Of a stretch of DNA of 36,735 nt, positions 1 to 36,735 are shown in pieces. Source of the DNA: Rhodothermales bacterium. GTDB lineage: Bacteria; Bacteroidota; Rhodothermia; Rhodothermales; UBA10348. A program made the position numbers and the translations under genes. The stretch is taken from assembly GCA_017859335.1 (NCBI GenBank), contig JAFMNH010000013.1, positions 1 through 36,735 on the forward strand. The letters are read 5' to 3'. The notes under the pieces were generated by a model. The model did no database searches. It was not told the DNA's origin and saw only the letters and a list, made by a program, of their open reading frames with translations. Each line of letters opens with the position of its first letter. Position 1 is the first letter of the stretch.

Positions 1-2
1 AG

Positions 3-239
3 ACGGACGCCCGCATCAGCTATAGGGCTGTCGGCAGCGATCTGGAACAGTCAACGACCGATGATGGCATTGGGCAACGAGATCTGGGATGGATTGTAGG
101 GGTGGATGTCGACATACCATTGGGCGGAGAAGTGCTGTTTTCTGGCCTTCGGCTGACACTTGGTCAATCCAATGCCCGTACCGTAAAGCCAGACGTCCTG
201 AACACGACAGTAGCCTGGGTCGCAGGAATCGTGTTCTGA
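3..239 (+). CDS. C-terminal end of an outer-membrane beta-barrel protein (5' truncated by window)
   Basis: Reading from base 3 gives an uninterrupted 78-codon frame with no stop until TGA at 237-239; the start lies before the window. The peptide alternates polar and hydrophobic residues in short strands (for example GWIVGVDVDIPL and EVLFSGLRLTLG) separated by polar turns, and ends AWVAGIVF with a terminal phenylalanine. That pattern is the usual C-terminal strand of an outer-membrane barrel recognised by the BAM complex. The exact family (porin or OmpA-like barrel) cannot be told from the fragment. It is convergent with the next gene, with 55 bases between the two stop codons and no clear terminator there. 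Confidence 0.65.
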   Translation, partial: TDARISYRAVGSDLEQSTTDDGIGQRDLGWIVGVDVDIPLGGEVLFSGLRLTLGQSNARTVKPDVLNTTVAWVAGIVF

Positions 240-294
240 CAAAGCACGTGTGGCTAATCGAAAGGGATACCGCGCTCGCGGAGGCACAGGACCA

Positions 295-1395
295 TCAGGG
301 GATGATCGCCATGATCTCTCGCGCCAGACGGATGGCTTCGGTCGTGGCGCGGTTCAAGGCATCCGTCTGCTGCATGCTGGAACGCATGCGCCAAGACCCG
401 AATCCCAACGCTGCCTGGGCCTCAAACGGTGCATAGGCTCGGAAACGGACGATGTGGGGGGCATGGGCTTGATCATCCGCTATGCCATTGAGCAACCTTG
501 GCCAATCGCAGGTGGCATCTGCCTGCATCGTCACAACGATGATCCGGGAGATGCGGGAGCGATCCCACGGCGCATTGCGCAGGAACTGTTCAGGTCCCAA
601 GCACCCGTCCCGCGTGCCGCTGAGCAGAGAAAACATGGTGGATTCGGGGTACAGGGACCACCGGTTCTGATAGGATGCCATTCGGCGCATGACCGATAAA
701 ACGGCAGCAGCGGGCAGGGTCAGATCGCCCCCGTCCGTCCAACTTTCTGCGCCCTGCAGTCCTGCACCATCAACGGGAGCCACTATGAGCGTCAGGGAAT
801 CCCTCCGCACAGGGTCAGCACCAGGTAGCATCCCGACGATATGCATCGGCGCTGTGGATACATACGCTTCCACTTCGGCGACCATGCGCCACGTGGACTC
901 CGAACCCATATCTATCCGTATGTCCTCTGACCACTGAATCCAATCCAGAACGGGCAGAGTGGGGACGGTTCCAGACACGTCCAGAGGCTGAGGCGCACCT
1001 GTCACCAGAAAATCGTTTCCCTGACGAACCACCGTGGTGTCTTCGCCTATGACCTGTACCGACAGATCCGTGGCTCGCCGCAGCCTGGCGGCGTACTGCA
1101 TACGGTATTCGTCCACAAGGACAGGCTGCAGTCCACTTTCGCCCATGCGTGCGGACAGATAGGCCGCCGCCCGGAAAAAGCCGCGGGTAGCCGTCTGTCG
1201 CCCCTCCACTTCGGGCCCATCCAGATAAGCAATATCGATGCGGGCCTGGTCTTCCCATACGCCATCATCGGCCATGTCAGGGATCTGCAGGACAATAGGG
1301 GGCGCTGGCGCACAGGCCCCAAAGAGCATCAAGAGCCCCGCGAAGCAAAAGGAAGCCAAGGCTGAAAGGCGTATATGAAACCTGTAACGCAACAT
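295..1395 (-). CDS. Lipoprotein with a degenerate M28 (aminopeptidase) fold, probably non-catalytic
   Basis: The start at 1395 puts a lipoprotein signal at the N terminus (hydrophobic run ending LMLFGAC); an in-frame start at 1482 would overlap the upstream gene. The mature part follows the M28 peptidase layout. An N-terminal segment AYLDGPEVEGRQTATRG with AAAYLSARMGESGLQP resembles the M28 lid/start region. VGMLPGADPVRRDSLTLIVAPVDGAG sits where M28 enzymes have LPG...VVGAHYDHLG (quoted in parts). LLSGTRDGCLGPEQFLRN matches FSGEEQGLLGSRHFV. Every metal or catalytic position I can align is lost: His to Pro, the Asp of ADDN to Gly, and Glu-Glu to Thr-Arg. I infer a pseudo-peptidase. It is the last gene of the pilus-type operon, 64 bases after the secretin, so an accessory or pilotin-like role is possible but unproven. 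Confidence 0.7.
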   Translation of the reverse strand: MLRYRFHIRLSALASFCFAGLLMLFGACAPAPPIVLQIPDMADDGVWEDQARIDIAYLDGPEVEGRQTATRGFFRAAAYLSARMGESGLQPVLVDEYRMQYAARLRRATDLSVQVIGEDTTVVRQGNDFLVTGAPQPLDVSGTVPTLPVLDWIQWSEDIRIDMGSESTWRMVAEVEAYVSTAPMHIVGMLPGADPVRRDSLTLIVAPVDGAGLQGAESWTDGGDLTLPAAAVLSVMRRMASYQNRWSLYPESTMFSLLSGTRDGCLGPEQFLRNAPWDRSRISRIIVVTMQADATCDWPRLLNGIADDQAHAPHIVRFRAYAPFEAQAALGFGSWRMRSSMQQTDALNRATTEAIRLAREIMAIIP

Positions 1396-1459
1396 GGGAG
1401 GAAGATAGGTTATCTCCCTCCCATGCGTGGCGGAATGCATACGGCTCAGCGGGTACTGC

Positions 1460-2833
1460 CTAGTCTTCCCGCTTGGTCTCAAGTCCTGCTTCCATGGTGT
1501 CGGCAGCCCGCTGATCGAATCGTTCCAGCGTGCGAGTCAGCTCATCCCGCTGACTCTGAAGCAGGTTGCTCGGCAGTTGCTTGGCCATGCGCTCCCGGAT
1601 CGGATCCACAAGATTGGCCTCGAGTGAAATGATGAGCTCCTTCTGCGTCATGGATCGCTGCGTCCGGCCGAAGACGTAGCGAAGACCAAAGAACCATTTC
1701 GGCAGGTTCTTCAGAAACGGCACGCCCCGACGTGAATAGGACTCCTCGGTGCTGAAGAGACCACCGATGACCGTCTGCTCGCCATCAAGCAGCAGGAGCT
1801 GCGTATTGGCCAAACTGCGATCAATCGTGGGACCCTCGGCGGAGGGCCTGCTTCCTGATTTCTCGACCCTGACCTGCAGATGCAGAAACTCCGCAATCGG
1901 GGCGCCCAGCGTATCTGCCATCGGCTGCCGGATGAGCGTCGGGGTAACCTCGATGATGATACCGGTCTTGAAATACTGCGTGGAAATGTTACCGAAGGTA
2001 TCCCGGATCTGCACGGGAACGTCAGAACCGATCTGAATGTCCCCCTTGGCCCCACTCTGCACGGTTACCGAAGGGTTGGCGATGGTTTCTCCCACGCCAT
2101 TGTTTTCCGCCAGGCGGAACAGCGTTCCGAGGCTGCTGAAGCGGATCTCTTCGGGAGCCACGATGGCATCGGGCAGGCCTGCAAACAGCTCTTTTGCATT
2201 GATTTGAAAGTTGATCTGGTCCTGAGACTGGGAATTGCCTCCTTGCTGCGAGCTTCCGCCCGTAGAACCCTGTTGCCCCTGACTAGCCGACCCGAAGAGG
2301 GCATTCCAGTTGATACCTGTGTCCTTCGCCTTGGTGTGGTTCAGCTCAAAGAGGACAGCCTTGATTTCGATCTGTCGCGAGTCCAGAGTGGCTGGCGATA
2401 TGGTTGCTCCCGGCTCTACGGCCTGCTCTGTTCCCGTTGCCTGAGCTGCATCCAGAATGAGATTCTCGGCCACCTTCTGCTGGATCATGAAATAGCGGTC
2501 CGTTTCCCGGTACTCGAGATCGTTGTACTGCAACACCAGTTCCAAGGCATCCAGAAAATGCATACCCGAAATGGAGATTCCGATCGGGTGATCCCGGGTG
2601 TCCGGATCCACAAGGGACTTTGCCGTAACCCGTTCAAAAATTGGATTCAGGTAATCCGTGAACCGATTGAACGGTGTGGATGGCAAAAAGGAGACCAACT
2701 GATCGGGCGGAATGTACGCCCGAACCTGCCTCTGCTGAGCGTCGGCCGTAGACACCAGGCCTGAGAGCACCAACCAGCTCATGATAAGGAGGAGCAGCAT
2801 CTGCCCTCTCCGCATGCGACGTGATCCGTTCAT
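1460..2833 (-). CDS. Secretin of type IV pilus / type II secretion type
   Basis: The 457-residue protein begins with a signal peptide ending near STADAQ (residues 1-33). It has one N0/STN-like segment (about 60-118), a Ser/Gln/Gly-rich linker (about 182-206), and a secretin domain (about 150-410). Recognisable secretin blocks are VGETIANPSVTVQSG, IGSDVPV, TGIIIEVTPTLI, LLLDGEQTVIGGLF and GVPFLKNLP. Secretins form the outer-membrane pore for pili or secreted proteins. This one is short for PilQ (often 650-800 residues) because it lacks AMIN and extra N domains. It follows the PilO-PilP fusion by 21 bases in the same operon. PilQ versus GspD cannot be settled from sequence alone; the neighbours favour a PilQ-like role. 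Confidence 0.92.
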   Translation of the reverse strand: MNGSRRMRRGQMLLLLIMSWLVLSGLVSTADAQQRQVRAYIPPDQLVSFLPSTPFNRFTDYLNPIFERVTAKSLVDPDTRDHPIGISISGMHFLDALELVLQYNDLEYRETDRYFMIQQKVAENLILDAAQATGTEQAVEPGATISPATLDSRQIEIKAVLFELNHTKAKDTGINWNALFGSASQGQQGSTGGSSQQGGNSQSQDQINFQINAKELFAGLPDAIVAPEEIRFSSLGTLFRLAENNGVGETIANPSVTVQSGAKGDIQIGSDVPVQIRDTFGNISTQYFKTGIIIEVTPTLIRQPMADTLGAPIAEFLHLQVRVEKSGSRPSAEGPTIDRSLANTQLLLLDGEQTVIGGLFSTEESYSRRGVPFLKNLPKWFFGLRYVFGRTQRSMTQKELIISLEANLVDPIRERMAKQLPSNLLQSQRDELTRTLERFDQRAADTMEAGLETKRED

Positions 2834-2854
2834 TACGCTGCCTCTATACTCGAT

Positions 2855-3856
2855 TCAATAGTTCTTGGCCGGTGTCAACTGCACGTTGCCTCGGGCCTGA
2901 TTGTAGAAATCATCCAGGTCCATGGTCAGCTCGATACGTTCCGGGATTCCTCCCTTGTTGAGACTGGCCACGACCCTTCCTCTGATGGGATCGACCGAAA
3001 TCACCTCACCTAAATAGACCGGGTCGCCGACACTGACTTTATATTCGCCGCCATTCCATTTCAGGATGGCTTCCGGTCCAACGATGGATATCAGCTCTGC
3101 AGACTCCAGATCCACCAGTCCGAGTGTATTAGGCGGCATGTTTTCCAGAATGAGGGGCTCAAACGGATTCATGCGCGGGCTGCGCCTGGGCAGCACCTCT
3201 TCGGGGACGGGAGGCAGGTCGGTGAAAATATCTGCGTCGCTGAAATACATGCTCATTGGAGCACCCGCTGTCGAGTCCGATGCGCTCAGACCCACGGCCC
3301 CACCGAAGAAGGCAGACAGCTCAAAGGAAAACTCCACGACCATGTCCAGTCGCTGTCGTCCCGTAGTCGGATCGTCCGACACGAGATCCATGTGACGAAG
3401 CTCCAGATCCTCCACCCGGTAGAGCTGCCGACTGTTTTCGATTACCCAGATCAGCTCGTAGACATCCCTGAAGGAACCCTGACCCTCAATCAGGAAATCG
3501 TACCTGTTGAAAGACGCCGTCTCCTCGAAGCCCTCAAAACTGATGTTGAATGGATGGAATCCTTTTCCGGTGTGGGTATTCAGGAAGCGGATTACTTCCT
3601 CGGATCCCATCTCGCGGGGAATCAGCTTGTAGCGAGCATTCCAGCGAGCCACGACGTTACTCGCCTGACTCTCAGAATCGCCTATTTCCGAGACGAGAGA
3701 GGAAAGCTCCGCCTGTTTCAACCGAGCTACCTGCTCGGCCTTCGTCAGCCGCTCCAATTCCTGTGGCTGCTTGACGAGCGTGATGTACCCGCCCACACCG
3801 GCTGCCACGAAAAGGAAGACGGTCAAGACAATCAGATTGCGTATTCGGTTCGACAT
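2855..3856 (-). CDS. PilO-PilP fusion protein (inner-membrane alignment complex)
   Basis: The 333-residue protein has a single N-terminal membrane segment (about 6-28), a coiled coil (about 30-62), and a PilO/GspM-like ferredoxin-type periplasmic domain (about 65-190). After a low-complexity linker comes a C-terminal PilP/GspC-type beta domain (about 229-315). The PilP part starts with the family's RxxPFEP signature (RMNPFEP) and continues with LISIVG, KVSVGDPVYLG, GRVVAS and a final IELTM strand. PilO and PilP are normally separate genes; PilP is usually a lipoprotein that bridges PilN/O to the secretin. Here PilP is tethered to the inner membrane by PilO's helix, and the secretin gene follows directly. 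The gene starts 3 bases after the PilM-PilN stop, so translation is likely coupled. Confidence 0.82.
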   Translation of the reverse strand: MSNRIRNLIVLTVFLFVAAGVGGYITLVKQPQELERLTKAEQVARLKQAELSSLVSEIGDSESQASNVVARWNARYKLIPREMGSEEVIRFLNTHTGKGFHPFNISFEGFEETASFNRYDFLIEGQGSFRDVYELIWVIENSRQLYRVEDLELRHMDLVSDDPTTGRQRLDMVVEFSFELSAFFGGAVGLSASDSTAGAPMSMYFSDADIFTDLPPVPEEVLPRRSPRMNPFEPLILENMPPNTLGLVDLESAELISIVGPEAILKWNGGEYKVSVGDPVYLGEVISVDPIRGRVVASLNKGGIPERIELTMDLDDFYNQARGNVQLTPAKNY

Positions 3857-3859
3857 GGC

Positions 3860-5731
3860 TTATCTCCCAGCCTCATCGGCCAGTGTTACAATCGCACTAG
3901 CAGCCCCTGATAATGCAGCTTGGGGGTCTGATGCGCCTTCTTTCAGACGGCTTGCTGCTTCCTTGCGCAAATATTCGGCTGCCTCGGGCAGGGTCCGCGT
4001 TATGGCCATGGTCATTTCAAACTCGTAGACAGGCACCGATCGAATTTCCGCAAAGGTGATATTCTCGATACGTCCTTGGGTCCGCGAAGCAAAAGCCACG
4101 ATGTCCTCTCGGTTCAAGGAGCGGCCTGCGATGAACAGGGACCCCTCGCTTTCTTCCTGCCACTCGGAAATCCACAGACCGGATACGTCTCCCGTGTATG
4201 CCGACGTACGCTCCAATGCCCTGCTCCAGACATCGCTGCCCACGAGCAGGGAGTCGAGCAGGTCGAGTGCATCGGCAAAACCAGCGCTGCGCGCCTTGAG
4301 ACTGTCGATTTTGGCCTGCAGGTCCGCGATGTTCTCTGTTTCAGCGCCGTCCTGGTACTGACTCAGTTCGAACCGGGCCCTCTCGATGTCCCGATCCTGA
4401 TCGAGGTAGCTGTAGACAAAAAACAGAGTCGTACAGAAGAGGACCACCATGATGGCGGCGATAGGCCACGAGAGTGGCAGTCTGAGCTGCTTTCCTCGTA
4501 GCTCGGGATCCATGAAATCGACGTCGGGGAATGCGGACTCCCAGATGTCGTGACCAGCCATGCTGAGCGCACCGAGCCTGGCCAGCATGGACTCAAGTGA
4601 TTTCTCGGCGGGTGCTTCACCATCTTTCGAGGGCACCAGATCACGCAGCAGTACCATCCTGGATTCAGGGAAGGCCCGCGAGAGAGTGTTATGAAGATAA
4701 CCTTCGTATTCCTCGGCAAAAAGAAGGATGCGGTCGGAATCTCCGACGCCCAACTCATCGTGCATGAGCAGGACGCGGCTGCAGATCGTCTCAGCCGGAT
4801 CAGATGCCGTAATGGAGCGGAGCGACTCGCAATGGACCAACTCCTCGCCGACCAGGAACATGACGAGGGTATTATCAGCCCCTACCCGAATAAGGAAACT
4901 GACGTCATCTTTCGACGTGGAGGGCGGCTCCTGTTGCAGCGCTTCATCTACCATCTCCGCAATGATGCTCTCGCGCTGCTCAGCGCGCACTGCAGCACGC
5001 GCCGCACCCAGGAGCAGCGTAATCTCCGTGCGCATGGCGGAAATGAAGGGAAGCGCCTCTTTACGGTCCCTGAGAGCCTGTACGGACGGACTGATCGGTT
5101 CGGAGCTCGTAGCGTAGACAGCCAAGTCTTTCCGATGCGTGCCCCCGAAGTCAGAAAGGGGAAGCAAGGTGACCTTCTCAGGCGACAGGTCCGGATGATC
5201 GGACAGAAACTGCCTGAGGAGGGCATCCCTCTTCTTTCGACCTTTTAAGCCTCCTGCGCCCGCCTTGACAATGGCATTTGCGCCGAGCATCTCTGATCCA
5301 AGGAACTCGGTGGGCAGGATGAATACAATCTGGAACCTGTCGTAACCAGCCTGCTTGCATTCGCTGACCAGCTCCTTGATTTCCTGATCGCATGGAACCA
5401 CGGTTTGAGTGGTCCACTCAAAGCTCATGCTCATGTCGGCGTCCTCGCCGGTAGCATCGAACTCTGACGTCAAGAACATTCCTGATGCCAGAGTTTGACT
5501 CTCGTAGTCGGCAAACGCGGCGTCTTCCAGCTGACCACCTTCATCCAGACCACCGTCAAAGGCTGGGGTTGCCTCATCCAATCCCCCCTGGCCGGCCTCG
5601 GCTCGGCTCCGCCGGAAAGTCCTCAGAATTACGGTTCCCGAGGGCGCATCGCGCAGGAGAATGCCCTCCAGCCTCTGCGAGGAGACCGTGATGGCAAGGA
5701 TGTGCTCTGTATTTCGTTCAGTGGAAAACAT
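3860..5731 (-). CDS. PilM-PilN fusion (GspL-like inner-membrane protein)
   Basis: The 623-residue protein has an N-terminal actin-like cytoplasmic domain (about 1-410), one transmembrane helix (about 418-443), a short coiled coil (about 450-490) and a PilN-type periplasmic domain (about 495-585). PilN-like sequence includes LWISEWQ, SLFIAGRSLNREDIVAFAS and the final VPVYEFEMTMAI strand. In most pilus systems PilM and PilN are separate and PilM binds the PilN tail; the joined arrangement is that of GspL in type II secretion. The nucleotide-binding loops of the actin-like part look degenerate: AITVSSQRLEG stands where PilM has a DIGSxxVK-type motif, so ATP binding is doubtful. An acidic, Gly/Asp-rich insert sits at about 45-100. 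The gene starts 11 bases after the PilT stop. Confidence 0.82.
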   Translation of the reverse strand: MFSTERNTEHILAITVSSQRLEGILLRDAPSGTVILRTFRRSRAEAGQGGLDEATPAFDGGLDEGGQLEDAAFADYESQTLASGMFLTSEFDATGEDADMSMSFEWTTQTVVPCDQEIKELVSECKQAGYDRFQIVFILPTEFLGSEMLGANAIVKAGAGGLKGRKKRDALLRQFLSDHPDLSPEKVTLLPLSDFGGTHRKDLAVYATSSEPISPSVQALRDRKEALPFISAMRTEITLLLGAARAAVRAEQRESIIAEMVDEALQQEPPSTSKDDVSFLIRVGADNTLVMFLVGEELVHCESLRSITASDPAETICSRVLLMHDELGVGDSDRILLFAEEYEGYLHNTLSRAFPESRMVLLRDLVPSKDGEAPAEKSLESMLARLGALSMAGHDIWESAFPDVDFMDPELRGKQLRLPLSWPIAAIMVVLFCTTLFFVYSYLDQDRDIERARFELSQYQDGAETENIADLQAKIDSLKARSAGFADALDLLDSLLVGSDVWSRALERTSAYTGDVSGLWISEWQEESEGSLFIAGRSLNREDIVAFASRTQGRIENITFAEIRSVPVYEFEMTMAITRTLPEAAEYLRKEAASRLKEGASDPQAALSGAASAIVTLADEAGR

Positions 5732-5742
5732 GCTATGGGGTA

Positions 5743-7092
5743 TCAGACGAGTTGCTGGAACCGTCGTTTGTTGTTGGCATGATCAAGCGCCACTTCCTGT
5801 GTTATCAAACCTTGCCGCATAAGCCGATAGAGATCCTGCTCGAGGGTGATCTGACCGTTATTCCACCCCTCCCACATCATCTGATAGATCTCCGAGCTGT
5901 TGTCGTTCTTTATGGCCGCACGGGCGGGTGACGTAACCCAGAGCACCTCCTTAGCCAGAATGCGACCGCCTCCGACCTTGGGAAGCAGCTTCTGCGAGAC
6001 GATGCACCGCAGCACATCGGCCAGACGCGTTCGAATCCTGGTCTGCTCGCTGGGAGGGTACTCGGCGACAATTCGGTCAATGGACTCCACCGCGCTGGAC
6101 GTATGGAGCGTGGAGAATACTTTGTGGCCGGAGTTAGTAATCTCGAGGCCTGCCGAAATGGTCTCAGGATCCCGCATCTCTCCGATGACGACCATGTCAG
6201 GGTCCTGACGCAGGGTCTGTACGATGCCATCTTTGAACGAGGAGACATCCTTCCCCACTTCGCGGTGACGGACGATGCATTTCCTGCTGTCGTGAATGTA
6301 TTCCACCGGGCGTCCGATGATCACGATATGCCCGTGGAAGTCTTCGTTGTTGGCATGGATGATTGCATCGAGTGTCGTTGACTTTCCTGATCCGGTCACA
6401 CCCGTGATCAGGGTAAGCCCATCACGTACGTGCCGGAACATCAGGCCTTTTTCGATTGTGGGGTGAAAACCCAAACTTCGAAGCGAGCGCGGACGGATCG
6501 AAATGGCTCGCATATTGAGAGCCATCTGGCCCATATCCAAGTAGGCCGTGGCACGAAAACGCTGCAATACGCCTGCACCCGACGGGGTTGCGTAGGAAAA
6601 GTCAGCTGACTTGTGCTCTGTCAGATCTGCAATATTGCGCGAAGTGAGAAGCGATAGGATGATCACATTGGTCTGATCGACCGTAAAGGGTGCATTGCTC
6701 CGATCAGGACGTTTCTCACCATCAATTCGATACCAGATCAAACCCTTCGAACTGGCCCCGCCCAGATCGACGTCTGACGCGTTCGACATGGTCATGCGCT
6801 CGAGGATGGTATCCACAAACAGCTTCAGATTCGTCCGGTTTTCGGTATCGACTTTCTCCAGCTGCTGTGCTTGGTAGAGAATCCTGTCCAGGCCCATGGC
6901 CGTCGGAGGCGTTGCATCGATGATGGATTGAACAAACGCCGGCAGTTGTGGCATCTGCGTAAGCGACGCTGACAACGAGCCTCCCCGCCCTGCCATGTCG
7001 GCAAAGGGAGACATACCAGAGCCTCGTTCTCTTCCGGAAGGACTGGAGGACGAAGCGGACTGTGAGACCGGGTTGTTTCTGTTCGATTCCAT
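5743..7092 (-). CDS. pilT: PilT-family secretion/retraction ATPase with altered Asp box
   Basis: The 449-residue AAA+-type ATPase has an N-terminal PAS-like domain containing the ASDVDL...RIDGEKRP signature (about 105-130). It has Walker A GVTGSGKS (231-238), Walker B DPDMVVIGEMRD (297-308) and the His box STLHTSSA (327-334). The C-terminal AIKN...LMRQGLITQEVA segment corresponds to the AIRNLIRE/EEAL region of PilT rather than PilB. PilT depolymerises pili from the inner membrane. The Asp box, normally TIEDPIEY, reads IIGRPVEY (258-265), so both acidic residues are replaced. An unusual Ser-rich, low-complexity N-terminal tail (about 1-45) precedes the domain. It is the first gene of the operon. 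No PilB-type assembly ATPase is in the window. Confidence 0.88.
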   Translation of the reverse strand: MESNRNNPVSQSASSSSPSGRERGSGMSPFADMAGRGGSLSASLTQMPQLPAFVQSIIDATPPTAMGLDRILYQAQQLEKVDTENRTNLKLFVDTILERMTMSNASDVDLGGASSKGLIWYRIDGEKRPDRSNAPFTVDQTNVIILSLLTSRNIADLTEHKSADFSYATPSGAGVLQRFRATAYLDMGQMALNMRAISIRPRSLRSLGFHPTIEKGLMFRHVRDGLTLITGVTGSGKSTTLDAIIHANNEDFHGHIVIIGRPVEYIHDSRKCIVRHREVGKDVSSFKDGIVQTLRQDPDMVVIGEMRDPETISAGLEITNSGHKVFSTLHTSSAVESIDRIVAEYPPSEQTRIRTRLADVLRCIVSQKLLPKVGGGRILAKEVLWVTSPARAAIKNDNSSEIYQMMWEGWNNGQITLEQDLYRLMRQGLITQEVALDHANNKRRFQQLV

Positions 7093-7152
7093 GATGGTAT
7101 GATCCTGCGGTGTACATGCAGGTCTGGTGATGAGGGTATCGGCGGGGCATTC

Positions 7153-7171
7153 TGCCTCTTAAGCAGAGGCA
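7153..7171. repeat. Inverted repeat in the leader of the pilus operon
   Basis: A 7-bp stem (7153-7159 with 7165-7171) encloses a 5-base loop, 61 bases upstream of the pilT start. No U-tract follows on either strand. It could be a leader structure or chance. Confidence 0.3.
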
Positions 7172-7211
7172 CTGCAATAATATGTGGGCTCTGGGGAGCG
7201 TGGGTATGGAA

Positions 7212-7234
7212 GTATTCTTGCAGAACAAGAATAC
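7212..7234. repeat. 9-bp perfect inverted repeat upstream of the pilus operon, possible operator
   Basis: The sequence GTATTCTTG (7212-7220) is repeated as its reverse complement at 7226-7234 around a 5-base spacer. It lies about 120 bases upstream of the pilT start in the 261-base gap between the subtilase and pilT. It is AT-richer than its surroundings and has no adjacent U-tract, which suits a dimeric regulator site better than a terminator. No regulator gene is adjacent, so the role is inferred. Confidence 0.35.
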
Positions 7235-7299
7235 CCCAACCTGTCCTGATGCTACAATCGAGGCACCCGACGCGATCCTCGTCCATCCCACATACAGAT

Positions 7300-7330
7300 G
7301 AGGCGCCCGCGGTAACACCGCGGGCGCCTC
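7300..7330 (-). terminator. GC-rich perfect hairpin after the subtilase gene
   Basis: A perfect 14-bp stem (7300-7313 with 7317-7330) has a 3-base loop and lies 23 bases past the subtilase stop. No run of U follows on either strand, so it may pause or stabilise the transcript rather than terminate it alone. Confidence 0.55.
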
Positions 7331-7353
7331 AACAGCCGTCAACTGATCGGAAC

Positions 7354-8709
7354 TCAGTTACCGACCCAAAGCGTATTTGCTGTCGTACCTGGCGGTGCAT
7401 GGGTCATTGACCGAAGCGCTGTTTTTCTGAGGTGTTTCCCGACCTCGCGGGGACTTGCGTCTGGATGCAAGGCAAGGTGAAGCGCAGCAGCCCCTGTGAC
7501 ATGCGCCGCCGCCATGGAGGTACCGGAACGTATCGCTGTATCCCCGTCCGGTGTCGCAGTAAGGATGGCTGTTCCAGGGGCGCTCAGATCGAGCAACGGA
7601 CCGTGGTTTGAGTAAGGGGCAAAACGGCGGTCCTGATCATAGGCACCAACCGTGATGGCATCGCGAACATGGGCTGGCGTTACCGTGGAAGCGTCCATCC
7701 CGTGATTTCCCGCTGCCACAACAACGGTAATACCGGCATCGATGACGGCTTGAACGGCATCGTCCAAAGCCGTGTGTCCGCGGCCTACGGCTGCTCCCAG
7801 ACTGAGATTCACGACGGCCGGTTTGTCCGGGTGGACACTCCGCCAGTTCAGCACCTCTTCGAGCGCTGAAATGACATAGGTATCGTCGCCAACGCCCTGC
7901 GTATCAAATACGCGGTAACTGTGAATCCTGGCGCCCGGGGCAACGCCTACAAGGCCCGCGCCGTCATCGAAAGCCGCTGCAATACCTGCTATGGCCGTAC
8001 CGTGCCCATCCGCGTCCGAAAGCGAACCGGCCATGGCTAGATCGTGGCTCTCAACAACGTCCATATCGGGATGGCTGACCCCCGAGTCGATGATGAAGAT
8101 ATCCACGTCAACTGTACCGGTACCGTCCCCGGAAACCGTCCAACTGGACGTGGCACCGATATCAGGCAAGGACCACTGTGCGCTTTCCGCTGCATCGGGC
8201 AGCGCTTTAAAAACAGGATGCTGCCGAACGGAAAATACCGGCTCCACCCAGGCAATCCTCGGATCCTCTTCCATGAGGGCCAGGATTTCGGTCAGATGCT
8301 TTGAGGATACCCACAGGGAATACCCATAGAATGTCTTGGTAAAACTGTAGCGATCCACAACCTCATACCGATCGACCACTTCGTAGCGATCCACGACTTC
8401 GTAGCGGTCAACGACCTCGTACCGATCGACCACCTCATATCGGTCCACTACTTCGTAGGGCTCCATGATGTGATGGTCATCCACAATGAGTGTGGGCTCA
8501 ATGGCAATGGTGATCGCTGTCTGCTCCCCCTTCTTTCCGGGAGAGGTGATGGCCTGGTCGAAAAGGGAAGCGTTGCGCACTTTCGTGCTGGGCAGAGGCT
8601 CCTCTGATTCGGATCCGTCGAGCATCTGATCGGAACATCCGAACATCATCAGGGAGGCCACAATGAAGGGCCAAAGGCGCTTACTGAAGGGAGCAGGGTG
8701 TGCTTTCAT
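7354..8709 (-). CDS. Subtilisin-family (S8) serine protease lipoprotein with a hexapeptide-repeat propeptide
   Basis: The start at 8709 gives a lipoprotein signal (FIVASLMMFGC, Cys25) and 451 residues; an upstream in-frame ATG at 8835 adds a tail without a signal. Residues 85-120 are six exact copies of YEVVDR. They run into an I9-like propeptide (about 121-160, ending DPRIAWVEPVFSV). The peptidase domain carries the full triad: Asp208 (FIIDSG), His236 (DGHGTAIAG) and Ser398 (SGTSMAAAH), with oxyanion Asn335 (AAGNHG). It should be an active protease anchored to the cell envelope. It has no type IX sorting domain. It lies in the same orientation between the pilin-like genes and pilT, which suggests, without proving, that it processes pilus or surface proteins. 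Confidence 0.93.
   Translation of the reverse strand: MKAHPAPFSKRLWPFIVASLMMFGCSDQMLDGSESEEPLPSTKVRNASLFDQAITSPGKKGEQTAITIAIEPTLIVDDHHIMEPYEVVDRYEVVDRYEVVDRYEVVDRYEVVDRYEVVDRYSFTKTFYGYSLWVSSKHLTEILALMEEDPRIAWVEPVFSVRQHPVFKALPDAAESAQWSLPDIGATSSWTVSGDGTGTVDVDIFIIDSGVSHPDMDVVESHDLAMAGSLSDADGHGTAIAGIAAAFDDGAGLVGVAPGARIHSYRVFDTQGVGDDTYVISALEEVLNWRSVHPDKPAVVNLSLGAAVGRGHTALDDAVQAVIDAGITVVVAAGNHGMDASTVTPAHVRDAITVGAYDQDRRFAPYSNHGPLLDLSAPGTAILTATPDGDTAIRSGTSMAAAHVTGAAALHLALHPDASPREVGKHLRKTALRSMTHAPPGTTANTLWVGN
8350..8457 (-). repeat. Six tandem 18-bp coding units (YEVVDR x6)
   Basis: Six contiguous 18-base units begin at 8350, 8368, 8386, 8404, 8422 and 8440 and encode identical YEVVDR hexapeptides. 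The units differ from one another only at synonymous positions: Val, Arg, Tyr, Glu and Asp codons all vary. This points to amino-acid-level selection after an old duplication rather than a recent slippage event. Confidence 0.9.
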
Positions 8710-8865
8710 GGAGGGAAGATGGTCTGGGATGGATTGAAACCAAGCGACCAGACGCTGTCTTGGACCGACTTGGTGACCGGTACGTGACGGACTCGGCACG
8801 ACACGTACCCATGTCAACCGATGACCTCCCGGCACCCACTAGACACATCCCCAACAAGAGCGTAA

Positions 8866-8903
8866 CGAAAAAAGGCGGCCGATCCATTCGGATCGGCCGC
8901 CTT
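8866..8903 (-). terminator. Intrinsic terminator of the pilin-like operon
   Basis: A perfect 14-bp stem (8872-8885 with 8890-8903) with a 4-base loop is followed on the minus strand by a T-run. It lies 25 bases past the stop of the PilX/GspK-like gene. It separates the pilin-like genes from the subtilase gene. Confidence 0.85.
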
Positions 8904-8928
8904 CACCATGGAGGTGTCCAGTTCTTTC

Positions 8929-9981
8929 TTAATTCAACAGGTTCCGAGCCTCGGTGACGGAATCGTCGATATACGCATTCCCCATCTCCTGACCATCCTT
9001 GTAGGACGTATTCGCAACCTGTCGGATGACTTCCGTCTGACCCTCAGAGTCGATGGTGGCCAAAAAATAGCCAAGCATTTCAAGCGCTGCGGAGTTGTAC
9101 TGTATACGTGTATCCTTTTTCATTTCCACCTCTTCGATGCCATCCAAAAATAACGCTCCTTCGATGTAGGAATCTTTTTTCAATTCTAATCCACTGTCAT
9201 CACCGGTGACAAAAACTATCCCGTACCACATTGCCCCGTTGTTGATAGTCAAATCCCCATCGACATACAGGATTCCGTATCCCTCGAAACCCCTGTCGAG
9301 TGTTACATCTCCGTTAACGACGACAATCTCAGGTGAGGAAGGAGATCCAATGTTCTGTTTGGTGTCATTGGGGCCGAGGGCAGAGTACTCTAACTTATCA
9401 GGATAGGTCAAGATAGCCGACTCAATAGCAGACATAAGCGTACTGGACTCACCAAGGACCATGCTTCCTTCAATGTGGTTCTCTTCACCCCCCAGATCCT
9501 CAAGAGTCTCCGGATCAGACACTAGGACCGCGCTTGCTTCTGTTTGACCGCTCGCATCGATACCGGAAATCACCGCGTCCTTTTTGAACTCGAACTCCGT
9601 ACCCGAGCCGTCAACATTCATTGTTTCATTGATCTCCTGCCCCTGCATCGTCATGGATCCGATGATTTCGAAGGAATGGCGCCCGTATTTACCTACAGCA
9701 ATGACGGTCACCGAGCCATCTTCAGCCCGGACTGCTCCAATGTCGTAGAGGGCACCACCGTACGACTGATCCGTGAAGGCAAAGCTTTCCGATTCGAAAG
9801 CAGCACGCACCTTGGCAATAACGATGCTGAAGGCGCTCTGGGCCGTCTGACGCGCCAGGACCTTCTCCTGGTAGTCTGATTCCGTTTGGACGGAAGCCAG
9901 GTCCTGCTCCGTCCGGGCCAGGTAGAGCGTAGCCAACGACAACGTCGAAGCCATCACGAAGATGAGAATACCTTTGCCCAT
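8929..9981 (-). CDS. PilX/GspK-like pilin-type protein with a beta-helix-like region
   Basis: The 350-residue protein begins with a hydrophobic helix (GILIFVMASTLSLATLYLA, about 4-22) that continues into a long amphipathic helix (SDYQEKVLARQTAQSAF), as in PilX N-terminal domains. There is no G|FxxxE prepilin motif. The C-terminal half (about 125-290) has short repeating strands: EFKKDAVISG, LELKKDSYIEGALFLDG and EMKKDTRIQYNSAA. Together with GDVTLDRGFEGYGILYVDGDLTINNG, quoted in shortened form (GILYVDGDLTINNG), these suggest a right-handed beta-helix. I infer a minor pilin or tip component. It is last of three pilin-like genes, 124 bases after the second, so it may also have its own promoter. 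Its size and rank match GspK, but the body does not look like GspK's helical domain. Confidence 0.65.
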   Translation of the reverse strand: MGKGILIFVMASTLSLATLYLARTEQDLASVQTESDYQEKVLARQTAQSAFSIVIAKVRAAFESESFAFTDQSYGGALYDIGAVRAEDGSVTVIAVGKYGRHSFEIIGSMTMQGQEINETMNVDGSGTEFEFKKDAVISGIDASGQTEASAVLVSDPETLEDLGGEENHIEGSMVLGESSTLMSAIESAILTYPDKLEYSALGPNDTKQNIGSPSSPEIVVVNGDVTLDRGFEGYGILYVDGDLTINNGAMWYGIVFVTGDDSGLELKKDSYIEGALFLDGIEEVEMKKDTRIQYNSAALEMLGYFLATIDSEGQTEVIRQVANTSYKDGQEMGNAYIDDSVTEARNLLN

Positions 9982-10105
9982 GGGCGCGTGGGGATGCGGG
10001 GGTAGTTGAGAGTAGGGTTAGAGGTGTTATCGACCACCCAGTGCCTTTCCTTAAATTCGCGCAGGAAAAACCACAGGTAGGCCCTGGGTTGGGTCAGTAT
10101 GCAGG

Positions 10106-10681
10106 TCAGGTTTCCAGACTGGGCGGTCGAACGGTGATGCCCCAGTGGCTTCGGAACATGTTCATTTTTTCCGGGTCGCCGAAGGGGTACACATTGACGG
10201 CCCTGACACGCAGCAATCGCGCAGTCGCTACATCGGCTGTTGTCGTTCCGTCAGCTGCCAACATGGTGATCTCAAAATGAGACAATGTGGAAAAGCCGCT
10301 TCCTGCCGGCTGGCCGCCCTCCGTGCGATCAAGACGGTAGAGTTGCACCGTTTCGCCATCGATCTCGATCGACGTTGTTTGCGTCAAGAGGTAAGAGACC
10401 AGCATGGGAGACCCTGTGTTATCCATGCGCCAAAAAGAAAACTGGGTGGTTTGATCCGCTTCATTGGATGCGATGGTCTGGATGGTATCAGCGGTGCCAT
10501 TCCCCACCAGAAGCAAATCGCTTTCAAGGTAGTCAGCCATGCTCAACGTCTGCGTCTTGGCGGCATAGGCCACAGACGATTCGACGGCACTGCGTTGAGC
10601 ATTCAGATTGGTCGCTACCACTACCAAGAGCACGGTACTGGCAACCAGAACAGACGCTATGTTGTCAAAGAGCAACTGCAT
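10106..10681 (-). CDS. PilW/GspJ-like minor pilin-type protein
   Basis: The 191-residue protein has an N-terminal hydrophobic helix (SVLVASTVLLVVVA, about 10-23) followed by an amphipathic stretch with Ala and a SMADYLESDL segment. That recalls PilW/GspJ, where a helix leads into a beta-rich domain. The rest (about 65-190) is predicted mostly beta from alternating patterns. There is no cleavable prepilin leader and no Glu at the position expected after one. It starts 3 bases after the stop of the preceding pilin-like gene, so the two are very likely co-translated. Identification rests on architecture and neighbours, not on a strong motif. Confidence 0.55.
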   Translation of the reverse strand: MQLLFDNIASVLVASTVLLVVVATNLNAQRSAVESSVAYAAKTQTLSMADYLESDLLLVGNGTADTIQTIASNEADQTTQFSFWRMDNTGSPMLVSYLLTQTTSIEIDGETVQLYRLDRTEGGQPAGSGFSTLSHFEITMLAADGTTTADVATARLLRVRAVNVYPFGDPEKMNMFRSHWGITVRPPSLET

Positions 10682-10684
10682 GCG

Positions 10685-11074
10685 TCACTGGGCAATGACC
10701 CGTGTATGGGTGACAAGCGGAGTGGCAAACCTCGGGTGGGTTGCCGCGATCGACAGCTCCTTTTGTGTAGTTGCGGTAGCTGATGGAGTACCGAATTCGT
10801 CCACGAATGTCACTGTGACGGTCAGATCGAATTCAATTCCATCGGCACCTATCTCAAACGATCGCTTCAACTCGGAGCCATTAAGCGACTCCAATCCCCC
10901 ATAACTGGTAGTGAGGTCAATGATCTCGATCTCCTCCAGCACCACAGCATTTGCCATCAGCTCAAACTCGCTTCGATAGGCTGCTTCATACGACTGAAGC
11001 TGGGCCGTATACTGGTTGATGGCCGACAACGCGGCAATCATCATGGCCAAGAATGCCAGAAGGGTCTGAGGCAT
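10685..11074 (-). CDS. PilV/GspI-like minor pilin-type protein
   Basis: The 129-residue protein begins MPQTLLAFLAMMIAALSAINQ, a short hydrophobic helix at the very N terminus, then an amphipathic helix (YEAAYRSEFELMANAVVLEE). A small beta domain with FDLTVTVTFVDEFG follows. Upstream of the ATG the frame holds no other start before a stop 13 codons away, so no hidden leader peptide exists. It lacks the G|FTLIE prepilin site. It is the first gene of the three-gene set. The order and sizes (129, 191, 350 residues) fit GspI-J-K. The assignment is moderate. Confidence 0.5.
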   Translation of the reverse strand: MPQTLLAFLAMMIAALSAINQYTAQLQSYEAAYRSEFELMANAVVLEEIEIIDLTTSYGGLESLNGSELKRSFEIGADGIEFDLTVTVTFVDEFGTPSATATTQKELSIAATHPRFATPLVTHTRVIAQ

Positions 11075-11170
11075 GTAGTGAGCACCTGCTCCGTGTGTGA
11101 TGGGACGATTGGGTTATCGTCTGGACCCATCATTTGCTTAAACGTATCCCGTCAGAGAGCCGGGAGCGTC

Positions 11171-11240
11171 ACGGCGTTTTTGACGAACCACCCTATATCG
11201 CTCGCTGAGCGTATCAACGCACGGAGTTTTCGACGAAACC
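11171..11240. repeat. Imperfect 20-bp direct repeat, 50 bp apart, in a divergent intergenic region
   Basis: Copies at 11171-11190 and 11221-11240 share 16 of 20 bases around a core of GTTTT(T/C)GACGAA. They lie between the divergent pilin-like and M28 peptidase genes; the second copy is just upstream of the M28 start. Spacing is near five helical turns, so a regulator site is possible. Confidence 0.3.
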
Positions 11241-11253
11241 GGAGTATCAATCG

Positions 11254-12612
11254 ATGAAAGAATTCCTCCTCTTGTCACTGCTGTTTTTGACCGCCTCGGC
11301 TGGCTGGACCCAGGTCCCTCCCGCCATCGAACCACGGATGTATGACCTCATCGAAAGCGTCTCATCAGCGCGTCTGGAGGCAGATATTCGTCATCTGGCC
11401 GGCTTCGGGACCCGCAATACATTTTCCGATACAACGTCCTCCGAGCGCGGCATCGGCGCAGCCAGGCGATGGATTGCCTCAGAGTTTCAGGCGATATCGA
11501 ACGAGTGCGATGGATGCCTTGAAATTTTCTATCAGCGATCCATGGTGGAAGAAGGCTCGTCGTCGCGCGCCATCCGGGATGTATGGGTGGTGAACGTGCT
11601 GGCCATCCAGCGGGGCTCACGCTATCCGGACCGCTATGTGATCATGGCAGGTGATATTGACTCGCGCAATTCCTCGAGCACGGATGCCGAAAAGGATGCC
11701 CCGGGAGCCAATGACAATGCGTCCGGAATGGCGGGCGTACTGGAGGCGGCGCGTGTGTTGTCTGCTTACGAGTTTCCGACCAGCATCATCTATGTGGGTC
11801 TTTCCAGCGAAGAGCAAGGTTTGTGGGGTGGTGCCCACATGGCTTCCGTGGCGGTCGAAGAAGGTTGGGACATTGTGGGCGTACTCAACAACGACATGAT
11901 CGGCAATATTGAAGGCGTGGATGGCGTGATCGAAAACAACACCTTCCGCGTTTTCTCCGAGCCAACACCCGTGACCGAAACCGATCGAGAGAGGGCGCGC
12001 AGGCGTTTCGAAGGAGGCGAAGTGGACGGGGTATCACGCCAGTTGGCCCGCTACGTGGCCCGGATGACGGATACCTACTTCACGAATCTGGAGGCCAAGA
12101 TGATCTATCGCCTGGACCGCTTCGGGCGCGGCGGCCATCATCGGCCCTTCAATGATGCCGGCTTCCCCGGTATCCGCATCATGGAGACCCATGAGAACTA
12201 TACCCGGCAACACCAGGATATCCGTGTCGAGGATGGGATTTCGTATGGTGACGTCATCGAGGGGGTCAATTTCGATTACGCAGCCCGCCTGACGGCCGTA
12301 AATGCCGTGGCATTGGCCGGTCTGGCATGGGCGCCGCCGGAGCCGGACGCAGTCCGGATCGGCGGCGCCGTACAACCGTCAACCACGCTTGAGTGGGATG
12401 CGGTGGACGATCCCGACCTGGCAGGCTACACCATCTGGTGGCGGGATACGACGGCACCCCAATGGACCCATTCGCGCTTCGTGCCAGCCGGCACGACACA
12501 GTTCACCCTGGAGGGCATGGTTATCGACAACTTCCTGTTCGGGGTCTCCTCGGTCGGAAAGGATGGCAACGAGAGCGTCGTTGTCTTCCCCTCAGGTCGA
12601 CTGCGACGATGA
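11254..12612 (+). CDS. Secreted M28-family metallopeptidase with a C-terminal fibronectin-III-like domain
   Basis: The 452-residue protein has a signal peptide ending near SAGWTQ (residue 20), an M28 domain (about 30-355) and a FnIII-like beta domain (about 362-450). Putative zinc ligands and base are Asp134 (MAGDIDSR), Asp154 (GANDNASG), Glu186/Glu187 (SSEEQG), Asp214 (NNDMIG) and His296 (GGHHRPF). The first ligand is Asp where most M28 enzymes have His (HYDS). M28 enzymes are co-catalytic zinc aminopeptidases or carboxypeptidases, so peptide scavenging outside the cytoplasm is likely. The stop lies 10 bases from the convergent isoaspartyl peptidase gene. Unlike the M28-like lipoprotein at 295-1395, it keeps its catalytic residues. 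Confidence 0.9.
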   Translation: MKEFLLLSLLFLTASAGWTQVPPAIEPRMYDLIESVSSARLEADIRHLAGFGTRNTFSDTTSSERGIGAARRWIASEFQAISNECDGCLEIFYQRSMVEEGSSSRAIRDVWVVNVLAIQRGSRYPDRYVIMAGDIDSRNSSSTDAEKDAPGANDNASGMAGVLEAARVLSAYEFPTSIIYVGLSSEEQGLWGGAHMASVAVEEGWDIVGVLNNDMIGNIEGVDGVIENNTFRVFSEPTPVTETDRERARRRFEGGEVDGVSRQLARYVARMTDTYFTNLEAKMIYRLDRFGRGGHHRPFNDAGFPGIRIMETHENYTRQHQDIRVEDGISYGDVIEGVNFDYAARLTAVNAVALAGLAWAPPEPDAVRIGGAVQPSTTLEWDAVDDPDLAGYTIWWRDTTAPQWTHSRFVPAGTTQFTLEGMVIDNFLFGVSSVGKDGNESVVVFPSGRLRR

Positions 12613-12622
12613 TACCCGTGGC

Positions 12623-13702
12623 CTATTCTTCGTCCGGACCGTAGATCAGGATTTCCAGGTTGCCATCAGTATCGATGTAGCCGCGGTACATCCCCTCGGT
12701 ATTGAACGGCATGGCGATAGCGCCACTACGATCCAAGGCAACAATACCGCCCGTTCCTCCCAGTTCACCCAATTTCTCCATGACGACGGTGCGCGCGGCG
12801 GTCGCCAGGTCCTCCCCGGCATAATCGATACGGGATGCGATATCATGCGCCACAACTCCGCGAATGAAGTATTCGCCGTGACCGGTGGCGGATATTCCAG
12901 CCGTACGATTGTCAGCATAGGTACCTGCACCGATGACCGGCACATCGCCGACGCGACCAAACCGCTTGTTTGTCATGCCGCCTGTTGACGTCCCGGCCGC
13001 AATATTGCCATTGATATCCAGTGCCACGGCGCCCACCGTGCCGAATTTGTCCGCGTTCGGTGAGAGAGGCAGGTCGAATTCAACCGCCCTGTCATAAGGC
13101 AAGGACGACGAGGACTCGGCTTCGCGCTGCTGCGCACGCTGCAGCGAGCGGTAGCGACGCTCCGTGAAGAAATAGCTATTGTCCACCATCTCCAGGCCGT
13201 TCTCCTCGGCCCAGGTTTCAGCGCCCTCCCCGATCATCATGACGTGTGGACTTTCTTCCATAACCACGCGTGCCAAGGCAATCGGGCTTTTGACCGTCGT
13301 GACCCCTGCAATGGCACCACTGTTGCGCGTGGCGCCGTCCATGATGGCGGCATCCAGTTCATTCGTGCCTTCGCTTGTGAAGACAGCTCCCTTGCCCGCG
13401 TTGAACAACTCGGAATCCTCCATGACCTGAACGGCGGCAACCACCGCATCGAGTGCCGGTCCACCCGCCTGAAGGATGACATGCCCGGCACGAAGGGCTT
13501 CTTCCAGCTTGGCCCGATAGGCTGCCTCGGTCTCATCGTCCATGTTGGCCTTGAGGATGGTGCCGGCGCCGCCGTGAATGACGATGGCCGTCTTGCCCTG
13601 GGCAGGCGTGGAAGATGAAGCGTCCTCTGCATTCCCGGATGGAGAGCAACCCATCACGAGAAATAGAACAGCAGTCATCAACATCTGGAATACAGGTTTC
13701 AT
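12623..13702 (-). CDS. Isoaspartyl peptidase / L-asparaginase (Ntn-hydrolase, T2 family) lipoprotein
   Basis: The protein of 359 residues (start at 13702; an ATG at 13711 adds three residues) has a lipoprotein signal ending LVMGC (Cys19). The T2 fold begins with AIVIHGGAG. The nucleophile is Thr222 in FGTVGAVA, which is exposed by autocleavage after Gly221. Downstream motifs are GTSTGG and GTGGIV. These enzymes cleave beta-aspartyl dipeptides and asparagine. Glycosylasparaginase-type relatives exist, but the HGGAG start and the GTVGAVALD region favour the plant-type isoaspartyl peptidase. The lipobox places it in the periplasm or on the envelope, which is less common than a cytoplasmic location for this family. 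Confidence 0.92.
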   Translation of the reverse strand: MKPVFQMLMTAVLFLVMGCSPSGNAEDASSSTPAQGKTAIVIHGGAGTILKANMDDETEAAYRAKLEEALRAGHVILQAGGPALDAVVAAVQVMEDSELFNAGKGAVFTSEGTNELDAAIMDGATRNSGAIAGVTTVKSPIALARVVMEESPHVMMIGEGAETWAEENGLEMVDNSYFFTERRYRSLQRAQQREAESSSSLPYDRAVEFDLPLSPNADKFGTVGAVALDINGNIAAGTSTGGMTNKRFGRVGDVPVIGAGTYADNRTAGISATGHGEYFIRGVVAHDIASRIDYAGEDLATAARTVVMEKLGELGGTGGIVALDRSGAIAMPFNTEGMYRGYIDTDGNLEILIYGPDEE

Positions 13703-13717
13703 TGGAATCATGGTTGG

Positions 13718-13756
13718 TTCAGGTGGCGGATTCAGGTAGCGGTTTCAAGTAGCCTT
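13718..13756. repeat. Three decaying 13-bp tandem units at the 3' end of the phosphatase gene
   Basis: Units at 13718-13730, 13731-13743 and 13744-13756 share TTCA(G/A)GT(G/A)G. The third overlaps the stop codon of the PP2C gene. Each unit carries a TGA on the minus strand. Because the unit is 13 bases, the stops fall in three different frames. Confidence 0.6.
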
Positions 13757-15475
13757 GACAACGAGCATGGTCACATCATCTGACAACACGGGGGCGTGTT
13801 CGGTAAAGTCGGCTACGGCACTGCGTACACGATCCAGTATGTCCTGCGCCGATGCGTGGCGCGCTTCGATCAACAGGGGCTCCAGTCGCTCTTCGCCCCA
13901 CTCTTCTCCCTGCGGACTCATGGCCTCGGTTATACCATCAGTAAAGAAAGCAAGTATGTCACCCTGTCCCAGGATGACCCGCCCCTTTTCATAGGTCGCC
14001 CCCGGAATGACTCCCAGAAGCAACCCGCCGGTCTCCAACAACTCCAGTGTGCCATCATGACGCACAAGCATGACCGGGTTATGACCCGCGTTGACGTAGG
14101 TGAAGGAGCGGTCCCTGCGATCGTAGATGCCGTGAAAGTAGGTAATGAATTTGTCGAAGCCTGTATTCTCGGTGATGACCCGATTCATATGGGCGGTGCC
14201 TTCCTCAAGCGAGACGTCGATGGAGACCAGTATCCGGAGCGTCGCCTGCAGATTGGACATGAGCAGGGATGCAGGAATGCCCTTCCCTGTAACATCGGCA
14301 ATAGCGAACAGGATACGGTGCTCATCCAGGAGGATGGCATCGTAATAGTCACCGGCCACTTGCCTGCTGGGCAGAGCCAGGCTGGCTGCCTCGATACCTT
14401 CGAAGGGTGGCAGGATGGCGGGTTGAAGACCTTCCTGAATGGTGCGGGCCAGACGTATCTCCTCCTCAAGACGCTCTTTTTCAATCTGCTCGTCGACGAG
14501 GTAGGCATTGCGAAGGGAGACAAAGGCCAGATTCCCCAGCGCATACAGGAATTCCACTTCATCCGGCTCGTAGGGCTTACCCGTCATTTTTCGCCCCAAG
14601 CACATGATGGCGCCTGTTTCTCCCTGGTGCCGAACCGGAAGAACCAGGAATATGCCGGCCTCAGCCAGGGCTTCGAAGCCAGCCGGGATATCGGCTCCAT
14701 CCAGAAGATGCAGCGATGTGACCGCGGACAGAGTCTCAATCAGGGACGGAGTCAGCACATCAGTACGCACCCCTTTGTGGGAGACAACCTGCAATGTAGC
14801 CTTGCCTACGCTGTCTCTCGAAATACCCCGAACCAGGAAGAGGTGCTTGGTAACCGTAAGCTGCCCCATCAAGGCGAACGCCAGCAGCTTTACCAGCGAC
14901 GTGCGGTCCACCGTGGCATTGAATTCCTGCGACAGATCAAAGAGTGTGTTGAGCTGCTGCACTTTTGCATCAAGGTCCCTGTTCGCCGCCTTCAAATCCT
15001 CAACCATCAGGGAATTGTGCACGGCCGCAGCAGACATATTGACCAGGGAGGCCATGAACTCGAGTTCCCGACGGCTGAAAGCCTCGCTGGTAAACTTGGC
15101 ACCCAAGCCCAGCATCCCGATGTTCCGATGGCCCGAAACCACCGGAAAAACAAGTCTGATTCCCGCCTTGCGAAGCGTTTCAGGCACCGCATCATCCTGC
15201 ATGATCTGGCTCTGATCCTGATCTCCAAGATGCAACTCCTCATCTTTTGACAGATGCGGAATACCCATGACCGAGGCCACTCGGTAGGAAGCGTGGAGCG
15301 GGTTGAAGAGCAAGACAGCTCCCTTGGTAACCAAGAGCTTTCCCATAGCCGTACGCAACAGGTTGCTGAGCACGAACTCCAGGTCGAGTGACGCGCTCAG
15401 AAGCTGGCTGGTCTCGAAAATAGCCCGCAGATCAAATCGATCTGTCCTGTGGCTCTCCGTGGCCTTGTCGGTCAT
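13745..15475 (-). CDS. GAF-GAF-PP2C (SpoIIE/RsbU-type) protein serine phosphatase
   Basis: The 576-residue soluble protein has two GAF-type sensor domains (about 25-160 and 185-330). A coiled linker (EQIEKERLEEEIRLARTIQ) typical of RsbU-like proteins follows, then a PP2C-type phosphatase domain (about 365-575). Metal-binding motifs are present: VAGDYYD, IADVTGKGIPA, FTDGITEA and SDDVTMLVVK. Such proteins dephosphorylate anti-sigma-factor antagonists in partner-switching pathways. No anti-sigma kinase or STAS antagonist is adjacent, so the target is unknown. There is no transmembrane segment. The stop lies 42 bases before the isoaspartyl peptidase start, in the same orientation. Confidence 0.93.
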   Translation of the reverse strand: MTDKATESHRTDRFDLRAIFETSQLLSASLDLEFVLSNLLRTAMGKLLVTKGAVLLFNPLHASYRVASVMGIPHLSKDEELHLGDQDQSQIMQDDAVPETLRKAGIRLVFPVVSGHRNIGMLGLGAKFTSEAFSRRELEFMASLVNMSAAAVHNSLMVEDLKAANRDLDAKVQQLNTLFDLSQEFNATVDRTSLVKLLAFALMGQLTVTKHLFLVRGISRDSVGKATLQVVSHKGVRTDVLTPSLIETLSAVTSLHLLDGADIPAGFEALAEAGIFLVLPVRHQGETGAIMCLGRKMTGKPYEPDEVEFLYALGNLAFVSLRNAYLVDEQIEKERLEEEIRLARTIQEGLQPAILPPFEGIEAASLALPSRQVAGDYYDAILLDEHRILFAIADVTGKGIPASLLMSNLQATLRILVSIDVSLEEGTAHMNRVITENTGFDKFITYFHGIYDRRDRSFTYVNAGHNPVMLVRHDGTLELLETGGLLLGVIPGATYEKGRVILGQGDILAFFTDGITEAMSPQGEEWGEERLEPLLIEARHASAQDILDRVRSAVADFTEHAPVLSDDVTMLVVKAT

Positions 15476-15591
15476 GTAACCCTGTCCATGGTGATGACTC
15501 GCATGATCACGTCAAGGTACACACGGAGGCGGATACTTCGAGTGGCCGTTGATCCATTGCGTACCGGGAGCGGTGTCAGACGAAAGAGTCC

Positions 15592-16101
15592 CTACGGATC
15601 CAGGTGGACAACGTCGGCCTGCTGGCACCTGCCTCCGGACAGATGCAGGCGTACCATGGTCTTGACCTGCTGGAATCCCTGACGGCCTGCCGCACCCGGG
15701 TTCAGGAAAAGCATGTTGCCGAGCACTTCCACACGTTCTATTTGAAGAATGTGGCTGTGACCGCAAACAAAGACATCTGGAGGATCCTGCGCCAGGCGCG
15801 TACCCATCCCGCGCTGCCAGCGACCCGGCCGACCGGCAATATGCGTCATCCAGAACCGCACGCCCGCAACGTCGAACTGATCATGCTCGGGATACGCGTG
15901 CCTGACATCCCACCCGTCTATGTTGCCCCAGACGGCTCGTACGGGCGCCACAGCCGCCAGCTCATCCAGCAGTCCGACATGACCGATGTCTCCGGCGTGA
16001 AGGATCAGATCAACGTCCTTCAGATAGTCGAAAAGACCCGGATGAAGCCACCCGTGCGTGTCTGAGAGAATGCCGATGACGGCCGAGTCGGAATCCGTCA
16101 T
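15592..16101 (-). CDS. YfcE/MJ0936-family metallophosphoesterase
   Basis: The start at 16101 gives 169 residues that begin just before the first motif and avoids overlap with the upstream gene. Metal-binding motifs are in order: SDTHG (13-17), HAGDIGH (35-41), GNID (59-62, usually GNCD), THIAG and CGHSH. Members hydrolyse phosphodiesters with Mn or Ni; the cellular substrate is unknown. The protein is cytosolic. It follows the UPF0173 hydrolase by 31 bases and probably shares its transcript. Confidence 0.92.
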   Translation of the reverse strand: MTDSDSAVIGILSDTHGWLHPGLFDYLKDVDLILHAGDIGHVGLLDELAAVAPVRAVWGNIDGWDVRHAYPEHDQFDVAGVRFWMTHIAGRPGRWQRGMGTRLAQDPPDVFVCGHSHILQIERVEVLGNMLFLNPGAAGRQGFQQVKTMVRLHLSGGRCQQADVVHLDP

Positions 16102-16132
16102 GGCTGCAGATGGGACATCAAGGACAACATGA

Positions 16133-16831
16133 TCATCGTGTAGGCGCAACCTCCAGCGTATCGCCGGGCCGCATGACGTGCGGAGACTGCCCCGCCTCCC
16201 TCATGCGCTTGCTCCATGCATCCGTATCCGTCTCAATGGGCCGAAAGGTATCGTAATGGCAGGGTACAACCCGACGCGCATTCAGCATATGGGCGGCACG
16301 TACGGATCCCTCATGCCCCATGGTAAAGCAATCCCCGATCGGGAGGACGGCTACGTCGATGTCGTAATCTTCTCCCAGCCATGCCATGTCGGGGAAGGGG
16401 CTCGTATCTCCCGCCATGTAGAGGCAACCTGCCTTCGTCTCGATCATGAATCCCCCCGGATTTCCTCCATAGGTGCCGTCCGGAAACGATGACGAGTGCC
16501 GCGCCCAAGTGCAGGTCACCTTACCCCAGCCCAGTTCGACGCCACCTCCCGTGTTCACCGCCATCACATTCTGATGACCCACCTCTCGCACCAGATACTG
16601 TGTGATTTCGAAATTGGCCACGACCAGGGCGCCGGTACGTTTGGCCAGGGCAGCGGTATCTCCCCAGTGATCCCCGTGGGCATGGGTCACCAGGATGGCA
16701 TCCGGGATCAGCGTATCTGCGGCAACCACGGACTCAGCGAGCGGATTACCCGTAATGAAGGGATCGATCAGGATGAGCGATCCGCCTGTCTCGATTTGAA
16801 AGGCCGAATGACCGAAAAACGTGAGCTTCAT
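16133..16831 (-). CDS. UPF0173 metal-dependent hydrolase (metallo-beta-lactamase fold)
   Basis: The 232-residue cytosolic protein begins MKLTFFGHSAF and carries the metal motif THAHGDHWGD (49-58). A later AGDTSPFPDM block and PCHYDTFRPI are diagnostic of the UPF0173 (YtkL) family. It probably binds two zinc ions, but no substrate is known for the family. The gene follows the LamG protein gene by 18 bases, so the three genes from 18529 down to 15592 may be one transcript. Confidence 0.94.
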   Translation of the reverse strand: MKLTFFGHSAFQIETGGSLILIDPFITGNPLAESVVAADTLIPDAILVTHAHGDHWGDTAALAKRTGALVVANFEITQYLVREVGHQNVMAVNTGGGVELGWGKVTCTWARHSSSFPDGTYGGNPGGFMIETKAGCLYMAGDTSPFPDMAWLGEDYDIDVAVLPIGDCFTMGHEGSVRAAHMLNARRVVPCHYDTFRPIETDTDAWSKRMREAGQSPHVMRPGDTLEVAPTR

Positions 16832-16849
16832 GATCAGCGTCGGGTTGGG

Positions 16850-18529
16850 CTACTTCATCAGGATCATCTGGTGGGTCTGGATACCGGAAGCACTTTCCAG
16901 ACGTACGAAGTAGGTGCCCGAAGGCAGCGTACCGGCATCAAAGCGGACTTCGTACCGCCCCGGTTGATGCTCGGCATCCACCGGCTGAGCAATCATCTGT
17001 CCAGAGAGGTCCCAAATAGAAACGCGGATGCGCTCCTGCGCCAACACCTCGTAACGAATGGTGGTCGTTGGATTGAACGGGTTGGGAAAATTACCCTCAA
17101 GCAGCACATTGGCTGAGGGCGCATCTGTCCCCAAACCCACCTTCACGGTGGGTGATGACGCTCCTTCACCGTCTGGATACATGGCTGTGACCCGATAATG
17201 CCGCACGGCCGATGGTGGCGCGCGATCCAGCCACTCCATGCGGCTGCCAACCCGCACGGCGCTCTCTAGCGTGGCTGCCTGCCGAAACAACTCCCCGTCA
17301 TCCGATACATCGATACGGTAGCTGGATATTTCCTCATCACCGGAATCGAAGGAGAGGAGGATACCGTCCTGGGTACGGCTGACCTGCAGCGCCGAGGCGG
17401 TCTTCCGAAAAGACAGCATACTGGGCACCAAGCGATCGGGCAGGATCCCGGCCTCCTCCAGGATCCGTGAATCCGGATCATCAAAGTCCAGGCTCCATAT
17501 CCGACCTGCCAGCGCGTCCACCCTTCCAGCGCTCAGGCCATCCAGAGCGGGGCCAGCGAGCGCCTGAGCGAATAGATGGATGCCGTCCAGTTCGCCCGTG
17601 AGGGATGCCGAGAGGTCAGGACGGGCAGATGTCAAGCGATATCCCAGGCGCACCTCGGAAAAATCCCCTGCACGAGAGGCATCAGCCGAGAACAGCAGGG
17701 AATCCTGGACCTGCCCATCCACATGCATCCGCATCTTCTGCTGCGCGGCGTGGTGCACCAGGGCCACGTGATGCCATGTACCGTCCGCAATGGGTTGTTT
17801 CGATCGCATGGCGTAATGCCGACCCTCCCGTCCGGTGTACACCGTCAGATGCCCACGCTCATCCAGGATGGCCTCCATGGGATAGGGGTCTGCCTCGTCC
17901 CCTGTCCAGGTCGACGCCACCACCTGGTCCAACGCCGAGGAGCGAAGCCACCAGGTCATGGTCCATGCATCATCGCCCTCTGGTACAGGGTAGTCTGCTC
18001 TGATGCGGGGAGCCGTGTTGGCATTGCCGTGCAGGGCCAACGCCCGATGCTGCCCCATCGCACGCGTTTCCAGCACATCCCAGACCGTCTCCACTCCGAA
18101 TCCGGTGCCCTCTTCAAATCCCTGACGTACCGGCATGAGGGGTACGGCCCGCAGGGATGAACGCTCGGAGGCCGACGTTCGCATAAGAAGACGGATTGCT
18201 GTGCCGCGGGACAATCCATCCGAAGGGTAGGAGAGAATCCATTTCCCCGGCTGATCCGCTGCCTTGGCCTCGAGGATATGATCGTAGCGTCCGGTCGTGC
18301 CGGCAACGCGGGCCTCAAGCACGCGCCAGCCAGGTGGCGCATACACTGCCAGTCCACCAATTCGCTCCTCCCCCTCCCATACCAGGAACTGGGAAACGGT
18401 ATCCGAGGCGGCTGCGCGCGTCTGTGGAGACGACAGCGCCTGCAACTGAGCCCGGGCAGATCCGGAGCTCAAAAAGAGCAGCAGCGACAGGAATGCCGCC
18501 ACCCTACGGGAGTATGCCGGGGTGTGCAT
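16850..18529 (-). CDS. Secreted LamG-domain protein with type IX C-terminal sorting domain
   Basis: The start at 18529 gives a signal peptide (AAFLSLLLFLSSGSARAQ); ATGs at 18559 and 18547 are alternatives. An N-terminal beta region (about 30-130) is followed by a LamG/concanavalin-like domain (about 150-330, with DGTWHHVALVHH and HVDGQ). Next is a FnIII-like domain (about 375-465), then a sorting domain with the motif GNFPNPFNPTTTIRYEV and the ending SGTYFVRLES...MILMK. That C-terminal domain is recognised by the type IX secretion system and removed on the cell surface. The role is probably binding of glycans or proteins. No catalytic residues are visible. Confidence 0.9.
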   Translation of the reverse strand: MHTPAYSRRVAAFLSLLLFLSSGSARAQLQALSSPQTRAAASDTVSQFLVWEGEERIGGLAVYAPPGWRVLEARVAGTTGRYDHILEAKAADQPGKWILSYPSDGLSRGTAIRLLMRTSASERSSLRAVPLMPVRQGFEEGTGFGVETVWDVLETRAMGQHRALALHGNANTAPRIRADYPVPEGDDAWTMTWWLRSSALDQVVASTWTGDEADPYPMEAILDERGHLTVYTGREGRHYAMRSKQPIADGTWHHVALVHHAAQQKMRMHVDGQVQDSLLFSADASRAGDFSEVRLGYRLTSARPDLSASLTGELDGIHLFAQALAGPALDGLSAGRVDALAGRIWSLDFDDPDSRILEEAGILPDRLVPSMLSFRKTASALQVSRTQDGILLSFDSGDEEISSYRIDVSDDGELFRQAATLESAVRVGSRMEWLDRAPPSAVRHYRVTAMYPDGEGASSPTVKVGLGTDAPSANVLLEGNFPNPFNPTTTIRYEVLAQERIRVSIWDLSGQMIAQPVDAEHQPGRYEVRFDAGTLPSGTYFVRLESASGIQTHQMILMK

Positions 18530-18716
18530 GGGAAGAAATGAAGACATGGAAAGCGCCATCAGGGTGGGAAAATCAGGATGGCGCGGCGGGCAAGGTATCA
18601 GGTCGAAGCGGCTGTGTCAAGCCACGCATCAGGCCTGTTTTGGATTATGGTGGAACAGATCCGATTCGGGGCGCACACAAAGAAGCCATGCCTTATCACC
18701 AGTCTACCTTACTGCC

Positions 18717-19619
18717 ATGCGCGTATTCGTTACCGGGGGAACCGGTTTCGTGGGAAGATACATCGTCGACGAACTGCTTCAGTCGGGTCATGAGGTTCGA
18801 TGTCTTGTCCGCAAGCCGGCCGCGAAGCAGCTCCCCGATGGGGTTGAAACGGTTGTGGGGGATGTCCTTGAACCGTCAACCCTGGGCCCCGCCCTGGAGG
18901 GTGTGCACGCTGTTGTCCACCTGGTCGGAATCATAGAAGAGCGCCCCGCCAGGGGTATTACGTTCGACCGCCTGCATCGTCAGGCTACCGAGAACGTCAT
19001 CGAGGCGGCACTCTCATCGGGCGTCAGCACCTGGATTCAGATGAGTGCCAATGGCGCACGAAAGGACGGTGTATCGGCCTACCAGACCAGCAAGTGGCAA
19101 GCGGAGGAAGCTGTACGCGGGGCAGGGTTCACGCATTGGACCATCTTTCGACCCTCCCTTGTCTTTGGGCGTCCCGCACCCGGGCAGCCCGAGTTTGCTA
19201 CCCAACTGGTCTCTGATCTGATCAAACCCTTTCCCGTGTGGCCCATCTTTGGCGATGGCAGGTTTGCCATGCAGCCCATCCACGTAACGGACGTGGCCAA
19301 AGCGTTTGTGGGTGCGCTGGACCACGAAGGTGCCCATGGAAAGACTTGGTGCCTGTCCGGACCAGAAGCCATTTCTTTCAAAGAGATCATCCAACGCATT
19401 GCCGCAGGCGCCGGTGTGCGCCAGAAACCCATGATCCCCCAGCCACTCTGGCTCATGCGGCCGGTTGTTGCCGTGCTTGGAGGCATCCTGTTGCCCATCA
19501 GCTCTGATCAGCTGGAGATGCTTGTGGAAGGAAACACGTGCGATGGCAGCGATGCGGCAGCACAATTCTCCCTGTCCATGCGTCCGTTCAACGCCGATAC
19601 GTTGGCGTATCTCAGGTAG
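18717..19619 (+). CDS. NAD(P)-binding SDR family protein (complex I NDUFA9-like / NAD-dependent epimerase-like)
   Basis: The start at 18717 gives 300 residues beginning with the Rossmann motif VFVTGGTGFVGRYIV. HLVGIIEE follows at the end of strand 4, then a YQTSKWQAE catalytic-type segment (YxxxK), FRPSLVFG and a substrate-side PIHVTDVAKAF block. This is the atypical/extended SDR group related to NDUFA9 and quinone-linked proteins. The true substrate is unknown. The gene is divergent from the LamG gene, with about 190 bases between them. Its stop codon lies in a perfect 14-bp tandem duplication. Confidence 0.9.
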   Translation: MRVFVTGGTGFVGRYIVDELLQSGHEVRCLVRKPAAKQLPDGVETVVGDVLEPSTLGPALEGVHAVVHLVGIIEERPARGITFDRLHRQATENVIEAALSSGVSTWIQMSANGARKDGVSAYQTSKWQAEEAVRGAGFTHWTIFRPSLVFGRPAPGQPEFATQLVSDLIKPFPVWPIFGDGRFAMQPIHVTDVAKAFVGALDHEGAHGKTWCLSGPEAISFKEIIQRIAAGAGVRQKPMIPQPLWLMRPVVAVLGGILLPISSDQLEMLVEGNTCDGSDAAAQFSLSMRPFNADTLAYLR

Positions 19620-19634
19620 TGTATCTCAGGTAGT
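19607..19634. repeat. Perfect 14-bp tandem duplication across the SDR stop codon
   Basis: The 14 bases GTATCTCAGGTAGT at 19607-19620 repeat exactly at 19621-19634. The first copy holds the TAG stop (19617-19619). The second TAG is in a different frame. Confidence 0.95.
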
Positions 19635-19670
19635 GCCTGACGACGCATTCCGTGATGGAGCGTACAACGC

Positions 19671-19706
19671 AAAAAGGGGCGGGGCGACCATGTCGCCCCG
19701 CCCCTT
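19671..19706. terminator. Bidirectional intrinsic terminator between convergent genes
   Basis: A perfect 14-bp GC-rich stem (19674-19687 with 19693-19706) has a 5-base loop. On the minus strand it is followed by five T, 58 bases past the choice-of-anchor B gene. On the plus strand it follows the SDR gene by about 55 bases and ends CCTT. Confidence 0.85.
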
Positions 19707-19763
19707 CCTTCAATCAGAAGCCTTCACATGGCGGGCAGCGCCGCTGCCCGCACATCGTGCGGC

Positions 19764-22100
19764 CTAGAGGTCAACCTGCTTCTTCTTGACCATGAAGAGT
19801 CCCGATTCGATGCCTGTGACCAAGATGGTACCGCTCTCGAAATAGGGATAGTTGCTCCAGGTGCCGTTGAATCCAGCCTCGTTGTCACCGACAGGGTTGA
19901 CATCGAAGTAGCCCACTTCCACCGGGTTGGCAGGATCGGAGATGTCCAGGATGCGCAGGCCAGCACTGTAATTGGACTGGTACATGAAGTTGCCCTGAAC
20001 GTACAGGTTGTGGTCTGAGGCAGCCGTCGTCCCCATCATCTCTTGCACCAGGATCGGATCATCCAGATCACGCACGTCAAAGATCATGGTACGGGTCCGG
20101 CTCTGTTCTCCCGATACCTCATCGAGCTCGTCATTGACGTAGAAAAACTCCTGGTTTTCCGTCAGCCATCCCTGGTGGGTATACCCTGCGTTCGGGTACT
20201 CAGCGGTCGAGAGGGCGATCGGGTTGTCCTTGTCCGTCACGTCAGCAATCGAAACTGCCGTTTCGTTGCCACCAAAGCAGATTTCTTTACCCGCATGCTC
20301 GGTGTCAGGACCGGTATAGATGACACACTGTGCGTCGTGCGAGTATCCGGTGCCGGCGCGACCCGTTCCCTCGTGACCAAAGCAACCCGCAAATGTCGGG
20401 TTCAGTGGGTCATTGATGTCGATCATGTGCAAGCCACCACCACAGGTCTCGCCACCCGAGTTGACACCCACTGCATAGGCAAAACCGGTGTCCTCGTTAA
20501 TGACGATGTTGTGTGCCGAGCCGATCTCACCGTAAAAGGCATCCGACTCAAACGTCTGCGGTTCGCTGACATCAAGGAGATGATTCAGATCGAATACCTG
20601 CATCCCGTGCTGTCCAGAACCGTCAGCCACGATATAAGCGTAGTTCTTGAACACTTTCATGTCGCGCCAGGACGCTGCATTGGCCCCTTCTGTCATGGGA
20701 AGGTCGCCCAGGTATACTGGATTTTCCGGATCGGTCACTTCCACGAACGACGTTCCATTGGTGCGCCCGGCCAAGGCGAACTCACGCCCCGACTCAGCAT
20801 CTGTCCAGCCCCAGACGTCGTTCATGCGGATGCCTTTGCCACCGCCCAGATCTCCAAGGGCAACAAACGAAAGCAGATCGACTTCAGAACAGGCGAAGCC
20901 TTCGACATCGCCATCGGCACAATCCACGCGACCGCCGGAAATACTCGGGTAAAGGTCCATGTAGGCTGTTTCGACGACCTGGACCAATTCCCAGCCGTCT
21001 TCACCGCGCTCAAGAATGGAAGCCGAGTCGTTTCCGCCCTGCCCCACGACAGCTACGTCACCAGAGATGGCGAAGGCGGTTGCGCCGCTCACATCCCCAC
21101 CCAGCAGCTGCTGGGCGCCCGTGATCTGCTGATCGATGTTCATGTACTCGTAGACGGGGCCCTGCGAACCCATCCAGATATCATTGCCGGCGAAAGCGAT
21201 CGGGGAGCCTGAGTTGGGCGCCTGCGGCGCATAGGGAAGCATGATCCCGGCGAAGTTCCACACATTCCCACTGTTCATGTACAGCACGGCCCCACCCAGC
21301 ATGCCACCCAGTCCGGGCGCTGCGATGGCAGCCATGGGACCCTGCATGGCGATGCTGAGCCCGAGGTTGGCCTCGTCGAGAAGACCGGGGAACTTGGTCA
21401 GGGCAGTACCGCCACGCCACTCATTGGCATCGGCATCGTATGCGTAGGCATATACGTCACCGGAAGCACCGGACTCCTCCGTCTGACCCGTGTAGGGAGC
21501 TGCAACAAGCAGGTTGGTCCCTTCCATGGCTACTTCGAGCCCGAAGAAACCTCCTTCGCCCTCGTACGGGCTTTCGAGCGTGGAGTGCAAGGTCCACTGA
21601 CCATCTTCGCCACGGTGGTAGACAAAGACACCACCCTTCTGACCATTGAATCCAGCCGCTCCGATGGCCACAAAATCGCCGGAAAAAGCAATGGATCGAC
21701 CGAAGGAATCCTCCTCACCAACGACATCGGGTAGGAGCTTGGCAGTCTCCATCCAGTTCCCATCGGCATCCCGCTGGAACACCCAGACGCCTCCCGTAGA
21801 ATTGTCAGCCAGTGTCGCACCAACGAACAGAGTGTTTTCGTCGGCCGCAAGTGCTCGACCGAAGCGATCGTCGTTGCCATCGTTGTCGGAACGGACAAGC
21901 TGGGTGACTTCTGCCCACTGCCCGTCGTCACCCTTCCGATAGACGTAGACAGAGGAGTTGGTAGCGTTTTGACCGGACATGCCGACAATGACATCGCCAC
22001 CGGCCTGGGCAACAGAGCCACCAAACTGCTGTGCTTGGGCCGTGATGCTCATGGCTGCAAGCAGCATGATGGACAGAAAGGTCCAAGTAATCTTCTTCAT
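19764..22100 (-). CDS. Secreted choice-of-anchor B protein with an N-terminal integrin-like FG-GAP propeller
   Basis: The start at 22100 gives a signal peptide (MKKITWTFLSIMLLAAMS...AQAQ) and 778 residues. Residues about 25-400 form integrin-alpha-like repeats: DDRFGRALAADENTLFVGA, EDSFGRSIAFSGDFVAIGA and FFGLEVAMEGTNLLVAAP. From about 415 the sequence matches the choice-of-anchor B (LVIVD-repeat) family, with NDVWGW, EVTDPENPVYLG, SAHNIVINEDTGFAYAVG and DISDPANPVEVGYFD. It ends GLFMVKKKQVDL without a sorting domain, unlike most members of this family, which carry a variable anchor. Function unknown, probably a surface or periplasmic binding propeller. The gene stands alone between a terminator and the DUF1080 gene. 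Confidence 0.88.
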   Translation of the reverse strand: MKKITWTFLSIMLLAAMSITAQAQQFGGSVAQAGGDVIVGMSGQNATNSSVYVYRKGDDGQWAEVTQLVRSDNDGNDDRFGRALAADENTLFVGATLADNSTGGVWVFQRDADGNWMETAKLLPDVVGEEDSFGRSIAFSGDFVAIGAAGFNGQKGGVFVYHRGEDGQWTLHSTLESPYEGEGGFFGLEVAMEGTNLLVAAPYTGQTEESGASGDVYAYAYDADANEWRGGTALTKFPGLLDEANLGLSIAMQGPMAAIAAPGLGGMLGGAVLYMNSGNVWNFAGIMLPYAPQAPNSGSPIAFAGNDIWMGSQGPVYEYMNIDQQITGAQQLLGGDVSGATAFAISGDVAVVGQGGNDSASILERGEDGWELVQVVETAYMDLYPSISGGRVDCADGDVEGFACSEVDLLSFVALGDLGGGKGIRMNDVWGWTDAESGREFALAGRTNGTSFVEVTDPENPVYLGDLPMTEGANAASWRDMKVFKNYAYIVADGSGQHGMQVFDLNHLLDVSEPQTFESDAFYGEIGSAHNIVINEDTGFAYAVGVNSGGETCGGGLHMIDINDPLNPTFAGCFGHEGTGRAGTGYSHDAQCVIYTGPDTEHAGKEICFGGNETAVSIADVTDKDNPIALSTAEYPNAGYTHQGWLTENQEFFYVNDELDEVSGEQSRTRTMIFDVRDLDDPILVQEMMGTTAASDHNLYVQGNFMYQSNYSAGLRILDISDPANPVEVGYFDVNPVGDNEAGFNGTWSNYPYFESGTILVTGIESGLFMVKKKQVDL

Positions 22101-22374
22101 AGCTGGGATCTGATTGGAAAGAATTGCTGGAAAACCCGGGCGGGGCACTGCAAGGCGCACTACACCCGCCCTATCTCACGATCGGTACAGCAAAATGTTA
22201 CGCTCCGCAGCACTGGTCCGTTGTCACCGGGATGACAGGCCAGCCCGCGGCGGCATGAGACTATCCAAATGAACGCGCACGTGCACAGGTTCCCCGAAAC
22301 ACGTCAGAATCGGACATGCACGGCATGTGACGAGATGGACCTGAATACCTTGCCTCCCCTGTTCGGCAGTCCAA
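22101..22374. other. 274-base gap; nothing coding recognised
   Basis: No gene, RNA or terminator with a U-tract was recognised. A 6-bp inverted repeat (ACATGC at 22314-22319 with GCATGT at 22323-22328) is the only structure seen. The gap should hold the promoter of the choice-of-anchor B gene. Confidence 0.5.
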
Positions 22375-23259
22375 TCAACGGCACTGCATCTCGTCGTGCG
22401 CCACGAAGTAGGATCTGAAGGCGGGGTTATCCGGACGCATGCACCCTTCGAGGGAAAGCAGTTCAATGTCCTTGAACTGGACTGGGTGACTTTCACTCTG
22501 CAGGGAAAGATAGCCTGCGGTCAGTGGTTGCCCATCCTGAATCACGGAGGGATCATGACCCGAGACGCTGCCGCCTCCGGCCTGCGGGTGTGTGTAGGAA
22601 AGGACGACCTGCCCACCTACGGTGTGCTCGATTAGCGAGTCTGCCAGTACCAGGAGTTCCGCCTCCACCCACTCATCGCCGTGAAAGGTCGGCGAGGTCG
22701 AGGAGATACAATGACGCGTTTCGAGTGCCCCATCCATGACCACATGGGTTCCGGGGGTACACAGGTTGGCCGTAGAGCGTTCGTCCGTCCCGTTTCCTCC
22801 AAGCAGTTGTACTTCGATAGAGACCGGAAAGTCCTGATCCAGTCCCATGACGGAAGCGGGCGGAGAGTGAACCATGACGCCTGAATTTCGCCAGGCCCAA
22901 CCCGGACCACCGCTCATCTGATCTCCGAAGAAGCGGTACGACAGGCGAAGCCGGTAGTAGGCGTAGGGCGTGTCATGGAACAGGTGCCCGAAGTCTTCAT
23001 CGAACGCGTCGTAGCCGTCGTAAGAAACCGTAATGGCGCCATCCTCCACCCGGAACGTATTGCGCGCGTCCTGGCCTGCCGCTTCTCCGCGGATCTTGGG
23101 CGTCCAACCATCGAGCGTCTGCCCATCGAAGAGTGACACCCAATCCTCCACGGAGGCGTTCGATACGGATTGCTCCCCCGACCCCGTGCATGAGGAAGCA
23201 AGAACAGCCACGACAATGATGGCGAAGCACAGGGAATCAGTCAGGAATCGAAAGGTCAT
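22375..23259 (-). CDS. DUF1080 (3-keto-disaccharide hydrolase-like) lipoprotein
   Basis: The 294-residue protein has a lipoprotein signal ending LASSC (residue 24). The DUF1080 domain begins VSLFDGQTLDGWTP, a family signature. YRLRLSYRF, AWRNSGVMVHSP, IEVQLLGG and a final VQFKDIELL strand follow. The domain is a concanavalin-like sandwich; some members hydrolyse 3-keto-glycosides, others only bind sugar. The gene overlaps the 3' end of the DinB-like gene by 23 bases, so the two are likely in one operon. The C terminus carries extra Cys residues that may form a disulphide. Confidence 0.9.
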   Translation of the reverse strand: MTFRFLTDSLCFAIIVVAVLASSCTGSGEQSVSNASVEDWVSLFDGQTLDGWTPKIRGEAAGQDARNTFRVEDGAITVSYDGYDAFDEDFGHLFHDTPYAYYRLRLSYRFFGDQMSGGPGWAWRNSGVMVHSPPASVMGLDQDFPVSIEVQLLGGNGTDERSTANLCTPGTHVVMDGALETRHCISSTSPTFHGDEWVEAELLVLADSLIEHTVGGQVVLSYTHPQAGGGSVSGHDPSVIQDGQPLTAGYLSLQSESHPVQFKDIELLSLEGCMRPDNPAFRSYFVAHDEMQCR

Positions 23260-23788
23260 AGCGCTTTTTCAAGATGGACATGTGATGTTCGCAATGTCCG
23301 GCCAGGATCCATCCCTGTGCACGCACAGTCACAGGAAAACCACTGGCCGTTCCCTGCCAGGTCAGTACGTCGGGACGCAAGCTGTCCATGAGGATGGTAA
23401 CGGCGGTGCGAAGTCCGGACAATTCAGCCATGATACCGGCCAGTGACCGGTCCTCAACGTAGGAGTGCGCCATGAACACCTCATGGTCCATGCCGGGCAG
23501 GGGGGCGCCATCTCCCCGCGCCATGCGCAAAAGACGCGACCCGAAAACCCATTCCGTGTCCAGGATGTGGCCCATGACCTGACGGACGGTCCATTTATTC
23601 TCGGCGTACGAGAGCTCGGCTACCCGTTCCCCTTCGCCTGCCATGACCTGCTGCAGACGGCGTAGTTGATGGCTCAGGAATACAACCAGGTCGCCATCCG
23701 GTACGGAGTCCACATACCGGCCATAGAACACATTGTACTCGGCAGGATCCGGTCGGATGGACCACGATGATTGGTCGGAGGCGGACAT
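23237..23788 (-). CDS. DinB-family putative metal-dependent protein
   Basis: The 183-residue cytosolic protein fits the DinB four-helix fold. The metal-binding His are in GHILDTEW (helix 2) and HCEHHMSILKKRY (C-terminal helix). ENKWTVRQVMGHI is characteristic of the DinB_2 group. Members include thiol-S-transferases and damage-inducible proteins, but the substrate here is unknown. It overlaps the DUF1080 lipoprotein gene at its 3' end. Confidence 0.88.
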   Translation of the reverse strand: MSASDQSSWSIRPDPAEYNVFYGRYVDSVPDGDLVVFLSHQLRRLQQVMAGEGERVAELSYAENKWTVRQVMGHILDTEWVFGSRLLRMARGDGAPLPGMDHEVFMAHSYVEDRSLAGIMAELSGLRTAVTILMDSLRPDVLTWQGTASGFPVTVRAQGWILAGHCEHHMSILKKRYDLSIPD

Positions 23789-23831
23789 GGCGGGACGGAT
23801 GGGCAGATGGAGCTCAGAGACGGCACCTATC

Positions 23832-23856
23832 AGACACGATTGGGCTTAGACACGAT
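23832..23856. repeat. 9-bp direct repeat at the end of the small membrane protein gene
   Basis: AGACACGAT occurs at 23832-23840 and 23848-23856, 16 bases apart. One copy runs into the TAA stop of the small membrane protein gene and the other adjoins a TGA in another frame. Confidence 0.5.
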
Positions 23857-24277
23857 GGGTATCTGCGCGCCAGTCTTGAATAGCTTCTTTGATTTGTTTT
23901 TCCGTTAGGCCTTCCGCAACGGCACGCTCGGCCAACGCAGGCCATTCGGCATCGGAAGCAAAGCGAAGACCAATGATCTGCCTCACGCTCAGGCGGGCAT
24001 CAAGGTCGCTGCCCGTCAATGCTTGGGCACGCAGACGTTCCTCGAGCCGAATGACCCGATCCTGCGCCTTGAGGGCGAATGAACGCGCGTAGAATGCAAC
24101 GCCTACGAGCGCCAGATTGGTGGCAGAAAGGAGCGCTGCCGCATATTGCGTCTGGGTACCCCATGCCTGTACCAGATGATACACCGACCCGATCAACGTC
24201 AGGAAGGCAATAGGCATGATGACAAAATGAAATCCGGGCTCGTAGCGTGCGTGGTTTTTGTAGTGCTGATCAGACAT
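23846..24277 (-). CDS. Small two-helix membrane protein (DUF6526-like)
   Basis: The 143-residue protein starts MSDQHYKNHARYEPGFHF and has two transmembrane segments (about 17-38 and 43-64). They are followed by a cytosolic amphipathic region containing QDRVIRLEERLRAQ and a C-terminal helix LTEKQIKEAIQDWRADTHRV. The N-terminal QHYKNHARY...FH pattern is that of DUF6526 proteins, which have no known function. It lies 57 bases upstream of the DinB-like gene in the same orientation. Confidence 0.8.
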   Translation of the reverse strand: MSDQHYKNHARYEPGFHFVIMPIAFLTLIGSVYHLVQAWGTQTQYAAALLSATNLALVGVAFYARSFALKAQDRVIRLEERLRAQALTGSDLDARLSVRQIIGLRFASDAEWPALAERAVAEGLTEKQIKEAIQDWRADTHRV

Positions 24278-24350
24278 GGGCGTTCCAACTAAAGAAATGG
24301 GGAAACGGGAATAGAATGCCGTACAATACGAACCAGGAGATAATCCAGCC

Positions 24351-26498
24351 CTATCGCCCCTTCACAACCGCTCTTCTGTGAACGCTGCCATCCTCCTCAA
24401 CCTGCAGCATGTACAGGCCAGGTGCCAGGTGGATCGTGTCAAGTACCCAGGTCGAGACCCCGGATTCACTGCCCGCTTTTGTCTCCCGCAAGACCGTTCT
24501 CCCAAGCAGGTCGAACAGCGTGATCGTTCGTTCAGTCGGCGCGCCTCCCTCCACGGCAATGCGAAGTCGGGATGCGAACGGATTTGGATAGGCCTCGATC
24601 AGCAAGGTTTCGGACGGCATTTCCGGGCGATTCTCCCGATCTACACCCGATCTGATTTGCCGATAGATGGCTATGCCGGGCTGAGGGGGCGCCCCCATGT
24701 CCCTTCCCAGGATGATGACGCGGCCCTCGTCCTCCGTCAGGTACGACCACTGCGACTGCTCACCCGGTCCCTGAGCTACTCCCGACGGCTCTGCGCTCGA
24801 CAGGATCTGACCGCTGATGGCATGTACGGAAACGGAGCGGTCCGCCGAGACGAAATAGGAACCATCAGCCAGAAAATGCTTGGTTGCCAAGAGGGAGAAT
24901 CCGTGGACTTCAGCCGTTTCAGCATCGTATATCTGCGGTCCGAAACTGCCCACCCACTGCCCGGCAGGGTCGGCGTAGGCATCCAGGTTCTGGGTCTCCC
25001 GCTGCCACATGATCTGGCCGTCCGAATCTCGCAGCTTCGTCAGGTTCTTGGACTTCGTTCCCGTGTAGATGAATCCTCCCTGGGGATCGAATCCCATGAC
25101 AAAAGGCCATCCTCCAATGAACGCTTTCCATTCAATGAAGCCATCCTCCACCCGGAGTTTGCGCAGATAATTGTCCCCGGTGCCGACGTAGAGATGACCG
25201 CCTGAGAACACCAGCTTCCGGATCTGCCCCCAGCCCTGTCCCTGCGGAACCGTCCAAAGCAGCGATCGGGACTGGATATCGAAAAGACCTACCTGGCCTC
25301 CAACGGTCCCCCCAACCGCAATGAATCGTCCATCCTCCGATACAGCCAGCTCCAACGACTCCAAGAGCCTGCCCACAGGAGTACTGAGCGGCTCTTCAAC
25401 GCTCCAGACAGGCTCTCCCGTCCAGCCATCCAGAACAACCATCGTGTAGGTCGAAGGACGACGGAACCACCAGTGGGTCGGGTTGATCACGTAGGCAACC
25501 CACCTGCCGTCACTCGACATATCACCACCCCAGATTTCCCAGCCTGGCGTATGCTCCCAGAGCAATGTCCCGTCGAACGCATATTTCTGGACCTTGCCCG
25601 AGGCCATGAGGGTCGAATCCGTGTCGGCGTCGCCCGTGCGTACCCAGTTTTCCTGTCCTGGAAAGGCAACGAAGGTACCCTCGGACTCAGATACCGCTCC
25701 TCTCCAAAACCCAGTGGGCGTTTCGATGACCTTCTCCAGCTCGAAACGAGGGATGGCTTGCGGCAGGGGCTCCAACACGATGTCCAGTCCCTCGGTCGCA
25801 CCTTTCTGCAGCGGCAGAACCTGTCGCAGCCGATCGTCGGACTCGACAATCAACAACCAGTCATCGCGATCCCGGACAGAGACCTCAAACGAAACGGCAC
25901 CACCGCCAGTTGACTGCACGGGAACGATGTAGGGATCCGAGAAAGCAGTCCTGAGCTCCATTCGGACCATCCCCGTTCCGTTGCGTACTGTCCCCTCCAC
26001 CCGCATCGGGCCGGACATGGCCTCTGAAGGGGTTGGTCGACCTAGGTTCTCGAACGTGACCCGCTTGGCCAATGGGAACTCATCCTGCCCCTCGGCACCC
26101 CTGTCGACCAGGAAACGGAAAATGATTTCGCGTTCAAAGAATCCCTGCGGAGCACCCGCCTCGTAGACGCCAGACGACCACGCCTGCACCCACGTCGTTT
26201 CAGCGGGCGCCAACGCGATGTATCCTCCGTTCGGAAAGGTGGCGAATCCGCCACCGGGATTGGGGTAGTCGGGCGATTCGAACTGGAAGGAAAACCGCTC
26301 CGGGGATGGTTGACTGCCTTGGTTCACCACGCGCACCATGAAATTGGGCTTCCCATCCAGTGGATATACCAACGTGTCCGGGCTGACCCAGGTCAACTCA
26401 TGGTCATGGAATGAACCGGTCTGTGCGTGGATTTCGGCCTGAGGCAGAAGAGCTGCCACGAGGAGAAGAGCGCCGAGGGCGCGATAAGCGGTGTGCAT
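24351..26498 (-). CDS. Secreted PQQ-type beta-propeller protein with type IX sorting domain
   Basis: The start at 26498 gives a signal peptide (ALLLVAALLPQAEIHAQ) and 715 residues. A beta-sandwich N-terminal region (about 25-240) precedes a PQQ/WD-like propeller (about 240-590). Propeller blades are visible as KYAFDGTLLWEHTPG, VLDGWTGEPVWSVEEP, VEDGFIEWKAFIGGWP and LRDSDGQIMWQRE. The last 80 residues form a sorting domain (EAYPNPFASRLRIAV, LFDLLGRTV, LAPGLYMLQVE, VVKGR). It has no PQQ-binding catalytic residues that I can identify, so a binding role is more likely. It is divergent from the zinc-ribbon gene, with 46 bases between the starts. Confidence 0.88.
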   Translation of the reverse strand: MHTAYRALGALLLVAALLPQAEIHAQTGSFHDHELTWVSPDTLVYPLDGKPNFMVRVVNQGSQPSPERFSFQFESPDYPNPGGGFATFPNGGYIALAPAETTWVQAWSSGVYEAGAPQGFFEREIIFRFLVDRGAEGQDEFPLAKRVTFENLGRPTPSEAMSGPMRVEGTVRNGTGMVRMELRTAFSDPYIVPVQSTGGGAVSFEVSVRDRDDWLLIVESDDRLRQVLPLQKGATEGLDIVLEPLPQAIPRFELEKVIETPTGFWRGAVSESEGTFVAFPGQENWVRTGDADTDSTLMASGKVQKYAFDGTLLWEHTPGWEIWGGDMSSDGRWVAYVINPTHWWFRRPSTYTMVVLDGWTGEPVWSVEEPLSTPVGRLLESLELAVSEDGRFIAVGGTVGGQVGLFDIQSRSLLWTVPQGQGWGQIRKLVFSGGHLYVGTGDNYLRKLRVEDGFIEWKAFIGGWPFVMGFDPQGGFIYTGTKSKNLTKLRDSDGQIMWQRETQNLDAYADPAGQWVGSFGPQIYDAETAEVHGFSLLATKHFLADGSYFVSADRSVSVHAISGQILSSAEPSGVAQGPGEQSQWSYLTEDEGRVIILGRDMGAPPQPGIAIYRQIRSGVDRENRPEMPSETLLIEAYPNPFASRLRIAVEGGAPTERTITLFDLLGRTVLRETKAGSESGVSTWVLDTIHLAPGLYMLQVEEDGSVHRRAVVKGR

Positions 26499-26544
26499 GA
26501 AAGGATGTATATTGGGGGAGCGCCTTGGTACGGATGTTAAAACC

Positions 26545-26742
26545 ATGTACGATCGTCCGCAACGTCTGGATGTGCCGGCTCCTGCAGAGCCAACCCCACC
26601 GGCGAAGACTGCCGGTGACAGTCAGGTCAGCACCCATTACTGGGACTGGTGTCCTCGCTGTTCCAATCGATTGGAGTCCGTCAAGTGCAAATACGTATGC
26701 CGGCGCTGCGGCTACTTCATGTCCTGTGCAGATTTCGATTGA
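26545..26742 (+). CDS. Small zinc-ribbon protein, 65 residues
   Basis: The start at 26545 (MYDRPQRL) gives 65 residues; an ATG at 26491 would run back over the neighbouring gene's start. The C-terminal half has four metal-type cysteines, CPRCSNRL followed by CKYVCRRCGY, plus a further SCADFD. This pattern fits a zinc ribbon (CxxC...CxxC) found in short conserved bacterial proteins. The N-terminal part is Pro-rich and probably disordered. No function is known. It is convergent with the DUF5916 gene, with 16 bases between the stops. Confidence 0.72.
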   Translation: MYDRPQRLDVPAPAEPTPPAKTAGDSQVSTHYWDWCPRCSNRLESVKCKYVCRRCGYFMSCADFD

Positions 26743-26746
26743 CCCG

Positions 26747-26763
26747 AGTGATCAATGATCACT
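26747..26763. repeat. 17-bp palindrome between convergent stops
   Basis: AGTGATCA, a single A, then TGATCACT make an 8-bp perfect inverted repeat around one base. It overlaps the stop codon of the DUF5916 gene and starts 5 bases after the zinc-ribbon stop. It may act as a weak convergent terminator or a binding site. Confidence 0.5.
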
Positions 26764-29014
26764 TGTACACGTCAAACAGATACGCATATTTGACGGTCAG
26801 TCCTTTCACGACGGGCTCACCCGGAAACGTGTCATTCATGGTCAGACTGTCCAATCGGTTGACTGAGTTGTAGACGACGAACAACCCAGTATTAGCTGCC
26901 TGAAGCCATCCGAAGCGAATGTTCATCGACCATTCTTGGGACTGGTCGTTGTACTGCCCTAAAGCTTGCACGTAGATCCGAGGAGAAAAAGAGTACGACG
27001 CACGGGCGCGGAACAGGTTGGTAATGAACGCGCCACCCGGCAAATCCACTCGGTTGTGCCCGAGGGCGAACTCGGCGGTAATCGTGTCGCCGTAGCGGGC
27101 AGTAAGCTCCGGAACCCAGGCCGTGCGTGTTCCCCCGAAAAACCCACCTTGGTTGAGTCGGATTTCGAGTCGAACGGGGCTGCGCTCGGGCATCATGCCG
27201 ACAATCTGCCACTCGGAATGGGAATAGCTGCCCACAGGCACGTTGACACCGTCTGCAATCTCAAAGGGCGACTGAACCCCTTCGAGGGTCCAATTGCGAC
27301 CCGTGTGGATCTCATATCCAGACCGCCATTCCCAGTGATTGTCCACATGGAGATATCCGGTCTGCTGGAATCCGTCCCGCTTCCAATATCCTCGGTAAGT
27401 GACGTGGGGGCGTAACTCCTGCAGATTCAGCAGGTCCCTGGGACGAAATCGGGAGAATGCCGTTGCCGAGAGCTTGCGATAATCAGTCCGTCGAAGGAAT
27501 CCAATACCGGGATTGAAGGCCTCAGCTACTTCAGTATAGCCCAGCGACAGGATGCCTCGCTCATTCGAGTAATTAGCCATGATATGACCGGCCATTGCAT
27601 TGCCGCTCACTCCCGGCGTGTCTGAACGCGCCAGGAACCCGGAGAGGGTTCCATACTCGCCAACGCCCCATCTACCGTCCAGGGCATAGACCCTGTTCGA
27701 GGCATCATCGGATGCCAAATCCCCCGTATCCATTCTGTTGGTGAAAAGCACACCGACGGCAGATCGGTTTTTCATTTCCCTGAGAACCCTGGCTACCCCG
27801 AAATTCGAAGCGGCCAACATGCTGCCGACAGACTCCGTCTGCATCTCCAAGAGGCCGACTTTCCACGAGCCAACGCTACCCGTCACGCGCACACCCCCAC
27901 GTATCGGAACCGTCGATCCATCATCTCCGATTCCGATGCGCCGGCTGAAGAAAATTTCTGTCTCTCCACTTTCGCCTACTGAGAAAAGTCCCGCATTCTC
28001 GAGGAAAAAAGGCCGCTTTTCGGGGAAGAACAGAGAAAAACGATCCAGATTCACCTGCTGCTCATCCACCTCCACCTGCGCAAAGTCCGTGTTGAAGGTG
28101 GCATCAAGCGTCAAACTGGGCGTGATGGAGTACTTCACATCTACTCCGAAGTCGGATCCGATGGCCGTCTCCGGATTGACCACCGTGTGATCATGCTGTG
28201 CCGAAGACAGAGCGTAGGGGAGCAACTTGAGATTGCGGGGCACGGGGACCTTCAGATCAGACAGGGTGCCGGCGTGGGTAACCCGCGTCAGGGAGAACTG
28301 GCGCTCGAGGGGTGACCAGAAGGCGGTCTCATTGTTGCGGCGAATGGTACGCTCGAAATTGATCCCCCACGTTTGCATGCTGGCCGTAGGAAAACGGAGC
28401 GTATTGAATGGAATGGCAAATTCAGCCGACCACCCATCATCGGTAATCCGGGTGACCACGTCCCATGCAGCATCCCAGTTCACGTTCAGTCCGCCGCCGG
28501 ATCCGCCACTCATCCGGCTTCCAAACCCGGTCCCACCCGAGGAGCCGATCAGTTGGGCATCATACTCTGCTCCTGCCACGTTTGTCCCGAAAACGAATCC
28601 ATTCTGCTGGTCTGCGAAGGTATCCAGTATGAACCGGAAACTGTCCGAATCGCCGAGAGAGGCATCCCTGCGACGATCCGATACAATAAGCCCCGATGGA
28701 TCCGGGTCCAGCAGAACCGCACCGATATAGAGCATACTTCCATGGACGCCTACCCTGACACGCGTATCAAAGCTGGCCGGCTGCCCGTCAAAAGGCGTCG
28801 TCTGTGTGAACGCATGGGCAAATGGCACGTGGTCCCACGCAGGGTCGCCCTCAATAAGGCCGTCCAAGGTCGGTGCTGCCGAGAGCGTGACTGCTTGAAC
28901 GTCAGGACGATCCGTGCTTTGGGAAAAGACAGGCACGGCCATGATGAGCGTGAGGCAGGCGCACCCCAGCAGTTTGGGGAGTGCTCGTGGATGGGTCATC
29001 GATGTCGTATTCAT
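26759..29014 (-). CDS. DUF5916 outer-membrane barrel protein with N-terminal CBM9-like domain
   Basis: The 751-residue protein has a signal peptide (LTLIMAVPVFSQ). A CBM9-like beta-sandwich (about 38-235) starts APTLDGLIEGDPAWDHV. A barrel region follows that carries the DUF5916 signature NTDFAQVEVDEQQVNLDRF, with FFPEKRPFFLENAGLF and SRRIGIG. The start codon overlaps the upstream BNR gene's stop (ATGA), so translation is coupled. It is paralogous to the protein at 33529-35727. The family is thought to be an outer-membrane carbohydrate-related barrel; no substrate is known. A Gly/Ser-rich insert (SGGTGFGSRMSGGSGGG) lies in the CBM9-like part. Confidence 0.9.
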   Translation of the reverse strand: MNTTSMTHPRALPKLLGCACLTLIMAVPVFSQSTDRPDVQAVTLSAAPTLDGLIEGDPAWDHVPFAHAFTQTTPFDGQPASFDTRVRVGVHGSMLYIGAVLLDPDPSGLIVSDRRRDASLGDSDSFRFILDTFADQQNGFVFGTNVAGAEYDAQLIGSSGGTGFGSRMSGGSGGGLNVNWDAAWDVVTRITDDGWSAEFAIPFNTLRFPTASMQTWGINFERTIRRNNETAFWSPLERQFSLTRVTHAGTLSDLKVPVPRNLKLLPYALSSAQHDHTVVNPETAIGSDFGVDVKYSITPSLTLDATFNTDFAQVEVDEQQVNLDRFSLFFPEKRPFFLENAGLFSVGESGETEIFFSRRIGIGDDGSTVPIRGGVRVTGSVGSWKVGLLEMQTESVGSMLAASNFGVARVLREMKNRSAVGVLFTNRMDTGDLASDDASNRVYALDGRWGVGEYGTLSGFLARSDTPGVSGNAMAGHIMANYSNERGILSLGYTEVAEAFNPGIGFLRRTDYRKLSATAFSRFRPRDLLNLQELRPHVTYRGYWKRDGFQQTGYLHVDNHWEWRSGYEIHTGRNWTLEGVQSPFEIADGVNVPVGSYSHSEWQIVGMMPERSPVRLEIRLNQGGFFGGTRTAWVPELTARYGDTITAEFALGHNRVDLPGGAFITNLFRARASYSFSPRIYVQALGQYNDQSQEWSMNIRFGWLQAANTGLFVVYNSVNRLDSLTMNDTFPGEPVVKGLTVKYAYLFDVYK

Positions 29015-32000
29015 TCGTGGGAGGTAGGCATGGTTTGCAGCGCTTCGCTGGCCAAGGTTGCCCGCTGATTGAGTTCGTCGTACTGCCGCTGTAGTTCGAG
29101 CAGACGCTCGTAAGCATGATTGCCCGGTTTCTGGTCTGCTGCCATCACCATGCTGCGCAGGTATCCGATCTGGTTCTGAAGCATGGGCGGGGGATAGCTG
29201 TCGGAGTTGTCCGTTACCAGTTGGGCCCGGACTTCCTGTAGCTCATGCACGGGGTTGGCTTCGGCTTCGGCAAGGCGCCGCCGCCGATCCCGTCGACCTG
29301 TCTCCGGGGTCTCCACCTCTTGGGGAGCGTCTTCGAGCAGGGCATCAATCCAGTCCACCAGATCGGCGGCGGCGCCCTCCAACTCCCGGATCTGCCAGAC
29401 CAGTGCGTACTGCTCCTCCAAGTCAACCACCGATATGCCCTCCGCGACTACGGCAGGATCCGGCAGCAATTCGAAAGGCATCTCGACGTGCCACTGACCT
29501 ACCGTCAGCCGGGCTCGGTACGGTCCCGGTGTGGCCCGAAGTCGACCCGCCATTTCTCCTCCGGAACGCAACGGCCCATCCACATTGAAATCCCATACAA
29601 ACCGGTTCAGTCCCTGGTTGGTGTCCAGCCCCTCCACGGGAGCGGGAGCTCTCTGTGGACCGCGCATGCCCTGTTCGCTCGGGGCCTCCTGACGCGCCGA
29701 CGTGTTGTGGTAGCGCCTCACAACCGCGTCATCATGGAGGATTTCCAGCGTGATGTCTGCATCCTGCGTTTCCGTCAGCCAGTAGTCGAAAACCACGCCG
29801 GCCGATGTGTAGACGGGATCGGCCGGACCGCTTTGACGCGCGTACCGGCGCTCCATCACCACCTGACCCGGAGACAGGAGCTCATTAGTATCGGGACCCT
29901 CGAACGAGCGCAGGGGCTCGATCCGGTCCATGATCCAGAAACCGCGTCCCATGGTGGAGAGCACGACATCACCCCTGACAATGCGCAGGTCGGTGATGGG
30001 CGATGCCGGCAGGCCCTGATCGAATCGGTGCCATTGCGCTCCGTTGTCCATCGAAACGAAAAGACCGTACTCGGTGCCGGCAAAGAGCAGGCCTTCACGC
30101 ACCGGATCCTCACGAACCACCCGCACCGGCGTATCGATCGGAATCCCGTTCGACCCATCCGTCAGCCGCGTCCATGTCGCCCCAAAATCGTCGGTTCGGT
30201 AGGCGTACGGCTCGAAATCATTCAGGAGGTACCGGTATCCGGTCACGTACGCTGTTCCCGGGTTGTGCGGACTCGGGTCGATGTGCTGGATGCGTCCCTC
30301 GGGGGGCATGTCCGGCGGTGTGACCTCGGTCCAGGTTTCGCCGCCGTCGCGGGTCACATGGACCGGCCCGTCGTTGGCGCCGGTCCAAATGAGCCCGTCC
30401 TCGATTGGGGACTCTTCGATCACGTAAAGGGTTGAATAATGCTCCTCACCGGTGATATCCCGGGTGATCGGGCCTCCCGAGATGACCTGTCGTTCCGGAC
30501 GGAACGCGGTCAGATCCGGGGATATGGTTTCCCAGGTGATGCCGCCGTCCATGGTCTTGTGGACATACTGCGAACCGTGGTAGACCACATCAGGATCGTG
30601 CGGGGACACCTCGATGGGTACCGTCCGCTGGAAACGGTAGGGCAGCTCAGCCGGATTGCGGCCGTACATGTTCATGGCGCCCACGTAATAGTTGCGCGAC
30701 TGTCCTGTGCGGTTGGAATAGAGGTAGAACCGCCCCTTGCAGTTGGAATAGACCACTTCCGGATCACCCGGCTTGGGTACGGCGGGACCCGTTTCACATC
30801 CACCAACGGCTTCCCAGTAGGACTGAGGCCCACCAACGCGGTTGCCGGTGGCGTTGGACGGCACGCGCACGGTCGTATTGTCCTGCTGACCGGCATAGAG
30901 CCAGTACGGATCTCGGTCGTCGATGTCGACCTGGTAGAGCTCAGCGGTGGGCTGATTGTGCTGCGTGGACCACGTCCAGCCGTCATCCAGCGTCACATTC
31001 ACCCCACCGTCATTGGACTGGATCCAGATAGCCGTATTGTCCGGATTGATCCAGATATCGTGGTTGTCGCCGTGCGGCGTACTGCGCCGTTGCCAGGTCT
31101 TGCCGGCATCTTCCGAAATGAAGAAGCCCGTACTGCTGGCAAACACCCGATCGGGGTTTTTCGGATCGGCGTCCACGTTGGTGTAATAGAAAGGCCGGTC
31201 CATGAGGGGACGGTAGTTGGACACGAGGTGCCAGGTCTCCCCTTCGTCGTTGGACCGGTAGAGGCCCTCCTCGTCCGGCGTGGTCTCCACGAGGGCATAC
31301 ACGCGGCTCGGATCGGCAGGCGTGACCGCAAAGTCGATTTTTCCGATCAGATGATCGGGCAGCCCCTCCGTTTTCATTTCCCACGTTTCACCGCCATCGC
31401 GGGAGACATAGATGCCGTTCTCACTGCCATCATCCCCAGAAATGATGGTCCATGGCTTGCGCTCGGCGCGCCACATGGATGCGTAGATGGTCGAGGGGTC
31501 CGTCGGGTGCAGTTCCAGATCAATGCCGCCGGTTTGCTCCGATACGAATAGCACATGGTCCCAGGTGTCTCCGCCATCGGTGGAGCGATAGATGCCACGT
31601 TCCGGGTTGTTGCCGAACGGACTGCCCAGCGCTGCCACCCAGACCACCTCCGGATTGGTGGGATGCACGACAACGGCACCTATCTGTCCCGTGTCCCGCA
31701 GCCCCTTGAACTCCCAGGTCTCGCCGCCATCGGTGGATTTGTACAGCCCCCGCCCGATGATCACGTTGCTTCGGATGCCATCCGATCCCGTGCCCACATA
31801 GATGATGTCCGGATCCGAGTTGGCGATGTCAATGGACCCGATAGAGCCGGTTTCGAAGTACCCGTCAGACAGATTATGCCAGCTGGCACCGGCATCGGTC
31901 GTTTTCCAGACGCCACCACCTGTGGAGCCCATCACAAACATGTGCGGATCGGAGCGATGACCAGCCACAGCCGTCACCCTTCCGCCGCGGGAAGGTCCTA

Positions 32001-32133
32001 CATAGCGGAATTGCAGATCGCCGAACTGCTCGGAGAGCGTAAGCAAATCCGGGGAATCGGCTTGCTGGCCCGATGCAGGCACAACCGACAGGAACAGGAA
32101 GATCGTAAAAAGGAGGACCGGGGTACGGAGCAT
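29011..32133 (-). CDS. Large secreted BNR/sortilin-type beta-propeller protein
   Basis: The start at 32133 gives a signal peptide (LLFTIFLFLSVVPASGQ) and 1040 residues; an ATG at 32163 is an alternative. At least ten Asp-box motifs (S/TxDGGxTW) are spread from about residue 75 to 740, for example STDGGETW, SRDGGETW, SEDAGKTW and TRDGGETW. They make two sortilin-like propellers. A beta-rich domain (about 780-930) and a charged helical tail follow. These proteins are often annotated as glycosyl hydrolases, but no sialidase active-site pattern is visible, so the enzymatic role is unproven. No sorting domain is present at the end. It is co-transcribed with the DUF5916 gene. Confidence 0.9.
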   Translation of the reverse strand: MLRTPVLLFTIFLFLSVVPASGQQADSPDLLTLSEQFGDLQFRYVGPSRGGRVTAVAGHRSDPHMFVMGSTGGGVWKTTDAGASWHNLSDGYFETGSIGSIDIANSDPDIIYVGTGSDGIRSNVIIGRGLYKSTDGGETWEFKGLRDTGQIGAVVVHPTNPEVVWVAALGSPFGNNPERGIYRSTDGGDTWDHVLFVSEQTGGIDLELHPTDPSTIYASMWRAERKPWTIISGDDGSENGIYVSRDGGETWEMKTEGLPDHLIGKIDFAVTPADPSRVYALVETTPDEEGLYRSNDEGETWHLVSNYRPLMDRPFYYTNVDADPKNPDRVFASSTGFFISEDAGKTWQRRSTPHGDNHDIWINPDNTAIWIQSNDGGVNVTLDDGWTWSTQHNQPTAELYQVDIDDRDPYWLYAGQQDNTTVRVPSNATGNRVGGPQSYWEAVGGCETGPAVPKPGDPEVVYSNCKGRFYLYSNRTGQSRNYYVGAMNMYGRNPAELPYRFQRTVPIEVSPHDPDVVYHGSQYVHKTMDGGITWETISPDLTAFRPERQVISGGPITRDITGEEHYSTLYVIEESPIEDGLIWTGANDGPVHVTRDGGETWTEVTPPDMPPEGRIQHIDPSPHNPGTAYVTGYRYLLNDFEPYAYRTDDFGATWTRLTDGSNGIPIDTPVRVVREDPVREGLLFAGTEYGLFVSMDNGAQWHRFDQGLPASPITDLRIVRGDVVLSTMGRGFWIMDRIEPLRSFEGPDTNELLSPGQVVMERRYARQSGPADPVYTSAGVVFDYWLTETQDADITLEILHDDAVVRRYHNTSARQEAPSEQGMRGPQRAPAPVEGLDTNQGLNRFVWDFNVDGPLRSGGEMAGRLRATPGPYRARLTVGQWHVEMPFELLPDPAVVAEGISVVDLEEQYALVWQIRELEGAAADLVDWIDALLEDAPQEVETPETGRRDRRRRLAEAEANPVHELQEVRAQLVTDNSDSYPPPMLQNQIGYLRSMVMAADQKPGNHAYERLLELQRQYDELNQRATLASEALQTMPTSHE

Positions 32134-32287
32134 GACAACCGGGGGGCGTATATCGAAAAGCACGGCAACCTACCATTGTCCGAGTCGGCGGTCAACCGGA
32201 GATTTTCCACGACAGGATTCACTGTGTTCTGGATGGATCGATGACCCCAAGGGACGTATCATGGCACGTCCCACCTCACGCACTACC

Positions 32288-32680
32288 ATGCTGACCCTGA
32301 TCAAGAATGCGACCGTCTTTGCTCCGGAGCCCTTGGGGATCCGGCAGGTGCTCGTTGCAGCAAACCGCATCGTCTACGTCGGCCAAGCGGTACCTGAGCT
32401 CGATGCCAGGCTCAACGTGGATGAAGTCGATGCCGATGGGGCCCGGCTCATTCCAGGGTTCATTGACCCGCACGCTCATGTCACAGGTGGCGGCGGCGAA
32501 GCCGGATTCGAAACCTCAGTCCCGGCTCCCGTCCTGACCGATTACACACGGGCGGGCGTGACAACCGTGGTGGGGCTGCTTCGGACGGACGACCTTGTGC
32601 GCACCACATCTGCCATGATTGCACGCATCAAGGCGCTTCGCAGTGAGGGCCTGAGCGCTTGGGGCTACACCGGGGGATAT
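32288..32680 (+). pseudogene. iadA: Truncated isoaspartyl dipeptidase (iadA) remnant
   Basis: Residues 1-131 from ATG at 32288 match the N-terminal third of IadA, starting MLTLIKNATVFAPEPLG. The metal HxH is in GFIDPHAHVTGGGGEAGF, and AGVTTVVGLLRTDD and EGLSAWGYTGGY follow. Homology stops abruptly at about 32680, while the usual protein is about 390 residues. The lysine, remaining metal ligands and catalytic Asp are therefore missing, and the gene cannot be functional. The reading frame drifts on to 32815 through unrelated sequence and into the next gene. The abrupt end with a different frame taking over indicates an internal deletion. Confidence 0.85.
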
Positions 32681-32759
32681 TCTCATGCTACTCGTCAAAG
32701 GCGAGCGCAAGGAAAGCCGACAGGCCATCGAAGAAGCCATCAACCGACACCACTCATGA
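32655..32759 (+). pseudogene. 3' end of another gene fused to the iadA remnant
   Basis: In a different frame from iadA, an open stretch encodes ALGATPGDILMLLVKGER and continues KESRQAIEEAINRHHS before TGA at 32757-32759. The xPGDxxxLLVKG pattern with an amphipathic final helix is that of a genuine C terminus. It loosely recalls Mur-ligase-type proteins such as cyanophycin synthetase, which is often encoded beside iadA, but I cannot confirm it. The frame has no usable start and is read only from within the iadA fragment. Confidence 0.5.
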
Positions 32760-32763
32760 TGCC

Positions 32764-33423
32764 ATGCTCCGTTTCATTTACGTGGTTCTTCTGCTCTCAA
32801 CACCCGGCTGTATGACGGCTCAGGAATCGGCGCTTGTCCAGCTCTCCGGGATCGATTCCTCGATCGAGCAGGAGGTCCGCTATGCCGGCGTCAACAACTT
32901 CATGGGCCGGCCCATTCGGGGATATGAGGCGCCGGAAGTCATGCTATCCCGCGAGGCAGCCGAGGCCTTGTCCATGGCGCAGCAAGCAGCCCAGGAGCAG
33001 GGGCTGTCCCTGCTGGTTTTCGACGGATACCGACCACAGCGCGCAGTGGATCATTTCGTGCAGTGGGGCGCCGACCTGACCGACACGCTTAACCAAGACA
33101 TCTACTACCCCAATGTCCCCAAGGCGGAGCTCTTCCAACGCGGTTACATTGCGGAGCGCAGCGGTCACAGCCGGGGCAGCACGGTGGATCTGACACTGAC
33201 CCGGAACGGCCAGCAATTGGATATGGGTACGCCCTTTGATTTCTTCGATGAACGATCCCATACCGAGAATCCCGGCATTACCGGAGAAGCCATGACCAAC
33301 CGGTTGCTGCTAAGGGAAATCATGAGGGCTGCCGGCTTCCGCAACTACGTCAACGAGTGGTGGCACTATACGCTTATTGACGAGCCATACCCGGATACGT
33401 ATTTCGATCTACCCATTGAGTGA
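32764..33423 (+). CDS. D-alanyl-D-alanine dipeptidase (VanX/DdpX type, M15)
   Basis: The start at 32764 gives a short signal sequence (FIYVVLLLSTPG) and 219 residues. VanX motifs are in order: VRYAGVNNFMGRPI, DGYRPQRAVDHF, the metal motif SGHSRGSTVDL (Ser133, His135, Asp142) and NEWWHY (Glu198 catalytic, His201 metal). The enzyme cleaves D-Ala-D-Ala, normally in peptidoglycan recycling or nutrient use; VanX of resistance clusters is a relative. No VanA/VanH/VanRS genes are adjacent, so a resistance role is not supported. Export by the signal peptide points to a periplasmic recycling role. The ATG lies 4 bases after the TGA of the preceding remnant. Confidence 0.92.
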   Translation: MLRFIYVVLLLSTPGCMTAQESALVQLSGIDSSIEQEVRYAGVNNFMGRPIRGYEAPEVMLSREAAEALSMAQQAAQEQGLSLLVFDGYRPQRAVDHFVQWGADLTDTLNQDIYYPNVPKAELFQRGYIAERSGHSRGSTVDLTLTRNGQQLDMGTPFDFFDERSHTENPGITGEAMTNRLLLREIMRAAGFRNYVNEWWHYTLIDEPYPDTYFDLPIE

Positions 33424-33528
33424 AAAAGACGGCCGAAAAACGCATCCCGAATACGGGTACGCCGTAGGTTGCCTTTACCTTTTGAATACCGTCCTGCTTG
33501 ATCATTGTCCCAACCAGTCCGTCTACTC

Positions 33529-35727
33529 ATGATCCGTCTCCCGGTTGGAGCGCTGCTTCTCTGCGCCATGCTCCTGCTTCCATCCCCGTCTGCTCTTGCC
33601 CAGTCCACCCCTGAGTACTCCGGGCCCATCGGAGCCGAAAACGAGATAAGGGCCATATATGCCAGTGAGGCCCCACGCATTGATGGCATACTGGACGAGG
33701 CGTTGTGGACCCGCACCCCGATTGCCGGCCCCTTCGTACAGCTGGATCCCGTAGAAGGAAGGGCTCCGGCCTACCCTTCCGAGATGCGCATTGCCTATGA
33801 TGAGAACAACCTTTATTTCGGGCTGAGTTTCTACGACGACAGCCCGGATGAAATCCGGGCCCGCAATCTGGAGCGCGGCGGTCCGAACGGGAATGACGAC
33901 ATGTTCTGGCTGCTCATCGACACGTATGATGACGACCGGAACGCCTATCTCTTTGAAACCAACGTGCTGGGCACCCAGGATGATGCCATCATCACCGATG
34001 AGGCCATGTCCTACTCGGACTGGCAATGGGACGGCATCTATGAATCCGAAGGGCGTGTTGCCGACGATGGCTGGCACGTGGAACTGGCCATCCCTTTCAA
34101 GACGATCCGATTCGACAACGCCGATGAATTGACCATGGGCGTGGCCATCATGCGTTTCCTTAACCGTACGGGAGAGCGGTCCATGTGGCCCTTCATCCCG
34201 CGCGAGTACAGCGCCGGCATCTTCCAGGTCTCCCAGTACGCCACGCTGCGCGGCATCAAGAATGTGGAGCGTGGTCGCAACGTGCTCATCAAGCCCTACG
34301 TCATTGCGGGCGCTCAGGAATTCCGGCTTGATCCGACTACGACAGACACGGATACGCAGCAGGATATTGGCGTGGACGTCAAATGGGCGGTCAATCCGAA
34401 CGTAACCTTGGACGTTACCGTCAATACGGACTTTGCGCAGGTAGAAGCCGACAATGTGCAGCTCGACCTGACGCGCTTCAACCTGTTCTTCCCCGAAAAA
34501 CGTGAGTTCTTCCTGGAGCGCGCCGGGTTATTCGAATTCGGGGATTCCCGTCAGACGGAAACATTCTTTTCGCGCCGCATTGGCATCACGAACGATATCC
34601 TGGGTGGCGCCCGGGTTGTTGGACAGTTCGACCGCTATTCTGTGGGCGCCCTCACTATCCAGACCGCCGAGAACAAGGATCTGGGCATCGATGCGGCCAA
34701 CAACACCGTTCTCCGAGGCCGCGCTGACCTGCAGGGTCGCACGACAGTGGGCGGCATCTTCACGAATCTGGAGCAAGGCGACTTTTCAAACCGTGCCTTC
34801 GGGGCCGATGTACGAAAACGTTTCCTGGGCAACAGCGAAATCAGTGCCTGGTACTCCCGTGTAGAAGACAGCCGGCCCGACCTCTCGGATGCGGCGGGTT
34901 CGATCAGCCTCGATATTCGCCGGGCTGACTACGGCTTCGGTGGCTCCTACAAAAATGTGGGTAAGCGCTACAATCCTGCCCTGGGGTTCGTACGCAGGAG
35001 GGACATGGTCAGCTACGCCGGTTTCCTCTCCTATAGCCCGCAAGTGAACGGAGATCTGGTCCGGTCCTATTCCGTCAACACCTATGCCAGCCTCATCAAT
35101 GGTCAGGATGGGGGCAAACAGTCCTCCAGTTACGGTCTGCGAGCCAACGTCCGCATACGGACCAACGACCGACTGGACGTCAGAATCGACAACAACTTCG
35201 AACGATTGGACCGTTCATTTTTCATCCGGCCTGATGCCGAAATCCTGGCCGGCGACTACCGAGCGACAAGCATATCCGGCAGCTTCAGGACGGATAACTC
35301 AAAGCTCTTCTCGACGAGCGGCGGCTATGCCTGGTCACAGTACTTCGGAGGAACGCGCGAGAACTGGGAAGGGGGATTCGGTCTGCGGACAGGCAAGTAC
35401 CTGAACATGGAAATGGGTATTTCCCACAACCGGTTTGATCTGCCTATTGACAATGGACGGTTCGAAGCCACAACCATCAGCTCGAACATCAACATGGCTT
35501 GGAGCCGGGATCTGTTTGCCAAGGCCCTGATCCAGTACGACAACTTTTCGGGCGATATCCAGGCCAACATCCGGATTGACTGGATCCACTCCCCTGGTGC
35601 AGATCTCTTCCTTGTCTTCAATACCAACTACAACTTCCACAACGCGGATGATCAGTTTGATCCGCGCGCGCGGCTCCTGAACAACCAAGTTGGCATCGCC
35701 AAGCTGACTTACGTCATCCAGCTGTAG
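33529..35727 (+). CDS. Second DUF5916 outer-membrane barrel protein with CBM9-like domain
   Basis: The start at 33529 gives a signal peptide (LLLCAMLLLPSPSALAQ) and 732 residues. A CBM9-like domain begins APRIDGILDEALWTRTP (about 45-230). The DUF5916 barrel follows, with NTDFAQVEADNVQLDLTRF, FFPEKREFFLERAGLF and SRRIGITND. It ends LTYVIQL. The protein is a clear paralogue of the one at 26759-29014 (same domain order, near-identical core motifs) but on the opposite strand. Its stop is 6 bases from the convergent nuclease gene's stop. Function unknown; probably a glycan-related outer-membrane protein. Confidence 0.92.
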   Translation: MIRLPVGALLLCAMLLLPSPSALAQSTPEYSGPIGAENEIRAIYASEAPRIDGILDEALWTRTPIAGPFVQLDPVEGRAPAYPSEMRIAYDENNLYFGLSFYDDSPDEIRARNLERGGPNGNDDMFWLLIDTYDDDRNAYLFETNVLGTQDDAIITDEAMSYSDWQWDGIYESEGRVADDGWHVELAIPFKTIRFDNADELTMGVAIMRFLNRTGERSMWPFIPREYSAGIFQVSQYATLRGIKNVERGRNVLIKPYVIAGAQEFRLDPTTTDTDTQQDIGVDVKWAVNPNVTLDVTVNTDFAQVEADNVQLDLTRFNLFFPEKREFFLERAGLFEFGDSRQTETFFSRRIGITNDILGGARVVGQFDRYSVGALTIQTAENKDLGIDAANNTVLRGRADLQGRTTVGGIFTNLEQGDFSNRAFGADVRKRFLGNSEISAWYSRVEDSRPDLSDAAGSISLDIRRADYGFGGSYKNVGKRYNPALGFVRRRDMVSYAGFLSYSPQVNGDLVRSYSVNTYASLINGQDGGKQSSSYGLRANVRIRTNDRLDVRIDNNFERLDRSFFIRPDAEILAGDYRATSISGSFRTDNSKLFSTSGGYAWSQYFGGTRENWEGGFGLRTGKYLNMEMGISHNRFDLPIDNGRFEATTISSNINMAWSRDLFAKALIQYDNFSGDIQANIRIDWIHSPGADLFLVFNTNYNFHNADDQFDPRARLLNNQVGIAKLTYVIQL

Positions 35728-35733
35728 CGGGAG

Positions 35734-36735
35734 CTACCGCGTCAGCACGACGGTCCGGTGGGCCATCCCACGCTCGGACATCAACCGTACCATGTAAAGC
35801 CCGTTGGCCAGGTCAGAAAGGTCCAGATGGACCCTTCCCGGCGCTGCCTGCTGTTCGAAAACAACACGCCCGAGCACATCCATCACCTGGACCATTGCGT
35901 TCCGGTCCGATCCGGTGACGTCCAGGTCAACAGCACCGGTTGAAGGATTCGGCCACGGCGCTGATAGCGAAAGGGCTCCGGGCACGCTGTGGGGACCATC
36001 TACCGAGGTAACCGTCGACGGGCCGAACGAAGCCATGACTGGCAAGTGATCCGACGTCCGGGCATAGAAGGAATTGACCGTCACCAGGTTGGTCAGCACG
36101 CGTGTTGTGCCTTGCAGCCACAAGGCATCGGCCTCGTTCGAGACGATGATATGATCCAGAAAGGACCCACTTTGAAAAGAGAAACCGCCTGCCTCTTCCA
36201 GGGGGAGCGTCAGCACCTCGTAGTCCGCTGGATCGTCAACGAAAGGCTGATAGGGGGATGGCTGGCCATTGTAGGTGGATGAGACCAGTTCATCATTGTA
36301 GTCGCCGAGGAAGAATACGGGCTGGGAGGCCAAGCCCGTGAAATCGATGTGGTTCTTGATGCGTTTGGCTGCTTCTACCCGGCGTTCGTAGGACGTTCGA
36401 TCAGAGAATGCCTTCATGTGCACCGTAATGAAGGTCGCGACGAAGGAGGTATCGGGCAGGGTGACAGAAAACTCTGCTTTGAGCGGAGGCCGTCCGGCAA
36501 ACGCATAGTCGAATGACTGCAGGATGTGGGTTGATTGCCGCAGTTGGAGCACCCGTGTATCCCATATGTACCCGATGCGCTGCTCGCCTGAATCCGTTGC
36601 CAACAGACCGGACCAATGATCGGGCAGACCCGCTACCAGCTCATCGAAACGATTGGAGCGGGCTATTTCCTGTACGGCCCATATATCCACACCTGACCCT
36701 TCAATGATATCCGAGACATTCTCCAGCTGCACGGT
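35734..36735 (-). CDS. Exported endonuclease/exonuclease/phosphatase protein with type IX sorting domain (N terminus cut by window end)
   Basis: The frame is open to the window edge and begins inside the EEP domain, so the signal peptide and the first catalytic Asn lie outside. Visible EEP motifs are VDIWAVQEIA (metal Glu), FVATFITVHMKAF, FFLGDYNDE (catalytic Asp/Asn) and ARTSDHLPVMASF (catalytic Asp-His). The last 80 residues form a sorting domain (LSAPWPNPSTGAVDLDV, VMDVLGRVVFEQ, LANGLYMVRLMS, TVVLTR). I infer a secreted nuclease, possibly for using extracellular DNA; a phosphodiesterase of another kind is an alternative. Confidence 0.9.
   Translation of the reverse strand, partial: TVQLENVSDIIEGSGVDIWAVQEIARSNRFDELVAGLPDHWSGLLATDSGEQRIGYIWDTRVLQLRQSTHILQSFDYAFAGRPPLKAEFSVTLPDTSFVATFITVHMKAFSDRTSYERRVEAAKRIKNHIDFTGLASQPVFFLGDYNDELVSSTYNGQPSPYQPFVDDPADYEVLTLPLEEAGGFSFQSGSFLDHIIVSNEADALWLQGTTRVLTNLVTVNSFYARTSDHLPVMASFGPSTVTSVDGPHSVPGALSLSAPWPNPSTGAVDLDVTGSDRNAMVQVMDVLGRVVFEQQAAPGRVHLDLSDLANGLYMVRLMSERGMAHRTVVLTR

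Follow-up and report, generated by a model that had tools for sequence, protein, structure and literature searches.

The window, the whole stretch of 36,735 nucleotides of a Rhodothermales bacterium that was analysed, is part of a 2.6 Mb draft genome (G000:C142). It contains two tandem genes, both on the minus strand, that each code for a fusion of two pilus alignment proteins. The first codes for a PilM-PilN fusion of 623 aa (PilMN, 3860-5731), the second codes for a PilO-PilP fusion of 333 aa (PilOP, 2855-3856), and the gap between the two ORFs is 3 bases. The initial annotation described each fusion as a single uninterrupted frame, and this was confirmed for both genes and is conserved in relatives. 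PilMN adjoins a gene for a PilT/PilU-family ATPase of 449 aa (5743-7092, minus strand), a probable retraction motor. On the other side, PilOP is followed by a gene for a short, PilQ-like secretin of 457 aa (1460-2833, minus strand; Pfam Secretin, 2e-25) and by a lipoprotein-like gene (295-1416, minus strand), which is kept in synteny in Rhodothermales and had no Pfam match. By eye, the N-terminal part of this last protein resembles the start of M28 peptidases. A subtilase gene (Peptidase_S8; 7354-8835, minus strand) also lies in the operon region in this family. Its product carries six tandem copies of a YEVVDR repeat in the N-terminal part and may serve the machine as a substrate.

Pfam and NCBIfam gave no name to either of the fusion proteins, and AlphaFold models of both were made with 43 homologues as input. 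The PilMN model (mean pLDDT 81.0) contains an actin-like PilM domain at residues 10-391, in which an acidic insert at about 45-110 is of low confidence, followed by a long coiled helix that includes the transmembrane (TM) segment from about residue 421 and by a ferredoxin-like PilN domain at about 495-576. In a fold search with this model, residues 7-394 matched PilM (2ych, Z 20.2), with FtsA (17.5) and EpsL (12.6) behind. PilN was absent from the list obtained with the whole PilMN model, which was filled by the actin-like domain. When the PilN part, placed by the initial annotation at residues 495-585, was used as a profile, it matched PilN of the Myxococcus machine (E 9.8e-10), and Pfam PilN matched 18 of the 43 relatives. 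PilMN is a cytoplasmic actin-like domain connected through one TM helix to a periplasmic PilN domain in a single chain, and the GspL-type layout proposed earlier for this protein was borne out.

The PilOP model (mean pLDDT 76.7) starts with a TM helix (3-29) and a coiled helix (31-75), which lead into a ferredoxin-like PilO/GspM domain (85-184), a low-confidence linker, and a six-stranded PilP/GspC-HR beta domain (254-311). VIA-align of the AlphaFold model matched residues 84-186 to PilO (2rjz; Z 12.0, rmsd 2.2) and residues 239-314 to PilP (2lc4, Z 9.6; 2y4y, Z 9.1), and the beta domain was also similar to GspC-HR (3oss; Z 8.5, rmsd 1.2). The PilP/GspC fold predicted for residues 229-315 was therefore found. 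When the full PilOP profile was compared with the PDB by sequence alone, only weak matches resulted, and the weak Pfam matches among PilOP relatives were to T2SSM_b (13), T2SSM (6), and PilO (4); judged by sequence, the PilO part appears as near to GspM as to PilO. The Pfam PilP profile (PF04351) matched nothing in the own genome and nothing in any control, and is uninformative here. The PilP domain forms the C-terminus of the PilO chain and has no signal of its own, so that it is not the separate lipoprotein of type IVa pili (T4aP). Taken together, the models, fold search, profiles, and Pfam confirm the four domain assignments and the reduction of the alignment complex to two polypeptides, in which the fusions support a 1:1 stoichiometry within each pair.

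In PilOP the PilO domain and the PilP domain are connected by a long, flexible linker. The stretch between the two parts has 66 residues in the window and 42-68 in relatives, and its length, its variation in length, and the low model confidence of most of it speak for a flexible tether and against a rigid bracket. The initial annotation proposed that PilO would lock PilP to the secretin in a fixed geometry. PilP is indeed covalently joined to PilO in every genome examined, but the length variation and low confidence of the joining stretch leave this rigid arrangement unsupported, and we consider it very improbable. The PilMN proteins of Balneolaceae and Salinibacter-type genomes end in an additional third domain of the SPOR type (PF05036, 16 of 43 members; loci L064, L066, and L079-L092, e.g., L084:6637-8994), through which the alignment complex would be attached to denuded peptidoglycan.

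Of 41 relatives, 29 had a PilOP homologue. Each of the 20 longer loci of the order that were inspected had PilMN and PilOP as single ORFs, and the gene order was PilT-like ATPase, PilMN, PilOP, and secretin, often with the lipoprotein-like gene after the secretin and three small genes with hydrophobic starts before the ATPase. Likewise, in the 43 named loci both fusions were single ORFs in the same order, except at contig ends and for one broken PilOP. The named PilOP matches came from Rhodothermales, Salinibacter, Salinivenus, Roseithermus, Balneolaceae, Ignavibacteriae, and Kryptoniota, which puts the organism in the Rhodothermota part of Bacteroidota in the broad sense; the four-gene operon is kept across Rhodothermota, Balneolota, Ignavibacteria, and Kryptoniota. 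A profile search of 296 genomes spread over the phylum found PilOP in 102 of them, nearly always at full length. This conservation across relatives and in the survey rules out an assembly artefact, a frameshift, or a chance fusion, and makes the PilMN/PilOP pair a clean marker for the system. Four of six congeners (G001, G002, G004, and G006) gave no PilOP match, and one of these, G004, which is nearly complete in two contigs, also lacks PilC but still has a pair of T2SSE genes. These genomes might be explained by patchy loss, or by PilB-like ATPases that serve a different role.

The initial annotation presented the fusions as a departure from known pili, but the fusion as such has precedent. 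In published descriptions PulL/GspL is a PilM+PilN fusion (PMC10191384), and a few cases of PilO-PilP fusion, such as Q88CU9 of Pseudomonas putida, have been on record since 2011 (PMC3169554). The domain join in Q88CU9 is the same; the present system differs in that the join is a fixed trait of all genomes that carry the machine, across several classes.

The machine resembles the T4aP PilMNOPQ systems of Pseudomonas, Neisseria, Myxococcus, and Thermus in having the five modules in the order M-N-O-P-Q together with a PilT-family ATPase. PilM, PilO, and PilP were the best structural matches of the fusions, and PilN was the best profile match of the PilN part. It differs from them in that four genes are merged into two, that PilP is tethered and is not a lipoprotein, that no prepilin peptidase was detected, and that the pilins have neither leader nor Glu5. 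The ATPase matched TIGR01420 (pilT_fam) over its full length (1.5e-91, 307 bits, just below the curated cut-off of 319), and it adjoins PilMN in all examined loci that reach that side. The secretin scored 93.5 bits as PilQ vs. 70.3 bits as GspD. The scores of these two proteins point to a T4aP-like machine. PilB (G000:C139:7582-8763) and PilC (G000:C1:4497-5843; L095) of the own genome are encoded away from the window and score about equally as GspE and GspF, respectively. In the closed relative G217 (L128), all components lie in one stretch, in the order pilin, pilin, PilC, PilB, PilT, PilMN, PilOP, and secretin. A PilB-like ATPase of 1161 aa with a large N-terminal extension (L047:1813-5295, plus strand) represents a form present in some Rhodothermales.

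There are also points of likeness to type II secretion systems (T2SSs). GspL combines PilM and PilN in one chain, the beta domain of PilOP superposes on GspC-HR at 1.2 Å, and GspC too anchors its HR domain to the inner membrane. The machine could be a T2SS-like secretion apparatus that builds a pseudopilus from leaderless pseudopilins. Such a function would suit the GspL layout of PilMN, the predominance of GspM-type over PilO matches among PilOP relatives, the equal scores of PilB and PilC as GspE and GspF, and the subtilase gene in the operon in this family. However, a PilT-family ATPase is present in the operon everywhere, while the absence of PilT is a hallmark of T2SSs (PMC10191384). In addition, the secretin scores as PilQ, the major pilin occurs in several tandem copies, and the HR domain, which in T2SSs is anchored by the TM helix of GspC and is separate from GspM, is carried here on the PilO/GspM chain. 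A secretion system is therefore unlikely in our view. The earlier placement of the machine between type IV pili and T2SSs holds for the PilO part, whose weak Pfam matches are more often GspM than PilO, but the ATPase and the secretin move the whole toward T4aP.

The most unusual feature of the system, leaderless pilins together with the lack of a detectable prepilin peptidase, was missed by the initial annotation. In almost every genome examined, 1-4 copies of a short ORF that starts with MGQQQLLL and passes straight into a hydrophobic helix were found beside PilC; in the own genome this major pilin is encoded at L095:3651-4049. A pilin profile was built without the first nine columns to avoid selecting on the MGQQQ motif, and it recovered 68 distinct pilin genes in the loci searched. 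In 67 of the 68 genes, no start codon (ATG, GTG, or TTG) is possible earlier than residue 1, which lies nine residues ahead of column 10. With GTG and TTG starts counted, the N-terminus is MGQQQL in 63 of the 68 pilins and MG[ST]QQ in four more. The codons at the conserved Gly, Gln, and Leu vary and the residues remain constant, indicating that the N-terminus is under selection at the protein level. Upstream of the motif, 66 of 67 MGQQQ genes have no in-frame start before the preceding stop (median distance, 4 codons), so there is no leader to cut. Wrongly called starts were also considered and are ruled out, as no upstream in-frame start exists in 67/68 genes. MGQQQ is not strictly needed in every copy, as one related genome of the class has, beside a normal MGQQQ copy, another leaderless pilin that has diverged and starts with MANKEIIII (L129:10556-10924, minus strand).

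None of 62 pilins showed a cleavage-plus-Glu5 motif near the start. Of 13 genomes tested with the N_methyl profile (PF07963), 11 had no match or one that fell short of the cut-off, and it was present only in the two with a peptidase. The best PDB matches of the pilin profile were nevertheless type IV pilins, namely PilE1 (E 0.0068), geopilin (0.12 and 0.16), and PilA5 (0.39). This homology is weak (best E 0.0068), as expected for proteins that consist of one helix and a variable head. These matches share one register, in which model position 9 corresponds to mature position 6, and the classical pilins of related genomes align in the same register. Leu8 therefore sits at the Glu5 site, and only Met-Gly-Gln precedes the mature start. 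A register in which the Gly exposed by Met removal is mature residue 1 and G22 equals P22 was dropped, since the profile alignments shift it 2-3 residues later. As read from the genes, the major pilin starts within about three residues of the mature start, has no Glu5, and cannot have a leader.

The window itself encodes a trio of minor-pilin-like proteins (8929-11074) that are leaderless as well. The first (10685-11074, minus strand) uses the earliest in-frame start and has its helix from residue 3, and homologues at the same operon position have the helix at residues 1-5 in 19 of 22 cases. In the second (10106-10681, minus strand) the hydrophobic helix begins at residue 7. The third (8929-9981, minus strand) is a PilX-like minor pilin that has a large C-terminal domain and whose hydrophobic helix begins at residue 4. 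For the trio and its homologues together, the helix starts at residues 1-8 in most. The C-terminal domain of the third protein is repetitive. Homologues of this protein can be as long as about 800 aa, some genomes carry duplicate copies, and the protein may act as an adhesin at the tip.

PilC, Peptidase_A24, and the pilin were also sought in the 296 genomes surveyed for PilOP, with 142, 38, and 102 positives, respectively, and PilOP occurred together with an MGQQQ pilin in 101 of the 296. In this profile search, Peptidase_A24 was found in none of the 79 genomes that have the system and a single PilC, whereas 27 of 39 PilC-bearing genomes without the system had it (Fisher p 1.2e-17, which is not a true probability and overstates independence, as the survey genomes are related to each other). 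Both the system and a peptidase were present in 11 genomes, all of which had at least 4 T2SSF matches and therefore an additional PilC. G101 and G113 belong to this group, and in both the peptidase and the second PilC have classical N_methyl pilins no more than about 1 kb away. In another 11 genomes with the system there were 3 or 4 T2SSF matches and no peptidase was detected; G030 among them has two PilOP copies.

These results could also be obtained if the machine were an ordinary T4aP with two fusions, in which the start of the pilin is processed as usual by a very divergent peptidase that profiles miss. The limits of detection are real, as the Cytophaga-type peptidases (L139, L205, and L215) are short and divergent, and were missed or nearly missed by Pfam. 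For this reason 11 diverse peptidases were combined into a broader profile. In the 296 genomes it recovered three more controls (G058, G137, and G254), but in the group with only the fused system it gave a single weak, partial match, in G202 (E 7.5e-4 over 62 positions), and no credible one. A search with Peptidase_A24 at E values up to 10 found no hidden peptidase in 13 genomes. In the closed genome G109, which has only the fused system, a scan of 1.6 of 2.35 Mb (68 percent) gave no significant peptidase profile match; three ORFs with GxGD and several hydrophobic stretches were noted, none of them credible, and the sole SPIII-like match was at residue 87 of a 332-residue frame. Furthermore, the compact L128 operon has no spare gene between the pilins and the secretin, and the absence of in-frame starts upstream of MGQQQ leaves no leader to process. 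A conventional pilus with an overlooked peptidase thus seems to us quite improbable. In genomes that have only this system, profile searches detected no peptidase, in a family whose divergent members can lie at the limit of detection.

A prepilin peptidase and a class III signal peptide have been regarded as universal and ancestral in type IV filaments (PMC10191384), and Nanoarchaeota were the only group without the peptidase in an earlier survey (PMC4471445). Neither the MGQQQLLL motif nor a comparable peptidase-free system was found in the open-access literature searched. In Bacteroidetes, the Cytophaga-type "T2SS" clusters with T4aP and may be a new type of secretion (PMC6668835). It is likewise a type IV filament machine with divergent inner-membrane proteins. 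However, in Cytophaga hutchinsonii it has a Peptidase_A24 (CHU_3197) and separate inner-membrane genes (CHU_3191/3193/3194) (PMC5553014), which rules out identity with the system described here, and the pilins of the Cytophaga-type clusters examined had a leader and Glu5. In Melioribacter roseus, pilT, Q, B, and C were reported and pilA and pilD were not found, and the pilus set was considered probably incomplete by the authors (PMC3534657). Judged by the published description alone, these genes probably belong to the present system, and the lack of pilA and pilD is how a leaderless pilin and a missing peptidase would look.

We therefore consider it probable that leaderless pilins are polymerised by a T4aP-like machine, which can probably retract, and that PilMN and PilOP make up the alignment complex of this machine in the inner membrane. 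The machine would consist of the leaderless pilins, PilC, PilB, the PilT-like ATPase, PilMN, PilOP, and the short secretin. The pilins would be inserted as signal-anchor proteins that are nearly mature already, from which at most the Met would be removed by methionine aminopeptidase, and PilC and PilB would polymerise them. The cytoplasmic ATPase would be linked to the secretin through PilMN and PilOP, the tether would let the PilP domain reach the N-terminal domain of the secretin, and the PilT-like ATPase would retract the filament. The gene evidence is strong, and from it we infer both filament formation and the mature N-terminus. More broadly, several classes of Bacteroidota probably possess a type IV filament system without prepilin processing, in which all pilins are leaderless, the peptidase is gone, and the alignment complex consists of two fusions.

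Leaderless pilins and a missing peptidase explain the failure to find pilA and pilD in such genomes, and these machines will be overlooked or wrongly labelled by software that relies on an SPIII motif or treats the peptidase as mandatory. If our reading is true, filament assembly does not inherently depend on leader cleavage, N-methylation, or Glu5, and these bacteria would provide a natural system in which the roles of all three could be tested.

Follow-up and report, generated by a model that had tools for sequence, protein, structure and literature searches.

A PilT-like ATPase with a substituted Asp box in a type IV pilus-like operon of Bacteroidota

Gene organization of the locus

The window, by which we mean the whole stretch of 36,735 nucleotides analyzed here, encodes a PilT-like ATPase of 449 aa (positions 5743-7092) among type IV pilus-like genes; all of the genes described below in the window lie on the minus strand. 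In a genome of 2.6 Mb that is spread over 174 contigs and is 96.6% complete, this is the sole PilT-type gene found. Downstream of pilT follow a PilM-PilN fusion-like protein of 623 aa (3860-5731), a protein of 333 aa in the PilO/PilP position (2855-3856), a conserved neighbor whose identity comes solely from gene order, a PilQ-type secretin of 457 aa (1460-2833; Pfam Secretin, 2e-25; TIGR02515 PilQ, 1.4e-26, below the cut-off of that family), and, at the operon end, a conserved lipoprotein-like protein of 395 aa (295-1482). Upstream lie a subtilase (Peptidase_S8) gene (7354-8835), placed between pilT and the minor pilins, and then the leaderless pilin-like genes: a PilX-like protein beginning MGKGILIFVMAS (8929-9981), named by eye and from its position, a GspJ/PilW-type minor pilin that starts at what would be the mature N-terminus (10106-10681), and a small pilin-like protein of 129 aa (10685-11074). 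Near its N-terminus the subtilase has a tandem array of about six YEVVDR units; one related locus (L082) retains this repeat, and several retain the gene itself. Where related loci extend far enough, the neighbors of pilT are conserved, with orthologues of the fusion protein adjoining pilT. The same adjacency of PilT and a PilM-type gene is seen in three loci of Bacteroidia (L124-L126); at L124 the two also have as a neighbor a protein that begins MFGKGAIILL.

Pfam returned nothing above its cut-offs for the fusion protein, the protein in the PilO/PilP position or the small pilins, and a search of PDB sequences with the 623-aa protein gave no match. Its AlphaFold2 model (pLDDT 71.7) has PilM structures as its best PDB matches in Foldseek (E = 3e-11), and the PilM-like part is followed by a long helical stretch and then a small alpha/beta domain, an arrangement also seen in PilN. 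PilM and PilN appear to be fused in this one protein, the PilN part being assigned from predicted secondary structure and position. The model also matches BT_3980 of B. thetaiotaomicron, an actin-like protein of unknown function (3hrg; Foldseek). Elsewhere in the genome, contig C1 carries a PilC-type (T2SSF) gene and a pilin-like gene and ends within a pilB reading frame, while contig C139 holds most of a pilB. The type IVa pilus parts present are thus PilB, a PilC-type protein, a PilM-like protein with a PilN-like part, and a PilQ-type secretin.

Motifs and family assignment of the PilT-like ATPase

The sequence-only reading had named a PilT-like ATPase whose Walker A, Walker B and His box are intact, and this is borne out. 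The Pfam T2SSE match (116 bits) is above its cut-off, and the closest NCBIfam family is PilT itself (TIGR01420), although the score of 307.2 bits falls just short of the cut-off of 319.1; across 244 genomes from the class, a match above that cut-off was found in 29. The next-best families are TraJ (TIGR02525, 139 bits) and DotB (TIGR02524, 126 bits). Within the 449-aa open reading frame are a Walker A motif GVTGSGKS (residues 231-238, positions 6379-6402; GVTGSGKST in the longer read), a Walker B-type motif DMVVIGE that includes the catalytic Glu305 (residues 299-305, 6178-6198; DMVVIGEMRD), and a His box running from His323 to His330 with both histidines present (6103-6126).

The Asp box reads IIGRPVEY (residues 258-265, 6298-6321; VIIGRPVEY in the longer read) and lies inside the interval 6295-6330 singled out by the sequence-only reading. 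We aligned the protein with solved PilT structures (2ewv, 2gsz, 6ojx), in which the box reads TIEDPIEY or TVEDPIEY, and the alignment confirms that Gly260-Arg261 (6310-6315) stand in place of the Glu-Asp pair (E160-D161 in the numbering of G. metallireducens PilT). The accompanying statement that both acidic residues of the box are lost holds for this pair, but the box has three acids, and the third, Glu264 of PVEY (6301-6303), is kept. Three further sites differ from canonical PilTs: Asp242, within the helix that follows Walker A (6367-6369), Arg275-His276 before REVG (6265-6270), where canonical PilTs mostly have xQ, and ARAAIKN (residues 390-396, 5905-5925), where they have AIRNLIRE. The genome holds two matches to the family, this protein and the product of a PilB-type gene in which TVEDPVEY is intact.

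Distribution of the substitution and of co-occurring changes

The nearest relative, 85% identical, shares the loss of Glu-Asp. We compared 113 distinct relatives, which remained after 16 near-duplicates from overlapping loci were removed from an initial 129 family rows (L001, L002 and the 10-base regions L109 and L110 being excluded from the counts); 72 come from the order Rhodothermales, 18 from other orders of the class, and 23 from other Bacteroidota classes, these last drawn from 55 positive genomes outside the class. At the first position of the pair, Glu occurs in none of the 113 (Ala in 78, Gly in 29, Ser in 6). At the second, 108 have no acid and five do (Ser 37, Lys 32, Gln 18, Arg 10, Asn 7, Ala 4, Asp 3, Glu 2). 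The comparison set comprised 13 PilT-family genes taken from plasmid records that span seven other phyla; all 13 have the first Glu, and 11 have Asp at the second position (Ala once, His once). Outside Bacteroidota, then, the second residue varies a little, while the first is invariant in this small set.

Other changes are fixed together with the loss. Asp242 is present in 113/113 relatives (canonical: Ala 12, Asn 1), residue 258 is Ile, Val or Leu in all (canonical: Thr in all 13), residue 275 is Arg or Lys in all (canonical: mixed), and residue 276 is always His (canonical: Gln 12, His 1), while residue 232 is Val or Ile in 112/113 (canonical: Pro 10, Ala 2, Val 1). At the AIRNLIRE site the commonest form in the family is [VA][RK]AAIKN; some form of AIRNLIRE is recognizable in most of the 13 canonical proteins. 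In a tree built without eight signature columns, 56 representatives form one clade (SH-aLRT 100) on a long stem (2.81), in a tree that carries long-branch warnings. Of six pairs, the two with unsaturated dS gave dN/dS values of 0.086 and 0.163, and the family is under purifying selection by this measure. Among near relatives the Gly codon at the Asp-box position drifts synonymously (GGA, GGG, GGC, GGT).

Of 100 genomes around the window, 72 have a match to the protein at E<=0.001; in 62 of them the match is at least 429 bits, and the next lower match is at 81 bits. Across the phylum, 129 of 394 genomes match at E<=1e-40, every listed match scoring 380-997 bits. Against the window protein the 13 canonical PilTs reach 163-227 bits, so a typical one would have passed this search; none was found among the 394 phylum genomes. 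A second, canonical PilT in the same genome or in relatives was likewise not found in the genome, near-genome and phylum searches. Where the machine occurs, the protein with the variant Asp box is its PilT, a variant that defines a lineage.

Magnesium ligand and subunit interface

The sequence-only reading had taken the lost residues to help position magnesium, and published residue roles speak against this. In G. metallireducens PilT the Asp box spans E160 to E164, and magnesium is touched by E164 only, while the closed interface joins D161 to R195 of the neighboring subunit, and position 164 pairs with R81, a contact printed as D164-R81 (PMC6858323, in the excerpts available). The excerpts for G. 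metallireducens PilB give E357 as the magnesium ligand (PMC5424180), and those for CpaF name E312, 25 residues past K287, as the Asp-box Glu (PMC11300603). On the alignment, where E395 falls at position 415 of chain 5tsg, E357 of PilB comes out at position 377, the Glu of P-V-E-F. By motif spacing, E312 of CpaF is presumably also the second Glu of its Asp box. The counterpart of the published ligand, Glu264 here, is present in 113/113 relatives, as is that of the catalytic Glu305; the P-loop Lys, three arginines of the N-terminal domain and the His-box histidines are likewise fixed, with 112/113 retaining the counterparts of R195 and R207. Because the ligand is retained, the change bears mainly on the subunit interface and less on the magnesium site, and the published residue roles do not support reading it as a lost magnesium ligand. 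Papers citing Chiang et al. 2008 do call the Asp-box acids essential for PilT activity (PMC6762196, PMC5065972; excerpts).

Leaderless pilins and the prepilin peptidase

Type IVa prepilins carry a class III leader and Glu5. Both are absent from the pilins in the loci read, which start MGQQQLLLLVLG. One such pilin-like protein, without a leader, is encoded at positions 3651-4052 of contig C1 (locus L163) and has homologues across Bacteroidota (L179-L216); the pilin-like protein beside PilC begins MGQQQLLLLVLGIVIVGLAVVVGI. In the loci read, its MGQQQL start often stands behind a GGAG-type ribosome site, with an in-frame stop mostly within about ten codons upstream, while a few loci have longer upstream open frames or no clear ribosome site. 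Relatives of this pilin occur in 48 of 60 near genomes and in 128 of 394 phylum genomes. Nearly all of the listed alignments begin at residue 1, the exceptions being one from residue 23 in the near set and two from residue 2 in the phylum set. The departures in PilT and pilin travel together: 129 genomes have the PilT, 128 the pilin and 125 both, with PilT alone in four and the pilin alone in three, counts from related genomes to which we attach no probability.

Three bases separate the stop of the preceding gene from the start of the minor pilin at 10106-10681. Its AlphaFold2 model (pLDDT 81.6) shows an N-terminal helix of 55 residues and a beta sheet. Pilins and pseudopilins fill the ten top places in VIA-align (Z = 9.2-13.2, the next unrelated row being at 4.4), among them T. 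thermophilus TTHA1219, XcpW, EpsJ and GspJ, with rmsd values of 2.6-4.5 over 122-160 aligned residues; residue 2 of the minor pilin aligns with residue 1 of the modelled XcpW-type chain of 9a1f. Foldseek gave no significant match for the same model, its best being an unrelated protein at E = 0.09. The two results differ in strength, as VIA-align clearly separates pilins and Foldseek does not.

A profile search that detected 12 of 14 controls did not find a prepilin peptidase (PF01478) in this genome. The profile is present in 9 of 100 near genomes and in 51 of 394 phylum genomes; among the 129 genomes that bear the PilT, it was found in 15 and none was detectable in 114, including the single-contig genomes G028, G032 and G036. 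PF06750 was found in 2 of 60 genomes. A divergent peptidase outside PF01478 and PF06750 may be present. In the excerpts of one paper, Nanoarchaeota are the sole group named as lacking a detectable prepilin peptidase (PMC4471445). Apparently, then, the leaderless pilins belong to a peptidase-independent pilus machine, which is more surprising than the Asp-box change.

Proposed function and alternative explanations

Our preferred reading, to which we give a probability of roughly three in four, is that the protein is an early, selected Asp-box variant that serves, as the only motor of PilT type, a type IV pilus-like machine widespread in Bacteroidota, its ATPase activity likely kept and its subunit interface rewired. 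The Asp box would have been altered by a single early event in the phylum's history and then maintained by selection, and would not represent damage. ATP hydrolysis is most likely retained, since the P-loop Lys and Ser, Glu264, Glu305, the N-terminal-domain arginines and the His-box histidines are kept. In canonical PilT, D161 contacts R195 of the next subunit, so the expected effect of losing residues at this interface is on the locking and release of ring subunits and not on magnesium binding; Asp242, Arg/Lys275, His276 and the hydrophobic residue 258 probably form the rewired interface. Function as a retraction motor is something we only infer, because the TIGR01420 cut-off is missed and AIRNLIRE is replaced.

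A refinement of this reading, which we hold tentatively and somewhat doubt, is that the acid has been relocated: Asp242 would take over the carboxylate of E160, the charge network around the nucleotide would be kept, and catalysis would be close to normal. Reciprocity between the two sites is perfect, as the canonical Glu goes with Ala or Asn in 13/13 and the family Asp with the lack of Glu in 113/113, and the relocated acidic pair that the sequence-only reading had envisaged may in this sense be partly present. However, the whole clade represents one event with a long stem, so this reciprocity counts as a single observation, and positions 158, 175 and 176 (PilT numbering) as well as AIRNLIRE changed on the same branch. 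It is improbable that the protein is instead a pseudo-ATPase that binds ATP without hydrolyzing it and either regulates PilB or serves as its clutch. In its favor, the Asp box has lost residues that were long regarded as conserved, and AIRNLIRE is lost too, but all the published residues that handle magnesium, phosphate and water are kept in 113/113 (R195 and R207 in 112/113), and no second PilT was found in the genome.

Rather unlikely, though less so than a pseudo-ATPase, is a motor that serves no retractile pilus but an apparatus for secretion or DNA uptake that descends from type IV pili. Denise et al. 2019 suggest that the Bacteroidetes 'T2SS' derives from T4aP (PMC6668835, excerpts), and a putative T2SS affects cellulose use in Cytophaga (PMC5553014, excerpts). 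Yet 'pilT' occurs 0 times in the main text of the Cytophaga paper, as available, and the gene cluster described there has a Peptidase_A24 gene that is missing from our genome, whose operon carries PilT, a PilM-PilN fusion and PilQ. As for a sequencing error or a pair of compensating frameshifts in this one genome, the sole argument is the earlier remark that GGAC holds an Asp codon in another frame; its probability is negligible, and relatives and codons together rule it out. Gly, Ala or Ser stands in the same frame in every relative compared, the in-frame substitution recurs in independent assemblies of many species, and the Gly codon itself varies synonymously. The sequence-only reading had named Glu-Asp in close relatives as something that would speak against its own observation; none of the relatives has the Glu.

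Relation to known systems

With the retraction ATPase PilT of T4aP (TIGR01420; 2ewv, 6ojx) the window protein shares Walker A, the magnesium Glu, the catalytic Glu, the N-terminal-domain arginines and the His box; it differs in the replaced Glu-Asp, the Asp in the P-loop helix, [RK]HREVG, the replaced AIRNLIRE and the score just below the cut-off. TraJ and DotB, ATPases of conjugation and of Dot/Icm (TIGR02525, TIGR02524), are the next-best matches at far lower scores, and the one TraJ sequence compared keeps AEDPVEY, unlike the window protein, whose operon is a pil operon; membership of either family is ruled out by score and context. The extension ATPases PilB and GspE belong to the same superfamily, but this genome encodes its PilB separately, on other contigs, and that PilB, unlike the window PilT, keeps TVEDPVEY. 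The Bacteroidetes 'T2SS' (Denise et al. 2019; Cytophaga hutchinsonii) is found in the same phylum, is related to T4aP and clusters with it; the excerpted accounts name no PilT for it and include a Peptidase_A24 gene.

The Asp-box pair serves as a signature of secretion ATPases, and a phylum whose only PilT lacks the pair disentangles the magnesium ligand from the residues of the interface. The PilT of Bacteroidota is thus a natural experiment on the contacts that set the open and closed cycle of the motor. Taken as a whole, the observations make it fairly probable that a pilus-like machine exists throughout Bacteroidota with pilins that are made in mature form (MGQQQLLL[IL]VLG..., with neither leader nor Glu5), with no prepilin peptidase, and with the inter-subunit lock of PilT rewired by loss of Glu-Asp and gain of an Asp in the P-loop helix. 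If so, leaderless pilins in genomes that mostly have no peptidase would be an exception to the rule that type IV filaments consist of processed prepilins, and would also explain how surveys based on leader motifs or peptidases could miss such systems in Bacteroidota. In a literature search, which is weak evidence of novelty as most subscription journals and preprints fell outside its coverage, titles and abstract openings did not report the Asp-box variant, leaderless Bacteroidota pilins or the lack of the peptidase.

Divergent paralogues

Several Rhodothermales carry a second group of PilT paralogues, recognizable by ...AQPLEYIH and by HTGSA in the His box and also without the Glu (L034, L036, L040, L042, L044, L045, L051-L053, L056, L069 and L070). 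A further divergent paralogue (L049; G054:C255:4655-5887) has His as its R195 counterpart and has lost the counterpart of R207 (GEMLSP), and is perhaps a decaying or inactive copy.
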